From positions 1 to 64,000 of the forward strand of contig NZ_JAKZKW010000016.1 of the NCBI RefSeq assembly GCF_022808695.1: a DNA stretch of 64,000 bases. The letters run 5' to 3'. The position numbers and the translations under genes are program-made. Below the pieces are notes generated by a model, which made no database searches, was not told where the DNA came from, and saw only the letters and a list, made by a program, of their open reading frames with translations. The stretch comes from Fundidesulfovibrio soli. GTDB lineage: Bacteria; Desulfobacterota; Desulfovibrionia; Desulfovibrionales; Desulfovibrionaceae. Shown here piece after piece: positions 1-64,000 of the stretch (its first letter is position 1; the number at the start of each line of letters is the position of its first letter).

Positions 1-11
1 CCGCCGGAGGC
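1..11. repeat. edge of a dispersed intergenic repeat (fragment)
   Basis: The first bases carry the CCGCCGGAGGC end that is shared by the dispersed hairpin repeats found further on at 11.6, 12.0, 19.3, 19.6, 59.9 and 60.0 kb. It lies just downstream of the pheT stop codon. The rest of the copy, if there is one, is outside the window, so this call rests on 11 bases only. Confidence 0.3.
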
Positions 12-27
12 GAAAGTATAATCCCGG

Positions 28-2439
28 CTACTGCTGGAACCTGACGGGCAGAGCGGCGATCAGCGCGTCGCAGAGCGCCTTGTGGGCCTTGTCCACGTCC
101 TTGTCGGTCAGGGTGCGCTGGGCGTGGCGGTAGGTGACGCGGTAGGTCACGTTCTTCTCCGCCGCGCCTTCTTGGGCGCCCTCGGGCACGAAGAGGTCAA
201 CCACGGCCGCTTCTTCCAATATCCCGATCTTCTGCCCGGCCACGGCGTCCAGCACCGAGGCCACGGAGAGCGCGGCGGGCATGACCAGGGTCATGTCCCG
301 GCGGGAGGGCGGGAACTTGGGCAGCCCCTGGAAGCGGATGGAGCGGCCGTCGTGCAGGGCCATGAGGGCCTCCAGGTCGATCTCGGCCATCCAGAGCTCG
401 GCCTTGACGCCGAAGCTCTCGGCCACGTCGGGCAGCACGCGGCCCATCTCGCCGATGCGGCGGCCTCCGTAGGATATCTCGACGCAGGGGGCCAGCCAGG
501 GGTGATCCTTCTTGACCGCGCACACGGGCGCGCCAAGTCCCAGGGAGCCCAGCAGGTTCTCCACCAGGCCCTTCAGGTCGGAGTAGTCGGCCTTCTCCTC
601 GGGCCAGGGGAAGGCGGTGAAGCGCGCGCCGTGCAGGGCCAGGGCCAGGCGGTGGGACTCGCGCACCGTGGTCTCGCTGGCCTTGTCGGCCTGGAAGACC
701 TTGGCCACCTCGAACAGGCGCAGGTTCATGTTGCCCTGGTTCAGGTTGTGGCGCACGGACTTGAGCAGGCCGGGGGCCAGGGCGGTGCGCATGACGTTCT
801 GGTCTTCCGAGAGGGGGTTGGCCACGGGCACGCGGCCCTCGTCGGGCAGGCCCAGAAGGTCCAGCTCCTGCTGGCCCACGAAGGAATAGTTCACGGTCTC
901 GCGCAGGCCCGCGCCGGCGGCCCAGGCCTTGATGCGGCGCAGGAAGGGCACCTCGGCCCCCAGGGTGTCGGTGATCTGGAGCTGCTTGACCATGCGCGGC
1001 ATCACGGCGGGGATGCGGTCCATGCCGTAGACGCGGCCCACCTCCTCGATGAGGTCCACCTCGCGCTCCAGGTCGAGCCGGGCGGGCGGGGGCGTGACGG
1101 TCCAGGCCTCGGAGGCCTTGGCCTCCACTTCGCAGCCCAGGCCCAGCAGGGTCTTGCGGCAGAAATCGGGAGTGACCTCCACGCCCAGCAGGGCGGTGGC
1201 GCGGGCCGGGCGGAAGCCCAGCGACGTGCTGACCCAGGGCGCGGGCTCGTCGCAGGCCACGCCGGGCAGCACCGTGCCGCCGGAGACCTGGGCCATGAGC
1301 GCGGCCGCGCGGTTCATGGCGAAAAGGGATGCGGGCTGGTCCACGCCGCGTTCGTAGCGGTAGGATGACTCACTGGAGATGCCCAGGCGGCGGCCGGTCT
1401 TGCGGATGGTGGCCGGGTTGAACACGGCGCACTCCAGCAGCACCTCGGTGGAGTCGGCGTTCATCTCGGTGTTCTCGCCGCCCATGACGCCCGCCAGGGC
1501 AACGGGCTTCTCGGCGTCGCAGATGAGCAGGTCGCTGCCGGTAAGGGTGCGCTCCTGGCCGTCCAGGGTGGTGAAGCGCATGCCGTCGGCGGCGCGTTTG
1601 ACCACGATGCGCCCGCCCGCCAGCAGGTTGCGGTCGAAGGCGTGCAGGGGCTGGCCCAGCTCGAGCATGACGTAGTTGGTGACGTCCACGATGTTGCTCA
1701 CCGGGCGCTGTCCCATGGCCGTGAGGCGGTAGCGCATCCAGGCCGGGCTCTGGCCCATGGCCACGCCCTTGAGGATGCGGGCGCGGTAGACCGGGCAGAG
1801 CTTGGGGTCCTCGATGGTGACGGAGACCAGGGAGGTGGCGTCCTCGCCGGATTCGCTCAGCTGGAAGCGGGGCAGGGTCAGGGGCAGGCCGAAGGCCATG
1901 GCCGTTTCGCGGGCCAGGCCCAGGATGGAGAGGCAGTCGGCGCGGTTGGGCGTGATGCCGATCTCCAGGATGGTGTCGTCGAGGTTCATGGCCTGGGCCA
2001 GGGTGATGCCCGGGGTAGGCGCGCCCTCGATCACCAGGATGCCCTCGGACTTCTCGGCCAGCCCAAGCTCCGACTCGGAGCAGATCATGCCGAAGGATTC
2101 CACGCCGCGGATCTTGCTCTTCTTGATGGTCAGCCCCCCGGGGAGGACCGTGCCGACCTTGGCCACGGGCACGCGCTGGCCGGCGGCCACGTTGGACGCG
2201 CCGCAGACGATCTGGAGGGGGGCGGCTTCGCCCACGTCCACGGTGCAGACGGAGAGCTTGTCCGCGTCGGGGTGCTTCTCGCGGGTGAGCACATGGCCCA
2301 CCACCACGTCGGCGGCGGCCGCGAAGGGGCGGCTGACGCCCTCCACTTCGAGGCCGAGCATGGTCAGCCTGTCGGCCAGGGTATCGACGGGACCCTCGTA
2401 GGGGACGAACTCACGCAGCCAGTTCAGAGAGAGAAGCAT
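28..2439 (-). CDS. pheT: phenylalanine--tRNA ligase beta subunit
   Basis: This is the large subunit of the alpha2/beta2 phenylalanyl-tRNA synthetase, which charges tRNA-Phe in the cytoplasm. The 803-residue product has the usual order: an N-terminal EMAP/OB-type tRNA-binding domain (about 40-150), B3/4 and B5 domains in the middle, a catalytic-like core, and a C-terminal ferredoxin-fold anticodon-binding domain ending VRFQQ. The open frame extends 19 codons further upstream, but ATG at 2439 begins the conserved MLLSLNWLREF start and has a GGAGG ribosome site, so I use it. It is the last gene of the thrS-infC-rpmI-rplT-pheS-pheT operon, about 106 bases after pheS. Confidence 0.97.
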   Translation of the reverse strand: MLLSLNWLREFVPYEGPVDTLADRLTMLGLEVEGVSRPFAAAADVVVGHVLTREKHPDADKLSVCTVDVGEAAPLQIVCGASNVAAGQRVPVAKVGTVLPGGLTIKKSKIRGVESFGMICSESELGLAEKSEGILVIEGAPTPGITLAQAMNLDDTILEIGITPNRADCLSILGLARETAMAFGLPLTLPRFQLSESGEDATSLVSVTIEDPKLCPVYRARILKGVAMGQSPAWMRYRLTAMGQRPVSNIVDVTNYVMLELGQPLHAFDRNLLAGGRIVVKRAADGMRFTTLDGQERTLTGSDLLICDAEKPVALAGVMGGENTEMNADSTEVLLECAVFNPATIRKTGRRLGISSESSYRYERGVDQPASLFAMNRAAALMAQVSGGTVLPGVACDEPAPWVSTSLGFRPARATALLGVEVTPDFCRKTLLGLGCEVEAKASEAWTVTPPPARLDLEREVDLIEEVGRVYGMDRIPAVMPRMVKQLQITDTLGAEVPFLRRIKAWAAGAGLRETVNYSFVGQQELDLLGLPDEGRVPVANPLSEDQNVMRTALAPGLLKSVRHNLNQGNMNLRLFEVAKVFQADKASETTVRESHRLALALHGARFTAFPWPEEKADYSDLKGLVENLLGSLGLGAPVCAVKKDHPWLAPCVEISYGGRRIGEMGRVLPDVAESFGVKAELWMAEIDLEALMALHDGRSIRFQGLPKFPPSRRDMTLVMPAALSVASVLDAVAGQKIGILEEAAVVDLFVPEGAQEGAAEKNVTYRVTYRHAQRTLTDKDVDKAHKALCDALIAALPVRFQQ

Positions 2440-2545
2440 ATGCAAAGCCTCCGGCGGAAGGACGCCCCGCGAGGGGTGCCCGGCCCGCCCGGTCATCGAG
2501 ATCGAGGTAGGTCCGCCGGGCCAGACGCATTACGCGCCCCGGCCG

Positions 2546-3595
2546 CTAGGCGAACTGGCCCAGGAAACGGACGTCGTTTTCGAAAAAGAGCCGCAGGTCG
2601 CCCACGCCGTACTTGAGCATGGTCACGCGCTCCACACCCATGCCGAAGGCGAAGCCGGAATGGACCTCGGGGTCGATGTCCACGGCCTTGAGCACGTTGG
2701 GGTCCACCATGCCGCAGCCCAGGATCTCCACCCAGCCGGTGGACTTGCAGACCCGGCAGGTCTGGCCGTCCACGTGGCCCTTGCCCTCGCACATGACGCA
2801 GGAGATGTCGACCTCGGCGCTGGGCTCGGTGAAGGGGAAGAAGCTCGGGCGGAAGCGCACAAGGGTGTCGGGGCCGAAGATGCGGTGCACGAAGAAGGTC
2901 AGGGTGCCGCGAAGGTCGGCCATGGTCACGCCCTTGTCCACGAGGATGCCCTCGATCTGGTGGAACATGGGGGAGTGGGTGAGGTCGGAATCCCGGCGGT
3001 AGACCTTGCCCGGCGCGATGGCGGCCACGGGGGGCTTGCGGGAGAGCAGCGTGCGCACCTGCAGGGGCGAGGTGTGCGTGCGCAAAAGGACGTTGTCCCC
3101 GATGTAGAGGGTGTCCTGCATGTCCCGGGCGGGGTGCTCGGGAGGGAAGTTCAGGGCTTCGAAGTTGTAGAAGTCGGTCTCGATCTCCGGGCCGGAGACG
3201 ATCTCGAAGCCCATGCTCTGGAAGGCGCTGGTGATCTCCTCCGACACGATGGTCAGAGGATGCAGCCCGCCCAGGGACGGCGCGCGTCCCGGCAGGGAGG
3301 GGTCGAACCCGGCGAGCATGGCCTCGTCCTGGGCGCGCTTGAGGGCCTCGAGGCGCAGGGTGTACTGCGCGGTGAGCGACTCCTTCACGGAGTTGGCGGC
3401 CTGCCCCGCGTCGCGCTTCTCCTCGGGGGTGAGCCCGGGGAGCTTGGCCATGATCTGGGCCAGGCGGCCCTTGCGCCCCAGGAAGAGCACGCGCAGCTCT
3501 TCCAGGTGCTCGAAGGAATCCGCCCGGCCGAGGATGCTCTTGGCTTCCTCGGCCAGGGCGGTAAGCTCTTCGACGAGGGCTCGGCCTGAACTCAC
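2546..3595 (-). CDS. pheS: phenylalanine--tRNA ligase alpha subunit
   Basis: This is the catalytic subunit of phenylalanyl-tRNA synthetase. The product is 349 residues, normal for the family. It has an N-terminal coiled-coil region (about 1-90) that contacts tRNA and a class II aminoacyl-tRNA synthetase core with the MHPLT-like motif and the C-terminal [10 protein letters not shown] motif 3. A four-cysteine cluster (CVMCEGKGH...CRVC) resembles a zinc knuckle and is seen in some bacterial PheS. The start is GTG at 3595, sharing its first base with the rplT stop TAG; the AAGGTG inside the last rplT codons can serve as ribosome site. Translational coupling to rplT is therefore likely. Confidence 0.96.
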
Positions 3596-3948
3596 TAGTT
3601 CACCTTGGCCTTGGCCATCTCGACCAGCTTGGCGAAGCCGATCTTCTCGCGCACGGCCATGTCGGCCAGGACCTTGCGGTCCAGTTCGATGCCGGCCAGG
3701 TTCAGGCCGTGGATGAACTTGCCGTAGCTCATGCCGTTCTCGCGGGCGGCGGCGTTGATGCGCATGATCCACAGCTTGCGGAATTCGCGCTTCTTCACCT
3801 TGCGGTCGCGGTAGGCGTAAGCCAGGGCGCGCTCGACGTTTTCGCGTGCGGTTTCGTAGAGCACCGAGCGGGCGCCCACGAAGCCTTTGGCCATCTTCAG
3901 ATACTTTTTGTGCCGCTTGTGGGCGGCGAGTCCGCGTTTAACGCGCAT
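3595..3948 (-). CDS. rplT: 50S ribosomal protein L20
   Basis: L20 is needed early in 50S assembly and binds 23S rRNA. The 117-residue product begins [15 protein letters not shown] and is very basic, as expected. The ATG at 3948 follows a GAGGACGAAACC ribosome site. The frame continues upstream but that part is not L20-like. In many bacteria L20 represses its own operon by binding mRNA near rpmI. The 168 bases between rpmI and rplT contain GC-rich inverted repeats that could form such a leader, but I cannot show the L20 site. Confidence 0.97.
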
Positions 3949-4116
3949 GGTTTCGTCCTCCTTGGAGCAAGGCCCGCGGGATGACACCTCGCTGGGGCTT
4001 CTCCACAAATTGAAAAGCGTACGTAGCCGCCGATGCCGCGGCAGCCGTTCCCTCGGGCCAGCCGGAAGAATCCGGCCGGTCGCAGGGTCGGCCCTGCGTC
4101 CGTAGGCGGCCTTCGG

Positions 4117-4314
4117 CTAGGCGTAGGGCATCATCCGCCGGCAGGCACGCTCGTTGGCGCTGTCGACGATGGCCGAGGGCGACAACTGGCGCTTCCGCTT
4201 GGCGGTCTTCTTGGTCAGGATGTGGCGCTTGTTCTGCCTGCGACGGCGGAACTTGCCGGTGCCGGTGACACTGAAGCGTTTCGCGGCACACTTGTTGGTC
4301 TTCATCTTGGGCAT
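4117..4314 (-). CDS. rpmI: 50S ribosomal protein L35
   Basis: The 65-residue product starts MPKMKTNKCAAKRF and is strongly basic. Both the motif and the length are typical of L35, a small protein of the large ribosomal subunit. It lies between infC (86 bases upstream) and rplT (168 bases downstream), which is the conserved order in bacteria. An AGGAGGACGAC ribosome site precedes the ATG. Confidence 0.97.
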   Translation of the reverse strand: MPKMKTNKCAAKRFSVTGTGKFRRRRQNKRHILTKKTAKRKRQLSPSAIVDSANERACRRMMPYA

Positions 4315-4400
4315 TGTCGTCCTCCTGAAAATACTGCCCGCTCCGGGTTTATTCTCCCCGCAGCGGGCGGCACGCCGTAACCTGCGTGATATGTTGTGCG

Positions 4401-4931
4401 CTAAGGTTTCTTTTTCACCGATGGAGCAAGCATCATGTTCATGACGCGCCCCTCGAAGCGGGGCTCCTGCTCCACCTTGACCAGATCGCCGAGGTCAACC
4501 ACGATGCGCTCGAGGATCTTGGCGCCGCGGTCCTTGTGGACCACCTCGCGCCCGCGGAAGAACACCGAGACCTTGCAGCGGTCGCCTGCTTCCAGGAAGC
4601 GGCGGATGTGCTTGAGTTTGGTCTGGTAGTCGTGCTCGTCGGTCTTTGGCCGGACTTTGATTTCCTTGACCTGGATGACCGTCTGCTTCTTCCTGGCTTC
4701 CTGTAGCTTCTTCTGCTGCTGGTATTTGAACTTACCGTTATCCATGATCCGGCAGACCGGGGGATCGGCGGCAGCGGCGACCTCGACCAGGTCCAGGCCT
4801 TTCTCCTGGGCCAGTCGAAGGGCCTCGCTGGTGGGCAGAATTCCCAGCTGGGAGCCGTCGTCGGCGATCACCCGCACTTCGCGAGCGCGGATCTGATGGT
4901 TGCAGCGTGCGGCGTCACTGGCAGAAGTTAT
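4401..4931 (-). CDS. infC: translation initiation factor IF-3 (probable ATA start)
   Basis: IF-3 binds the 30S subunit and rejects non-standard start codons. The first ordinary start in frame, GTG at 4877, would remove the conserved [12 protein letters not shown] region. Reading upstream in frame gives a normal-looking N-terminus that begins at ATA (4931-4929), eight bases after an AGGAGG site. The resulting 176 residues match the usual family length of about 180. The N-terminal domain is followed by the linker and the C-terminal 30S-binding domain ([17 protein letters not shown]). Its first codons overlap the 3' end of thrS. A rare start codon on infC is the known basis of IF-3 autoregulation in enterobacteria, where the codon is AUU. 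ATA here is my inference. Confidence 0.9.
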
Positions 4932-6852
4932 AGCGCATTCCTCCTCGTTTGAATGGGGCCTGGCAGTCCTCGAGAATTTTCGAGGCCACGTCTTCCACTC
5001 CCATAAGTCCTAAATTCTCACCCGAGCGCAGGCGGACGTTTACGCCGCGCGCTTCGAGCTCCTGGTCCCCGATGACGAGCATGTAGGGGATTTTCTCCAT
5101 TTGGGCCTCGCGCACCTTGTAGCCGAGCTTCTCGTTGCGGAGGTCGGCCTCCGCGCGGATGCCCGCATCCCGCAGGCGCTCCAGCACGAACTGTGCGTAG
5201 GCGTCGTGCGCGTCGGTGACGGTGAGGATTCTCGCCTGCACCGGGGCCAACCACGTGGGAAAGGCTCCCGCCGTGTGCTCGATGAGCACACCCAGGAACC
5301 GTTCAACCGCGCCGAGTATGACCCTGTGCAGCATGACCGGCCGGTGTTTCTCTCCGTCCTGGCCGGTGTAGGTCAGGTCGAAGCGCTCCGGCAGGGTGAA
5401 GTCGCACTGGATCGTTGCGCACTGCCACCGGCGATCTAAAGCATCTTTGAGTTTAATGTCAATCTTGGGCCCGTAGAAAGCTCCGTCGCCCTCGTTGACC
5501 GTGTAGGGCAATCCGGCGGCGTTCATGGCCTGGATCAGGGCGTTGGTCGCCAGGTCCCAGGCTTCGTCGGAGCCGATGGACTTCTCGGGGCGCGTGGAGA
5601 GCTGGGCCTCGAAATCGAAGCCGAACAGGCCCACCACGTCCTTGACGAAGGTTATGATGCCGATGATCTCGTCCTGCAGCTGGTCGGGGCGGCAGAGGAT
5701 GTGCGCGTCGTCCTGGGTGAACTGGCGCACGCGCAGCAGGCCGTGCAGCACGCCGGACTTTTCGTGGCGGTGCACCACGCCCAGCTCGAAATAACGCTGG
5801 GGCAGGTCCCGGTAGGAGCGCAGGCGGGACTTGTAGATCAGCATGTGCGACAGGCAGTTCATGGGCTTGATGCCGTAGGCCTGCTCGTCGATCTCGGTGA
5901 AATACATGTTCTCGCGGTAGTTGTCGTAGTGCCCGGAGCGCTCCCAAAGCTCGCGCTTGAGAATCTGCGGGCCCTGCACGATCTGGTAGCCGCGGCGCAG
6001 GTGCTCCTTGCGCTCGAAATCTTCGATGATGGTGCGCACCAGCGCGCCCTTGGGGTGCCAGATGGCCATGCCCGCGCCGGCCTCGTCCGAGAAGCTGAAG
6101 AGGTCGAGCTGGACGCCCAGGCGGCGATGGTCACGCTTCTTGGCCTCCTCCAGGCGCTGGAGGTAGGTCTTGAGCTCCTTGGGGTCGGCGAAGGCCGCGC
6201 CGTAGATGCGCGAAAGCATGGGGCGCTTCTCGTCGCCGCGCCAGTAGGCGCCTGCCACGTGGGTCAGCTTGAAGGCCTTGAGGAAGCTGGTGGAGGGAAC
6301 GTGGGGGCCGCGGCAGAGGTCCGTGAAGGCGCCCTGGGTGTAGAGCGACACGGTGTCCGCCGGAATGTCGGCCAGCACTTCGAGCTTGTAGTCCTCGCCC
6401 ATGGACTTGAACACGCCCTCGGCCTCGTCCTTGGAGACAGTCCGGCAGGAGAAGGGGTGCCCCTGGGCCACCAGGCGCTCCATCTCGGCCTGGATGCGCT
6501 CCAGGTCTTCCGGGGTGAAGGGGCGCTCGAAGGCGAAATCGTAGTAGAAGCCGTTCTCGATGGCCGGGCCGATGGTCACCTGGGCGCTGGGGAACAGCGA
6601 CTTGACCGCCTCGGCCAGCACGTGGGCTGCGGAGTGGCGGATGACCTCGACGCCCTCGGGGCTGTCGGAGGGGATGGGAGTCAGCTCGGTGCAGGTGTCG
6701 GGCAGCGGGGCGTAGAGGTCCAGAAGCGCCTCGCCGCAGCGAGCCACCACCGTGTTCTTGAAGGCCTTGCCGGAGAGCGCCTTGGCGAGCACTTCCCCAA
6801 CTTTTTGGCCGGCCTGTGCCTCAACAGTCTGATCACCGACGCGGACGTTCAC
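4915..6852 (-). CDS. thrS: threonine--tRNA ligase
   Basis: ThrRS charges tRNA-Thr and edits mischarged serine. The 645-residue protein has an N-terminal TGS domain (1-60), an editing domain with the [10 protein letters not shown] zinc/editing motif (about 85-230), a class II catalytic core ([19 protein letters not shown], then PMNC for zinc binding) and a C-terminal anticodon-binding domain. The start is GTG at 6852, seven bases after GGAG; the upstream extension of the frame runs into a terminator and a tRNA and is not coding. Its end overlaps infC. It heads the translation operon, and no T-box leader is visible. Confidence 0.97.
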
Positions 6853-6893
6853 GATATCGCTCCATCCCGGGAGGCGTACGGCTTCCCAAGTCG

Positions 6894-6919
6894 AAAAAAA
6901 GGGAGGCGGGGCCTCCCTT
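6894..6919 (-). terminator. rho-independent terminator after tRNA-Val
   Basis: On the minus strand a perfect 9-bp GC-rich stem with a 3-base loop is followed by seven T. It begins 9 bases after the CCA end of tRNA-Val and ends only 41 bases before the thrS GTG, so the thrS operon must either start inside this stretch or depend on readthrough. Confidence 0.85.
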
Positions 6920-6927
6920 AAGGTCAA

Positions 6928-7002
6928 TGGTAGGACCGAGGAGATTTGAACTCCTGACCCCTTGCGTGTCAAGCAAGTGCTCTCCCCCTGAGCTACGGTC
7001 CT
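6928..7002 (-). tRNA. tRNA-Val (anticodon GAC)
   Basis: The minus strand shows a complete cloverleaf: acceptor stem AGGACCG/CGGTCCT, D-arm with TAGCTCAGGGGGAGAGC, anticodon stem CTTGC/GCAAG around loop TTGACAC (anticodon GAC), and T-arm GTTCAAATC. The CCA end is encoded. It reads GUC (and GUU) valine codons. It has its own terminator and lies upstream of thrS on the same strand. Confidence 0.97.
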
Positions 7003-7013
7003 GCAGGGAGGAG

Positions 7014-7043
7014 ACAAATGCCCAAACCAGGCCGCGAAGTCAA
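7014..7043 (-). promoter_or_regulatory. candidate sigma-70 promoter for tRNA-Val
   Basis: On the minus strand TTGACT (7043-7038) lies 18 bases before ATTTGT. The -35 box is good and the -10 box weak. The position, just upstream of the tRNA 5' end at 7002, fits a stable-RNA promoter. Confidence 0.4.
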
Positions 7044-7094
7044 GGGGTTTCTCCCGCCGGCGAGTACTTTTTCTTTTCAGCCGCTCAAGCCCAG

Positions 7095-8897
7095 TCAAAC
7101 CGCCGGCAGGCTCACCGTGAACTCACAGCCCTTGCCCTGCTCGGACACGGCCCGGATGTCGCCCTGGTGGTCCTGCAGGATGCGGTAGCACACCGAGAGC
7201 CCCAGGCCCGTGCCCCGCTCCTTGGTGGTGTAGAAGGGGTTGAAGATCTGCTTGAGCTGCTCGGGCGGCAGGCCCGGCCCGGTGTCGCGCACGATGATCT
7301 CGGCCGAATTTCCGGCAAGCCTGGTGGTCACGGCCACGCGCCCGCCCTCGGGCATGGCCTCGGCCGCGTTCTTGACCAGGTTGATGATCACCTGGCGCAG
7401 CTGCGCCGGGTCGTGCTGCACGGGGGGCAGGCCCTCGGCCAGGTCGGTGTGCAGCTCGATCCTGCGCGCGGCCAGCTCCGCCTCCATGAGCTTGAGGGTG
7501 TCGGACACGGTGGCGTTGAGCTCCAGCGGTTCGAGCTTGGGGGCCGAGGGCCGCGTGAAGTCGCGCACCTCCTCCAGGAGGGTCTCCAGGCGCTTGGCCT
7601 CCTCCTCCACCAGGCGCAGCTTCTCGTGCTCCTTGCTGTCCGCGTCCAGGGTGCGCCGCACCTGCCGGGCGAACCCGGCCATGAGCATGAGCGGGTTCTT
7701 GATCTCGTGGGAGATGCGGGATGCCGCCTCCCCGATGGCGGCGAAGCGCTCGGAGCGGATCAGGCGCTCCTGCGTGTCCAGCAGGGTGCGCAGGTTTTCG
7801 GTGATCTTGTCGCGGGCCTCGCGCAACTCGTGGGTGCGGGCCTCCACCTCGGACTTGAGCGCGCTGGACCAGCGCATGGAGAAATACACGGTCACGGCCA
7901 GGCCCATGAAGACCACGGCCTGGAAGGCGGCCACCATGAGCATCTCGCGCCGGGCGGCCTGGCCGATGATGCCTTCCACCTCATCCATGGGGGCCACGAC
8001 GGCCACGCCCCAGACCAGCGGGCGGGGCTGGTCCGGCGCGATGCGCGCCGGGGTGTAGGCGATGAGCTTGCGCACCTCCCCCCGCGCGCCGCGGTGCCAG
8101 CCGGAGACGTACCAGTCCACGCCCTCCTGCCCCGTGAGGATCTGGTCGCGCATGATGGTTTCGATGCGGGAGTAGTCCAGGTTCGGGTCGCGCCCGATGC
8201 GGGCCTGCACGGCGTCGCGGCCGATGAAGTCCTCGATGTAGTGGTCCAGGAAGATGCCCCGCTGGTCCAGCACCCAGGCGTAGCCGGTCTCGCCGGAGCG
8301 CACGTCGTGGGCGTAGCGTTGGGCCACGCTCATGGCGTCCACGACCATGAACAGGGAGCCGGGCCTGTCGGGGGCCGCGCCCACGGGCCAGTAGCGGGTG
8401 GCGACGCGCACGATGGTCTTGCCCTTGAAGGGGCCGGAGGCGGGCGTCTCGCACGGGCCGTAGAGCGCCTTGAACGGGGTGGCGGTGCCGTCGGCCCAGT
8501 CCAGGAAGGGGGTGTAGTCAAGGATCAGGGGCTCCTCCACAGGGCCGCGCTCATCGTAGAGGGTCACGTTCTGGGAACCGGGAGGCGAATAGCCGATGGC
8601 CAGCACGTCGCTGGAGCGCAGGATCTCCAGGAAGGGGGGGATGGCCCGCTCCGGGGTCTGCATGATCTCGGGGTGCTTGTGGCCGATGTTGGACAGCTCC
8701 AGCAGGCTGTCCTGCAGGTAGGCGAAGTGCTGGGTGATGTCCTGGGCGACCTTCTGGGCCAGGATGAGCTGCTGCTTGTTGAACTGGCGCGTGGCCACGG
8801 CCTGCAGCTCGCTCTGGGCCCGCTGCCCGATCCACCACATGACCGCGCCCAGGATCAGGAGCGCCGTTGTGGCGAGGATGACGAACTTTCGGGTCAT
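7095..8897 (-). CDS. membrane sensor histidine kinase with periplasmic CACHE-type domain
   Basis: The 600-residue protein has a first membrane helix at about 7-24, a large periplasmic region (30-315) of double-CACHE character (the [13 protein letters not shown] segment near 202 is typical), a second helix at about 320-340, a coiled-coil linker, a HisKA dimerisation domain with [10 protein letters not shown] (His397 is the phosphorylation site), and a HATPase domain with [19 protein letters not shown] and GTGLGL. It has no receiver domain and no response regulator gene beside it, so its partner is unknown. CACHE domains usually bind small extracellular metabolites such as organic acids or amino acids; the ligand cannot be read from the sequence. 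Confidence 0.9.
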
Positions 8898-8971
8898 GGC
8901 GGCATCCTTATGCGAGCTTGCTCAAGGCATACAGCATCCCGGAGGCTTGGGCAACGGCGGCGAGGCTCCGC

Positions 8972-9000
8972 TTGATACGTCGCGGGGCAGAGAGTATGCT
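8972..9000 (+). promoter_or_regulatory. sigma-70-type promoter for the small peptide/lipoprotein pair
   Basis: TTGATA (8972-8977) and TATGCT (8995-9000) are separated by exactly 17 bases and lie 28 bases before the ATG at 9028. Both boxes are close to consensus in an otherwise GC-rich region. Confidence 0.65.
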
Positions 9001-9027
9001 TCACAATCCAAAAGGAGGGATGCTGCA

Positions 9028-9099
9028 TGAAACGTGCGGACACGATCTTCGCCCTGACGGGCATGGCCCTCTACATCCTGGCGCTCACATGGCGATAGG
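9028..9099 (+). CDS. small hydrophobic peptide (23 aa), coupled to downstream lipoprotein
   Basis: ATG at 9028 is preceded by a strong AAAGGAGGG ribosome site and by a good promoter 28 bases upstream. The peptide begins MKRADTIFALTG, continues with a hydrophobic stretch (residues 7-22) and ends in TWR, so it could span or sit on the inner membrane. Its last codons overlap the ATG of the next gene (9089), which itself has no clear ribosome site. Translation of the lipoprotein probably depends on this ORF. It may be a real membrane microprotein or just a leader that couples translation; I know no family for it. Confidence 0.6.
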
Positions 9100-9343
9100 C
9101 AGGCCGGCCACCCTGGCGATGGCTTCGGGCCTGATTCTGGCATGCCTGCTGGCTGGCGGCTGCGGGGGCGCGCCCCGCTACGAGCGCCACGGCGCCACCC
9201 CGGCCCAGCAGGAGCAGGACAACGCCGACTGCGCCTGGGAGGCGGCCAAGGCCACCGGCAACATGCCCGGCACCGGCCGCGAGGAGCGCGTTCAGGAGCT
9301 TATGGACGCCTGCATGCGGGCCAAGGGCTACGCGAAGCACTAG
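9089..9343 (+). CDS. small predicted lipoprotein
   Basis: The 84-residue product has an N-terminal signal sequence (MAIGRPATLAMASGLILAC) ending in the lipobox-like LLAGGC, so the cysteine near residue 25 would be lipidated after cleavage. The mature part is polar and has two more cysteines (DCAWEA and DACMRAKGY); this C...C...KGY pattern is common in small proteobacterial lipoproteins of unknown role and may form a disulfide. The ATG overlaps the preceding 23-residue ORF by 11 bases. No function can be assigned. Confidence 0.7.
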   Translation: MAIGRPATLAMASGLILACLLAGGCGGAPRYERHGATPAQQEQDNADCAWEAAKATGNMPGTGREERVQELMDACMRAKGYAKH

Positions 9344-9493
9344 GCCCGTGCCCGGCATGCTTCGGGCGCTGCCAAGCGGCAATCCGGCCGGTGCGACGGC
9401 AGCCAGCGGGTCCGGACCTGCCGAGGCGATCTGGTTCCCGCAACGCGATGCGACCGCTTGAGGCCGACTGGACGCGCTCCTGGCGCATCACGG

Positions 9494-9991
9494 TTAGAGC
9501 AGGTCGTTGCCGCGCAGGTAGGCGTAGCCCGCCGGGGTGCAGATGTAGCCGCGCACCACGTCGCGCTGGGGCTGGCTGAGCCGGACCTTGGCCACCAGGC
9601 CGGAGGCGAAGGCGTCGTAGAGGTTGGCGCGGGCGTGATGCTTGAGGATGTATGACTTGGGCACCGCCTCCCCCATGAAGGAGAGGCGCGAGGCCAGGTA
9701 CACGTCCTTGACCAGCCTGTCGGTGGCCGTGGGGTGGTGCGGCGGCTCCTCCTGGGTGTAGGCCCGCCACATCAGGCGGCCTTCCTCGCTGAAGCGCACG
9801 CCCTTGATCTTCTGCCCGAAGGACCGGAGCTTCACCTTCTCCAGCACGCCGTCCTTGAGCAGCTTCCCGGCGGCCTTCCCATCGAAGAACAGGACGTGCT
9901 CCTCGGGGGTTATCCCCTGATATTTCTTGATCTTGTCGAACTGGTCCACAACCCGCAGCAGCAGGGCCTCGGATTCTGAGAACTCGCGCAT
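9494..9991 (-). CDS. hypothetical protein, 165 aa
   Basis: I do not recognise this protein. It starts MREFSESEALLLRVV at the ATG (9991), six bases after a GGGAGGGAT ribosome site; the open frame upstream runs into a tRNA gene and is not coding. The product is soluble, mixed alpha/beta and slightly basic. The pattern of short helices with GVLEKVKLRSFGQKIKGVRFSEEGRLMWRAYT could be a winged-helix fold, but this is only an impression. It is transcribed away from the peptide/lipoprotein pair and lies downstream of the tandem tRNA-Leu genes on the same strand. Confidence 0.7.
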   Translation of the reverse strand: MREFSESEALLLRVVDQFDKIKKYQGITPEEHVLFFDGKAAGKLLKDGVLEKVKLRSFGQKIKGVRFSEEGRLMWRAYTQEEPPHHPTATDRLVKDVYLASRLSFMGEAVPKSYILKHHARANLYDAFASGLVAKVRLSQPQRDVVRGYICTPAGYAYLRGNDLL

Positions 9992-10102
9992 GGCATCCCT
10001 CCCCAGGGGTGACGGTGCGAGCACGATACGAAAAACGGCCCTGGGCGTGGTTACGGGAGTGTGACGGGGGCCACGCCGCGTGTGACATTTGCAGAAACGC
10101 GG

Positions 10103-10141
10103 GGCGGAAAAGCAAAAGGCCAGGCATTTCTGCCTGGCCTT
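10103..10141 (-). terminator. terminator of first tRNA-Leu copy
   Basis: A perfect 11-bp stem (AAGGCCAGGCA with a TTTC loop) lies 10 bases beyond the tRNA 3' end and is followed on the minus strand by TTTTGCTTTT. The same hairpin follows the second copy. Confidence 0.75.
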
Positions 10142-10151
10142 GCATGATCGG

Positions 10152-10238
10152 TGGTGCCGAAGAGAGGACTCGAACCTCCACGGAGTTGCCCCCACTAGAC
10201 CCTGAACCTAGCGTGTCTACCAATTCCACCACTTCGGC
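10152..10238 (-). tRNA. tRNA-Leu (anticodon CAG), copy 1
   Basis: The minus strand gives an 87-base class II tRNA: acceptor stem GCCGAAG/CTTCGGC, anticodon stem CTAGG/TCTAG around loop TTCAGGG (anticodon CAG), a long variable arm (TGGGGGCAACTCCG) and T-arm GGTTCGAGTCC. The CCA end is encoded. It reads CUG, by far the most used leucine codon in the genes of this window. Confidence 0.97.
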
Positions 10239-10330
10239 GCGGGAGAGAGGCTTCTAACAGCGGCGGGCGAGAGGATCAAGTGGAAATCGAGGGTCTGTGG
10301 AGGTTTTTTGCCGCCCCCCGCAAAAGCGGA

Positions 10331-10356
10331 AAGGCCAGGCATTTCTGCCTGGCCTT
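10331..10356 (-). terminator. terminator-like hairpin of second tRNA-Leu copy
   Basis: The same 11-bp stem as at 10116-10141 occurs here, 12 bases past the 3' end of the second tRNA-Leu. The T tract after it on the minus strand is weaker (TCCGCTTTTGC), so termination may be leaky and the two tRNAs may be partly co-transcribed. Confidence 0.55.
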
Positions 10357-10368
10357 ACCTGAAAAGGG

Positions 10369-10455
10369 TGGTGCCGAAGAGAGGACTCGAACCTCCACGG
10401 AGTTGCCCCCACTAGACCCTGAACCTAGCGTGTCTACCAATTCCACCACTTCGGC
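10369..10455 (-). tRNA. tRNA-Leu (anticodon CAG), copy 2
   Basis: The 87 bases are identical to the first tRNA-Leu copy. The two genes lie 217 bases apart in tandem on the minus strand, each with the same hairpin downstream and a similar CGGGAGA...GCTTCTA segment upstream of the 5' end, so the whole unit was duplicated. Confidence 0.97.
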
Positions 10456-10591
10456 ACGGGAGAAACGCTTCTATGCGCCTCCGAAGTGTTTGGCAAGCCC
10501 TTTTTTATGCCCCTGTGATTTTTACTCGGTTGATGCCGCCGCACGTTTCATATACCTCCTGGTGCGGGCATCCCGCCCCTCTGGAACCCCC

Positions 10592-11533
10592 ATGATCGTA
10601 GCCCGAACATTCGACGAACTTGAAGGCGTCCTCAACGGATGCTGCCTGACCATAGGCAATTTCGACGGCGTCCACGTGGCGCACCAGAAACTCCTGGCCC
10701 GCACCCGCGAACGCGCCAAGGCCCTGAACGTGGTCAGCCTGGCCCTCACCTTCGAGCCGCACCCCCGCAGCGTGCTCCTTGGCAAGAACGACCCCCCGCG
10801 CCTGACCACACCCGAGGTCAAGCTGGAGCTCATCGCCGCCACCGGCATCGAGGCCTGCATGGTCCTGGCCTTCACCAGGGCCTTCGCCGCCCTGGAGCCG
10901 CAGGACTTCGTGCGCGACTGCCTGGTGCGCGAACTGGGCATGCGCGAGCTCATCATCGGGCACGACTGGGCCTTCGGCAAAGGCCGCAAGGGCGACTACA
11001 ACACCCTCTCCGCCCTGGGGCGCGAGCTGGGCTTCGCCGTGGAGCGCCTCGGCCCCGTGCTGGTGGACGACGCCGTGGTCAGCTCCACGCGCATCCGCGA
11101 CATGCTTGGCGCGGGCGACGTCTGGGACGCCAAGCCCCTGCTGGGGCGCTTCCACAAGGTGCGCGGCGAGGTCATCCACGGGGCGGACCGGGGCGGCAAG
11201 CTCCTGGGCTTCCCCACGGCCAACGTCAACGCCCAGGGGCAGCTGCTGCCCATGGGCGGGGTGTACGCCGTGTGGGTGACGCGCGGGGAGGACGTCTGGG
11301 CCGGGGTGGCCAACCTGGGCACCAACCCCACCTTCGGCGGCGGGGCGCTCTCAGTGGAGGCGCACATCTTCGACTACGCGGGCGACCTCTACGGCAAGGA
11401 GGTGGACCTGCACTTCGTCCAGCGCCTGCGCGCCGAGAAGAAATTCTCCGGCATCGATGAGCTCAAGGCCCGCATCGCCGAGGACGTGCGGCTGGCCAAG
11501 AGGATTCTGGCCGCGCCGGAATCCGCGCTGTAG
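10592..11533 (+). CDS. ribF: bifunctional riboflavin kinase / FAD synthetase
   Basis: RibF phosphorylates riboflavin to FMN and adenylylates FMN to FAD. The 313-residue protein has the N-terminal FAD synthetase domain with the nucleotidyltransferase motif TIGNFDGVHVAHQ (about 20-32) and the SSTRIRDML motif, followed by the C-terminal riboflavin kinase domain with GRGG-like HGADRGGKLLGFPTAN (about 197-212). Length and order are standard. The ATG at 10592 was chosen because the frame upstream runs through a tRNA. No FMN riboswitch is visible upstream. It is a single-gene unit followed by a repeat-filled intergenic region. Confidence 0.95.
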   Translation: MIVARTFDELEGVLNGCCLTIGNFDGVHVAHQKLLARTRERAKALNVVSLALTFEPHPRSVLLGKNDPPRLTTPEVKLELIAATGIEACMVLAFTRAFAALEPQDFVRDCLVRELGMRELIIGHDWAFGKGRKGDYNTLSALGRELGFAVERLGPVLVDDAVVSSTRIRDMLGAGDVWDAKPLLGRFHKVRGEVIHGADRGGKLLGFPTANVNAQGQLLPMGGVYAVWVTRGEDVWAGVANLGTNPTFGGGALSVEAHIFDYAGDLYGKEVDLHFVQRLRAEKKFSGIDELKARIAEDVRLAKRILAAPESAL

Positions 11534-11571
11534 GGCGCGGAGGGAACGGCGGAGGGATACAGAGGATAATA

Positions 11572-11624
11572 GCCTCCGGCGGGCAAAGGGAGTTCCTCCC
11601 TTTGCAATCCCTTTCCGCTTCGCG
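11572..11624 (+). repeat. dispersed intergenic hairpin repeat, copy 1
   Basis: The unit begins GCCTCCGGCGGGCAAAGGG, has a short hairpin (AAAGGGAG/CTCCCTTT) and ends in TTTCCGCTTCGCG. The same layout recurs at 11971-12012, 19297-19352, 19597-19649, 59888-59976 and 60023-60080, always outside genes. Confidence 0.75.
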
Positions 11625-11779
11625 TTGGGGGCGGAGGGATTCAGCGCTATTGGCGGCATTGTCTTCTTCGCGGGTGATGGGGTGTCCCCTTCGGCTTTGT
11701 CCCGCCCACGTTATTTCCGACGTCTGCGGCAACGCGCTCAAGCCTCCCCTTCACGGCACATCCGCGCTGAACCATATCG

Positions 11780-11867
11780 GGTGGGTGATCTGCCGTGTTG
11801 AGCCCCGGCCAAGGATATTCTTTCGATATGTCCGACGGCCGGGGCTCAGGACGGCAGGCCACCCAAC
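11780..11867. repeat. long imperfect inverted repeat
   Basis: Two arms of about 31 bases (11780-11810 and 11837-11867) are nearly complementary and include a GAGCCCCGGCC/GGCCGGGGCTC core, around a 26-base AT-richer loop. The transcript would fold into a long hairpin. There is no T tract, so it is not an obvious terminator. Confidence 0.6.
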
Positions 11868-11884
11868 TTGAAACAACACAATGT

Positions 11885-11914
11885 AAAAAGGCCGGTCCTC
11901 TCGGACCGGCCTTT
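11885..11914 (-). terminator. rho-independent terminator of the binding-protein gene
   Basis: A perfect 12-bp stem (AAAGGCCGGTCC with a TCTC loop) is followed on the minus strand by five T. It lies about 130 bases beyond the stop of the substrate-binding protein gene and could also stop plus-strand transcription from ribF. Confidence 0.8.
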
Positions 11915-11970
11915 CTTCATTCCATCTTCGCGCGCTCAGGCACGCACCCAAGCGAACGTCCGTAATTATA

Positions 11971-12012
11971 TGGGATTCCAAAGGGAGGAACTCCCTTTGG
12001 CCGCCGGAGGCT
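11971..12012 (-). repeat. dispersed intergenic hairpin repeat, copy 2 (inverted)
   Basis: Read on the minus strand this is GCCTCCGGCGGCCAAAGGG followed by a hairpin and CCCTTTGGAATCCC. It matches copy 1 but lacks the CGCTTCGCG tail. Confidence 0.7.
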
Positions 12013-12042
12013 TCACCCCGGCAAACCTCCCCTCATCCGGCC

Positions 12043-13200
12043 CTATTTGGCCTCCACGAACTTACCGCCCTTCACGGTGACCATCACCATGGAGTCCGTG
12101 GTCAGCCCGTTGTGGTCCTGCGGGGTGGTGTTGAACACGCCGGACACACCCACCACGCCCTTCAGGTTCTGAAGCGCGTCGCGCAGGGGCTCCCTCTCGG
12201 GCTTGCCCGCCTTCTTGAGCCCCTCCACCAGCAGGGTCAGCGCGTCGGCGGCATAGCCGGAGTGGGTATTCATGGGGAATTTGGCCTGCAGGCCCTGGTC
12301 CGCGTAGTTCTTGACGAAGGCCGCGATGACCTCCTTCTGGGGGTCGCCCGCGGGCAGGCTCTCGGCCACCATGAGCTTGGTGGCGGGCATGACCACGCCC
12401 TCGGCGTTCTCGCCCGCCAGCTTGAGGAAGTTGGCCCCGGCGATGCCGTGGGACTCGACCAGCAGGGGCTTGTCCCCGGGCAGGGCGGCGAAGTTCTTGG
12501 CCGCGATGGCGGCGGCGGGCCCGATGGTCCAGATCACCACGGCCTGGGGTTTGGCCATGACGACCTTGAAGGCCTCGGCCGAGAAGTCGGTGCCCTTTGA
12601 GTCGATGTTCTCCTCGGCCACGATGGTGATGCCGTTGGCCTGGGCCAGGGCCTTGAGCGCGTCGGAGCCGTCCTGGCCGAAGGGGTCCTTGGCGGTGAGC
12701 AGGGCGACCTTGGTCAGGTTGTGGGCCTTGAGGTGGGCGTAGATCTTCTCCACGGCGGTGTTGGTGCGCTGGGGCACCTTGAAGGTCCAGTCGAAGGGGC
12801 CGTACTTGCCGCCAGCCACGATGGCGTCGCCGCCCACGGTCATGATGGTGGGAATCTTCTGCTCCTCGGTGTACTTCTTCACGGCCATGCCCTCACCCGT
12901 GGAGGTGGGCCCGATGAGCGCCAGCACCCCGTCGGACTCCACCAACTGGCGGGCCATGCGCAGGGCCACCTCGGGGGTGGACTGGGTGTCGTAGGCGATC
13001 ATCTTGAGCGGACGGCCGAGGATGCCGCCCTTGTCGTTGATCTGCTTGAGGGTCATCTCGGCCACCAGGCGCGTGGCGGTGCCAATTTCGGCGGTGGGGC
13101 CGGATTCCGCGAAGATGCCGCCTATCAGGATGGGTTCCGCTGCGAAGGCGCTGCCCGTCAGGCAGAGCAGGACAACAAGGGACAAGAACAAACGCGGCAT
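12043..13200 (-). CDS. ABC transporter substrate-binding protein, branched-chain amino-acid (LivK) family
   Basis: The 385-residue protein has a cleavable signal peptide (MPRLFLSLVVLLCLTGSAFAA) and the type I periplasmic binding fold of the leucine/isoleucine/valine family, with motifs IGGIFAESGPTAEIG near the mature N-terminus, LIGPTSTGEGMAV and YAADALTLLVEGLKKAG. It would capture an amino acid or a related small organic acid in the periplasm and deliver it to the LivH/LivM-like permeases encoded just upstream on the same strand. The true ligand may be something else, since this family also binds amides, urea and aromatic acids. A strong terminator follows. Confidence 0.9.
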   Translation of the reverse strand: MPRLFLSLVVLLCLTGSAFAAEPILIGGIFAESGPTAEIGTATRLVAEMTLKQINDKGGILGRPLKMIAYDTQSTPEVALRMARQLVESDGVLALIGPTSTGEGMAVKKYTEEQKIPTIMTVGGDAIVAGGKYGPFDWTFKVPQRTNTAVEKIYAHLKAHNLTKVALLTAKDPFGQDGSDALKALAQANGITIVAEENIDSKGTDFSAEAFKVVMAKPQAVVIWTIGPAAAIAAKNFAALPGDKPLLVESHGIAGANFLKLAGENAEGVVMPATKLMVAESLPAGDPQKEVIAAFVKNYADQGLQAKFPMNTHSGYAADALTLLVEGLKKAGKPEREPLRDALQNLKGVVGVSGVFNTTPQDHNGLTTDSMVMVTVKGGKFVEAK

Positions 13201-13233
13201 ACGTCCTCCGGATGGTGATTGGTTTCGGAGGCT

Positions 13234-14184
13234 TTACACTCGTTTCGCCGCAGGGGCAACCAGGCGCGGCAGCCAGGCCAGGCCGCCCGTCTCCCGCCAG
13301 TAGCCCGCCAGCAGGGCCGTCGCCAGGATCAGGCCGTGCACCAGCATGGTGGCTTCGCCCAGGGAATGGAACGAGGAGATGAGCGCCTCCAAAAGGACGA
13401 CGGCCAGGAGCGGGCGCACCAGGCGGCCCGGCCCGCCGATGACCAGGAAGAGCAGCGTCTTGAGGGAGAGGCCCAGGTCGAACTGCCCGGGGCTGATGAA
13501 CCCCGTGGAGTTGGCCAGCACCATGCCCGCCAGGGCGGAGAAGGCCCCGCCGATGCCGAAGGACACGGCCCGCACGCCCAGGCGGTCGATGCCGCAGGAG
13601 GAAGCCGCCAGGGAGTCGTCCTTGCAGGCCAGCAGGGCGCGGCCCAGGCGCGAATCGCGCACGGCGGCGAAGATGTAGCCACCGAGGGCAAGCAGGAAGA
13701 GCAGTGCGGCGAAGTTGGCCCGGTCGCCCTTGAGCTCGCCCAGCAGGGGCAGGGAGGGGCTCACTGAGACCATCATGCCGTTGGACCCGCCGGTCAGGGG
13801 GGCGAAGGCCAGCACCAGGTTCACGAAGATCAGGCAGAGGCAGAGCGTGGCCATGGCCAGGAAGCCCTCGCCGAGCTTCTCAAGGGGCTTGCTGATCCAG
13901 GCGGCGGCGAAGAAGGCGCAGGAGGCCACCGCGGGCACGATGACGAGCGTGCCCTGCGGCAACAGCGAATGCAGGATCACGGAGCCGTAGGCGCCCAGGC
14001 CGCAGAACGCGCCCGAGGCCATGGAGGCCTGCCCGCCCAGGCCCAGGCAGAAATTGAGCGCCAGCACGTTGAGCGCCAGGAACAGGTGCTGGTTCAGCGC
14101 CAGCAGGTGCACGTTGGGCAGGAACGCCCCCACCAGGGCCACGGCGGCCAGGAAGGCGGCCAGGGAGCGGACTTCGCGGCGCAC
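13234..14184 (-). CDS. branched-chain amino-acid ABC transporter permease, LivM family
   Basis: The 316-residue protein has about eight to ten membrane helices and the family signature NVLALNFCLGLGGQASMASGAFCGLGAYGS near residues 40-68. It pairs with the LivH-like permease to form the membrane channel of the importer. The start is GTG at 14184, three bases beyond the stop of livH and eight bases after AAGG, so the two are co-translated. The binding-protein gene follows 33 bases downstream. The ATPases LivG and LivF are not encoded here. Confidence 0.88.
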   Translation of the reverse strand: MRREVRSLAAFLAAVALVGAFLPNVHLLALNQHLFLALNVLALNFCLGLGGQASMASGAFCGLGAYGSVILHSLLPQGTLVIVPAVASCAFFAAAWISKPLEKLGEGFLAMATLCLCLIFVNLVLAFAPLTGGSNGMMVSVSPSLPLLGELKGDRANFAALLFLLALGGYIFAAVRDSRLGRALLACKDDSLAASSCGIDRLGVRAVSFGIGGAFSALAGMVLANSTGFISPGQFDLGLSLKTLLFLVIGGPGRLVRPLLAVVLLEALISSFHSLGEATMLVHGLILATALLAGYWRETGGLAWLPRLVAPAAKRV

Positions 14185-14187
14185 CGG

Positions 14188-15060
14188 CTAGACCTTCTGC
14201 TGCCTGCTCTGCGGGGTGGGGGCCAGCACCAGCAGGGCCACCAGCAGGGAATAGGTCAGCGTCTCCTTGAGGTCGGCGCTGAAGGCCAGGGTCAGGCAGG
14301 CTTCGATGACGCCCAGCAGCAGCCCGCCGCAGAAGACTTTGCCCAGTGAGGTGTAGCCGCCCAGGGTGGCGGCCACGAAGCCCTTGAGGCCCAGGCCGAA
14401 GCCCATGTCGTAACGCAGCATGGTCTGGGGGCCGATGGCCATGGCGGCCAGGGCCGAGAGGATGCCCGAGAGCGCGAAGGAGAGGGCCTGGGCGCGCACA
14501 GGGTTCACGCCCTGCAGCCGGGCGGCCAGCGCGTTCATGGAGACGGCGCGGATGGCGCGCCCCGTGCGGGTGAGGCCCAGGAAGGCCGAGAGCACGGCCA
14601 CGCTGGCCACGGCCAGCACCAGGGCGGTGACGGTGTTGGGCCCGAGGAACACCGGGCCCATGCGCAGCGCGGGCATGGCGACGAACTGTTCGAGCTTGAG
14701 CGGGTTCTTGCCCCAGATGAGCACCGCCGCGCCCTGCCAGATCAGGCTGGCGGCCACGGTGAGCATGAGCTGGCGCAGGGGCTGGGCCAGGAGCATCACG
14801 CCGAGCGTGGTGGAGTAGAGCAGGTGGCCCAGCAGGAACCCGAACACGCCGGTGGCCAGCAGGGCGGAGACAGGGCCGAGCTGGAGGGTCTGCGACAGGC
14901 TGAAAAGCACAAGTCCGCCCAGGAGGAGAAGCTCCCCCTGGGCGAAATTGATGAGCCTGCTCGAATTGTAGATCAGGCAGAAGCCCAGGGCCATCAATCC
15001 GTAGACCGCTCCGAGAGCCAGCCCCGAGTTGACGGCCTGGGCCAGGTACAGAACCAGCAC
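14188..15060 (-). CDS. branched-chain amino-acid ABC transporter permease, LivH family
   Basis: The 290-residue protein has eight or so membrane helices and begins with the family pattern LAQAVNSGLALGAVYGLMALG, then IYNSSRLINFAQGE (about 30-43). It is the partner permease of the LivM-like protein. GTG at 15060 is used as start because it gives the full first helix; no good ribosome site is seen, but the preceding gene ends only 20 bases away and coupling is possible. Confidence 0.88.
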   Translation of the reverse strand: MLVLYLAQAVNSGLALGAVYGLMALGFCLIYNSSRLINFAQGELLLLGGLVLFSLSQTLQLGPVSALLATGVFGFLLGHLLYSTTLGVMLLAQPLRQLMLTVAASLIWQGAAVLIWGKNPLKLEQFVAMPALRMGPVFLGPNTVTALVLAVASVAVLSAFLGLTRTGRAIRAVSMNALAARLQGVNPVRAQALSFALSGILSALAAMAIGPQTMLRYDMGFGLGLKGFVAATLGGYTSLGKVFCGGLLLGVIEACLTLAFSADLKETLTYSLLVALLVLAPTPQSRQQKV

Positions 15061-15080
15061 GCGCGCGAGGGTGCGGCGGG

Positions 15081-16748
15081 CTAGTTGCCCACCTCGTCCA
15101 TGTTGCCGAACTTCACGCCCTTCTGGATGGACTCCAGGTCAAGCGGGTAGGCCACCACGATGGTCCGCCTGTTCTTGATCCCTGCGGGGCCGGGGAAGGT
15201 GTTCATGCACACCACAAGGTTCTGGACCTTGCTCTGGTCGATGTCGGCCACGTCGTAGCCCACGATGGTGCCCTTGAGGCGGCGGGTCTTCCACTTGAGG
15301 TTCAGGCCCACGCCGTCCCAGCCCAGGGAGTGGATCTCGCCCTGGGAGAAGAGGCGGAAGTTCTCGAAGAACTGGGAGGCCACGGAGATGTTGCGGCTCA
15401 CCAGCAGCTCGGACTTCTTGTCGTTGCCGAGGATGGCGGGCACCAGCGGCAGCGGGATGTAGTAGTAGCTCCAGAGGTAGTTCTCGTTGGGGGCGGCGGT
15501 GGGGGGCATGAGGCTGTCATGCTCGATGCCCATGCTGGACCCGGCGTACTGCTCCTCGGTCTTGGCGATGGCGTCGTTGCGGCCGCTGTACACTTCCAGG
15601 CGGTCGTTGTCGTCGAGCACCACCAGCTTGTATCCGGCCTCCTCGGGCAGGTAGGCGAAGTTGAAGGGGTTGGCCTTGTGCGGCAGGCTCAGGCGCGGGC
15701 CGGCGGTCAGGACGCCGTTGGCGTAGCTCATTTCGTGCACGCCGCCGGTGAACACTTCCTTGGAGTCGCCCTTGGCGCCCACGAGCTGCTTCTGGTAGCG
15801 CGGGGGCAGCTTCACGGCGGAGAGGTACCAGGGCAGGCGCTCGGCCTCGGCCACCAGCTTGTTGCCCTCAAGGCGCAGGATGGTGGACTGGGGCAGCTTG
15901 TTGAAGAAGCCGGAGACCACCAGCTTGTTGCCCTTCTCCGCTCCCAGCGGCAGGATGGAGGCGCGCACCAGCTTCACGCGGGTGGAGCCTTCCCATTTGG
16001 CCACCGGGGCCAGCTGCCTCTCCTGGAAGCGGTAGACGTAGACTTCACTGTTGGAGAAGAGCACCACCTCGTTCTGGCCGTCGCCGTCCAGGTCGCCGAG
16101 GGCCATGCCGTTGGCGGCGTAGGGCAGGGTCTGGCTGCGCCAGGAGCCGGGGGTGTCGGTGTTGCCCGCGTAGCGGAAATTGGGGTTCAGATAAACCTGC
16201 TGGTTCTCGGCGGTCTGGTTGACCACGAAGGCGGGGTTCATCTGGTTCACGGACTGGACGGGCTGCCCGGTCTTGGGGTCGCGGGCGGCCTCGACGCGGT
16301 TGAACACCTGGGCGTTGATCTCCCTGGCCAGGCCCTCCATGGTGGGGATCATGGTGTTGAGCTTGGTCTGGGCGCTCTTGGCGGTCAGCTGGCCCTTGGA
16401 GTCCAGCACCTTGACGTCGAGGCTGGCGTCGTCGCCGGCGATGGTCATGGAGCCGAACACCGCATAGTCGGCCTTGAGCGCGGCCATGGCGGCCTTGGCC
16501 TCGGACTCGGAGCGCGGTGCGGCCTTGACCTTCTGGTCGATGGCGGACTTGTCCGTGGGCTGGAGCTTGCCCTGCCAGGTCAGGCGGGAGACGAGCATGT
16601 CCTGCACGCCCTGGGACAGGTAGGCGAATTTTTCGGGGCCGTTCACGGCGAAGGGCAGCACGGCGAAGGTTTTCACCTGGGCCATTGCGGCGGAAGCAGT
16701 CAGGAGAAGGGCCAGTGCGGCCAGAAATACCACGCGGGCGCGGATCAT
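15081..16748 (-). CDS. secreted FG-GAP/VCBS-type repeat protein with CsgG/TolB-like N-terminus
   Basis: The 555-residue product starts with a signal peptide (RARVVFLAALALLLTASAAMAQ). Residues about 25-170 (TFAVLPFAVNGPEKFAYLSQ, LVSRLTWQG) resemble the TolB-N/CsgG/FlgO group of periplasmic domains, which assemble or interact at the outer membrane. The rest contains FG-GAP-like blades, best seen in GMALGDLDGDGQNEVVLFSN (calcium-loop type), and would form a beta-propeller. ATG at 16748 follows GGAGG by eight bases. It lies just upstream of the LivH-like permease on the same strand; whether they work together is not clear. Its exact role is unknown. Confidence 0.75.
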   Translation of the reverse strand: MIRARVVFLAALALLLTASAAMAQVKTFAVLPFAVNGPEKFAYLSQGVQDMLVSRLTWQGKLQPTDKSAIDQKVKAAPRSESEAKAAMAALKADYAVFGSMTIAGDDASLDVKVLDSKGQLTAKSAQTKLNTMIPTMEGLAREINAQVFNRVEAARDPKTGQPVQSVNQMNPAFVVNQTAENQQVYLNPNFRYAGNTDTPGSWRSQTLPYAANGMALGDLDGDGQNEVVLFSNSEVYVYRFQERQLAPVAKWEGSTRVKLVRASILPLGAEKGNKLVVSGFFNKLPQSTILRLEGNKLVAEAERLPWYLSAVKLPPRYQKQLVGAKGDSKEVFTGGVHEMSYANGVLTAGPRLSLPHKANPFNFAYLPEEAGYKLVVLDDNDRLEVYSGRNDAIAKTEEQYAGSSMGIEHDSLMPPTAAPNENYLWSYYYIPLPLVPAILGNDKKSELLVSRNISVASQFFENFRLFSQGEIHSLGWDGVGLNLKWKTRRLKGTIVGYDVADIDQSKVQNLVVCMNTFPGPAGIKNRRTIVVAYPLDLESIQKGVKFGNMDEVGN

Positions 16749-17026
16749 GCGGGAACCTCCATGGAGCATGGGCAAGCCAGCCCGGCTCTGCCGGGCGGCA
16801 AGGCTGTTAGCATTATCGTACAGGCGAGGCAAAAGAAATGTGTTGGGCCTTCCCGAGGGGTATGGAGGGCTTAATCACGGCACCCCAGTGATATGGACAA
16901 CATTTCATCATTTTGCTCCCGCCTCCGGACGCCAGGGTTGCTCAACAGACGCTGCCCGAAGCCGTCCGGTTACGCCCGTCGCGCAAGGCGCTTGCCAAGC
17001 GTGCGGGCTTGGGCCATGTTGCGGCC

Positions 17027-18343
17027 GTGGCCCGATCCTTCCGCATCGTCTGCGATCCCGAAGCCGTCCCCCGGGTGGAAGCCCTCCTGGAGGCGCAGGG
17101 GTACGCCTTCGAACCCGAACCGTTCAGCCCCTGGTGCCGCAGGCTCACCCACGAGCCCGCGCCCCTCGGCTCGTCCCTGGCGGCCCGTTTCGGGCTGATC
17201 TACATCCAGGACCGCTCCTCCATGCTGCCACCCCTGGCGCTGGACCCGCCCCCCGGCTCCGCCGTGCTGGACATGTGCGCCAGCCCGGGCGGCAAGACCT
17301 CCTTCCTGGCCCAGCTGGCGGGGCGGGAGGGCTACGTGCTCGGCAACGAGCCCAGCGCCGACCGTCTGGCCACCCTGCGCCAGAACCTGGCCCGCCTGAA
17401 CCTGGCACAGGCCGTGAGCACGGGCAGCAAGGGGCAGGATCTGGCCCTGCCCCCGGGCGGCTTCTCCTACATCCTGCTGGACCCGCCCTGCAGCGGATGG
17501 GGCACCGCGGACAAGAACCCGCAGGTGCTCACCCTCTGGAAGCCGGAGAAGGTGGAGCCGCTGACCTCGCTGCAGCGCGAGCTGCTGGCCAAGGCCGCCT
17601 CGCTGCTGGCCCCGGGCGGGCGGCTCCTGTATTCCACCTGCACCACAAACCGCGCCGAAAACGAGGACCAGGCCGTCTGGGCCGCCAGCGAGCTGGGGCT
17701 CGAACCCCTGCCCCTGGCCCCGTTCCCGGGGTTTTCCTTCCACGAGCCCCAGGACCCGGCAGCGGCCGGGACCCTGCGCGTCGACGGCGAGAGCTCCGAG
17801 GCCCAGGGATTCTATTTGGCGCTGTTCACCAAACCGGAATCGGCCCGGCTCCCGGAAACCGAACCCGAGCCGGAGGAAGCCGCACCCAGGCGGCGCTCCT
17901 GGCGCGATCCCCGGGGTGTCGCGGGCAAGGGCCCAGGCTCCGCGCCGGGCACCGCGCCGGACATGCTGGCCAAGGCCCGGGCCGGAGCGCCCGACCTGGC
18001 CTGGGACCGGCTGCCCGAAGGCGGCGCCGAGATGTTCAAGGACGAGCTCTGCTTCGTGCCCGGACGCGGCGCGGGGCTGTTGCCCGTGCGGCGCAAGGGG
18101 CAGCGCCTCGGGCGCATGGCCGGGGACGGGTTCCGGCCCTGGGCCAGGGCCAGGCTGCTGCTGCCCCCCGCCGGGAGCGGCCCGGAGCTGGACGCGGACG
18201 AACCCGAGACGGTGACGGCCCTGCTGGAGGGGCGCAGCATCACCGTGGAGGGAGGCTCGGGCCGCATGGGGCTTTATTTCAGGGGCCTGCCCCTGGGGTT
18301 TCTGACCGTGAAGGGCGGCCGCGCCCTCTGGTCCGACAGATGA
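17027..18343 (+). CDS. RsmB/RsmF-type 16S rRNA (cytosine-5) methyltransferase
   Basis: This NOL1/NOP2/sun-family enzyme transfers a methyl group from S-adenosylmethionine to cytosine C5 in rRNA. The SAM site is VLDMCASPGGKTSFLA, and the two catalytic cysteines are visible in DPPCSGWGT (motif IV) and YSTCTTNRAENE (motif VI). The C-terminal third, after a proline/arginine-rich linker, looks like the extra PUA-like domain of RsmF (YebU) and ends LGFLTVKGGRALW. The start is uncertain: GTG at 17027 begins ARSFRIVCDPE, where the conserved part starts, but the frame is open back to TTG at 16913. The target base cannot be read from the sequence. Confidence 0.88.
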   Translation: MARSFRIVCDPEAVPRVEALLEAQGYAFEPEPFSPWCRRLTHEPAPLGSSLAARFGLIYIQDRSSMLPPLALDPPPGSAVLDMCASPGGKTSFLAQLAGREGYVLGNEPSADRLATLRQNLARLNLAQAVSTGSKGQDLALPPGGFSYILLDPPCSGWGTADKNPQVLTLWKPEKVEPLTSLQRELLAKAASLLAPGGRLLYSTCTTNRAENEDQAVWAASELGLEPLPLAPFPGFSFHEPQDPAAAGTLRVDGESSEAQGFYLALFTKPESARLPETEPEPEEAAPRRRSWRDPRGVAGKGPGSAPGTAPDMLAKARAGAPDLAWDRLPEGGAEMFKDELCFVPGRGAGLLPVRRKGQRLGRMAGDGFRPWARARLLLPPAGSGPELDADEPETVTALLEGRSITVEGGSGRMGLYFRGLPLGFLTVKGGRALWSDR

Positions 18344-18494
18344 CCGCCCGCCGGGGCTGACCGCCGGGCAAGCACCGACCAGGAACACCATGATACGTTA
18401 CGCAATGCCTAGAACCCGCCTGCGCCAGTCCGCCAGGAGCGGACCCGCCGAACGCAGGCGCTTCCACTTTCACAGCATCCCCAAGGACATCCGT

Positions 18495-19295
18495 ATGATC
18501 GGCATCTACCGTCGTCTTGGACGCCTCTTCGACCCTGTGAGCGGCCGCGCCCTGATCCTCCCTCTGGATCACGGCGTGGGCGAAGGCATGATCCCCGGCC
18601 TGGAGGCCGTGGGCAAGCTCACCGAGATGGTCCGGGGGCGCAACGTGCAGGGCGTGGTGCTCAACAAGGGCCCCGCGCGCACCCACGGCGCGGGCCTGCC
18701 TCTCGGGCTCTCGCTCATCGTGCAGCTCTCCGGCGGCACCAAGCACGCTCTGCCGCCCTACGGCCGCACCGTGGTCTGCTCCGTGGGCGAGGCCCTGCGC
18801 CTGGGCGCGGACGCCGTGAGCCTGCAGATCAACGTGGGCAACGACCTTGAGGACAGAATGCTGGCCGACTTCGGGGCCATGGCCGACGAGGCCCACCTGG
18901 CTGGCCTGCCCGTGCTGGCCATCATCCAGCCGCGCGGCGGGCACATCGTCAACGAGCTGGACGCCAGCCTCATCTCCCACTGCATCCGCCTGGGCTCGGA
19001 GCTTGGCGCGGACATCGTGGGCGTGCCCTATTCGGGCGACCCGGAGAGCTTCTCCAACGCGGTGGCCTCCTCCGACGCCCCCGTGGTGGTCACCGGCGGG
19101 CCGGGGCGAGGCGAGTTCTCACGCTTCCTGGCGGACATCGCCGAGGCCCTCGACTGCGGCGCGGCCGGGCTGTGCGCCGGGCGCAACATCTTCCAGAACG
19201 ACGACCAGGGCGCGGCCCTGGATCAGGTGGCCGCCCTGGTGCACCAGCGCCCCGAAACGGCCCCCGCCGCCGAGCCTGAAGGCGAGCAGGGCTAA
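18495..19295 (+). CDS. DhnA-type class I aldolase, probable 2-amino-3,7-dideoxy-D-threo-hept-6-ulosonate synthase
   Basis: The 266-residue protein is a (beta/alpha)8 aldolase of the DhnA/FbaB family. The motifs LPLDHGVGEG near the N-terminus, GVVLNKGPART (substrate contact) and VVTGGPGRGEF (phosphate loop) are clear. In Desulfovibrio and archaea, a relative of this enzyme makes the first intermediate of the DAHP-independent route to 3-dehydroquinate. A plain fructose-bisphosphate aldolase or LsrF-like role is possible, because no dehydroquinate synthase II gene lies nearby. ATG at 18495 follows AAGGA; an earlier ATG at 18390 would add 35 non-conserved residues. Confidence 0.8.
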   Translation: MIGIYRRLGRLFDPVSGRALILPLDHGVGEGMIPGLEAVGKLTEMVRGRNVQGVVLNKGPARTHGAGLPLGLSLIVQLSGGTKHALPPYGRTVVCSVGEALRLGADAVSLQINVGNDLEDRMLADFGAMADEAHLAGLPVLAIIQPRGGHIVNELDASLISHCIRLGSELGADIVGVPYSGDPESFSNAVASSDAPVVVTGGPGRGEFSRFLADIAEALDCGAAGLCAGRNIFQNDDQGAALDQVAALVHQRPETAPAAEPEGEQG

Positions 19296-19296
19296 C

Positions 19297-19470
19297 CGCG
19301 AAGCCGCGAGGGGTTCCAAGGGGCGAAGCCCCTTGGCCACCGGAGGCCTCCCGTTTGTCTAGGCTCCAGGCGAGGCATCTCCAGGGCCGAACTGCCCGCT
19401 GTATTTGAAGAACATCAGCCAGTTCGGCCCTGGAGAGGCCACGCCTGGACCCGCTACGGCTCATCGGGTG
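19297..19470 (-). repeat. composite intergenic repeat, copy A (with 16-bp inverted-repeat insert)
   Basis: The left part (19297-19352) is an inverted copy of the dispersed hairpin repeat. The right part starts TTGTCTAGGCTCC and is shared with 60081-60137. Between the shared segments GGCTCC and GCCCTGGAGAGGCCAC this copy has about 60 extra bases, bounded by a perfect 16-bp inverted repeat (19379-19394 and 19420-19435) with a 25-base loop. Confidence 0.7.
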
Positions 19471-19517
19471 AATATATAAGGCCTTTTCGGCTCACCTTCG
19501 CGGAATCGACCGTAAAC

Positions 19518-19552
19518 AAAGCCCCTGGGCATGTCCTGCCCGGGGGCTTTTT
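19518..19552 (+). terminator. rho-independent terminator
   Basis: AAAGCCCCTGGGCA pairs with TGCCCGGGGGCTTT across a 5-base loop and is followed by TTTTT. It lies about 220 bases after the aldolase gene, which it probably ends. The matching A run also allows some function on the other strand. Confidence 0.75.
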
Positions 19553-19596
19553 CCATGGCGGATCAACTGATGTGCGCGGAGTCGCCAGGCAGGAGG

Positions 19597-19649
19597 CGCC
19601 TCCGGCGGCCAAAGGACGAAGTCCTGCTGCGCCCTTTGGAAACCCTTAT
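19597..19649 (+). repeat. dispersed intergenic hairpin repeat, copy 4
   Basis: The copy reads GCCTCCGGCGGCCAAAGG, then a loop with GACGAAGTCC, then CCCTTTGGAAACCC, matching the family at 11.6 and 60 kb. Confidence 0.65.
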
Positions 19650-20068
19650 GGTGACGGTTGTGGTGCGGACGCGCGTGCGATCTCCGGCGCTTCAAGGCTG
19701 TGGCGGCAGGTGCCGGATGCCCACCCGGGCCACCCGGGCAGGTCGAGGCCGGTCGCCTTGTACGTTTGCCGGACGGAATGCCCCCAGGAACGCGGGAGAA
19801 CCGCCCGGCATCGAAGCCTTGTGCCGTCAGCGCCGGCGGCCCGGCCGAAACGCGACGGCGGGCTTCGCCCCCCTTCTGTCGGGGGGGCAGGACGCGGAGC
19901 GACGCCCGATGCGGCGTGTGGATTGAGGAGGTTCAGGCGAATCCGAAAGTGGGCATTGGAAAGAGAGGCGGGGGGAACGGGCGGCCGGTTCTGCGGTCCG
20001 CCGGGGCTCCCGCTCTGCGGAAGCCCCGGCGGTTCGCCGGCGAATGTCAGGGCTGGGGCGAGCCGCGA

Positions 20069-20572
20069 TTACAGGTAATCGCCCCGGTTGAACTTGATCT
20101 GCTCCGTCGCGGCCAGGACTTCCAGTTCGTTGACCATGGAGGAGAGTTGCGGGCTTTGCCCGTCCAGCCCGGGATGCTCGTCCTTGAGCCTTTTCACACC
20201 GGTCTGAATGTTTTCGAGGGTGCCGTAGGCTTGGCGCAGCTGGCCTGCGCCGCCGTCCGCCAGCTGTCCGGCATATTTTTCCCATTGACTCAGTAGGCTG
20301 TTCACGTTGTCCATCACCGCCTGCCTGTCGCTTGCGGCCTGAACGGCCGTGGTGGGCGAAGTCCCCTGGACGGCCGCCTGGGCGGCAACGGCCTGGGCCA
20401 GCCCGGCCGCTCCGGACAGCAGCGGAGCGGCGGCGGACGCCGTCTGGGAGGCCTCGGGGCCACCCACCTCGCGGGCCAGTAACTCCCCGAAACTGACTCC
20501 CGCGGCGCCGGCGGCCTTCTGGACCTTGCCCGTCTGTTGTACAGGCGTGATCTGGTCTGTTTGGATCTTCAT
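20069..20572 (-). CDS. hypothetical protein, possibly flagellum-related
   Basis: I do not recognise the 167-codon product by family. It starts MKIQTDQITPVQQTG, has an alanine-rich middle (about 40-85) and a helical C-terminal half with heptad-like spacing, ending LEVLAATEQIKFNRGDYL. There is no signal peptide or membrane helix. The ATG at 20572 follows GAGGAG by nine bases. A near-perfect sigma-54 promoter lies 44 bases upstream. In Desulfovibrio-type bacteria many flagellar structural and export genes use sigma-54, and an alanine/glutamine-rich N-terminus plus helical tail would suit an export-linked flagellar protein. That link is an inference. Confidence 0.65.
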   Translation of the reverse strand: MKIQTDQITPVQQTGKVQKAAGAAGVSFGELLAREVGGPEASQTASAAAPLLSGAAGLAQAVAAQAAVQGTSPTTAVQAASDRQAVMDNVNSLLSQWEKYAGQLADGGAGQLRQAYGTLENIQTGVKRLKDEHPGLDGQSPQLSSMVNELEVLAATEQIKFNRGDYL

Positions 20573-20615
20573 AGGCTGCATCTCCTCGCCCTGACATGTT
20601 CCCTGCCGGGCTTAA

Positions 20616-20630
20616 GCAAAGCCCTTGCCA
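20616..20630 (-). promoter_or_regulatory. sigma-54 (RpoN) type promoter
   Basis: The minus strand reads TGGCAAGGGCTTTGC, which matches the -24/-12 consensus TGGCACG-N4-TTGC at every fixed position except one, with the exact spacing. Transcription would start near 20604, about 30 bases before the ATG of the gene at 20572. Confidence 0.7.
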
Positions 20631-20776
20631 AGTTGGTGAACATGTAACGCGTTGAAATCATTGATGCTGGCCGGAGCGGGGGAGGGAATTTTTTGCCTCC
20701 CTGCGTATTCCGGGGCCGCGCGCGGCGGCACGGCCCGGACTTGGGGCCAGAACATCCCTAGTACACGGGAAAACCC

Positions 20777-20806
20777 TTGTCTATCGCCGGTCTGCTTGGC
20801 TACACT
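20777..20806 (+). promoter_or_regulatory. sigma-70-type promoter for uspA-hisC-cmk
   Basis: TTGTCT (20777-20782) and TACACT (20801-20806) are 18 bases apart and lie 36 bases before the uspA ATG. Both boxes are reasonable. Confidence 0.5.
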
Positions 20807-20841
20807 GCCCGGACCGGAAATTTGCAACAATGGAGGCGGCC

Positions 20842-21300
20842 ATGGCCGAATTCAAGAAGATCCTGTGCGCGGTGGACTTTTCCGACCAAAGCCCCAAGCT
20901 GGCCGACTACGCCAAGACCCTGGCCCGCTGCACCGGAGCGAAGCTTCTGTGCGTGTACGTCGCGCCTTCCCTTTCGCAGTACGTGGGCTTCCATGTGCCG
21001 CCCAGCTCCATCGAGTCCTTCGTGGGCGAGATCGTGGCCGGGGCCGACACCAGCATGGAGGCCTATCTCAAGGCCCACTTCGCCGGCGCGGACGCCAGCG
21101 GCAAGGTCCTGGTGGGCTATCCCGCCGAGGAGATCCTCAATCTGGCCGAGGACGAAAAGGTGGACCTGATCATCATGGGCACCCACGGGCGCACCGGCAT
21201 CGACCGCATCCTCTTCGGCTCCGTGGCCGAGAAGATCGTCAAGAGCTCCAAGTGCCCCGTGCTGACTATCCGCCCCGAACACCAGGCCGACGAGGATTGA
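20842..21300 (+). CDS. universal stress protein (UspA family)
   Basis: The 152-residue single-domain protein starts MAEFKKILCAVDFSDQS and ends with the ATP-binding signature IMGTHGRTGIDRILFGSVAEKIVKSS, written GxxGxxRxxxGS/x here. Such proteins bind ATP or other nucleotides and accumulate under stress; the precise role is rarely known. The ATG at 20842 was chosen because it follows GGAGG; an earlier ATG at 20830 lies on top of that site. The stop TGA overlaps the ATG of hisC, so the two are coupled. Confidence 0.92.
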   Translation: MAEFKKILCAVDFSDQSPKLADYAKTLARCTGAKLLCVYVAPSLSQYVGFHVPPSSIESFVGEIVAGADTSMEAYLKAHFAGADASGKVLVGYPAEEILNLAEDEKVDLIIMGTHGRTGIDRILFGSVAEKIVKSSKCPVLTIRPEHQADED

Positions 21301-22421
21301 TGGTTTTTCCTATGGATCCCAAAGACACGCTGCGCCCCGAGGTGCTGGAGTTCACTCCGTACTCCCCGGGGCTGTCCATCGACGAGATCAAGGAGCGCTA
21401 CAAGCTGGCCAGCGTCATCAAGCTGGCCAGCAACGAGAACCCCCTGGGAGCCTCCCCGCTGGTGCAGCGGGTGCTCTCGCGCCGCTCCGAGGTGGTGTTC
21501 CGCTACCCGCAGTCCGGCAACCCCAGGCTGGTCAAGGCCATCGCCGGGCACCACGGGGTGCCCGTGGAGTGCGTGGTGCCGGGTAACGGCTCCGACGAGA
21601 TCATCGACCTCTTGCTGCGCGTGAAGGCCCGCCCGGGCGTGGACAACGTGGTGGCCTTCCAGCCCTGCTTCAGCATCTACCGCCTGCAGGCCAAGCTCTG
21701 CGGCGTGGAGATGCGTCAGGCCCCCCTGGCGCAGGACTTCCGCTTCCCCTTCGAGTCCATGCTGGAGCTCTGCGACGAGAACACGGCCCTGGTGTTCCTC
21801 ACCAACCCGGACAACCCGTCCGGGCACGCGGTCAAGGCCGCCGAGATCGCCTACCTGGCCAAGGCCATGCCGCCGCGCGCCCTGCTGGTGGTGGACGAGG
21901 CCTACGTGGAGTTCGCCGAGCCCGAGCAGGAATACTCGGTGATGAACCGCCTGGAGAGCCTGCCCAACGTGGTGGTGCTGCGCACCTTCTCCAAGCTCTA
22001 CGGCCTGGCCGGGCTGCGCCTGGGTTTCGGCGTGATGCCCGCCTGGCTGGCCGACCTGGTCATGCGCGTGCGCCTGCCCTTCAGCGTGAACCTGCTGGCC
22101 GAGGCTGCGGGCATGGCCGCCCTGGAGGACACGCACTTCCGCGTGGCCACCCTGGAGACCGTGCGCAAGGGCCGGAGCTGGCTCACGGCCGAGCTTGAGC
22201 GCCTGGGCTGCACGGTGCAGCCCTCCCAGGCCAACTTCCTGCTGTTCACGCCGCCAACCGAGGCCAAGGCCCTGTTCGAGGCACTGCTGGCGCGCGGCAT
22301 CATCATCCGGCCCCTGTCCAGCTACGGCCTGCCGGAGAGCCTGCGCGTGAGCATCGGCAGCGAGCCGGAGAACCGCGCCTTCATCCAGGCCATGTCCGAG
22401 ATCATGGGCATCCATGACTGA
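21300..22421 (+). CDS. hisC: histidinol-phosphate aminotransferase
   Basis: HisC is a pyridoxal-phosphate fold type I enzyme that converts imidazole acetol phosphate and glutamate to histidinol phosphate. The 373-residue product has LASNENPLGAS near the N-terminus, the LTNPDNPSG motif, DEAYVEF (cofactor aspartate) and the Schiff-base lysine in TFSKLYGLAGLRLG. The ATG at 21300 shares bases with the uspA stop and follows GAGG; a second ATG at 21312 has no ribosome site. It overlaps cmk by eight bases. No other histidine gene is adjacent. Confidence 0.93.
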   Translation: MVFPMDPKDTLRPEVLEFTPYSPGLSIDEIKERYKLASVIKLASNENPLGASPLVQRVLSRRSEVVFRYPQSGNPRLVKAIAGHHGVPVECVVPGNGSDEIIDLLLRVKARPGVDNVVAFQPCFSIYRLQAKLCGVEMRQAPLAQDFRFPFESMLELCDENTALVFLTNPDNPSGHAVKAAEIAYLAKAMPPRALLVVDEAYVEFAEPEQEYSVMNRLESLPNVVVLRTFSKLYGLAGLRLGFGVMPAWLADLVMRVRLPFSVNLLAEAAGMAALEDTHFRVATLETVRKGRSWLTAELERLGCTVQPSQANFLLFTPPTEAKALFEALLARGIIIRPLSSYGLPESLRVSIGSEPENRAFIQAMSEIMGIHD

Positions 22422-23085
22422 GCCTTCCATCATCACGCTGGACGGCCCCGCCGGGGTGGGCAAGACCACCCTGGCGCGGATGCTGGCCCAGGCCCTGGGC
22501 GTGGCCTACCTGGATACCGGGGCCATGTTCCGGGCCACGGCGCTGCGCCTGGGCGAAGGCGGGTGGGACCTGCCCCCGGACGAATTGAACAAGCGGCTGG
22601 ACGGCCTGGAGTTCGGCCTGAAGGGCGTCGGTTCCGATTCCGTGCTACTGTGCAATGGCGAGCCCGTGGGCGACGAGGTGCGCACGGAGCAGGCGGGCGT
22701 CTGGGCCTCCAGGGTGGCGGCCCGGCCCGAGGTGCGCGAGTTCCAGAAGAAGGCCCAGCGGGCCATCGGGGCCAGCGTCTCCCTGGTGGTCGAAGGGCGT
22801 GACATGGGCAGCGTGGTCTTCCCCTTGGCCGCCCGCAAGATATTCCTGGACGCGGACCCGCGCGTGCGCGCCCAGCGTCGGGCGGAGCAACTGAAGGCAA
22901 TGGGCCAGCCCGCCGACCTGGCCGCCATCGAGGCATCCATCCGGGAGCGCGACGAGCGCGACCGCAACCGCCCCATCGCGCCCCTGGCCCCAGCCGAGGA
23001 CGCCGTCATCGTGGACACCTCGCACCTGACATTGGAGCAAGTGTTCGCGCGCCTCAAGGACCTGACGAGGGCCGGGCGCCCCTAG
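22414..23085 (+). CDS. cmk: cytidylate kinase
   Basis: Cmk phosphorylates CMP and dCMP with ATP. The 223-residue protein starts with the P-loop TLDGPAGVGKTTLARMLA, continues with YLDTGAMFRA (CMP binding) and has the VVEGRDMGSVVFP and RDERDRNRPIAPL segments of the lid. Size and order are normal. The start overlaps the 3' end of hisC. An inverted-repeat element with a strong hairpin follows and probably ends the uspA-hisC-cmk transcript. Confidence 0.95.
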   Translation: MTEPSIITLDGPAGVGKTTLARMLAQALGVAYLDTGAMFRATALRLGEGGWDLPPDELNKRLDGLEFGLKGVGSDSVLLCNGEPVGDEVRTEQAGVWASRVAARPEVREFQKKAQRAIGASVSLVVEGRDMGSVVFPLAARKIFLDADPRVRAQRRAEQLKAMGQPADLAAIEASIRERDERDRNRPIAPLAPAEDAVIVDTSHLTLEQVFARLKDLTRAGRP

Positions 23086-23099
23086 CCTGGGCTGATTCC

Positions 23100-23223
23100 G
23101 CAGCCTGTTCAAAAAACTCGCCGGCAAGGCGCACGAAAAAGCCAACCCCTCGCGTATGCAACATGCGCGAAGGGTTGGCTTTTTCGAGGCAACGCGGTCA
23201 GCGGGGTTTGTTCAACAGGCTGC
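23100..23223. repeat. inverted-repeat (MITE-like) element that carries a terminator
   Basis: The ends GCAGCCTGTT and AACAGGCTGC are perfect 10-bp inverted repeats, and the two halves stay similar inward to the centre (about 62 bases each). The centre is a 15-bp stem starting CGAAAAAGCCAACCC (23134-23148 and 23172-23186), which works as a terminator for cmk on one strand and for the hydrolase gene on the other. The right end overlaps the first base of the hydrolase stop codon. Confidence 0.65.
23134..23186. terminator. bidirectional terminator between cmk and hydrolase
   Basis: A perfect 15-bp stem with A5 and T5 tracts on its flanks lies between two convergent genes. Confidence 0.75.
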
Positions 23224-24020
23224 TAGAGCCCGCTTATCTCCAGAAATCTCTCCAGCATGGCGTTTACCTGGCCGGGCACTTCCAGCGTGAGGAAGTGCCC
23301 CGAGCCCACCACTTGGCCGTGCATCAGCTGGGGGCACAGCTCCGACAGCTGCGCAGTGTCGGTCCTGGGCCGCGAGGAGGCCACGTAGAGCATGGGTGCC
23401 CGGCAGGCCCGCGCGGCCGCCGCGCCGTCCGCTATGCGCCACTGCTCGAACAGGGCCACGATCACGTGCTGGGGGGTGCGCAGCATGCGCTCCAGGATGG
23501 CCTGCTTGCGCTGAGGGTCGTCCATGGGGTCGAAGGCGGCCTCGAAATAGCGCAGGAAGTAGCCCTGCCAGGCCGTGGAGCGCAGTCCGTCCAGCAGGGA
23601 GTGGATGCGGCTGGGCCTGCCCGGGGGCGAGAGCACCGTGGAGTCCAGGCAGGCCACGCCGGCCACCAACTCCGGGTGGTGGTGGGCCAGCTCCAGCGCC
23701 ACCACGCCGCCCATGCTGTGGCCCACGGCGGCCACGGCGCGGCCCGGCGTGCCCTCAAGCCGATCCAGCATGTCCGCCAGGTCCTCCGCCAGTTCCACGA
23801 AGGCGTAGCCCTCCTGGGGGGCGTCGCTCTCGCCGTGGCCGCGCAGGTCCGGCGCGATGACCCGCCGCGTCCTCTGGAAATGCTCGATCTGCGGGGTCAG
23901 GAAGGTGTGGTCGCAGCTGTTGCCGTGGACGAAGAGCAGCGGCGGGGCGGGGCTGTCCGTGCCGCTGTCGTAGACGTTGAGCGCTGTGCCGTCCCGAAGT
24001 GTGACGCGTGCGTATGGCAT
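23223..24020 (-). CDS. alpha/beta-fold hydrolase
   Basis: The 265-residue protein is a typical alpha/beta hydrolase. The oxyanion-hole segment LLFVHGNSCDH is followed by APDLRGHGESDAP, the nucleophile elbow VGHSMGGVVALEL (catalytic serine), an acidic residue in the ARACRAPMLYVAS-to-SRPRTD region, and the late histidine in GSGHFLTLE. It has no signal peptide and would act in the cytoplasm. The substrate is unknown: the family includes esterases, epoxide hydrolases and haloperoxidases. It is downstream of the haem-c histidine kinase on the same strand (32 bases) and may be co-transcribed with it. Confidence 0.85.
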   Translation of the reverse strand: MPYARVTLRDGTALNVYDSGTDSPAPPLLFVHGNSCDHTFLTPQIEHFQRTRRVIAPDLRGHGESDAPQEGYAFVELAEDLADMLDRLEGTPGRAVAAVGHSMGGVVALELAHHHPELVAGVACLDSTVLSPPGRPSRIHSLLDGLRSTAWQGYFLRYFEAAFDPMDDPQRKQAILERMLRTPQHVIVALFEQWRIADGAAAARACRAPMLYVASSRPRTDTAQLSELCPQLMHGQVVGSGHFLTLEVPGQVNAMLERFLEISGL

Positions 24021-24052
24021 GTTGCCGGGTGTACCCCCAGGAGGGGGACGGA

Positions 24053-25813
24053 TCAAGCGCCGGGCTGACCGATGGGGATGCGGACCCTGAACACCGCCCC
24101 CGGGCCGGATTCCACAGTGAGGCGCCCATGCAGCTGTTCGGTCAGCAGCGTGACGATCTGCAGGCCCAGGGTGTTCGCCCCGGCCAGGTCGAAGTCCGGG
24201 GGCAGGCCCGCGCCGTCGTCGGCCACGGTGGCCTCCAGGTGGCCGCCGTCCAGGCTCAGGCGCACCCGCACCTCTCCGACGGACCTGTCCCTGAGCCCGT
24301 GCTTGATGGCGTTGGTGACCAGTTCGTTCATGATCAGCCCGAAGGGGATTGCCTTGTCCAGGCTCAGGGACACGTCCGGCAGCTCCATGACAAGGCTGAC
24401 GTCCCTGCCGGCCATGTAGGTGGCCACCAGCCTGGGCACGAACTGCTCCAGGTAGGCCTTGAGGTCTATCTCGCTGAAATCCCGCGAGTGATAGAGCTGC
24501 TCGTGGATCAGAGCCATGGAGGCGATCCGGCCCCTGCCTTCCAGCAGCGCCGCCTTGGCTTCGGGGTTGTTCAACCCCTGCTCCTGGATGCTCAGCAGGC
24601 TGGAGATGATCTGGAGGTTGTTTTTCACCCTGTGGTGGATCTCGCGCAGGAGGATGTCCTTCTCCTTGAGGGATGCGGTCATCTCCCGTTCGGCCTGCTT
24701 GCGCCCGGTGATGTCGCGGGCCACGCCGATGAGCCGCGGTTCCGGCCCTAGCTCGAAATACGCCACGCGGACTTCGACGGGGAATACCCCGCCGTCCTTG
24801 CGGCGATGCTCGGTCTCGAAGGAGGTCGTGCGGTCCTCCGCCATGTGCCGGGAGAACTCCTCGAAGGCTTCCGGCGTGTAGGCGGCATCCAGGTCGGGCA
24901 CGCTCATGCCGGAGAACTCCTGCCGCGAGAAGCCGGTCTGGCGCAGGGCCTCGTTGTTCACCCCCAGCAGACGGCCCTTGATGTCCGTGAGATAGATGGC
25001 GTCGCCGGCGTTTTCGAACACGGCGCGGAAAAGCGCCTCGCTCTCGCGGATTCTCTCCTCCGATTCCCGCAGGGCCAGCTCGGCTGCGTTTCGATGCTGC
25101 TCGTGCCGCACAAGCAGCAGGAACATGGTCAGGATGAGGCCGGACCCGGCCAGGAATATCCCGCTGTAGCGGATGGCCGTGCCCCTCGCCGTGCTGGCGA
25201 GCGACTGCGCGTACTTGTCCAGGGGCACTGTCACGCTGATGCCGCCGCGGATCTCGCCCAGTTTGTACCCCTGCTTGGCGTGGCACTTCAGGCAGGGCTC
25301 CTCCGTGACCATGGGCCGCATGAAGCGCATGACCTCGCGGCCATCGTCCACGGCGAGCTCGTGGAACTCCCCGACGCCCCGCTTGAAGGATTCCAGCGCC
25401 TTGGCCTCCCAGGCAGTGGGGGCGTTCGCGGGCCTGATGGGCTCCAGGCTGGTGATGTGGGCCTTAAGCCCGGCGTCCTCGTGCATGACGCCGTGCACCA
25501 TGCGCGTCATGTAGGCGGGGTTGATCAGGGTGAGCTTCCTGCCCGATTCGGTGACGGGGTCCCTGTCAGGCACGTCGAGGTAGGGGTTCGGAAGCAGGGT
25601 CTCGGTTATCTCGGCGTAGAGCCCGCCCATGCGCGCTGCCCAGCGGCGGTAGGTGACGTCCTTCTCGTAGGCCATGCGAGCCTCCACCAGGGCCAGTTCC
25701 CTGGTGGATTCCACGTCGTTTCGCAGGGCCATGTAATACAGGTAATATGTGAAGCCGGACCAACACCCGAAGACGACCAGAATCAGCAGGACCAGTCTGC
25801 GGGGCGGGTTCAT
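24053..25813 (-). CDS. sensor histidine kinase with periplasmic haem-c (Tll0287-like) domain and PAS domain
   Basis: The 586-residue protein has a first membrane helix (about 7-28), a periplasmic domain (30-205) of the Tll0287-like/DUF3365 type with a CLKCH haem-attachment motif at about 174-178, a second helix (about 216-235), a PAS domain (about 258-375), and a HisKA_2-type dimerisation domain with REIHHRVKNNLQIIS (phosphorylated histidine near 394) plus a HATPase domain with MNELVTNAIKHG. This family of kinases often signals to separate regulators. The CxxCH motif implies covalent haem c and thus sensing of redox state, O2 or NO, by inference. ATG at 25813 places the membrane helix at the N-terminus; an in-frame ATG 153 bases earlier would add a proline-rich tail. 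Confidence 0.85.
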   Translation of the reverse strand: MNPPRRLVLLILVVFGCWSGFTYYLYYMALRNDVESTRELALVEARMAYEKDVTYRRWAARMGGLYAEITETLLPNPYLDVPDRDPVTESGRKLTLINPAYMTRMVHGVMHEDAGLKAHITSLEPIRPANAPTAWEAKALESFKRGVGEFHELAVDDGREVMRFMRPMVTEEPCLKCHAKQGYKLGEIRGGISVTVPLDKYAQSLASTARGTAIRYSGIFLAGSGLILTMFLLLVRHEQHRNAAELALRESEERIRESEALFRAVFENAGDAIYLTDIKGRLLGVNNEALRQTGFSRQEFSGMSVPDLDAAYTPEAFEEFSRHMAEDRTTSFETEHRRKDGGVFPVEVRVAYFELGPEPRLIGVARDITGRKQAEREMTASLKEKDILLREIHHRVKNNLQIISSLLSIQEQGLNNPEAKAALLEGRGRIASMALIHEQLYHSRDFSEIDLKAYLEQFVPRLVATYMAGRDVSLVMELPDVSLSLDKAIPFGLIMNELVTNAIKHGLRDRSVGEVRVRLSLDGGHLEATVADDGAGLPPDFDLAGANTLGLQIVTLLTEQLHGRLTVESGPGAVFRVRIPIGQPGA

Positions 25814-26056
25814 GGGCTGGCCCCTGCACCCGGGGAGCGCGACGAGATGTGGGAGGACCGCGGGCGGAGCTGCCGCGGGCGCGCCCAGGACGCTGGACGG
25901 GGCCGCAGGAGGGCGGCCTGTCCTGAGCATGCGGGTCTGGCGCCCGGTATCTGATGCATTGCCCATCCCATGGTGGATTCCGGGGCGCGAAGTGCGGGCG
26001 CGCTGTGTATCCTTACCAATATGTTAAGTGAGAACAACTTGTGTTATATAATATCC

Positions 26057-26308
26057 CACATGCCAGCGGCGGAGTCAATCTGAGGCCGGGGTCCCGTGTT
26101 TTACGGCCAGAGCCAACGCGGGCGGCCTCCGGAATCCTCGGCATCGGGCGCCAGTCCGTCGGGGGGACGCCCTGTCCCCAGGGGGGCGCCTTGACAGCCG
26201 GAAGCAGGCTGGTATCGAGGGACAATCCCCATCTCCGAGGAGACCGGCGCTGCCGCCGGAAAACGGCGGGCTCGGAGGTGAACCTGTGAAACCCAAGGGG
26301 AGGCAGTC
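26057..26308 (+). ncRNA. long structured 5' leader of the peroxiredoxin gene (candidate cis-regulatory RNA)
   Basis: The only AT-rich, promoter-like stretch upstream (about 26010-26056, with TATAAT at 26046) implies a leader of about 250 bases. It is GC-rich and folds well: a GGGGGAC/GTCCCC hairpin near 26165-26190, CAGCC/GGCTG near 26195-26212, and a perfect 10-bp stem CATCTCCGAG/CTCGGAGGTG enclosing CCGCCG/CGGCGG, ending about 20 bases before the ribosome site. I do not recognise a known riboswitch class. The element could also be only a stable leader. Confidence 0.4.
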
Positions 26309-26968
26309 ATGACCTTGCGCATCAACAGCGAAGCCCCGGACTTCACCGCGGAGACAACGGAGGGCACCATCCGCTTCCACGACTGGATCGGTGACGGCTG
26401 GGCGATCCTGTTCTCACACCCCAAGGACTACACACCGGTCTGCACCACCGAACTCGGCTACATGGCCGGCCTCAAGCCGGAATTCGACAAGCGCAACTGC
26501 AAGATCATCGGGCTGAGCGTGGACCCGGTGAGCGACCATGTGAAATGGGCCAAGGATATCGAGGAGACCCAGGGGCACGCCGTCACCTATCCGATGATCG
26601 GCGACACGGACCTGGCCATCGCGAAGCTCTACGACATGCTCGAGGAGGACGACGGCACCTCGGCGCAGGGACGCACGGCGGCCAACAACGCCACCGTCCG
26701 CTCCGTGTTCCTCATCGGGCCTGACAAGAGGATCAAGGCCATGCTCACCTATCCGATGAGCTCCGGCCGAAACTTCGACGAGGTGCTGCGGCTTCTCGAT
26801 TCGTGCCAGCTCACGGCCAGACACAAGGTGGCCACGCCGGTCAACTGGAAACAGGGCGAGGACGTCATCATCATTCCCTCGGTCTCCGACGCCGAGGCCA
26901 AGGAAAAGTACCCGGCCGGCTGGAAGGCGCCGAAACCCTACATCCGGATCGTGGCGCAGCCGAAATAG
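26309..26968 (+). CDS. 1-Cys peroxiredoxin (Prx6 type)
   Basis: The enzyme reduces hydrogen peroxide, alkyl hydroperoxides or peroxynitrite with a single active cysteine. The 219-residue length and the long C-terminal domain are typical of the Prx6 group. The active site is HPKDYTPVCTTELG (peroxidatic Cys near 45), preceded by FTAETTEGTIRFHDW. The conserved C-terminal part includes VATPVNWKQGEDVIIIPSVSD. No second resolving cysteine is placed as in 2-Cys enzymes. An AAGGGGAGG ribosome site precedes ATG at 26309. It stands alone; a long structured leader lies upstream and a weak hairpin follows at about 27092-27114. Confidence 0.92.
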   Translation: MTLRINSEAPDFTAETTEGTIRFHDWIGDGWAILFSHPKDYTPVCTTELGYMAGLKPEFDKRNCKIIGLSVDPVSDHVKWAKDIEETQGHAVTYPMIGDTDLAIAKLYDMLEEDDGTSAQGRTAANNATVRSVFLIGPDKRIKAMLTYPMSSGRNFDEVLRLLDSCQLTARHKVATPVNWKQGEDVIIIPSVSDAEAKEKYPAGWKAPKPYIRIVAQPK

Positions 26969-27404
26969 GGCCGTTCCCCTGCCGCCTGGGAGCGCCCCGG
27001 GCGGGGGAGCGGAACCCGCGGCCCATGCCCCGGTGAGGCGGCCCCAGGGCGGCCCGGCCCGAACCGGCCGTACTCACAGGGGAAAAAAATATGGATCCCG
27101 ATCCTTCCGGGATCACGGCGATTTTGTGACAGACGCCGCTAAAGGGCCTTCCGGGCGGGAGATTATTTTCTTGCGAGGGGCTGTGGGTGGGGTATGAGGG
27201 AATCAATGCTGAAGGCGGTCTTCGGCAGGCGTCGGAACGGCAACGGAGGGTAGCGGTCGTTAATTCCAGGCACCATAACGGGCGAGTGAGCGCCCCAGCG
27301 AGGATTCGTCGAAGCGCGCCCCAGTCCCCCGAGAGACTGCGGGGACCCTGCCGGGAAACGGCAAGCGCAACAAGGCGGATCCTCTTTTTTTGCCTCCCCG
27401 CGCC
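26969..27404. other. spacer after the peroxiredoxin gene; possible small RNA
   Basis: The 436 bases lie between convergent genes. An 8-bp hairpin (GATCCCG/CGGGATC, about 27092-27114) may end the peroxiredoxin transcript. Further on, 27180-27400 holds several tandem hairpins and a T7 run at its plus-strand end. No protein frame looks genuine. Confidence 0.5.
27185..27396 (+). ncRNA. candidate structured small RNA
   Basis: Reading the plus strand, successive small hairpins (GGGCG/CGCCC near 27280-27295, GTCCCC/GGGGAC near 27321-27345, GCCG/CGGC near 27349-27362) are followed by GGATCCTCTTTTTTT at 27382-27396. There is no clear match to 6S, SRP, tmRNA, RNase P or a known riboswitch. The promoter is not evident, so this is a tentative call. 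Confidence 0.3.
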
Positions 27405-28061
27405 TTACTCTCCCTTGGCGGCTTTCCTGGCGGCCTTGGCGCGGGCGGCGGCCTCCTTCTTCTTGAGCAGCGGACGGATGGCCTCCATGGCCAGATACAG
27501 CTCCCTGCTGACCCAGGCGTCGGTTGCCGCGTAGCAGACCTGCGCGGGGCTCAGACAGCTGGCCTCCCAGTTGGTCAGCCGGGCCTTCTTGGAGACGCGC
27601 AACCCCAGAAGGCCCGCCGCCAGGTTGCGCAGCCCCGTCACGGGCCAGCCGAACTTCTTGGCCCACTCCCCCACATCCTCGAAACGTTTCGGCGCCACGG
27701 GGCCCAGCTTGCCCAGGGCGGTGAGGTCGTCGCGCACGGCCACCCCGGCCTTGACCACGGCTTCGTTCCCAAGAACGGCCGTCAGCTCGCTCCAGGCCGC
27801 GAAGGCTCCGGGGCGCACCAGCACCACCAGCTCGGCCCCGGCCAGCTGCACCAGGGAGGGCAGGTAGTTGACCCCGCGCTTGAACGTGGGGCGCGTTTCG
27901 GTGTCGAAGCCCAGCACGGCCTCTCCGCCCAGGCGCTCCAGTGCGCGAAGGGCCTCGTCCGGGGTCTGTGCGATGACGACCTCGCCCTCGTAGCGCGCCT
28001 GTGGCAGGGCGGCCAACTCTTCGGGCAGCATGGCGCGGGGTGGTTCGAAGGGGGTGTTCAT
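27405..28061 (-). CDS. 3'-5' exonuclease, RNase D / DEDDy family
   Basis: The 218-residue protein is a single DEDD exonuclease domain without the HRDC domains of full RNase D. The metal-binding motifs are GFDTETRPTF (Exo I), VKAGVAVRDDLTAL (Exo II) and CYAATDAWVSREL (Exo III with the tyrosine of the DEDDy type). The lysine/alanine-rich tail may bind nucleic acid. Such short forms trim 3' ends of RNA or DNA. ATG at 28061 lies 5 bases after the stop of the upstream O-acetylation gene, with GGAGCAG as ribosome site, so it is at the end of that operon; a functional link is not apparent. Confidence 0.85.
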   Translation of the reverse strand: MNTPFEPPRAMLPEELAALPQARYEGEVVIAQTPDEALRALERLGGEAVLGFDTETRPTFKRGVNYLPSLVQLAGAELVVLVRPGAFAAWSELTAVLGNEAVVKAGVAVRDDLTALGKLGPVAPKRFEDVGEWAKKFGWPVTGLRNLAAGLLGLRVSKKARLTNWEASCLSPAQVCYAATDAWVSRELYLAMEAIRPLLKKKEAAARAKAARKAAKGE

Positions 28062-28065
28062 GGCG

Positions 28066-29253
28066 TCACTGCTCCATGGGCAGAGCGGAAGGAGGGGGTG
28101 GTTGGGTGAAATAGCGCTCCACGAACTCGTCGATGACGATGTCGGGCTTCTCATCCAGGATGATCTGGGGCTTGAAGCCGCGCACGTGCACCGCGTCCGT
28201 GGGGAAGGGCCAGACGAACACCATGCGCGAGAAGTGTTCAGCCAGGAAGGGGATGACCTCGTGCACGAAGGAGTCGCGGAGAACCACGGTCCTGGGCAGG
28301 GAGGCGTCCTCGTTCTCGTAGATGGAGAGCGGCTGGAACTCGTTGAGCCCGGCCTCGCGGCCGGTGGTCTCCCGGGCCTTGCGCGGCGAGAGCGGCTCCA
28401 TGGTCACCACGTTCTCGGTGTAGATGTCGCTCATGGCGATCATGCCGGCCAGGCCGCCCTTGAGGCCCGGGCGCTCGCCCACCGCGTAGTCCGAAAGCGG
28501 CGCGGGCTTGAGGTTCGGGAAGTATTTTTGGAGCCTGGACGCGATCTCCTGGTAGGCGAAGAAGGCGCCGAACGGCGTCCAGTGACTGTCCGTGCGGTAG
28601 AATGCGGTGCCATTGGCCCGGGCCTCGCGCAGTGCGGGGCGCAGGTCCACCACGTCGATGCCAGCGCTGGTCAGGGCCTGGACCATCTGGTCCATCTTGT
28701 TGAAAGGCCGGGCCTTGGTGAAGCGCTTCGGGATGTAATCCGGGTAGATGCTCACCTTGTTGGGGGCCACCACCACCATGTAGCGGATGCCTTTCTCGGC
28801 CAGCCAGTCGCGCCGGGTGCGGAAGATGTTCACCCAGATGTCGAGCTGCCCGGGAGTCAGCGGGACGGTCACGCGCCAGTCGTTGACGACGTTGAGCTGC
28901 GGGTTCTCCTGGGCCAGGTAGAGCCAGTCGTCGTTGCCCGCCAGCACCGGGTCCCACGGCATGGAGGCCTTGAGCACCCGCACGTCGAGCAGCTGCTCCC
29001 AGCGCACCAGCACCCTGCGCAGGCCGAAGTTGCGGTCCAGCCAGTTGCGCCGCAGCTTGTAGATCACCTGCCCCACGGTGGGGAAGTCCATGCTGAAGCT
29101 GGGCATGGGGTTGGTATCGCTCTCCTGAAGGGGCACTTCGGGGTTGATCTTGAGGATGTTGGCCGTCACGGGCACGAGGATGGCCCCGATGAACACGATG
29201 GAGACCATCACTGCGACGATTCTGCTCGCCCTGCTGTTGGCTGTGTTGCCCAT
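28066..29253 (-). CDS. AlgJ/AlgX-like SGNH-type polysaccharide O-acetyltransferase component
   Basis: The 395-residue protein has one N-terminal membrane anchor (about 12-32) and a periplasmic SGNH-like domain. The typical catalytic patterns are FYRTDSHWTPFGAF (Asp and His pair near 215-225) and VVLRDSFVHEVIPFL (serine). In alginate-type systems AlgJ/AlgX takes acetyl groups passed through the membrane by the MBOAT protein AlgI and puts them on a polysaccharide. The gene starts two bases after the MBOAT gene ends, so the pair is coupled. The polymer is not known; alginate itself is unlikely because no other alginate genes are near. Confidence 0.87.
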   Translation of the reverse strand: MGNTANSRASRIVAVMVSIVFIGAILVPVTANILKINPEVPLQESDTNPMPSFSMDFPTVGQVIYKLRRNWLDRNFGLRRVLVRWEQLLDVRVLKASMPWDPVLAGNDDWLYLAQENPQLNVVNDWRVTVPLTPGQLDIWVNIFRTRRDWLAEKGIRYMVVVAPNKVSIYPDYIPKRFTKARPFNKMDQMVQALTSAGIDVVDLRPALREARANGTAFYRTDSHWTPFGAFFAYQEIASRLQKYFPNLKPAPLSDYAVGERPGLKGGLAGMIAMSDIYTENVVTMEPLSPRKARETTGREAGLNEFQPLSIYENEDASLPRTVVLRDSFVHEVIPFLAEHFSRMVFVWPFPTDAVHVRGFKPQIILDEKPDIVIDEFVERYFTQPPPPSALPMEQ

Positions 29254-29255
29254 GC

Positions 29256-30710
29256 TCAGAACTGGAAATAGATGAAAGGATTGTGCGTGCCGCTGGCCAG
29301 CGCCATGCAGGAGAGCAGCAGGATTGAGGGCATGGCCACCAGGCCGGTGAGGGCGTCGACAAAGGGGCCGTAGAAGAAGCTGCCGGTGCGCTCCAGCATA
29401 CGCGTGCGCCAGGCGGCCAGCCAGGGGATCACGGGCGCGGAGCCGACCACGGCCAGCACCAGCACGATGGCGACCTTGGGGTTGATGAACAGGCCGGGGT
29501 GCCACTCCATGCCGGTGCCGGTGCCCAGCCCCGCCATGGCCTTGAGGAAGGCAGTGGCCTGATCCAGGTTTTCGGCCCGGAAGAACACCCAGCCCACCAT
29601 GACCACCAGCATGGTGTATGCGTGGGCCAGCGGGCTCCATGCCTTGTCCATCCAGGCCCCGAAGCGGGTGCGCTCCAGGCCCAGGAAGAAACCGTGGAAC
29701 AGGCCCCAGATGATGAAGCTCCAGCTGGCTCCGTGCCACAGCCCGCACAGGAAGAAGACCAGCACCAGGTTGAAGGTGACGCGCGCGTTGGAGCAGCGGT
29801 TGCCCCCCAGCGGAATGTAGAGGTAGTCGCGGTACCAGGTGGAGAGCGAGATGTGCCAGCGCCGCCAGAACTCGCGGATGTTGCGGGAGATGTAGGGGTA
29901 GTTGAAGTTCTCCAGGAACTTGAAGCCGAACATGTGCGCCAGGCCGATGGCCATGTCGGAGTATCCGGAGAAGTCGAAATAGATCTGCAGGGTGTAGTAG
30001 AGCACGCCCAGCCAGGCCACGGAGGTGGTCAGCTGGTCGGCGGGCACGGCGAAAATCTTGTCGGCGGGCAGGGCCACCACGTTGGCGATGAGCACCTTCT
30101 TGCCCAGGCCGGTGACGAAGCGCTGCACGCCGTAGGCGAAGCGCTCCACGGTGACGGTGCGCCCGGAGAGCTGGCTCGCGATGTCCTTGTAGCGGACGAT
30201 GGGGCCGGCCACCAGCTGCGGGAACAGGGCGATGTAGAGCGCCAGCTGGCCGAGCGAGGCGTTGGGCGGGGTCTGCCGGCGGTAGATGTCCATCAGGTAG
30301 GAGATGCAGTGGAACGTGAAGAAGGAGACGCCGATGGGCAGGTGGACCTTGCCCACGTCGATGGGCTGCAGCCCCAGCGGTATCACCCCGAAATGATTGA
30401 GGTTGTCAACGATGAAGTTGGTGTATTTGAAGACCACCAGCAGGGTGATGTTGAAGGCGATGGCCAGCCCGATCTGAAGTTTGGCCGAGGAGGTGCGGTG
30501 GGCGTTGTGCACCCAAAGCCCGAACCAGAAGTTGGCCAGGATCGAGATGGCCATGACGATGGTGTAGGCCCCCTCGCCCCAGGCGTAGAACACGAAGCTG
30601 GCCGCCAGCAGCAGGGTGTTGCGAATCTTGAGGGTGGATGCGCCGACATAGTAGAGCAGCAGCACCAGTGGCAGAAAATAGAAAAGAAATGATGCGGAAC
30701 TGAAGACCAT
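29256..30710 (-). CDS. MBOAT family O-acyltransferase (AlgI-like)
   Basis: The 484-residue integral membrane protein has about ten helices and the AlgI/DltB core: FFTFHCISYLMDIYRRQ, WRRWHISLSTWYRDYLYIPLGG and LCGLWHGASWSFIIWGL with the invariant catalytic histidine. It would move acetyl groups from a cytoplasmic donor to the periplasmic AlgJ-like partner encoded next. ATG at 30710 is preceded by CAGGA; the frame upstream is not conserved. It is divergent from the GINT1-like transferase gene, and the 122 bases between hold TTGACA at 30783-30788 as the best promoter box. Confidence 0.92.
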   Translation of the reverse strand: MVFSSASFLFYFLPLVLLLYYVGASTLKIRNTLLLAASFVFYAWGEGAYTIVMAISILANFWFGLWVHNAHRTSSAKLQIGLAIAFNITLLVVFKYTNFIVDNLNHFGVIPLGLQPIDVGKVHLPIGVSFFTFHCISYLMDIYRRQTPPNASLGQLALYIALFPQLVAGPIVRYKDIASQLSGRTVTVERFAYGVQRFVTGLGKKVLIANVVALPADKIFAVPADQLTTSVAWLGVLYYTLQIYFDFSGYSDMAIGLAHMFGFKFLENFNYPYISRNIREFWRRWHISLSTWYRDYLYIPLGGNRCSNARVTFNLVLVFFLCGLWHGASWSFIIWGLFHGFFLGLERTRFGAWMDKAWSPLAHAYTMLVVMVGWVFFRAENLDQATAFLKAMAGLGTGTGMEWHPGLFINPKVAIVLVLAVVGSAPVIPWLAAWRTRMLERTGSFFYGPFVDALTGLVAMPSILLLSCMALASGTHNPFIYFQF

Positions 30711-30832
30711 GCGATCCTGCGGTGTATGGACGATTTGATGCTTGCCCGATGGGTGGTTGCCCCTTACCCGATGGACGGGCTTTTGACAACTCCCGCCCCG
30801 GGAGGCTAGCAACCGGGCCGAAGGAGTCGCCC

Positions 30833-32347
30833 ATGCACAACGATTCGCCGCGCATCGCCGTGGCCAGCCCCGCCTCCGTGGCCGGTGCCTGGCAGAAGGC
30901 CGCCCTGACCGCGCTGGGTCCGGCGGGCATCCCCGTGGCCCTGCCGGGGGCCGCCGTCAGCCGGCCGTGGCTGCCAGCGCCCTGGGGCCTGTTCCTGCGC
31001 CGGGATACGTCCGCGACCGAAGCCGCTTGCCTCGCCGCGCCCGAAGCCTCGGGCGCGGACCTGCTGCTGTGTCCCCCCGGATACCGGGACGGTGCGCGAC
31101 TGGCGGCCGATTTTCCGCTGGGCGTCCTCGAAGTGGAGGCCTTCCACCCCGCCCTGGCTGGCGACGGCGCGCTGGAGGGGCGCGTGCTCTGGCGCAGAGC
31201 CACCGCCCCGGGCAGGCTGGAGACGCGCCTGGCCGCAAGCGTGGCCACCTGCATGGAAGGCCCCCTGCCCGGAGGCTGGGCCGCCAACCATCTGGCCAAG
31301 CTCTCCCGCGCGCCCGCCGGAATTCTGGCGCGCATGGGCGCGAACCCCGAAACGTTGTGGAATGCCTGCCCGCCCTGCGAGCCGCTGCCGTCCTTCAATC
31401 CTTCGGCTTGGGACTGGCTCCGCTTCGCCGCCGATCTGGCCCGCTGGGGCCTGACCCGCGCCTGGCAGGACCTCCTCCACCGCCGCCAGTGGTTCCTGGC
31501 CGTGCGCCCGGGCGGCGGCGACCCCTTGAATCCGGGCTTCTCCACGCGGCCCTTCACGCCCCTGTATCCGCCCAAGGGCACGGGTTGGGCCGACCCGCTG
31601 TTCTTCAGCAGAGGCGGGCGGAGCTGGCTGTTCATCGAAGAGATACCACCCTCGGGCCGGGGCGTGATCAGCGTGATGGACTTCGACGGCAAGGCCTTCG
31701 GCCCGCCACGGCGCGTGCTGGAGGAGCCCTTCCACCTCTCCTACCCCAACGTGTTCGAGCACGGGGGCGAGGTTTACATGCTGCCCGAGACCTCGCAGGC
31801 CGGGCAGGTGCGGCTCTACCGGGCCACGGACTTCCCCGGCGGCTGGGTGCTGGACAGGGTGCTCCTGGAGGGCCTGCGCGCCGTGGACGCCACCCTGGTG
31901 GAGCACGGCGGCTCCTGGTGGCTCATGGCCAACGTGCGCGGGGAGCGCGGCTCCTCCTGGGACGAACTGCACCTCTACAAGGGGGCCTCACCCCTGGGGC
32001 CGTTCGCGCCGCACAGGCTCAACCCCGTGGTGTCGGACGTGCGGCGCGCCAGGCCCGCGGGCCGCATCGCCCGCGCGGGCGGGCGGCTGGTGCGCTACGG
32101 GCAGGACTGCTCGGGCTGGTACGGCCGGGCACTGGCCGTGATGGAGATCACCCGCCTGGACGACGACGGCTACGAGGAGAGGCCCCTGGCCCGCCTGGAG
32201 CCGGGGCTCATCGAGGGCGGCAGCTTCTGCCTCCATACTTTTGACGCCTTGCCCGGTCACGCCCCGGCGGGAGGATCACTGGCCGATGACGCCCAACCCG
32301 GGCTTGAGGTCGTTGACGGGCAGCGGCGCATTCCTCTTTGGCGCTGA
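30833..32347 (+). CDS. GINT1-like (glucosamine inositolphosphorylceramide transferase N-domain type) sugar transferase
   Basis: The 504-residue protein has a poorly conserved N-terminal third and then a five-bladed-propeller domain (about 225-470) with the pattern YPPKGTGWADPLFF, SWLFIEEIP, HLSYPNVFEHGGEVYMLPE and VDATLVEHGGSWWLMA. This matches the domain found at the N-terminus of plant GINT1 and in bacterial polysaccharide-modifying proteins, often beside formyl- or glycosyltransferases. The activity is not established. ATG at 30833 follows GAAGGAGT. It is divergent from the O-acetylation pair, suggesting a shared role in surface glycans. Its 3' end overlaps the convergent gene at 32276 by 72 bases. 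Confidence 0.65.
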   Translation: MHNDSPRIAVASPASVAGAWQKAALTALGPAGIPVALPGAAVSRPWLPAPWGLFLRRDTSATEAACLAAPEASGADLLLCPPGYRDGARLAADFPLGVLEVEAFHPALAGDGALEGRVLWRRATAPGRLETRLAASVATCMEGPLPGGWAANHLAKLSRAPAGILARMGANPETLWNACPPCEPLPSFNPSAWDWLRFAADLARWGLTRAWQDLLHRRQWFLAVRPGGGDPLNPGFSTRPFTPLYPPKGTGWADPLFFSRGGRSWLFIEEIPPSGRGVISVMDFDGKAFGPPRRVLEEPFHLSYPNVFEHGGEVYMLPETSQAGQVRLYRATDFPGGWVLDRVLLEGLRAVDATLVEHGGSWWLMANVRGERGSSWDELHLYKGASPLGPFAPHRLNPVVSDVRRARPAGRIARAGGRLVRYGQDCSGWYGRALAVMEITRLDDDGYEERPLARLEPGLIEGGSFCLHTFDALPGHAPAGGSLADDAQPGLEVVDGQRRIPLWR

Positions 32348-32701
32348 GGCGTCCGGCGCCGGAGGCGGCCCGTACGATACGATGGAGATCAGCTCGCAGA
32401 CCACGCCGCGCTTGGTTCCGCGAACGTCCGTGACCATGAGCTTCACGGACTGGCCTTCGGCCAGCCCGGCCTTGGTGGCTTCGCCCTGCTGCTGCAGGGG
32501 CACGTTCACTGCCACGGTCTGCCCGTCGTACTCCACCCCGAAGCCCACCACCACGCCGTTCTTCTCCGACACCTGGTTGATGACCCCCTCCAGCGGGGAG
32601 GGCTTGAGCGGGTCCGTCTTGCCGAACGTGATGAGCAGCGCCAGGGCCACGGCGCAGGCAAAGGCGAAATATTTGGCCGAACGCAACTCGGCGTACTGCA
32701 T
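32276..32701 (-). CDS. hypothetical membrane-anchored protein
   Basis: I do not recognise this 141-residue protein. It has one N-terminal membrane helix (about 10-25, FAFACAVALALLITFG) and a periplasmic beta-rich domain (about 35-110, VVVGFGVEYDGQTVAVNVPLQ is part) that could be an OB- or SH3-like barrel, then a proline/alanine-rich tail. ATG at 32701 follows GAGGGAGAC. The 3' end overlaps the convergent GINT1-like gene by 72 bases. It shares an AT-rich palindromic intergenic region with the divergent small gene at 32770. Confidence 0.65.
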   Translation of the reverse strand: MQYAELRSAKYFAFACAVALALLITFGKTDPLKPSPLEGVINQVSEKNGVVVGFGVEYDGQTVAVNVPLQQQGEATKAGLAEGQSVKLMVTDVRGTKRGVVCELISIVSYGPPPAPDASAPKRNAPLPVNDLKPGLGVIGQ

Positions 32702-32735
32702 GTCTCCCTCTCTTGTTGGACAAATTGGCCTGTTC

Positions 32736-32760
32736 CTTGCTAATAATTATTACAGGCAAG
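32736..32760. promoter_or_regulatory. AT-rich palindromic operator candidate
   Basis: CTTGC and GCAAG flank the perfect 12-bp palindrome TAATAATTATTA (32741-32752). It lies between divergent genes (starts at 32701 and 32770) and overlaps the AAGGAGG ribosome site of the latter. The AT-rich palindrome is conspicuous in this GC-rich DNA and resembles Fur-family or other dimeric repressor sites. Confidence 0.45.
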
Positions 32761-32769
32761 GAGGCCGTT

Positions 32770-33093
32770 ATGATCGTCAAGCCAAATCAAACCGTCGCAT
32801 CGAATGCGACCAGGCCGTGGAGCGCCGATCGCCTGCATCCTCTGGACATGGAGGACGTGGCCCTTTCCAGCGAGGCGTTGCGCGTCCTCGGCGATGCCGC
32901 CAGGAAACTTCTGTCCCGGGTTGGGGTCAAAGAGACCTCCCTGGCCCGGATGATCAAGGTGTTCTGCGCGAAAGTGTATTGGAACGAGAGCGACGGGGGC
33001 CTGCTCCTCTGCGGCGAGCTGGACGGCAAGATGGTCTGCCTGCCCGTGCCGGCCGGGCACTGGGAGGTGGCCGTGAGCGGCCCGGCGCACTGA
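32770..33093 (+). CDS. hypothetical protein, 107 aa
   Basis: I do not recognise this small soluble protein. It begins MIVKPNQTVASNATRP at an ATG with a strong AAGGAGG site six bases upstream. The middle (about 28-60) is helical, and the end (about 72-105) alternates polar and apolar residues like a small beta-sheet (GGLLLCGELDGKMVCLPVP), with two cysteines. It has no signal peptide. It is a single gene, divergent from the membrane-anchored hypothetical, with an operator-like palindrome between them. Confidence 0.6.
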   Translation: MIVKPNQTVASNATRPWSADRLHPLDMEDVALSSEALRVLGDAARKLLSRVGVKETSLARMIKVFCAKVYWNESDGGLLLCGELDGKMVCLPVPAGHWEVAVSGPAH

Positions 33094-33209
33094 GCGCGCG
33101 CTGAACGTTTTTTCCGGGCGGAGGCGCTTCCGGCGCGCGTCCCGCCCGCGGGAATATAATGCCGCCTCCGGCGGGGGGAAGGGGGGCCTGAAACGGCGAG
33201 GCCGCCCGG

Positions 33210-33992
33210 CTATTTCTCCCGCTTCTTGACCTCGTCCCAGAGGGCGTCCCAGTCCGACAGCTGGAAGTCCGCAGTGTTCAGGCCGCGCTCGGCGGCCAGG
33301 GCCTCCATGGCCTCGAAGCGGGCCAGGAAGCGGGCGTTGGCGCCCTCCAGGGCGGAGTTGGCCTTCACGCCCAGCCTGCGCCCGTACTCCACGACGCAGA
33401 AAAGATAATCCCCGTACTCGGCCTCCACGCGCGCCTGATCCCCGGCGGCGAGGGCCTCCTGCAGCTCCTGCCACTCGCGGCCCATCTGGGCGGCCTGCGC
33501 CGCGTCGTCCTCCCAGGTGAAGTGGTGGCGGGCGGCCTTGGCGTTGAGGCGGTAGGCCTTGAGCAGCGGGGGCAGGCCCTTGGGCAGGGAGGCGAATACG
33601 CCCTCCTTGTTGTCCTTCTCCTGGCGCTTGATGCGCTCCCAGTTGCGCAGCAGCTCCTCCTGGTTCTCCACGTTCAGGCCCTCGAACACGTGGGGGTGGC
33701 GGCGGATCATCTTGGCCGCGATGGCGTCGATGGAGTCGGCCAGGGTGAAGGAGCCCTTGTTCTCGTAGAGCGCGCCCAGGAAGCAGAGCAGGAAGAGCAC
33801 GTCGCCCAGCTCCTCCATGGTGCCGTGTTCGTCGCCGGCGCGGATGGCTTCCACCAGCTCGTGGGCTTCCTCGATCACGTAGTCGCAGAGGGTCTCGGGG
33901 GTCTGCTTGCGGTCCCAGGGGCAGCCCTCGGGGCCAAGCAGCGTGGAAACGACCTGGCGCAGCTTGGCCAGGGAGTCGCCTGTATTGGGCAT
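33210..33992 (-). CDS. mazG: nucleoside triphosphate pyrophosphohydrolase
   Basis: MazG hydrolyses nucleoside triphosphates to monophosphates and pyrophosphate, cleaning up abnormal nucleotides and moderating the stringent response. The 260-residue protein has two MazG domains: the first has the EEAHELVEAI and EELGDVLFLL metal-binding motifs (about 40-70), the second the matching EWQELQEAL/EAEYGDYLFCVVEYG (about 175-210). The N-terminal GCPWDRKQT is also typical. ATG at 33992 follows AAGGA. It is the last gene of a five-gene minus-strand run that begins with the radical SAM gene at 36699. Confidence 0.94.
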   Translation of the reverse strand: MPNTGDSLAKLRQVVSTLLGPEGCPWDRKQTPETLCDYVIEEAHELVEAIRAGDEHGTMEELGDVLFLLCFLGALYENKGSFTLADSIDAIAAKMIRRHPHVFEGLNVENQEELLRNWERIKRQEKDNKEGVFASLPKGLPPLLKAYRLNAKAARHHFTWEDDAAQAAQMGREWQELQEALAAGDQARVEAEYGDYLFCVVEYGRRLGVKANSALEGANARFLARFEAMEALAAERGLNTADFQLSDWDALWDEVKKREK

Positions 33993-34002
33993 GGGAATAT
34001 CC

Positions 34003-34593
34003 TTATATGGTGCTTTTCTTCTGGCCCTGGGGCTTGGCGGGGGCGGGCGCGGGCGGCGGGGCGGGAGGCTCCACCACCTTCTTCTGGGGCGCCACCGGCG
34101 GGGGGGTGAGGCTCTTGAGCTTCTGCTTCCAGTCCGGCGGGATGTAATCGGAGATGAAGGCGTCCACCTTCTCCAGCACCGGCACCAGCTTGGAGCTGGC
34201 CATGAACTCGGGCCGGGGCAGGAGCGCCGTCCAGACCCAGAGCACCACCGCCGTGAGCAGCACGCCCTTGGCCAGGCCGAAGAATCCGCCGAAGAACTTG
34301 TTGGCCCAGTCGATGAGCGTGAGCTTCATCAGCCCCGTGATGCCCATCACGATCAGCGAGCAGGCGATCATGGTGCCCACGAAAATGATGATGAACGCGG
34401 CCGGACCGGCGAAGGCCGGGTTGGAGACAAGAGGCGTGATATGCGGGGAGAGCTGCGGCGAATAGGCCACGGCCAGCTTGAAGCCGAACACCAGCGCCAG
34501 GATGGAGGCCGCCTCCTTGACGAGGCCCCGCAGGTACCCCCTGAAAAAGAAGAAGCCCCAGATGATGAGCAGGGCGAGATCGGCGATGTTCAC
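34003..34593 (-). CDS. CvpA family membrane protein
   Basis: The 196-residue protein has four membrane helices (about 5-22, 27-45, 65-90, 105-125) with the family pattern ADLALLIIWGFFFFRGYLRGLVKE and WANKFFGGFFGLAKG, then a long proline-rich cytoplasmic or periplasmic tail (about 160-196). CvpA is needed for colicin V production in E. coli and for envelope stress tolerance elsewhere; its molecular role is unsettled. The start is GTG at 34593. It lies between ogt and mazG on the same strand, ten bases before mazG. Confidence 0.88.
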   Translation of the reverse strand: MNIADLALLIIWGFFFFRGYLRGLVKEAASILALVFGFKLAVAYSPQLSPHITPLVSNPAFAGPAAFIIIFVGTMIACSLIVMGITGLMKLTLIDWANKFFGGFFGLAKGVLLTAVVLWVWTALLPRPEFMASSKLVPVLEKVDAFISDYIPPDWKQKLKSLTPPPVAPQKKVVEPPAPPPAPAPAKPQGQKKSTI

Positions 34594-34636
34594 GCCGGAG
34601 GCGTATCAGGTTTTTCAGCGGGAGGCAAAAGGGGGA

Positions 34637-35104
34637 CTACAGCGCCCCCTCCAGCGTGAGCAGCCACTTCTTCATCTCGAGCCCCGGGCCGAAGCCGCCC
34701 AGTCCGCCGCCGGAAGCCAGCACCCGGTGGCAGGGGTAGATCAGAGGCCAGCGGTTGTTTGCCATCACCTGCCCGACGGCCCGCGCCGCGCCAGGGCTGC
34801 CGCAGGCCGCGGCCAGCCCGCCGTAGCTCACCACCTGCCCGGCGGGGACGCGGATAAGCTCCTCCAGCACGCGGCGCTTGAAGCGGGGCATCCCCTCCAG
34901 CTCGATGGGCAGCCCGGGCCAGTCCACGCGCTCCCCGGCCACGTAGCGGTCCAGGGCCTTGGCCAGCTCGCGGCCCATCTGGGTCACGGGGCGGGGCGCG
35001 TCCCCCGGGGCGGACCAGGAGAGCGAGATATTCCGGAGCTTGCCGTCGCTCCAGGCCAGGTCCAGGCGCAGCGGGGCCGACACGAGCGTTTCGGTGAGGA
35101 TCAT
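34637..35104 (-). CDS. ogt: methylated-DNA--protein-cysteine S-methyltransferase
   Basis: The protein repairs O6-alkylguanine in DNA by moving the alkyl group to its own cysteine. The 155-residue product has the C-terminal helix-turn-helix ARAVGQVMANNRWP and the active-site motif YPCHRVLASGGGLGGFG, which define the Ogt/MGMT family. The N-terminal domain is short. It is in a minus-strand gene run downstream of a secreted hypothetical (12 bases). Confidence 0.93.
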   Translation of the reverse strand: MILTETLVSAPLRLDLAWSDGKLRNISLSWSAPGDAPRPVTQMGRELAKALDRYVAGERVDWPGLPIELEGMPRFKRRVLEELIRVPAGQVVSYGGLAAACGSPGAARAVGQVMANNRWPLIYPCHRVLASGGGLGGFGPGLEMKKWLLTLEGAL

Positions 35105-35116
35105 TACGGGTACTCC

Positions 35117-35758
35117 TTACTTGTGGGCGGCCTGGGGCGACAGTGCGAGGCTCAGGGCCGCCTGGTGCAGGGCCTCCTCGTAGAGGGGGCGCTGCTCCCC
35201 GGTGATGTACCAGGTCAGGCGCAGGAAGCCGTCCGCCGTGAGCCAGGTGTAGGTGGCGCTGACCACCTGGCCTCCCAGGGTCCGGTTGAAACCGGCCTCC
35301 TTATAATAGTGCATCCGTCGTGTCGGGAAGTATTCTTTTTCCAGGAACACGGCTCCCGAAGGGGAGGCGTTCTCCCGGTCGCGCTCGGCCAGCACGTGGT
35401 CCATAAATAGTTCCTGAGGCGTGCGCTTTTTTCCCGATTCTCTGGTAATGAGCATGAAAGGCGTGGCGAACCATGTCTCCGCCTTCTTCTGGAACCCGGC
35501 GTGTGTCCGGCGGAACGCCGCCAGCTCCTCGTGGGGGACCGGGGCCTGCTTGCTGGGGTGCTTGAAGAGGAACAGCTCCAGGGGCGGGATGCGAACGAAG
35601 TCCGCCGGGAGGTTCAGCGAATAGGAGCCGTCCTCGGCCGCGGTGAGCGGTTCGGCGGCGCGGGCGGGATGCCCGGCCGGGGCCGCGAGCAGCGCCAGCA
35701 GGGCAAACAGGGCCGAAAGCAGGGGGCCAGAAAGCAAGAGAACGGTTGACCGCTTCAT
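35117..35758 (-). CDS. secreted hypothetical protein
   Basis: I do not recognise this 213-residue protein. It has a cleavable signal peptide (about 1-34, ending HPARAAE), so it acts in the periplasm or outside. The mature part is a mixed alpha/beta domain with features such as SLNLPADFVRIPPLELFLFK and TYTWLTADGFLRLTWYITGEQ, no cysteines and no obvious catalytic pattern. The ATG overlaps the stop of the upstream radical SAM gene by four bases (ATGA), so the two are translationally coupled. Confidence 0.72.
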   Translation of the reverse strand: MKRSTVLLLSGPLLSALFALLALLAAPAGHPARAAEPLTAAEDGSYSLNLPADFVRIPPLELFLFKHPSKQAPVPHEELAAFRRTHAGFQKKAETWFATPFMLITRESGKKRTPQELFMDHVLAERDRENASPSGAVFLEKEYFPTRRMHYYKEAGFNRTLGGQVVSATYTWLTADGFLRLTWYITGEQRPLYEEALHQAALSLALSPQAAHK

Positions 35759-36699
35759 GTACGCTCCGTTCGGTTCATGCCCTGGCGCACGCCGCGCACG
35801 CGCAGGACCTCCGCGATGGTGTTGTGCAGCCGTCTCCTGGCTCCGGCCCAGGCCGGGGCCACCAGTTCGCCGTGGGCCGGGTCCGCGTGCAGGCGGTGCA
35901 CCACGACGTCAGGGCGCAGCCGGGCCAGGGCGCAGGCCACGAAGTCGGCGTATTCCTCCAGCTCCGGCAGGGGGGCCTCCCCGGCGAGGTGCATCCGGGC
36001 CAGCTCCGTGTCCTTTGCGGCGTAGACGTTGTGGAACTTGACGCCCGCCACGGGCAGGGCGTTCACGAAGTCCACGGTGGCGTCCCAGTCCGCGCGCGTC
36101 TCGCCGGGAAGCCCCGCCATGACGTGCGCCGTGACCTTGAGCCCCGCATCGGCGGCCGTCCGCACGGCTTGGGCGAAGCAGGCCGCGTCGTGCCCCCGGC
36201 GGATGCGGGCAAGTGTTGCCGGGTTGGATGATTGCAAACCCAGTTCCAGCCAGAACTCTTTCACGGGGAAGGCGGCCAGCAGGGCGATTTTTTCCGCGTC
36301 CAGGCAGTCGGGGCGGGTGGCCAGGCAGAGCCCGGCCATGTCCGGCAGGGCGGCCAGCTCCCGGAGCACGGCGGCCAGGCGCGCGGCCGGGCCGTGGGTG
36401 TTGGAGAAGGCCTGGAGGTAGCCCACCAGGGCAAGCTCCTGGCCCCAGCGGGCGCGCAGGCGCTGGCTCCAGTAGGCCCACTGGCCCGCCAGGGGCATGC
36501 GGCTACCGAGCCCGGTGCCCGATCCCCTGGCGTTGCAGAAGATGCATCCGCCCGTGGCAAGGGCGCCGTCGCGGTTGGGGCAACCGAAACCGGCGTCCAG
36601 GGGAACTTTGCGCGCGGCCCCGCCGAAGAGCGCGCGCCAGCGGGAGGACACGGCGTTGTACGGCCGGGCTTCGGCCTCACAGGGTGAAACGTGGTCCAT
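35755..36699 (-). CDS. TIGR01212-type radical SAM protein (YhcC-like)
   Basis: The 314-residue protein has the radical SAM cluster motif in a stretched form, GCPNRDG...GGCIFCNA (C-x7-C-x2-C counting from Asn-preceding Cys), and the family segments YLQAFSNTHGP, LATRPDCLD, WLELGLQSS and HVMAGLPGET. YhcC homologues are widespread and their reaction is not firmly known. It heads the run yhcC-like, secreted hypothetical, ogt, cvpA, mazG. The ATG at 36699 begins MDHVSPCEAEARPYN. Confidence 0.87.
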   Translation of the reverse strand: MDHVSPCEAEARPYNAVSSRWRALFGGAARKVPLDAGFGCPNRDGALATGGCIFCNARGSGTGLGSRMPLAGQWAYWSQRLRARWGQELALVGYLQAFSNTHGPAARLAAVLRELAALPDMAGLCLATRPDCLDAEKIALLAAFPVKEFWLELGLQSSNPATLARIRRGHDAACFAQAVRTAADAGLKVTAHVMAGLPGETRADWDATVDFVNALPVAGVKFHNVYAAKDTELARMHLAGEAPLPELEEYADFVACALARLRPDVVVHRLHADPAHGELVAPAWAGARRRLHNTIAEVLRVRGVRQGMNRTERT

Positions 36700-36718
36700 C
36701 AGCGCAAAATCCCGTTGA

Positions 36719-38920
<2,202 letters not shown>

Positions 38921-38924
<4 letters not shown>

Positions 38925-39391
38925 GCGGCCGGCGCGTGGCCTTCTGGAGTGTGTTCACCCTGTGCGGCATGTGGCTGCAGAGTTTCCTGCCGGGCGTGGA
39001 CTTCCTGGCCCCGGGACTTATCCTGAGCCTTCAGGAGGAGAAGCTCCGCACCACCCTGATCCTGGGGGTGATCTGGCTGTTCATCCAGGAGGGCACGGGC
39101 TCGCTCGCCTTCGGCACCGTGGTGTTGTGGTACGGGTTGCTGGTGGGGCTGTTCTTCTTCGGGCACTGGCTCTTCGAGGCCAGGAATTTCGTGTTCATGA
39201 TGATCCTCGGGGCCTGCCTCGGGGTGCTGCACTTCGGGCTGATGGACGTGATGACCCAACTGCAGGACTGGCGCGCCGCGCCGGGCCGCGTGCTGGTGGA
39301 GTCCATCGTGCAGGCCGTGGTCTTCCCCGTTCAGTGGGGACTGATTTACATCATCCACAACAACCTGCCCCACAATGGCCAAAACATATGA
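38921..39391 (+). CDS. mreD: rod shape-determining protein MreD (probable)
   Basis: The 156-residue product is a membrane protein with about five helices, and it sits in the standard place between mreC and the PBP2 gene. MreD sequences are poorly conserved, so the call depends mainly on position, size and topology. The ATG at 38921 overlaps the mreC stop (ATGA), and the 3' end overlaps mrdA by 17 bases, which indicates tight co-translation. Confidence 0.82.
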
Positions 39392-41225
39392 GCCCGACTC
39401 CGGGCAACAAGCCCCTCGCGGCGGCCTGATACTGCTCCAGGTATTGATCCTGGGGCTGTTCTGTCTGTTCATCGTTCGCCTGTGGTATCTGCAGATCCAC
39501 AAGGGCGAGCATTTCGCAGAGCTGGCCCGCGAGAACCAGATGCGCCAGGCATCCATCATCGCGGCCCGGGGCATGATCCTGGACCGCAACGGGAAGCCCC
39601 TGGCCGTCAACGAGCCATCCTTCGCCCTGGGGATGATCCGCGAGGATTGTCCCGACGTGCAGGGCACCCTGCAGAAGGTGGCGGAATGGACGGGGCTCGA
39701 CTACCAGGTCCTGCTCGACACCTACATCCGGGGCAAAAAGCGCTCCAAGCCCTTCGAGCCTCTGGTGCTCATCTCCAACCTGTCCTACGAGCTGCTGGCC
39801 AAGATCGAGGCCAACGCCGTTTCCTGGCCCGGGCTCGAGATCCTCACCCGGCACAAGCGCTATTATCCCAACGGGAATCTGCTCGCGCACGTCATGGGCT
39901 ACGTGGCCGAGGCCAACGAGGAGGAGCTGGAGAAGGACTCCCGCCTGGCCCTGGGCGACCATGTGGGCAAGCAGGGCCTCGAGCTGACCCTGGAGCAGCG
40001 CCTGCGCGGCGAGAAGGGCCTCAAGCAGATCGAGGTGGACGCCTACGGCCGCGAGCACGACCAGCAGGTCCTGCTGGAGCCGCGCGCCGGCAACAGCCTC
40101 TCGCTTTCCATCGACATGGACCTGCAGACCTTCGCCAGCAAACAGCTGGAGGGCCAGGCCGGCTCCATCGTGGTCCTGGAGCCCACCACGGGCAAGGTGC
40201 TGGCCTTCGTGAGCCAGCCCACCTACGACAACAACCTCTTCGTGCTGGGCATCCCTCCCAAGAAGTGGAAGGAACTGCGCGACGACCCCATGCACCCCAT
40301 CCAGAACCGGGTCTCCCAGTCGGTGTACCCGCCGGGGTCCACCTTCAAGCTGCTCATGGCGGCCTGCGCCCTCTCGGAGGGCATCATCAAGCCGACGGAC
40401 ACGGTGTCCTGCTCCGGCTCCTACCGGGTGGGCGACCACGACTTCCACTGCTGGAAGAAGGGCGGGCACGGCAGCGTGGACATGCGCTCCGCCCTGGTGC
40501 ACTCCTGCGACGTCTATTTCTACCAGCTGGGCGAAAAGCTGGGCATCGACCGCATCAACCGCTTCGCCCTGCAGGCAGGGTTCGGCACGCCCACCGGCAT
40601 CGACCTGCCCCACGAGCGCTCCGGGCTCATCCCTTCCACGGCCTGGAAGAAGCGCCGCTACGGCGAGAACTGGACCCGCGGCGAGACGCTCAACTGCTCC
40701 ATCGGCCAGGGCTACGTTCAGGTCTCACCCTTGCAGCTGGCCAAGTTCTACGCCTCGCTGATCAACGGCGGCAAGGTCATCCGGCCGAGCCTGGTGCTCT
40801 CCGACCCCGTGGACGTGCAGGGCCAGCTGCCCATCACCGAGAAGGACCGCGATTTTCTGATGAAAGCCATGGTTGAGACGGTCAACTCCGGCACGGGCCA
40901 GAAGATCAAGCGCGCCGACGCCATGATGGGGGCCAAGACGGGCACGGCCCAGGTGGTCAAGCTCATCAACGCCGACATCAGGGCCAAAACCAAGGACACG
41001 CCCTACAAGTACCGCGACCACGCCTGGATCGCCACCTGGGGCATCAAGGACAACAAGAGCTACGTGGTGATCTGCATGGTGGAGCACGGCGGCCACGGCG
41101 GCGAGGACGCCGGTCCGCTGGTGCGCAACATCTACGACTACCTCTTCGGGCCCTCCAAGCCGTTGCCTCCCGCCCCCAAGGGCGAGGCGGCCCAGGCCCA
41201 GCAGCCCCAGGGGCGGCAGGACTAA
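39375..41225 (+). CDS. mrdA: penicillin-binding protein 2 (elongation-specific transpeptidase)
   Basis: PBP2 cross-links peptidoglycan during rod elongation with RodA. The 616-residue protein has a short cytoplasmic tail, one membrane helix (about 18-38), the pedestal/dimer domain (with ARGMILDRNGKPLAVN), and the transpeptidase domain with STFK (active serine at 322), the SCD triad at 377 (SxN-type motif) and KTGT beginning at 521. The proline/glutamine-rich end is dispensable-looking. The ATG lies within the last codons of mreD. Confidence 0.96.
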   Translation: MAKTYEPDSGQQAPRGGLILLQVLILGLFCLFIVRLWYLQIHKGEHFAELARENQMRQASIIAARGMILDRNGKPLAVNEPSFALGMIREDCPDVQGTLQKVAEWTGLDYQVLLDTYIRGKKRSKPFEPLVLISNLSYELLAKIEANAVSWPGLEILTRHKRYYPNGNLLAHVMGYVAEANEEELEKDSRLALGDHVGKQGLELTLEQRLRGEKGLKQIEVDAYGREHDQQVLLEPRAGNSLSLSIDMDLQTFASKQLEGQAGSIVVLEPTTGKVLAFVSQPTYDNNLFVLGIPPKKWKELRDDPMHPIQNRVSQSVYPPGSTFKLLMAACALSEGIIKPTDTVSCSGSYRVGDHDFHCWKKGGHGSVDMRSALVHSCDVYFYQLGEKLGIDRINRFALQAGFGTPTGIDLPHERSGLIPSTAWKKRRYGENWTRGETLNCSIGQGYVQVSPLQLAKFYASLINGGKVIRPSLVLSDPVDVQGQLPITEKDRDFLMKAMVETVNSGTGQKIKRADAMMGAKTGTAQVVKLINADIRAKTKDTPYKYRDHAWIATWGIKDNKSYVVICMVEHGGHGGEDAGPLVRNIYDYLFGPSKPLPPAPKGEAAQAQQPQGRQD

Positions 41226-41229
41226 CGCC

Positions 41230-42345
41230 ATGACCCCGGTGGACCGCAGACTCTTCACCCACATCAACTGGCCCCTGCTACTGGTTATCGGCTGCCTTTT
41301 CGGCATAGGCGTGCTCAACCTCTATTCGGCCAGCGGCTTCCGCATGGGCGACGGGGTCTCGCTCAATCCCTATTACCAGAAGCAGTGCGTCTGGGGCGTG
41401 GCGGGGTTCATCTGCATGGTGGCCCTGACCTTCTTCGACTACCGCTACCTCAAGCATGTGGCCTGGCCGTTGCTGGCCGTAACCATCGTGCTCCTGGCGC
41501 TCGTTCCAGTCATGGGCAAGACCGTCTACGGGGCCAAGCGCTGGCTGGATTTCGGCCTCTTCAGCTTCCAACCCAGCGAGTTCGCCAAGTTCGCCACCCT
41601 GATGGTGGGCGCGCTGATGCTCTCCAATGATTCCGGGAAGCTGGGCTGGCTGGGGCTTTTCACGGTGCTGGCGGCGGCCCTTCCTCCGGCCGCCATGGTC
41701 ATCGTTCAGCCGGACCTGGGCTCCGGCCTGAACATCCTGCTGGTGCTCTGCGGCATGATCCTCTACCGGGGGCTTGCCGGGCGGGTGTTCAAGGTGCTCC
41801 TGCTCGTGGTGCCCATCGTCATACCCTGTGGATGGTTTTTCCTCAAACCCTACCAGAAACTCAGAATTCTTACCTTGTTCAATCCTGAACGAGATCCTCT
41901 GGGGTCGGGTTATCACATCATCCAGTCCCAGATCGCCATCGGCTCAGGGCAGATGTGGGGCAAGGGCTTCCTGGAGGGCACCCAGAGCCAGCTGCGCTTC
42001 CTGCCGGAGAAGCACACGGACTTCGCCGTGGCGGTCTTCGCCGAGGAGTGGGGCTTCGTCGGCGGCGTGGTCCTGGTGGCCCTGTTCTGCATCTTCCTCT
42101 ACATTCTGGTATGCACCGCCCGGGATGCGAAGGACCGTTTCGGCTCCTTCCTGGCGGCCGGGGTGTTCTTCTATTTCTTCTGGCAAATCCTCATCAACAT
42201 GGGTATGGTTCTAGGAATCATGCCGGTCGTGGGTATCCCCCTGCCGTTCATCAGCTACGGGGGCAGCGCGACTATCGTCAACTTCTGCCTGATCGGCATC
42301 GCACTCAACGTATCCATGCGCCGCTTCGTCTTCAAAAAGACCTGA
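41230..42345 (+). CDS. rodA: peptidoglycan glycosyltransferase RodA
   Basis: RodA is the SEDS-family polymerase that makes glycan strands with PBP2. The 371-residue product has ten membrane helices and the SEDS signatures GAKRWLDFGLFSFQPSEFAK, VQPDLGSGLN (with the conserved aspartate) and GIPLPFISYGGSATIVN near the end. ATG at 41230 is four bases after the mrdA stop. Confidence 0.97.
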   Translation: MTPVDRRLFTHINWPLLLVIGCLFGIGVLNLYSASGFRMGDGVSLNPYYQKQCVWGVAGFICMVALTFFDYRYLKHVAWPLLAVTIVLLALVPVMGKTVYGAKRWLDFGLFSFQPSEFAKFATLMVGALMLSNDSGKLGWLGLFTVLAAALPPAAMVIVQPDLGSGLNILLVLCGMILYRGLAGRVFKVLLLVVPIVIPCGWFFLKPYQKLRILTLFNPERDPLGSGYHIIQSQIAIGSGQMWGKGFLEGTQSQLRFLPEKHTDFAVAVFAEEWGFVGGVVLVALFCIFLYILVCTARDAKDRFGSFLAAGVFFYFFWQILINMGMVLGIMPVVGIPLPFISYGGSATIVNFCLIGIALNVSMRRFVFKKT

Positions 42346-42373
42346 CGCGCTCCACAATCACCGGAGGTTCGCC

Positions 42374-42721
42374 TTGGCCAAGGACGAGATCAACGCCTTT
42401 TTGGGAGTGGGAACCACCTATCGCGGACGGCTGGATTTCACCGGCTCTGTGCGCGTGGATGGTGTTTTCGAGGGGGAGGTCGAGTCCGAAGGAACCCTCG
42501 TGGTCGGACGGGAGGCTCAAGTCTCCGGCGCCGTTCGCGTGGGCGAGTTGATTCTTGGCGGCACACTCGAAGGCGACGTCCAGGCTTCCAAGCGCGTCGT
42601 GCTCCACAAATCCGCCCGGTTCAAGGGCACGCTGACCGCCCCGAGCCTCTCCGTGGAGGAGGGAGCCATCATCGAGGGGCAGGTCTGCATGGCCTCCGCC
42701 ATCAGTGCCCAGGCCGAGTAG
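42374..42721 (+). CDS. bactofilin (TTG start)
   Basis: Bactofilins are beta-helical cytoskeletal proteins that form filaments without nucleotides and help shape the cell or localise envelope proteins. The 115-residue protein has the repeating glycine/valine pattern (FTGSVRVDGVFEGEVESEGTLVVG, RVGELILGGTLEGDVQAS) of this fold. The start is TTG at 42374, seven bases after GGAGG; no ATG or GTG is available at the family N-terminus. It follows rodA by 28 bases, so the operon combines the actin-based and bactofilin cytoskeletons. Confidence 0.93.
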   Translation: MAKDEINAFLGVGTTYRGRLDFTGSVRVDGVFEGEVESEGTLVVGREAQVSGAVRVGELILGGTLEGDVQASKRVVLHKSARFKGTLTAPSLSVEEGAIIEGQVCMASAISAQAE

Positions 42722-42753
42722 TCTTGCCGCCCAATCTCGTGAAATTTTGAACG

Positions 42754-42786
42754 AACAGGCTGTAAATGGCCTGTTTCCGTGGTTTT
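42754..42786 (+). terminator. weak terminator after the rod-shape operon
   Basis: AACAGGC and GCCTGTT form a 7-bp stem with an 8-base loop, followed by TCCGTGGTTTT. The short, interrupted T tract suggests partial termination, so some transcripts may continue into the atp operon. Confidence 0.45.
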
Positions 42787-42882
42787 ACAGACCCTTTTTC
42801 AAAAAAGCCCCTGGACACTATAGCTGAAATCAGGTAGTGACCCCCTGGGCTTGAAACAAAATTCACAATTAGGGGGCGGTTG

Positions 42883-43314
42883 ATGAACATAATGAATCTC
42901 GACGGGTGGTTCTTTGTCCAGCTTGCGAACTTCCTCATTCTTCTGGTGGTGCTGAACGCCGTTCTCATCGCCCCCGTCCGCCGGATGCTCAAGGTCCGCG
43001 CGGAGCGCATCGCCGCCCAGACTTCCGAAATCGAAGGGTTCACGTCCTCCGCCGAGGACAAGATCAAGAACTACGAGGCCGCCCTCGAGTCCGCCCGTCG
43101 TGAGGCCGCCGCAGTGCGCACCGGCCTGCGCGCCGACGGCCAGGCGCAGGAAAAGGTCATCCTTGAAGCCGCTGGCGCTGAGGCCGGCGACACCGTCAAG
43201 GCCGCCCGCGCCAAGGTTTCCTCTGAGTCCAAGGCTGCTTTCGACACCATGCTGGCAGGGGTGGCTGGCATGGCTGAGAAGGCCGCTTCCAAGATTTTGG
43301 GCAAGTCCCTGTAA
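42883..43314 (+). CDS. ATP synthase F0 subunit b'
   Basis: The b and b' subunits form the peripheral stalk that holds F1 against rotation. The 143-residue product has one N-terminal membrane helix (WFFVQLANFLILLVVLNAVLIAPVR, about 8-32; shown in part as NFLILLVVLNAVLIAP) and a long, charged coiled coil. ATG at 42883 follows AGGGGGCGG; a TTG three bases earlier is possible. It is first in the order b', b, delta, alpha, gamma, beta, epsilon. Confidence 0.93.
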   Translation: MNIMNLDGWFFVQLANFLILLVVLNAVLIAPVRRMLKVRAERIAAQTSEIEGFTSSAEDKIKNYEAALESARREAAAVRTGLRADGQAQEKVILEAAGAEAGDTVKAARAKVSSESKAAFDTMLAGVAGMAEKAASKILGKSL

Positions 43315-43348
43315 CCGGCAGCCCCAAGCGATCTCAAGGAGGTTGGCA

Positions 43349-43915
43349 TTGAACAAGGCACGGATAGTATTCTTCACCTTGGCGGTGTGTCTCTTGACCG
43401 CCGCTTGTGCTTGGGCGTCGTCTGATGGGAGCGAAGCGCCCAACTGGAAAAACCTGGTTCTCCGCACCATCAACTTCGCCCTCTTCGTGGGCATCATCTG
43501 GTACGCGGCGGGCAAGAAGATCGCCAACACCTTCACCGGCCGCAAGCTCTCCATCGAGAACCAGCTTGCCGACCTCGAAGAGCGCAAGGATTCCTCGCAG
43601 AAGCGCCTGGCGGACGTCGAGCGTTCCATCGCCAACCTTGAGTCCGAGAAGGCCCAGATCCTTGCGGACTACCGCGCCCAGGGTGAGAGCCTCAAGGCCT
43701 CCATCGTGGCCGCCGCCGAAGAGCAGGCCGCCCGCATCAAGGCCCAGGCTCTGGTCACCGCCGAGCAGGAAGCTAAAATGGCCATGAACGCCCTGCGCGT
43801 TGAAATGGCCGACAAGATCATCGAGGCCGCCCAGGACCTTCTGGCCAAGAAGCTCACGGCCAAGGCCCAGGACAAGCTTGTTGACGACGCTTTAGGCAAG
43901 GTGGTGCTCAATTGA
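43349..43915 (+). CDS. atpF: ATP synthase F0 subunit b (TTG start)
   Basis: This is the second peripheral-stalk subunit. The 188-residue frame starts at TTG (43349), six bases after AAGGAGG, and begins NKARIVFFTLAVCLLTAACAWA. That looks like a signal peptide, so the mature protein would begin after it, followed by the membrane segment (about 38-56, LRTINFALFVGIIWYAAG) and a long coiled coil. A b subunit with a cleaved leader is known in Desulfovibrio-type operons and some other bacteria. The last four bases overlap atpH. Confidence 0.93.
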   Translation: MNKARIVFFTLAVCLLTAACAWASSDGSEAPNWKNLVLRTINFALFVGIIWYAAGKKIANTFTGRKLSIENQLADLEERKDSSQKRLADVERSIANLESEKAQILADYRAQGESLKASIVAAAEEQAARIKAQALVTAEQEAKMAMNALRVEMADKIIEAAQDLLAKKLTAKAQDKLVDDALGKVVLN

Positions 43916-44457
43916 CCGGTAACATCGTAGCGCGCAGGTACGCCAAGGCACTGTTCTCTCTTGGCGTCAAGGAAAAGGCCGCCGAAACCTTCGGCAAGGA
44001 CCTCGAGGGGCTGGCGGGCGCAATGAAAGCCTCCCCCGAGCTTCTGAAACTCTTTAGCAGCCCGAGCTTCAACGTCCAGGAGAAGAAGTCCGTTCTCAAG
44101 GAAGTGGTCGCCAAATTGAAGATGGCGCCGCTGTCCGTGAATTTCCTGTCGGTCCTTGCCGACAAGGGACGCCTGGACTGCCTCCCCGACATCCAGAAGA
44201 CTTTTGCCGAGCTTCTGGACGAAACCACCGGGGTGGTGCGCGGCAAGCTGACCACCGCAATGGAGCTTCAGGCCAAGCGGCAGCAAGACATCAAGTCCAA
44301 GCTTGAGGAGAAATCCGGCAAGAAGCTGGTGCTCGAATTCGCTGTGGACCCCGCCATCCTCGGCGGCATCGTCTTGCAGGTGGGGGATAAGGTCCTGGAC
44401 GCTAGCCTTCGGGCCCAGTTGCAGCTGCTGAAAGAACAAATCAAGAGGGGTGAGTAG
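43912..44457 (+). CDS. atpH: ATP synthase F1 subunit delta (TTG start)
   Basis: Delta links F1 to the peripheral stalk. The 181-residue product starts [17 protein letters not shown], the normal N-terminus, and ends with the C-terminal motif [25 protein letters not shown]. The start codon is TTG at 43912, overlapping the atpF stop TGA, so it is translated by coupling. It is the third TTG start in four consecutive genes. Confidence 0.95.
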
Positions 44458-44461
44458 GGCC

Positions 44462-45976
<1,515 letters not shown>

Positions 45977-45994
45977 GTCAGGGGAGCACAATAC

Positions 45995-48293
<2,299 letters not shown>

Positions 48294-48299
48294 TAAGCC

Positions 48300-48728
48300 A
48301 TGGCCAAAGAACTCCGCCTTGAAATCGTCACGCCGGACCGCTTGGTCGTGTCCTCCGACGTCGAGTACGTCGGCGCTCCCGGTGTGCTCGGCGAGTTCGG
48401 CGTGCTGGCCGGCCACGTACCCTTCCTTTCCGCCCTGGGCATCGGCAACCTGCACTACAACGTAGACGGCAAGACCTTCTATGTCTTCGTTGCTGGCGGT
48501 TTCGCCGAGGTCAGCGGGAACAAGGTTACTGTCCTGGCCGAAGTGGCCGAAAAGGCCGAGGAGATCGACATTGAACGCGCCCGCCGCGCTGAAGAGCGTG
48601 CGCGGACCCGCAAAGCCAAACAACAGGAAGCCGTCGACGACGCCCGCGCCACCGCTGCTCTGCAGCGCGCGCTGGCGAGGATGAGCTGCCGCACCGCGGC
48701 TCAGTCCGCGGGCACCTGCTCGCGCTAG
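48300..48728 (+). CDS. atpC: ATP synthase F1 subunit epsilon
   Basis: Epsilon is part of the rotor and can inhibit ATP hydrolysis. The 142-residue product has the N-terminal beta-sandwich ([36 protein letters not shown]) and the C-terminal two-helix domain. The last 15 residues ([14 protein letters not shown]) are unusual and hold two cysteines. It ends the operon; subunits a and c are not encoded here. Confidence 0.96.
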
Positions 48729-48777
48729 CTTCCATGTCCCGCAGCCCGGCAACGGGCTGAGGGCACTGCAAGACGAT

Positions 48778-48811
48778 AAAGGCAGGCTGGTTATCCAGCC
48801 TGCCTTTTTCG
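48778..48811 (+). terminator. rho-independent terminator of the atp operon
   Basis: AAAGGCAGGCTGG pairs with CCAGCCTGCCTTT across a TTAT loop, followed by TTTTT. It is a strong, almost symmetrical terminator 50 bases after atpC. Confidence 0.9.
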
Positions 48812-48891
48812 TTTGCAGGTTGGAGCCGGGCTTGAATCCTGGTACAGGCTGTGACACACCACGCCTACATCACGAGCACGCGAGGAACATG

Positions 48892-50253
48892 ATGACCCCA
48901 ACAGTTGGAGCCCTGGTGCTGGCCGCGGGAAAGGGCACCCGCATGTACTCCGAGGAGCCCAAGGTGTTGCGCACACTGCTGGGCGAGCACATGCTGGGCT
49001 ACGTCCTTGACAGCCTCAAGCCCGGCTTCGACGGGCGCGTCCACGTGGTTGTCGGTTTCCGGGCCGAGTCGGTGCGCAAGGCCTTCCCCCAGTTGGAGGG
49101 GCGCTTCGTTCTCCAGGAACGGCAGCTCGGCACGGGCCACGCCCTGCAGTGCGCCTGGAACAACATCACCGCCGCAGGGTATGAATACGTCCTGGTGGTC
49201 AACGGCGACGTTCCCCTGGCCACCAGCGAGGACCTTGAAGGGTTCGTGGCCAGGGCCTGTGCCGAGCAGGCCGACGTGGCCTTCCTGACCATTCAGCTCT
49301 CCGACGCCGGTGCCTACGGGCGCGTGGTGCGCCACGCTTCCGGCCACGCGGCCATCGTGGAAGCCAAGGACTACGACGAGGCCGTGCACGGCCCCGCCAC
49401 CGGTGAGATCAACGCGGGCATCTACCTGCTGCGCGTGGCCTCCGTGGAGCACGTGCTGTTCTCGCTGACCAACGCCAACCGCAGCGGCGAGTTCTACATC
49501 ACCGACCTGGCCGAGCTGGTGGCCAAGAACGGCGGCAAGGTCCAGGCCGTGTGCCGCGGCCGCGACGCGAACCTGCTGGGCATCAACAACGCACGCGAGC
49601 TGATCGAGGCCGAGGAGGCCCTGCGGCGGCGCATCGTGGACCGCTGGCTGGACAAGGGCGTGGTCATCCGCCAACCCGGCAGCGTGCGCATCGGGCCGCA
49701 CGTGTCGCTGGCCCCGGGCTGCGAGATCTGCGGTCCCTGCGACATCCTGGGCGGGAGCGTGGTCCAGGCGGGTGCGGTGGTCGAGCAGCACTGCTTCGTG
49801 AAGGACAGCCGCATCGGCGCCCGCTGTGTTCTGCGCGCCTTCTCGCACGCCGAGTCCGCCCAGATGGACCAGGACAGCCAGGCCGGGCCCTACGCCCGTC
49901 TGCGCCCGGGGGCCGTGATGCGCGAGGATTCCCGCGTGGGCAATTTCGTGGAGATGAAGAAGGCCGAACTGGGCGCAGGAGCCAAGGCCAGCCACCTGAC
50001 CTACCTTGGCGACGCAGAGATCGGCCCCGGGGTCAACGTGGGCGCGGGCACCATCACTTGCAACTATGACGGCAAGAACAAATTCAAGACCGTGGTCAAG
50101 TCGGGCGCGTTCATCGGCAGCAACACCGCGTTGGTTGCTCCGGTGACAATCGGCGAGAATGCCCTTGTGGGCGCCGGATCAGTGATTACCATGGACGTGC
50201 CGGACAACGCCCTGGCCCTCGCGAGGGGCCGTCAGGTGAACAAGCGGCGCTAA
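48892..50253 (+). CDS. glmU: bifunctional UDP-N-acetylglucosamine pyrophosphorylase / glucosamine-1-phosphate N-acetyltransferase
   Basis: GlmU makes UDP-GlcNAc, the precursor of peptidoglycan and lipopolysaccharide. The 453-residue protein has the N-terminal nucleotidyltransferase domain (LVLAAGKGTRMYSEEPKVL) and a C-terminal left-handed beta-helix with the acetyltransferase site (GVNVGAGTITCNYDGKNKFKT). ATG at 48892 is six bases after GAGGA; the adjacent ATG at 48889 is possible. It is between the atp terminator and the zapB-like gene. Confidence 0.96.
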   Translation: MTPTVGALVLAAGKGTRMYSEEPKVLRTLLGEHMLGYVLDSLKPGFDGRVHVVVGFRAESVRKAFPQLEGRFVLQERQLGTGHALQCAWNNITAAGYEYVLVVNGDVPLATSEDLEGFVARACAEQADVAFLTIQLSDAGAYGRVVRHASGHAAIVEAKDYDEAVHGPATGEINAGIYLLRVASVEHVLFSLTNANRSGEFYITDLAELVAKNGGKVQAVCRGRDANLLGINNARELIEAEEALRRRIVDRWLDKGVVIRQPGSVRIGPHVSLAPGCEICGPCDILGGSVVQAGAVVEQHCFVKDSRIGARCVLRAFSHAESAQMDQDSQAGPYARLRPGAVMREDSRVGNFVEMKKAELGAGAKASHLTYLGDAEIGPGVNVGAGTITCNYDGKNKFKTVVKSGAFIGSNTALVAPVTIGENALVGAGSVITMDVPDNALALARGRQVNKRR

Positions 50254-50295
50254 GCCTGGCTTGATTTCGCGTGTCAAACCGGATAGGAGTCGGGT

Positions 50296-50505
50296 ATGGA
50301 CATCATCGACACCTTAGAAGAGCGCATCGCGCAACTGGTAAGCCGCCTCAAAGCTCTCGAAGAAGAAAACAGGGAGCTCAAGGCCGCCATGGAAAGGGAG
50401 AATGCCTCGATGAAAGAGGCCCTGGACCATGAACGCCAGAAGAAGGATGCCGTATTGTCCCGGGTGGATCAGCTTCTCAGGAAACTGCAAGAGGAGCCGA
50501 TCTGA
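50296..50505 (+). CDS. ZapB-like coiled-coil cell-division protein
   Basis: The 69-residue product is almost wholly coiled coil (DIIDTLEERIAQLVSRLKALEEENRELKAA region) and highly charged. Its size, heptad pattern and place directly before zapA agree with a ZapB-type factor, which joins the Z-ring to the terminus region. Coiled coils have little sequence identity, so the exact name is an inference. It is 42 bases after glmU and 11 bases before zapA. Confidence 0.75.
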   Translation: MDIIDTLEERIAQLVSRLKALEEENRELKAAMERENASMKEALDHERQKKDAVLSRVDQLLRKLQEEPI

Positions 50506-50516
50506 GTTGAATCCCG

Positions 50517-50798
50517 ATGCCTAGTTACAGCAAGGTTGTCATTGGTCTTGAACTTTCCTTCAAGACCGACGCGGAGCCGGAACGCGTTGAACAAGCCAAG
50601 ATGTTGGTTGAAGATCGCTACAGGTTGCTCAATCCGGCCAATAAGAACCTGAGCAAGGAAAAACTGCTGACGTTTGTGGCCTTGGGCCTGGCGGACGATT
50701 TGATCATGGCCAACCAGAAGCTTGCAGAGATGGAAGAAAAACTCGACAAGATTCTGAACAGGATAAAAGTGCCGGACCTGAAACAACCGGCGTCGTAA
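50517..50798 (+). CDS. zapA: cell division protein ZapA
   Basis: ZapA bundles FtsZ filaments. The 93-residue product has the N-terminal beta-hairpin domain (VVIGLELSFKTDAEPERVEQAK) and a C-terminal helix that forms tetramers (DDLIMANQKLAEMEEKLDKIL). The position before 6S RNA is the standard one in many proteobacteria. Confidence 0.88.
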   Translation: MPSYSKVVIGLELSFKTDAEPERVEQAKMLVEDRYRLLNPANKNLSKEKLLTFVALGLADDLIMANQKLAEMEEKLDKILNRIKVPDLKQPAS

Positions 50799-50804
50799 TG
50801 GATA

Positions 50805-50982
50805 TTTCCCTGGAGTGTGCGTGATCGTCGATTGGTTTTTGAGCCGATACTCAAAAAACGGGTGACGCTCCGAGGCTGCCTGTGCGCATACCCGCTTCGC
50901 GGGGAGCCTGATGGCAGCGCAGTGTCGCCCACCTTGCTCTGCAAGGTTCAAAACCACTCTTCGACACGGCTCTCCGGGGCTT
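50805..50982 (+). ncRNA. ssrS: 6S RNA
   Basis: 6S RNA mimics an open promoter and sequesters sigma-70 RNA polymerase in stationary phase. The region starts 7 bases after zapA, the usual locus. CCCTGGAG (50808-50815) pairs with CTCCGGGG (50972-50979) as the closing stem, GTCGA pairs with TCGAC further in, GAGCCGATACT resembles the 5' side of the central bulge in gamma-proteobacterial 6S, GGCTGCC/GGCAGC forms the distal arm, and CCTTGCTCTGCAAGG forms the small 3'-side hairpin. The overall length (about 178) is normal. Confidence 0.82.
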
Positions 50983-51151
50983 CGGCCATCCCCGCCGTTT
51001 CCGGACGGCGTATTCGTCCCTCCTCCGCCTTGCCCCTCCTCAGACAGCTGAGGTCCATAGCGTTCAGCGCACTCTCGCATCACCAAGGGCGCGCCCGGTT
51101 TGGGCGGGCACTATCGGACCCTGGTCCGTGACACAATAAAGGGGTCATTCT
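50983..51151. other. spacer between 6S RNA and rny
   Basis: This stretch holds a few GC hairpins (CGCCG/CGGCG near 50990-51012), which may help end 6S RNA, and presumably the rny promoter, but no clear -10/-35 pair. No gene is visible. Confidence 0.5.
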
Positions 51152-52711
51152 ATGGACTTCAGCGTACTCCTCATCGGAGTGGGCGGTTTGGCCGCAGGTG
51201 CGGCCGGCGGCTGGCTGCTCAACCGCATGATCACCACGAAAACCTTTGCCGAGGCCAAAACCCTTGCCGAGCGCATCCTGGAGGAAGCCCGCAAGGAGGC
51301 CCAGGCGCACAAGAAGGAAATCATCCTCCAGACCCAGGACGACCTGTACAAGCAGAAGCTCGAACACGAGCGCGAGGTGAAGGAGCGCGAAAGCCAGATC
51401 CTGCGCAAGGAGTCCTCCCTGCAGGAGAAGCTGGACAAGCTCGAATCCAAGCTTGAGAAGGCCACCCAGAAGGAGTCCGACCTGCTCTCCCAGGAGAAGC
51501 GCCTGAGCCAGCAGGAGAAAACCCTGGAGGAGAAGGAAGCCCGCCTCGAAGAGGGCGTCCAGGAGCAGGAGCGCAAGCTCCAGGAAATTTCCGGCATGAC
51601 CGCCGAGGAGGCCCGCAGGGTCCTCATGGCCGACATGGAGAGCCGTACCCGCCACGAGGCCGCGCGCATGATCCGCCAGATCGAGACCGAGGCCAAGGAA
51701 GAGGCGGGCAAGAAGAGCAAGGAGATCCTGGCCCTGGCCATCCAGCGCTACGCCGGCGACTACGTCTCCGAGCAGACCGTCACCGCCGTGACCCTGCCCA
51801 GCGAGGAGATGAAGGGCCGCATCATCGGCCGCGAGGGCCGCAACATCCGCGCCCTTGAGGCCGCCACCGGGGTCGATCTCATCATCGACGACACCCCCGA
51901 GACGGTCATCCTCTCGGCCTTCTCCCCCATCCGCCGCCAGATCGCCAAGATGGCCCTGGAGCGCCTGATCACCGACGGGCGCATCCACCCCGCGCGCATC
52001 GAGGACATCGTCAAGAAGTGCGAGCAGGAGTTCGACGTCAAGCTGCGCGAGCTGGGCGAACAGGCCACCTTCGACGTGGGCGTGCACGGAATCCATCCCG
52101 AGATCGTCAAGCTCCTGGGCCAGCTGCACTACCGCACCAGCTACTCCCAGAACGTGCTCCAGCATTCGCTTGAGGTGGCCTCCCTCTGCGGGATCATGGC
52201 CTCCGAGCTGGGCCTGGACGTCAAGAAGGCCAAGCGCGCCGGTCTGCTGCACGACATCGGCAAGGCCGTGGACCACGAGATCGAAGGCCCCCACGCCATC
52301 ATCGGCTACGACCTGGCCAAGAAGTTCGGCGAATCCAAGGACATCACCCACGCCATCCAGGCCCACCACGAGGACGTGCCCCCCAAGACGGTGTACGCCA
52401 TCCTGGTGCAGGCTTCCGACAGCCTCTCCGGCGCCCGCCCCGGCGCGCGCAAGGAGCTGCTCTCCAGCTACGTCAAGCGCCTGGAGGACTTGGAGAACAT
52501 CGCCACCGACTTCGAGGGCGTCTCCAAGGCCTACGCCATCCAGGCCGGCCGCGAGATCCGCGTGGTGGTGGACTCCGACGCCGTGGACGACGACAAGACG
52601 CACCTGATCTGCAAGGACATCGCCAAGAAGATCGAGGACAACCTGACCTACCCGGGCCAGATCCGCGTCACGGTCATCCGCGAGCGCCGCGCGGTCGGGT
52701 TCGCGAAATAG
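51152..52711 (+). CDS. rny: ribonuclease Y
   Basis: RNase Y is a membrane-bound endoribonuclease that starts decay of many mRNAs. The 519-residue protein has an N-terminal membrane helix (about 4-24), a long coiled coil (30-200), a KH RNA-binding domain with MKGRIIGREGRNIRALEAATG (about 215) and an HD domain with the metal-binding LLHDIGKAVDHE (about 365) and IQAHHEDVPP. It is followed by ymdB, a pairing conserved across phyla. Confidence 0.97.
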   Translation: MDFSVLLIGVGGLAAGAAGGWLLNRMITTKTFAEAKTLAERILEEARKEAQAHKKEIILQTQDDLYKQKLEHEREVKERESQILRKESSLQEKLDKLESKLEKATQKESDLLSQEKRLSQQEKTLEEKEARLEEGVQEQERKLQEISGMTAEEARRVLMADMESRTRHEAARMIRQIETEAKEEAGKKSKEILALAIQRYAGDYVSEQTVTAVTLPSEEMKGRIIGREGRNIRALEAATGVDLIIDDTPETVILSAFSPIRRQIAKMALERLITDGRIHPARIEDIVKKCEQEFDVKLRELGEQATFDVGVHGIHPEIVKLLGQLHYRTSYSQNVLQHSLEVASLCGIMASELGLDVKKAKRAGLLHDIGKAVDHEIEGPHAIIGYDLAKKFGESKDITHAIQAHHEDVPPKTVYAILVQASDSLSGARPGARKELLSSYVKRLEDLENIATDFEGVSKAYAIQAGREIRVVVDSDAVDDDKTHLICKDIAKKIEDNLTYPGQIRVTVIRERRAVGFAK

Positions 52712-52726
52712 CTTCTCTTCAAGGGA

Positions 52727-52757
52727 CGCGCCCGGAGCCCTCGCGGCTCCGGGCGCC
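52727..52757 (+). terminator. hairpin after rny
   Basis: GCGCCCGGAGCC-type arms around a CTCGC loop form a strong 12-bp stem, but no T tract follows. It may stabilise the 3' end of the rny transcript or attenuate, rather than terminate. Confidence 0.4.
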
Positions 52758-52814
52758 TTGTATCCGCCCGCGCGGGGCCATGCCCCCCGGCCACCATCAA
52801 CCGCACCCGGACCC

Positions 52815-53591
52815 ATGAAGCTGCTCTTCCTCGGCGACATCGTCGGCCGCTCCGGGCGCAAGGCCCTGTCCGACAGTGCGGCGCGTTTGCGGCGCACCCT
52901 GGAGCTGGACGCGCTTCTGGCCAACGCCGAGAACGCCTCCGGGGGCATCGGCCTCAACTCCAAGGCGGCCAAAGAGCTGCTCGCCCTGCCCGTGGAGGCC
53001 CTCACCAGCGGCAACCACATCTGGAAGCACAAAGACATCTACAACTTTTTCGGCGAAACCGACCGCCTGCTGCGCCCGGCCAACTATCCCGAAGGGGCCC
53101 CCGGCAACGGGCTGGGGGTGTTCCAGACGGCCACGGGCGTGCCCTTCGCGGTGCTCAACCTGCTGGGCCGCACCTACATGGAGGCCGTGGACTGCCCATT
53201 CGCCCGCGCCGAGGCTCTGCTGGCCGCCCTGCCGCAGGACGTAAAGGTGCGCATCGTGGACTTCCACGCCGAGGCCACCTCGGAGAAGAAGGCCATGGGC
53301 TACCACCTGGACGGTCGGGTCAGCGCCGTGCTCGGCACCCACACCCATGTGCAGACCAACGACCCGCGCATCCTCCCCGGCGGCACGGCCTACCTCACCG
53401 ACGTGGGCATGTGCGGGCCGACGGACTCCATCATCGGCATGGAGGCCCGGAGCATCGTGGGCCGCTTCCTGAACCGCCTGCCCGTGCGCTTCGAGGTGGC
53501 CAAGGGCCCCGCGCGCCTGGAAGGCGCACTCTGCGAGATCGATCACACCACGGGCCGCGCCCTTTCCGTGCGGCCCTGGCAAGGAGAATAG
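52815..53591 (+). CDS. YmdB-type metallophosphoesterase
   Basis: The 258-residue protein belongs to the TIGR00282/YmdB family, which in Bacillus hydrolyses 2',3'-cyclic nucleotides and affects motility and biofilm choice. Metal ligands are in MKLLFLGDIVGRSGR, NAENASGG, TSGNHIWKH and GTHTHVQTNDP. Linkage to rny suggests a link to RNA turnover products. ATG at 52815 gives the conserved N-terminus. Confidence 0.93.
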   Translation: MKLLFLGDIVGRSGRKALSDSAARLRRTLELDALLANAENASGGIGLNSKAAKELLALPVEALTSGNHIWKHKDIYNFFGETDRLLRPANYPEGAPGNGLGVFQTATGVPFAVLNLLGRTYMEAVDCPFARAEALLAALPQDVKVRIVDFHAEATSEKKAMGYHLDGRVSAVLGTHTHVQTNDPRILPGGTAYLTDVGMCGPTDSIIGMEARSIVGRFLNRLPVRFEVAKGPARLEGALCEIDHTTGRALSVRPWQGE

Positions 53592-53592
53592 C

Positions 53593-54861
53593 GTGAACAT
53601 TTTCGACGATCTGTCCTGGCGCGGCCTGGTGCACCAGACCTCCGGCGCGGACGAGCTGCGCGAGCACCTTTCCGCCCCCGGGCGCTCCATGTACTGCGGC
53701 TTCGACCCCACGGCCCGCAGCCTGCACATCGGCAACATGGTGCCCCTGCTGGCGCTCATGCGCTGCGGGCTGGCCGGGCACAAGCCCATCGCCCTGCTGG
53801 GCGGGGCCACGGGCCTCATCGGCGACCCCAGCGGCAAGGACAAGGAGCGCCAGCTCAGCTCGGCCGACCAGGTGGCGGCCCAGGCCGAGCGCATCAAGGC
53901 CCAGATCCTCAAGCTCTTCGCTGACAACGGCGCGTCCATCGACGTGGTCAACAACCTGGACTGGATCGGCAAGCTCTCCGCCATCGACCTGCTGCGCGAC
54001 GTGGGCAAGCACTTCACGGTCAACTACATGCTGGCCAAGGATTCGGTGAAGGGCCGCATCGACCGCGAGGAGTCCGGCATCTCCTACACCGAGTTCAGCT
54101 ACATGATCCTGCAGGCCTACGACTTCTACCACCTGCGCCAGACCAGCGGCACCACCCTGCAGATCGGCGGCGGCGACCAGTTCGGCAACATCACCGCCGG
54201 GCTTGAGCTGATCCGCCGCAAGGGCGGGCAGGACGCCCACGCCATGACCTTCCCGCTCATCACCACGGCCTCCGGGGCCAAGTTCGGCAAGAGCGAGAAG
54301 GGGGCCATCTACCTCGACCCCGAGATGACAAGCCCCTACGCCTTCTTCCAGTACTGGATGAACGCCGACGACCGCGACGTGGTGCCCTATCTCAAGTACT
54401 TCACGTTCCTCCCCCACGAGGAGATCGAGGCCCTGGCCCAGGCCGTGGCCGAGCGCCCGCATCTGCGCGAGGCCCAGCGCGCCCTGGCCCACGTGATGAC
54501 CACCATGGTCCACGGCAAGGACGAGGCAGACAGCGTGGTCAAGACCAGCGAGTTCCTCTTCGGCAAGGGCGGCCTGGAGGGCGTGGCCCTGGGCACGCTC
54601 AAGGCCGCGCTGGAGTCCGCCCCGGGCAAGGCCTACGCCTCCAAGGAGGCCGTCCCCGACCTGGTGACGTTGCTCACGGAGCTGGGTCTGTGCGCATCCA
54701 AGTCCCAGGCCAGGAAGGACCTGGCCGCCGGGGCCGTCTACGTGGGCAACGCCAAGGTGGCCGAAGGCTACGCCTTCCCCGCCGAGGATTTCATCGGCGG
54801 CGAGCTGCTGCTGGTGCGCAAGGGCAAGAAGAACTACGGCGTCGTGCGCCTGGGGGAGTAG
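53593..54861 (+). CDS. tyrS: tyrosine--tRNA ligase
   Basis: TyrRS charges tRNA-Tyr. The 422-residue product has the Rossmann core with the class I signature LHIGN (the second histidine is replaced by asparagine, a natural variant in this family), the tyrosine/tRNA site QIGGGDQFGN and the KMSKS-like KFGKS, then a C-terminal S4 RNA-binding domain (SKSQARKDLAAGAVYVG). The start is GTG at 53593, just after AAGGAG and two bases after the ymdB stop. Confidence 0.96.
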   Translation: MNIFDDLSWRGLVHQTSGADELREHLSAPGRSMYCGFDPTARSLHIGNMVPLLALMRCGLAGHKPIALLGGATGLIGDPSGKDKERQLSSADQVAAQAERIKAQILKLFADNGASIDVVNNLDWIGKLSAIDLLRDVGKHFTVNYMLAKDSVKGRIDREESGISYTEFSYMILQAYDFYHLRQTSGTTLQIGGGDQFGNITAGLELIRRKGGQDAHAMTFPLITTASGAKFGKSEKGAIYLDPEMTSPYAFFQYWMNADDRDVVPYLKYFTFLPHEEIEALAQAVAERPHLREAQRALAHVMTTMVHGKDEADSVVKTSEFLFGKGGLEGVALGTLKAALESAPGKAYASKEAVPDLVTLLTELGLCASKSQARKDLAAGAVYVGNAKVAEGYAFPAEDFIGGELLLVRKGKKNYGVVRLGE

Positions 54862-54865
54862 GCCC

Positions 54866-55771
54866 ATGACCGCGCTCAAACGCTTCGCCGCCGCGCTGCC
54901 CGGCATGGACGCCGTGCTCGAGCGGGCCAAGGTCTACGCCGGGTTGGTCAAGATCGAGCACTCGGTGTTCGCGCTGCCCTTCGCCTACGTGGGCCTGTTC
55001 CTGGCCAAGCGCGGCTGGCCGGGGCTCAAGCCCTTCCTGCTGCTCACCGTGGCCATGGTGGCGGTGCGCTCCTGGGCCATGGGCGTCAACCGCCTGCTGG
55101 ACCTGCGCTACGACCGCCACAACCCCCGCACCCAGGGGCGCGAGCTGGTGCGCGGGGCGCTCGGCATCACCGAGGGCTGGATTTTCGTGAGCGTTTGCGC
55201 GGCCGTGTTCGTGGCCGCATGCTGGGGCATGAACCCCCTGTGTCTGGCCCTGGCCCCCATCGCGCTCGTCTGGTCCGGGTTCTACAGCTTCACCAAGCGT
55301 TTCACCTGGATGTGCCACCTGGTGCTGGGTTCCGTGCTGGGCCTGGCCCCCATGGCCGGGTGGCTGGCCGTGACCCCGCAGTTCAGCCTGCCCATGGCCC
55401 TGTTCGGCCTGGGCGTGAGCTGCTGGGTGGCCGGGTTCGACGTGCTCTACTCCTGCCAGGACGTGGAATTCGACCGCAAGCACGGCCTGTGGTCCATGCC
55501 CGCGCGCTTCGGCGTGGGCAACGCCCTGAGCATGGCGGCGCTGCTGCACGGCAACGCGGTGCTGCTCTTCGCCCTGGCGGGCTGGGGCGCGGCCCTGGGC
55601 TGGGGCTACTTCGGGTTCCTGCTGGCCACGGGCGCGCTGCTCTGGGTGGAGCACAGGCTCATCTCCGAGAAGGACCTGAGCCGCATCGACATGGCCTTCT
55701 TCACCATCAACGGCGTGGTGGCCGCCTCGCTGTTCGTTGGGGTGCTGCTGGACCTGTTCTGGCTTGCGTAG
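54866..55771 (+). CDS. UbiA-family prenyltransferase (menaquinone/ubiquinone pathway type)
   Basis: The 301-residue membrane protein has eight or nine helices and the two aspartate-rich motifs of UbiA enzymes: NRLLDLRYDRHNPRT (NxxxDxxxD) and SCQDVEFDRKHGLWSMP (DxxxD), which bind the prenyl diphosphate through Mg2+. The sequence is closest in style to 4-hydroxybenzoate polyprenyltransferases, which in futalosine-pathway bacteria act in menaquinone synthesis (MqnP). Which quinone is made cannot be seen here. It follows tyrS by four bases and is ended by a strong terminator. Confidence 0.87.
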   Translation: MTALKRFAAALPGMDAVLERAKVYAGLVKIEHSVFALPFAYVGLFLAKRGWPGLKPFLLLTVAMVAVRSWAMGVNRLLDLRYDRHNPRTQGRELVRGALGITEGWIFVSVCAAVFVAACWGMNPLCLALAPIALVWSGFYSFTKRFTWMCHLVLGSVLGLAPMAGWLAVTPQFSLPMALFGLGVSCWVAGFDVLYSCQDVEFDRKHGLWSMPARFGVGNALSMAALLHGNAVLLFALAGWGAALGWGYFGFLLATGALLWVEHRLISEKDLSRIDMAFFTINGVVAASLFVGVLLDLFWLA

Positions 55772-55796
55772 CGGAAGAAGGGCGACGATTCAGAAT

Positions 55797-55829
55797 GCGG
55801 GGCCGCGCGTGCGCGGCCCCGCTTTTTTA
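55797..55829. terminator. bidirectional terminator
   Basis: GCGGGGCCGCGC pairs with GCGCGGCCCCGC across a two-base loop and is followed by TTTTTT on the plus strand. It separates ubiA from the convergent minus-strand operon. Confidence 0.85.
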
Positions 55830-55841
55830 TTGGGCTAAGAA

Positions 55842-56162
55842 TCAGCGGGAAAAGGGCAAGGTCGAGCTGAGCACCACGTCGTGGCGCACGTCCAGGTCGG
55901 ACTCGATGCCGTATGCCTCGTCTTCGGGCCAGAGCCGGGCCCGGGAGGGATCGGCGCCCGCGAACGCGGCCACGTCCTCCATGGAGCGCCAGTACGTCAC
56001 CAGGGTGATCTCCACCCGGCCGTCCAGGTCGCGCGTAAGCACCTGGTGCCCCAGGTAGCCCGCCAGGGCCGCGGATTCGCGTACGCCCGTGGCCTCCAGG
56101 TGCCGGAGGAATCCGTCGCGGTGCTCAAGCGGGCAACGGCAGCGCCACGTGCGGGCGATCAC
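55842..56162 (-). CDS. antibiotic biosynthesis monooxygenase-like (ABM) domain protein
   Basis: The 106-residue product has the size and layout of an ABM/dimeric alpha-beta barrel protein (FLRHLEATGVRESAALAGYLGHQVLTR, then VEITLVTYWRSMEDVAAFAG), a fold used by small monooxygenases and haem-degrading enzymes but also by proteins of unknown activity. The start is GTG at 56162 and overlaps the stop of the previous gene (GTGA). It is the last of three coupled genes. Confidence 0.72.
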   Translation of the reverse strand: MIARTWRCRCPLEHRDGFLRHLEATGVRESAALAGYLGHQVLTRDLDGRVEITLVTYWRSMEDVAAFAGADPSRARLWPEDEAYGIESDLDVRHDVVLSSTLPFSR

Positions 56163-56494
56163 CTGTTCCCCTCGTTCTTGGTGTGCTCCAGGATGTCGTC
56201 GTAGCGGTGGGATTTGCTCTCGTGCCCGCCGGGGTGCAGGTCGTAGCGGGTGAGCACCCCGTGCTCGTCGTCGAAGTGGTCCATATGGCCGGAGTCGCCC
56301 GGGCGCATGAGCTGCGCCGCAAGCTCCAGGAAGGGCTCCACGTCGATGTAGAAGCCCTGGAAGTCGATCTCCAGGGTGTGGCCGTCCACGGTCGAGGCTT
56401 CATCGGGCAGCGCGTCGGAAAGGCGAGCCACGGCTGCCGCGTCGGCGAGGCGCACCTGGCCGTAGACCCGCACGTCGGGCCGGTTCAGGCTCAA
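56159..56494 (-). CDS. hypothetical protein, 111 aa
   Basis: I do not recognise this soluble acidic protein, which starts MSLNRPDVRVYGQVR. It has a cluster of histidines and aspartates near the end (GHMDHFDDEHGVLTRYDLH, HPGGHESKSH) that could bind metal. Its ATG overlaps the stop of the upstream gene (ATGA) and its own stop overlaps the next start, so the three small genes are a translationally coupled unit. Confidence 0.68.
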   Translation of the reverse strand: MSLNRPDVRVYGQVRLADAAAVARLSDALPDEASTVDGHTLEIDFQGFYIDVEPFLELAAQLMRPGDSGHMDHFDDEHGVLTRYDLHPGGHESKSHRYDDILEHTKNEGNR

Positions 56495-56787
56495 TGCGAC
56501 GTACCGGCTGCGCCGGTGGAGAGGCCGGGCCCCTCGTCCGTGATGAGCCGCTTGGCCACGTCAAGGTCGTAGAGCAGCATGGGGTCCGTGTTGCGGCCCC
56601 GGCGCTTGTACTCTTCGGCGGCCAGCTCGATCTCCTCGTAGGGGATCCAGCCGTGGCGCTCCCAGACCTCGGGGTAGTCGGCGTTGTACATGCGGAACTC
56701 CACGGAGCCGAAGCTCTCGCGGACGTACATGTGGATGCGGTGGTTCTGCGGGGCCGGATAGTAGAAGATGCCGCGTTCGTCTTTCAT
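56491..56787 (-). CDS. hypothetical protein, 98 aa
   Basis: I do not recognise this protein. It begins MKDERGIFYYPAPQNHRIHMYV, is rich in aromatic and charged residues, and has no signal peptide. It is the first gene of the three-gene unit. The ATG at 56787 is used; an ATG four codons earlier is possible but has no better ribosome site. The terminator of the chemoreceptor gene ends only about 13 bases upstream, leaving no room for a separate promoter after it. Confidence 0.65.
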   Translation of the reverse strand: MKDERGIFYYPAPQNHRIHMYVRESFGSVEFRMYNADYPEVWERHGWIPYEEIELAAEEYKRRGRNTDPMLLYDLDVAKRLITDEGPGLSTGAAGTSH

Positions 56788-56799
56788 GGGCCGTTCCAT

Positions 56800-56835
56800 A
56801 AAAGCAAAGGCGGCCCGGACGCAAGCCCGGGCCGC
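56800..56835 (-). terminator. terminator of the chemoreceptor gene
   Basis: On the minus strand GCGGCCCGG pairs with CCGGGCCGC across an 8-base loop and is followed by CTTTGCTTTT. It lies 25 bases after the receptor stop and immediately before the three-gene operon. Confidence 0.7.
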
Positions 56836-56859
56836 AGTGTTTTTCGCGCTTGAGGGTGT

Positions 56860-58647
56860 CTAGCGCTGGATGGCGTCGATGAGCTTCTGGAGCTTCTGGG
56901 CCAGCACCGCCAGGTCGGCCACGGCCCTGGCCGAGTGGCCCATGCCGTCCGTGGTCTCGGAGGTGACGCGGCGGATGTCGTCCACGGCACGGTTGATCTC
57001 TTCGCTGGCGGCGGACTGCTCCTCGGCGGCGGTGGCGATGGAGCGCACCTGGTCCGAGGTGTGGTTGACCAGATCCACGATGTGGCGCAGGGCCTCGCCG
57101 GACTGCTTGGCCAGGCCGGTGGCCAGGTCGATGGATTCGCCGGCCGCCTCCACGCTCTTGATGTTTTCGCGCGCCCCGTTCTGGATGGCCCCGATCACCT
57201 CGCCCACCTCCTTGGTGGCGTTCATGGTCTTCTCGGCCAGCTTGCGCACCTCGTCGGCGACGACCGCGAAACCTCTGCCCGCATCGCCCGCGCGGGCGGC
57301 CTCGATGGCGGCGTTCAGGGCCAGGAGGTTGGTCTGGTCCGCGATGTCGGAGATCACGTCCAGGATGCGGCTGATGTCCTCGGTCTGCTTGCCCAGGGCG
57401 GCCATCTGCTGCTTGAGCTTCTGGGCGTTGTCGCTGACCTCCTGGAAGGATGACATGGACTTGGCCACGATGCTCTCGCCGTTGCGGGCCTCGTTGCGGG
57501 CCTGTTCGGCGGCCTCGGCCGCGGCGGAGGAGTTGCGGGCCACCTCCAGCACGGTGGCGTTCATCTCCTCCATGGAGGTGGCGGTCTCCTCGGTGCGCTG
57601 GTTCTGTATCTCGGCGCCCTTGTTGACCTCCTCCACCTGGGCGGAGAGCGCCTCGGAGGCGAGAGCCACCTGCCGGGCGATCTCGGAGGATTCCTGGGCC
57701 ACGGTGGACATGGTGTTGAGCAGCCCGGTGACCTTGGCCTCCTGGGCCTGGGCCTCCTGCATGGCCTGCTCGGCGTTGCGCTTCTGCTGCTCGGCCTCGG
57801 CGGTCTTGCGCACGGCCTCGTCCATCTTCTCGTGCAGCCGGCCCACCATGGAGGAGAGGGCGTTCTTGAGAGTGAGCAGCTCGGCGGTGAACGCGCCCCT
57901 GGGCTGCGCGTTCAGGTCGCCCCCGGCCACGGTTTCGGCGAATTCCTGGATGTGTGTCAGGGGCCGCAGGATGCCGCTGTTCACCAGCCACCAGGCAGCC
58001 GCAACCACCGCGCCCAGGAGCAGCAGGGTGATCACCCCGGTGTACATGGCCGCCTGCATGGTCTGCTTGTGGCTGCGCTCCAGGGAGGAGATGATCTCGA
58101 ACGCGCCGTGCACCTCGCCGGCCTTCCAGCCTTCCTTCACGCCGCCCAGGGGGTCTTTCTCGCCCTTGGGGTCGCCGTGGCAGTAGAGGCAGTCCTGCGT
58201 GAGCCGGATGGGCCGGAAGTAGCGGATCTTGTCCGGTTCCTTGACCACGTATTCGTCGAGCTTCCTGGATTCAAGCTCGGCCAGGATCTTGCGCTCCTGC
58301 TCGGTGGGCTCGTTCTTGGGGTTGCGCGGGGAGACCTTGGGCACCCGGAACTGGTAGCCCAGCTTGGCGGCGTTCTCCTGCGCCATGGTGATGGCCGTGA
58401 TGACGGGCACGGCCTCGATCAGGCGGTCCTTGGGCAGCTGGTCGAAAGGCTTGATGATGCCGCGCTCCAGCTTGCGCGACATTTCGGAGCGGGCAGCCTC
58501 GGCCATGTAGACGATGCCCCGCGCCTCCTGCAGGATGGCCTGCTCGGAGGCCTCGGAGATGGAAAACATCTCCTGGACGAACATTGCGGCTGCGAGAACC
58601 AGAGGGCCGACAATGGCCGTAAGCAGGACTTTCCACTTGATGCTCAT
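56860..58647 (-). CDS. methyl-accepting chemotaxis protein with periplasmic haem-c (Tll0287-like) domain
   Basis: The 595-residue receptor has a first membrane helix (about 7-25), a periplasmic Tll0287-like/DUF3365 domain (about 30-195) with CLYCH at 153-157 for covalent haem c, a second helix (about 202-222), a HAMP domain (about 223-275) and a cytoplasmic signalling hairpin with the tip [20 protein letters not shown]. There is no C-terminal CheR-binding pentapeptide (it ends KLIDAIQR). It should steer swimming in response to redox state or a gas ligand. A sigma-28-like promoter lies 35-60 bases upstream. The sensor domain is of the same type as in the histidine kinase at 24053-25813. Confidence 0.92.
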
Positions 58648-58681
58648 GAGAAAACTCCGGGTGAAAAGGATTCAACCCTTG

Positions 58682-58708
58682 GATACGGCCGGGTGTGGAA
58701 AAGGTTTA
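58682..58708 (-). promoter_or_regulatory. sigma-28 (FliA) type promoter for the chemoreceptor gene
   Basis: On the minus strand TAAA (58708-58705), 15 bases and GCCGTATC (58689-58682) match the FliA pattern TAAA-N15-GCCGATAA in the conserved positions. The start of transcription would be about 28 bases before the ATG. A sigma-70 candidate (TTGACG) overlaps further upstream. Confidence 0.5.
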
Positions 58709-58726
58709 AAAAAAAGAGTGGGATCG

Positions 58727-59854
58727 TCAAGTTGCAGCTTTGAAATACGCAGCAACGGCCGCGTCGGCGGAGTCGCCCCAGCGGAATTTGGCGGCCTGCT
58801 CCAGCCCGCGCAGGCGCAGGGCCTCGCGAAGGTCCTGGTCGTGGGCGAGGCGGCGCATGGCCTGGGCCATCTCGCCGGGGTCGGAGGGATTGTCGAGGTA
58901 CAGGCAGGCCTCCCCGCCCACCTCGGGCAGGCTGGCCGCGTTGGCCGTGATCACGGGGCACCCGCAGGCCATGGCCTCCAGCACGGGCAGGCCGAAGCCC
59001 TCGTACATGCTGGGGTACACCAGGGCCAGCGCGCCGGAGTAGAGCCCGGGCAGGGCCTCGTCCGGCACGTAGCCCAGCTCGATCACCCGGCCGGGCCCCG
59101 CGGCGTCGGCCGCCCAGCCGCTCCAGCCGGCCAGCGCCAGGGGGGTGTCCAGGCCGCTCTGCGCCAGGGCCTTGGGGATCACCTGGGGGTTCTTGCGCGG
59201 GTCGTTGGTGCCCAGGAAGAAGAAGTACTTCTCGCCCGGAGCCAGGCCGGGGACCAGGGATTCGCCGGGGCGGGGGCGGAAGAACTCCGGCTCGACGGCG
59301 TTGTAGGTGATGTCCACCATGTCTTCCGTGATGCCCAGCACCTCGCGCATCTCGCGCCGGGTGAACCGGGACACGGCCAAGTAGCGCGAGACGCGCTTCA
59401 GGCGGCGGCGGAAGAACATCTCGAAATAGAGCACGCGCTCCCGGGGGTGGTGCTGCGGGTAGCGGATGAGGGAGAGGTCGTGCACGGTGAACACGGTCCT
59501 CACGCCCTTGGGAGCCAGGAAAGGGAAGAAGGCTGCTTCGTGGTAGACGTCGAAGCCCTTGGCCGCGTTGTAAAAGGCCCACTCGCGCCGGGCGTGCACG
59601 GCCAGGCGCGCGGCCAGGGCCGCCGCCGGGGGCAGGCTCCACAGGAGCTTGGTCAGCCGGGAGCGCCCGGCCACGCTGGCGGCCGGGGCGGGCATGGAGG
59701 GCAGCACGCGCCGGCCGTCGAAGTAGGAGAGGGAGACCTCGGAGCCGTGGCGGCTCTCGATGTGCGCGCAGAGGCAGCGCAGGTAGCGCCCGATGCCGGT
59801 GTTGACCCCGGTCAGGGGAACCGCGTTGACGATGACTTTGAGCTTGCGGGCCAC
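58727..59854 (-). CDS. GT4-family glycosyltransferase
   Basis: The 375-residue protein is a GT-B fold enzyme that moves a sugar from a nucleotide donor to an acceptor, probably in surface polysaccharide assembly. The N-terminal acceptor domain begins KLKVIVNAVPLTGVNTGIGRYL; the C-terminal donor domain has YFFFLGTNDPRKN and the E-x7-E-type YPSMYEGFGLPVLEAMACGCPVI. GTG at 59854 follows AAGGAG; the longer open frame upstream is in repeat DNA and is not coding. The next gene upstream on this strand is a second glycosyltransferase, but 330 bases of repeats lie between. Confidence 0.9.
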   Translation of the reverse strand: MARKLKVIVNAVPLTGVNTGIGRYLRCLCAHIESRHGSEVSLSYFDGRRVLPSMPAPAASVAGRSRLTKLLWSLPPAAALAARLAVHARREWAFYNAAKGFDVYHEAAFFPFLAPKGVRTVFTVHDLSLIRYPQHHPRERVLYFEMFFRRRLKRVSRYLAVSRFTRREMREVLGITEDMVDITYNAVEPEFFRPRPGESLVPGLAPGEKYFFFLGTNDPRKNPQVIPKALAQSGLDTPLALAGWSGWAADAAGPGRVIELGYVPDEALPGLYSGALALVYPSMYEGFGLPVLEAMACGCPVITANAASLPEVGGEACLYLDNPSDPGEMAQAMRRLAHDQDLREALRLRGLEQAAKFRWGDSADAAVAAYFKAAT

Positions 59855-59887
59855 GGAGGCTCCTTGATGGTGCGTGATGAGGCCGGG

Positions 59888-59976
59888 GGCCTCCGGCGGG
59901 CAGAGAGGGCGCCGCCCTCTCTGCACTCTCCCGCCAAAGGAACTTCGTTCCTTTGGAATCCTTTACGGCTTCGCGC
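59888..59976 (+). repeat. dispersed intergenic hairpin repeat, copy 5 (double hairpin)
   Basis: It starts GGCCTCCGGCGGGCA, contains two successive hairpins (AGAGAGGGC/GCCCTCTCT and CCAAAGGAA/TTCCTTTGG) and ends TTTACGGCTTCGCG. It looks like two units merged. Confidence 0.7.
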
Positions 59977-60022
59977 AGGGAGCAGGCAAATCTTTCGCGG
60001 TGTGCTGGCTTGCAGGGCGCTA

Positions 60023-60137
60023 CGCGAAGCGGAAAGGGAGTGCAGAGGGCCGAAGGCCCTTTGCCCGCCGGAGGCCTCCAGCCTGTCTAGGCTCCTGCCC
60101 TGGAGAGGCCACTGCAGGACCCGCCACGACTCACCGC
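60023..60137 (-). repeat. composite intergenic repeat, copy B
   Basis: 60023-60080 is an inverted copy of the hairpin repeat, and 60081-60137 (TGTCTAGGCTCC then GCCCTGGAGAGGCCAC) matches the tail of copy A at 19353-19470. Copy B lacks the approximately 60-base insert with the 16-bp inverted repeat. Confidence 0.7.
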
Positions 60138-60184
60138 GTCTGTAACGGGACAAGCACACAAGGCTCGTCCGGTGATGATTCCTC

Positions 60185-61282
60185 TTAACTCGTGACGTCC
60201 GCGATCACCTTGGCCATCTTCTCGCGGAAGGCGGCCTCGTCGAACCGCTTCGCGCGGGCCTCGCAGGCCGGGCGCATGGAGAGGGCCAGCTCCGGGGTCA
60301 TCTGGGCCACGGCCCGGGCCACGTCCCCCGCGTCGGGGTTGGCCCGCAGCAGGATGCCGGTGCTGCCCTCCCGCACGGTCTCCAGCAGGCCGCCCTCGGC
60401 CACGCCGATCACGGGTTTGCCTGCGGCCATGGATTCAACCGGGGAGATGCCGAAGTCCTCGTCGCGGGGGATGTAGATCGTGGCCAGGCAGGTGCCGGTC
60501 AGGCGGCGCAAATCCTCGGGGCTGACCCAGCCGCGCACCTCGATGTTGGGTGCCTCGGCGCACATGGCCCGCACCTTCTCCAGTTCGCTGCCTCCCGAGA
60601 CGATGACCAGCCGCTTCTCCGGCATGCCAAGGAAGGCCTCGGCGATGACCTCAACCCGCTTGAGCCGGTCCACCCGGGCGGTGGAGAGGTAGAAATCCTC
60701 CTGGGCGATCCAGGAAAAATCGGCCGTGCGCACCGGGGGCGGCACCACCACGGAGTCCAGCTGCAGGAAGCTCCCCAGCCTGTGGGCCACGTTCTGGGAG
60801 TTGGCCACGATCACGTCCATGGCCCGCGCGGCCCTGGCGTAAGCCCGCTCGAAGGCCCAGAGGAAGGCCGCATAGGCCTGGCGCTTCATGGGCGGCTTGC
60901 CGCGCAGGTAGAAATCGCGCTGGTCGTAGAGGATGCGCGGCGGGGTGTGGCAGTAGAGGATCTTCTTGCCGGTGATGCGCTTGTGGGCCAGCGGGGCCAG
61001 GGAGCCGCTGAACACGGCGTAGGGCGGGGCGATGGCCGGAAATTCGGCGAAGGTGCGCCAGAAACAGGCCGTCTCGGACCAGCGGGCCAGGTCCGGGTGG
61101 CGTTCCCGGGCGCGCATGTCCATGGGCGGGCGGTCCTTGAAGAATCCCTCGGGGAAGGCCTGGGCGTTGAACTGCGCGGTCCAGAGGATGCCGCCGGTCA
61201 GCTCGGCCAGGCACTGGGCGACCTTCTCCCCGCCGCCGGGGAAGGCGAAGGCGTCGTGCAAAATGAGGGGGCTGTGGCGCAT
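60185..61282 (-). CDS. GT4-family glycosyltransferase
   Basis: The 365-residue protein has a GT-B fold. The N-terminus (LILHDAFAFPGGGEKVAQCLAEL) is the type seen in mannosyl- or rhamnosyl-transferases of surface glycan loci, CHTPPRILYDQRDFYL follows, and the donor domain has STARVDRLKRVEVIAEAF and IYIPRDEDFGISPVESMAAGKPVIG (E-x7-E). ATG at 61282 was chosen from the domain start; no strong ribosome site is seen. It is divergent from the radical SAM gene (113 bases apart). Confidence 0.9.
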   Translation of the reverse strand: MRHSPLILHDAFAFPGGGEKVAQCLAELTGGILWTAQFNAQAFPEGFFKDRPPMDMRARERHPDLARWSETACFWRTFAEFPAIAPPYAVFSGSLAPLAHKRITGKKILYCHTPPRILYDQRDFYLRGKPPMKRQAYAAFLWAFERAYARAARAMDVIVANSQNVAHRLGSFLQLDSVVVPPPVRTADFSWIAQEDFYLSTARVDRLKRVEVIAEAFLGMPEKRLVIVSGGSELEKVRAMCAEAPNIEVRGWVSPEDLRRLTGTCLATIYIPRDEDFGISPVESMAAGKPVIGVAEGGLLETVREGSTGILLRANPDAGDVARAVAQMTPELALSMRPACEARAKRFDEAAFREKMAKVIADVTS

Positions 61283-61394
61283 TGGCGTTCGCGTTTTTTT
61301 GGGATAGAAGCGGCTGGCTGTTGTGCATATCCAGGGGCGCAGGCCCTGGCAACCCAAATCATTCCAACATCAACCCATCCCGCAAATATACCAT

Positions 61395-62876
61395 ATGAAT
61401 GTTCTCGTGGCCAACCTGGCCGGCGTCAAGGTGGAAGCCGACGGATCGGTGAAGCACTTCATCAAGGCGGGCTCGCGCTGGCCCATGACCATCGGCAAGT
61501 CCCGCTCGGTGGATTATTACCCCTTCCCCTTCTGGCTGGCCTACACCCTGGCCGTGCTCAAGCGCGACACCAAGGCCCAGGCCCGCGGCCTGGACGGCGT
61601 GGTGCTGGACCTCACCGGGGACGAGCTGCTGAAGGAGATCGTCGCCCGCAAGCCCGGCCTGCTGGTGGTGGAGCTGGCCTCCCTGACCCTGGAGGACGAC
61701 CTGGCCTTCCTGATGCAGGTCAAGGCCGCCACGGGCTGCAAGGTGGTGGTCTGCGGCAACTACGCCACCGTGACCCACAAGGAGCTGCTGGCCGAAAACG
61801 ACTGCCTGGATTTCGCCGTGCGCGGCGAATACGAGCTGGCCGTGCGCGACCTGGTGCTGGCGCTCATGGACGGCGGCGACCTCTCCGGCGTGCTGGGGCT
61901 GGCCTGGAAGGGCCCCGACGGGGTGGTGGTGAACGACCCCCGCCCCCTGCTGGCCGACCTGGACGAGCTGCCCTTCCCGGACCGCGACGACTTCCCGGCC
62001 ACCATCTACCCGGACTTCACGCTCTACAGCCCCTGCATCAACATCCTCTCCAGCCGGGGCTGCCCCTGCGGCTGCGTCTACTGCCAGGAGCGCCACGTCA
62101 TGTACGCCTCCCCCAAGTACCGCGCCCGCTCGGCCAAGTCCGTGGTGGACGAGATGCAGTACTGCCAGGAGCGCTTCGGGGCGCGCCAGTTCTACTTCGA
62201 CGACCAGAGCTTCGTGGTGCGCAAGCCCCACGTGATGGAAATCTGCGAGGAGATCATGCGCCGTGGCCTCAAGGTGCCCTGGACCGTCATGGGCGACGCC
62301 ATGTTCGTGGACCGCGAGATGCTCGCGGCCATGGCCAAGGCCGGGTGCATCGGCATGAAGTTCGGCGTGGAGTCGGCCGAGCAGTCCATCCTGAAGACCA
62401 TCGGCAAGCCCCTGGACCTGGAGAAGGCCAAGCAGGTGGCCAAATGGTGCAAGGAGCTGGGCATCCGCACCCACGCCACCTTCTGCCTGGGCCTGCCCGG
62501 CGAGACCGAGGAGACCATCCGCAAGTCCATGGCCTACATGGAGGAGATCGAGGTGGACACGGCCCAGGTCTCCAAGGCGGTGCCGTACCCGGGCACGCCC
62601 ATGTACAAGTGGGCCCAGGAGAACGGCTACCTCACCACCACGGACCTCTCCCGCTTCGACGGCATGGGCTCCTCCATCATCAGCTACCCCGGCCTCTCCG
62701 CCGAGGACATCGACCGCTGGTACGCCGAGTTCTCCCGCCGGGTGGCCCGCAAGAAGGTGCTCAAGTATCTTTTTGAGCCCGGGCAGAGCTTCTCCATCAT
62801 GGCCGAGATGGTCAGGCGCAAGGGCCTGGCGAGCCTGCTCAAGTCCCTCTACACCTTCGTGAGGCGGGCCTTCTGA
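61395..62876 (+). CDS. B12-binding-type radical SAM protein
   Basis: The 493-residue protein has an N-terminal Rossmann-like cobalamin-binding-type domain (about 1-190) and a radical SAM domain with CPCGCVYC (CxxxCxxC cluster motif, about 230-237), FYFDDQSFVVRKPHV, GMKFGVESAEQSILKTIGK and GLPGETEETIRKSM. Such enzymes do methylations, rearrangements or carbon-carbon chemistry on unactivated carbons; the substrate is unknown. The context of glycosyltransferases and a WecA-type enzyme suggests modification of a lipid or sugar precursor. The stop shares one base with the next start. The N-terminal domain lacks a clear DxHxxG motif, so actual cobalamin binding is uncertain. Confidence 0.85.
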   Translation: MNVLVANLAGVKVEADGSVKHFIKAGSRWPMTIGKSRSVDYYPFPFWLAYTLAVLKRDTKAQARGLDGVVLDLTGDELLKEIVARKPGLLVVELASLTLEDDLAFLMQVKAATGCKVVVCGNYATVTHKELLAENDCLDFAVRGEYELAVRDLVLALMDGGDLSGVLGLAWKGPDGVVVNDPRPLLADLDELPFPDRDDFPATIYPDFTLYSPCINILSSRGCPCGCVYCQERHVMYASPKYRARSAKSVVDEMQYCQERFGARQFYFDDQSFVVRKPHVMEICEEIMRRGLKVPWTVMGDAMFVDREMLAAMAKAGCIGMKFGVESAEQSILKTIGKPLDLEKAKQVAKWCKELGIRTHATFCLGLPGETEETIRKSMAYMEEIEVDTAQVSKAVPYPGTPMYKWAQENGYLTTTDLSRFDGMGSSIISYPGLSAEDIDRWYAEFSRRVARKKVLKYLFEPGQSFSIMAEMVRRKGLASLLKSLYTFVRRAF

Positions 62877-64000
62877 TGCTGCGCTGGATCGCCGGGGTTT
62901 TCGCCGTGGGCCTCGCGACGGCGCTCCTGGCCACCCCGCTGGCCGCCCGTTTCGGCCGCGCCTTCGGCTTCATGGACACCCCCCAGGGGCGCAAGGTGCA
63001 CACTCAGCCCATCCCGCGCTGCGGCGGGCTGGCCCTGGTGATCTCCTTCTTCGCGGCGCTGGCGCTGGCCGCCTTCGCGGACTTCCACGGCACGGGCAGG
63101 CTCATCCCGCGCGGCCAGATGCTGGCCGTGTACGCGGGCGGGCTGTTCATCTTCCTGGTGGGCCTGGCGGACGACCGCAAACCCCTGCCGGCCAAGCTCA
63201 AGTTCCTGGCCCAGATCGCTGCGGCCAGCATCTGCTTCTTCGGCGGGGTGCGCATCGAGTCCTTCAGCATGGGGGAGATGTTCTCCCTGCACCTGAATCA
63301 GGACATGCTCTCCTACGGGCTCACGGTGTTCTGGTTCGTGCTGTTCATCAACGCCATCAACCTCATCGACGGCCTGGACGGCCTTGCCGCGGGGGTGGCC
63401 TTCTTCGTCTGCGCGGTGCAGGTGGTGCTGGCAACCATGCGCGCGGACCCCTTGCCCGCCATGCTCTTCGCGGCCCTGGGCGGCGGGGCCCTGGGCTTCC
63501 TGCGCTACAACTTCAACCCGGCCACCATCTTCCTGGGCGACGGGGGCAGCTACTTCCTGGGCTACATGGTGGCGGCGCTCTCCATCCTGTCTTCCTCCAA
63601 GTCGCAGGTTGGCGCCACCATCCTCATGCCCATCCTGGCCTTCGGCGTGCCCCTGCTGGACACCCTGACCTCGCCCCTGCGCCGCTTCGTGCGCGGCAAG
63701 AAGATGTTCGAGCCGGACCGCCAGCACGTGCACCACAACCTGATCGCCAAGGGCTGGTCGCAGCGCAAGGCCGTTGTCTTCCTCTACGGGGTCACGGCCT
63801 TCCTGGCCGTGATGGCCGTGCTCATCGTGAACATGCGCGACGTGCCCGCGGGCCTGTTCATCCTGCTGCTGGGCGGGGCGCTGATCCTGTTCGTGCGCAA
63901 GGCCGGGTACTTCAGCTATTTCGCGGTGGACAAGGTCTTCGGCTGGATACGCGACATCTCCGACGTGGCCGGGGTCAGCCAGGGGCGGCGCACCTTCCTG
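62876..64000 (+). CDS. WecA/MraY-type undecaprenyl-phosphate phosphosugar transferase (3' end outside window)
   Basis: The frame is open from ATG at 62876 to the window edge (375 codons), so the gene is incomplete. It encodes a membrane protein with ten or so helices and the family motifs GRKVHTQPIPRCGGLA, VGLADDRKPLP (DD), NLIDGLDGLAAG (catalytic Asp), FLGDGGSYFLGY and DRQHVHHNL (HxHH). It transfers a phospho-sugar (GlcNAc-1-P or similar) from a UDP donor to undecaprenyl phosphate, the first step in O-antigen, teichoic-acid-like or capsule units. WecA/TagO rather than MraY is likely from the C-terminal HVHHNL type and from the polysaccharide context. Confidence 0.92.
   Translation, partial: MLRWIAGVFAVGLATALLATPLAARFGRAFGFMDTPQGRKVHTQPIPRCGGLALVISFFAALALAAFADFHGTGRLIPRGQMLAVYAGGLFIFLVGLADDRKPLPAKLKFLAQIAAASICFFGGVRIESFSMGEMFSLHLNQDMLSYGLTVFWFVLFINAINLIDGLDGLAAGVAFFVCAVQVVLATMRADPLPAMLFAALGGGALGFLRYNFNPATIFLGDGGSYFLGYMVAALSILSSSKSQVGATILMPILAFGVPLLDTLTSPLRRFVRGKKMFEPDRQHVHHNLIAKGWSQRKAVVFLYGVTAFLAVMAVLIVNMRDVPAGLFILLLGGALILFVRKAGYFSYFAVDKVFGWIRDISDVAGVSQGRRTFL

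Follow-up and report, generated by a model that had tools for sequence, protein, structure and literature searches.

A putative single-helix membrane microprotein encoded ahead of a small lipoprotein in the genus Fundidesulfovibrio

Small membrane regulators and the locus compared with them

MgtS, AcrZ, CydX and KdpF are small proteins of one helix that serve membrane proteins as regulators or subunits, and the 47-residue MgrB is an inhibitor of the sensor kinase PhoQ in Escherichia coli. Genes so short are easily missed by size cut-offs. In one account (PMC8404706), the transmembrane region of MgrB mediates the contact with PhoQ, with W20 as a key residue; a pair of lysines at the N-terminus and a pair of cysteines in the periplasm are important, and function needs the periplasmic tail and the cysteines. 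The same account describes MgtR as a small single-helix regulator of a membrane protein (PMC8404706). DUF1127 proteins, often under 50 residues, are presented in a further account as widely distributed and as acting by binding the sensor kinase PhoR (PMC12501420).

The window analysed here, a stretch of 64,000 nucleotides from Fundidesulfovibrio soli, holds a short open reading frame (ORF) at 9027..9098 (+), and its predicted product is a single-helix membrane microprotein of 23 residues (MKRADTIFALTGMALYILALTWR; ORF list, recurring in six of the seven genomes of the genus). Like MgrB as described in that account, the peptide has a single transmembrane segment, basic residues close to its N-terminus and a tryptophan that is conserved within the helix; partnership with a histidine kinase would be a further likeness, here as a candidate only. 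The peptide differs from MgrB in its length of 23–29 residues across copies with neither a periplasmic tail nor a cysteine, in the lipoprotein gene that follows it, and in matching no curated protein family model. Because it has no tail and no cysteine, the peptide is not an MgrB, which by analogy may nevertheless serve as the closest model of how a protein with one helix partners a histidine kinase. With the other small single-helix regulators it shares a length of a few dozen residues and one hydrophobic helix; theirs acts on a larger membrane protein, whereas the peptide has no Pfam or NCBIfam similarity, matches solved structures no better than E 0.14, and occurs in one genus. With the DUF1127 proteins, as that account presents them, it shares a length under 50 residues and, as a candidate partner, a sensor kinase. 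This comparison also ends in differences: the peptide matches no Pfam model, and it is genus-restricted whereas DUF1127 is widespread.

A literature search found no paper on the peptide, and one on Desulfovibrio ribosome profiling and small proteins returned E. coli work only. The locus offers a gene of only 23 codons that is clearly under protein-level selection in a genus of sulfate reducers. On present sequence comparisons the peptide is best filed as a family of single-helix microproteins that is new and genus-restricted but of a known kind.

Layout, selection and distribution of the 23-codon reading frame

A consensus scan placed a promoter-like site, TTGATA-17-TATGCT, at 8972..9000 (+), with the −35-like TTGATA at 8972–8977 and the −10-like TATGCT at 8995–9000 separated by a 17-base spacer; it was the only such site on either strand between 8000 and 10500 (shuffles gave a mean of 0.2, sd 0.5). 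The Shine-Dalgarno-like sequence AAAGGAGGG at 9011..9019 (+) ends seven bases 5′ of the ATG at 9027 and is unchanged in the nearest relative, G001. The promoter boxes with their spacing, the ribosome site and the hydrophobic ORF described in the initial annotation were all recovered, and five further genomes carry the ORF in the same frame with recurring residues. The lipoprotein frame (9089..9343, +) overlaps that of the peptide by 10 bases (9089..9098) rather than the 11 reported earlier. That the lipoprotein lacks its own ribosome site held in the window, where CATCCTGGCGCTCAC stands directly 5′ of its ATG (9089) and no purine-rich site is present.

By eye, TTGATA or TTGATC followed by 17 bases and TA lies 5′ of the ORF in five of the six genomes that carry it (the window genome G000, G001, G003, G004 and G006); the counterpart in G002 reads TTGCCG-17-TAGAGA. 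The best promoter score was equalled by 11, 5, 34, 35, 228 and 54 of 300 shuffles in G000, G001, G002, G003, G004 and G006, respectively, so that G000 and G001 alone stand out; the highest score in G002 and G004 falls on a site other than the one aligned by eye. In G003 and G006 the −10 end is six bases 5′ of the peptide ATG, and the peptide mRNA may therefore be nearly leaderless in these two genomes.

Conservation of the peptide in relatives was the check proposed with the initial annotation, and amino-acid conservation proved strong in the six genus copies by shuffling, frame comparison and substitution rates. Across the aligned copies, 13 first, 7 second and 19 third codon positions vary among 22 codons. 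Amino-acid identity summed over all pairs came to 228. Column shuffling gave 164 on average (sd 12.6), and in 20,000 shuffles the observed value was never attained; a four-row shuffle (G000, G004, G003 and G002) again gave 0 of 20,000. Among the six frames, the peptide's own had the highest identity (0.69), followed by one at 0.58 that contains stops. A chance ORF is ruled out by the column shuffles together with the frame identity. The copies in G001, G004, G003, G006 and G002 share 20, 14, 15, 15 and 10 of 22 residues with the window copy, and the corresponding lipoproteins are 82, 51, 44, 48 and 40% identical to that of the window; peptide identity exceeds lipoprotein identity in all five pairings.

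Nonsynonymous divergence (dN) was 0.19–0.22 against a synonymous divergence (dS) of 1.0–1.6 in the six pairs that join G000 or G001 with G003, G004 or G006. The ratio was higher, at about 0.55–0.73, in those four G002 pairs for which dS could be estimated; two peptide pairs yielded no such estimate. G000 and G001 differ by two nonsynonymous changes and one synonymous change, which indicates little purifying selection in this pair alone. By these estimates constraint acts on the peptide gene, if not on each of its sites, and taken together the comparisons indicate that the 23-codon ORF is a real gene kept by natural selection.

Nine of the 23 residues are invariant in the six copies: D5, A9, L10, G12, A14, Y16, L18, T21 and W22. 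At 100 degrees per residue, D5, A9, G12 and Y16 fall on one helix face (120–180 degrees), L10, A14, L18 and T21 on a second (280–360 degrees), and W22 at 40 degrees. All copies reach a hydropathy peak of 1.99–2.31 over 15 residues, within a span long enough to cross a membrane, and have nothing after the helix that would form a tail; the peptide carries basic residues near its N-terminus. The best reading of these features is a single-pass inner-membrane microprotein, for which the positive-inside rule is the basis of a predicted N-in orientation. With most invariant residues on two faces, the pattern would suit a helix packed on a membrane partner rather than a passive anchor.

The ORF lies 5′ of the best-matching lipoprotein gene in six of the seven genus genomes, where it was located by position. 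Besides the window copy these are MKRADTIFALAGMAIYILALTWR in G001, MNKADAVFALAGMAFYVLALTWL in G004, MSKTDAYAALGGIAFYILLFTWL in G002, and 29-residue forms in G003 and G006 that end in SRADAVFALSGMAFYVLALTWL. In the order search, a profile of five copies built with G001 left out retrieved the G001 copy (E 6.7e-14); this recovery is independent, the remaining copies matching profiles by construction. With the window peptide as query, tblastn at E 1e-3 reached G001, G003, G004 and G006 and missed the G002 copy. The six-copy profile matched six of 348 class genomes, all Fundidesulfovibrio, the same six alone among 288 family genomes, and the window's own copy alone among 395 sampled phylum genomes, all at E 0.001, a cut-off that would hide matches of E 0.003–0.008. 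The order search, run at E 0.01, matched eight of 297 genomes, namely five genus members and three others with weak partial matches (E 0.003–0.008) of 11–12 residues inside frames of 61, 258 and 331 residues, which we deemed chance. With 23 positions, the profile could let divergent homologues fall beneath its reach.

The profile found nothing in the seventh genus member, G005, and gave one match per genome in each of the six carriers; among the genomes searched, none had the peptide without the lipoprotein gene. Neither Pfam nor NCBIfam gave a family match for the peptide at E up to 1, scans that short sequences can escape, and neither protein matched PHROGs or PADLOC. A phage origin was considered and set aside, given these two scans and a tblastn search of a phage collection with the lipoprotein, which returned nothing at E 0.01. 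Against solved structures, the best match of the peptide profile (window 9033–9080) was a membrane segment (RADALFALGIGIYIL) from FieF, an efflux pump, a weak similarity at E 0.14 that is probably due to chance.

The lipoprotein gene, translational coupling and rival readings

The 9089–9343 gene encodes an 84-residue protein with a LAGGC lipobox (ORF list, single-sequence model and alignment). Its lipobox cysteine, C25, is invariant in the six orthologues; judged by eye, the product has a signal peptide ending in this lipobox and counts as a bacterial lipoprotein, with putative lipidation. The mature protein is predicted to form mainly two helices and has two further invariant cysteines; the model, made from a single sequence, reached a mean pLDDT of 70.7 (other four models, 53.6–58.1) and matched no PDB entry at E ≤ 0.001. 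Searches of Pfam and NCBIfam gave one weak match each, far under the cut-off. At E 0.001 the lipoprotein matched nine of 39 genomes, including all seven of the genus (in G005, a paralogue-type lipoprotein only), and with a profile of the six lipoproteins, 30 of the 288 family genomes had a match (E 1e-5). The window lipoprotein is one of a larger set of small lipoproteins that end near C-M-x-x-[KR]-G-Y (homologues L008 and L010–L014), of which a genome can have as many as three (E 1e-5).

Beyond the genus, the best lipoprotein matches (E 8e-25 to 2e-22) came from genus g31, in three of its genomes. A midpoint-rooted tree with 14 rows (the six peptide-linked lipoproteins, three from g31 and five genus paralogues; three long rows, from G018, G019 and a second G001 paralogue, and all other homologues left out) groups the g31 lipoproteins with the six peptide-linked ones against the paralogues (100/100). 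An earlier tree was poorly resolved, with long branches; there the peptide-linked rows did not form one group (2 changes), and 12% of bootstrap trees had 1 change. None of the three g31 genes has a hydrophobic short ORF 5′ of it. Among 22 lipoprotein homologues whose 400 upstream bases were surveyed (one per genome; 22 of 24 counted, L090 and L094 left out), a hydrophobic ORF was within reach in two (L086 and L088), neither of them peptide-like. Because the g31 relatives and the other homologues have no such ORF, the lipoprotein can apparently do without the peptide. The initial annotation had named relatives that keep the lipoprotein but lack the ORF as evidence against itself; these exist in the three g31 genomes and do not occur among the six genus orthologues.

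The g31 genes (L095 3904–4140, L096 4601–4837 and L097 4084–4320, all on the − strand) lie directly behind an NtrC-type regulator gene. Copies of this regulator (79–81% identity) occur at other places in six of the seven genomes of the window's genus, with no close copy in G006 (66% complete), and the 260 bases behind the regulator in these six hold no lipoprotein by eye. A tie between the lipoprotein and the regulator is accordingly not supported.

The frame at 9027–9098 had been left between a membrane microprotein and a leader that controls lipoprotein translation. Of these, the amino-acid conservation favours the microprotein, and we judge it probable that the ORF encodes a functional one. 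In G000 and G001 the case for a leader, whose translation would open or time that of the lipoprotein by stop-start coupling or nascent-chain arrest and which would have no function after release, draws on the 10-base overlap and a lipoprotein ATG without a ribosome site, and coupled translation is plausible there. Coupling as a conserved function would call for overlap or a close stop and start, no own ribosome site, and retention in relatives; overlap was found in only two of the six genomes. In G002, G003, G004 and G006 the genes are 8–15 bases apart and do not overlap, with GGAG or GGGGGA, a plausible ribosome site, before the lipoprotein ATG in G003, G004 and G006 and a weaker GAGG in G002, and coupling is for this reason unlikely to be a conserved function. 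A leader acting by coupling alone is likewise unlikely, since g31 has no ORF and three of the six genomes have own ribosome sites. Over 9007–9150 the predicted folding of the mRNA is indistinguishable from that of shuffled sequences (z = −0.07), and Rfam gave nothing at E up to 1, results that rule out an RNA element and speak against a leader, as does residue conservation along the whole helix, which pure coupling would not need. An arrest peptide would be consistent with these results, and the invariant T21-W22 near the C-terminus would suit one. Overall, we hold the leader reading to be unlikely.

Two further readings deserve little credence. A type I toxin-like hydrophobic peptide silenced by antisense RNA would agree with the size and hydrophobicity, but each genome has a single match at a fixed chromosomal place in a constant two-gene arrangement with the lipoprotein, and the opposite strand shows no promoter-like site between 8000 and 10500 in the simple consensus scan; this reading is very improbable. 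The frame might otherwise be no gene at all and a by-product of an N-terminally extended lipoprotein, whose frame in G000 has no stop between 8918 and 9343 and contains an ATG at 9020. We rejected this as extremely improbable on two grounds: across the peptide region that frame reaches an identity of 0.46 against 0.69, and a stop codon interrupts it in G004, 15 bases ahead of the lipoprotein ATG.

For the microprotein reading, we propose that a short mRNA would begin at the 8972–9000 promoter and that the strong ribosome site would drive translation of the 23-residue peptide, as the selection on it suggests. The peptide would enter the inner membrane as one helix, its K/R-bearing N-terminus probably cytoplasmic, with the faces D5/A9/G12/Y16 and L10/A14/L18/T21 predicted to pack against a membrane partner. 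The same mRNA would yield the small envelope lipoprotein, whose translation in the window species is probably coupled to the end of the peptide. The likeliest role would be that of a small regulatory or accessory envelope subunit, with the adjoining lipoprotein and the divergent sensor kinase as candidate partners; we infer that one of these, or both, may be the partner. Cooperation with the lipoprotein is suggested by their constant adjacency.

The divergent histidine kinase and its neighbourhood

The kinase gene occupies 7095..8897 (−) and encodes a membrane histidine kinase with HisKA and HATPase_c above cut-off and dCache_1 below its cut-off. Its start lies 129 bases upstream of the peptide ORF in divergent orientation, and the peptide/lipoprotein pair adjoins this gene divergently in all six carriers; the tie, absent from the initial annotation, is as constant as that between peptide and lipoprotein. 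G005 has neither the peptide nor, at E 1e-30, the kinase. Relatives of the N-terminal 350 residues of the kinase were found in 24 of 199 sampled family genomes at E 1e-30, six of them being genus members (of seven) and 18 belonging to four other genera. In these 18, no hydrophobic short ORF passed the filter used within 800 bases 5′ of the kinase. In the loci looked at, inspection by eye revealed no gene for a response regulator beside the kinase, and to call it an orphan would be only a guess.

A gene for a 168-residue protein at 9494–10000 (−), with no family match above cut-off, stands beside the pair in G000, G001, G002, G003 and G006; it has no match in G004 and G005 at E 1e-10. The pair and the kinase thus hold together more tightly than either does with this neighbour. 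The link to the kinase comes down to a single neighbourhood, within one genus, and one case of joint absence, which shared descent would explain equally well. A module for envelope sensing, in which the helix would bind the kinase transmembrane bundle and the lipoprotein would supply or relay a signal, and which would have arisen within one genus, is a tentative idea to which we assign a low likelihood; the 18 family genomes that carry the kinase without the peptide argue against the partnership. If the link were true, the locus would provide a very short natural example of one transmembrane helix tuning a sensor kinase. Farther along the same strand as the kinase gene lie two tandem tRNA-Leu (CAG) genes, at 10152–10238 and 10369–10455 (−), with flanking bases that look alike by eye.
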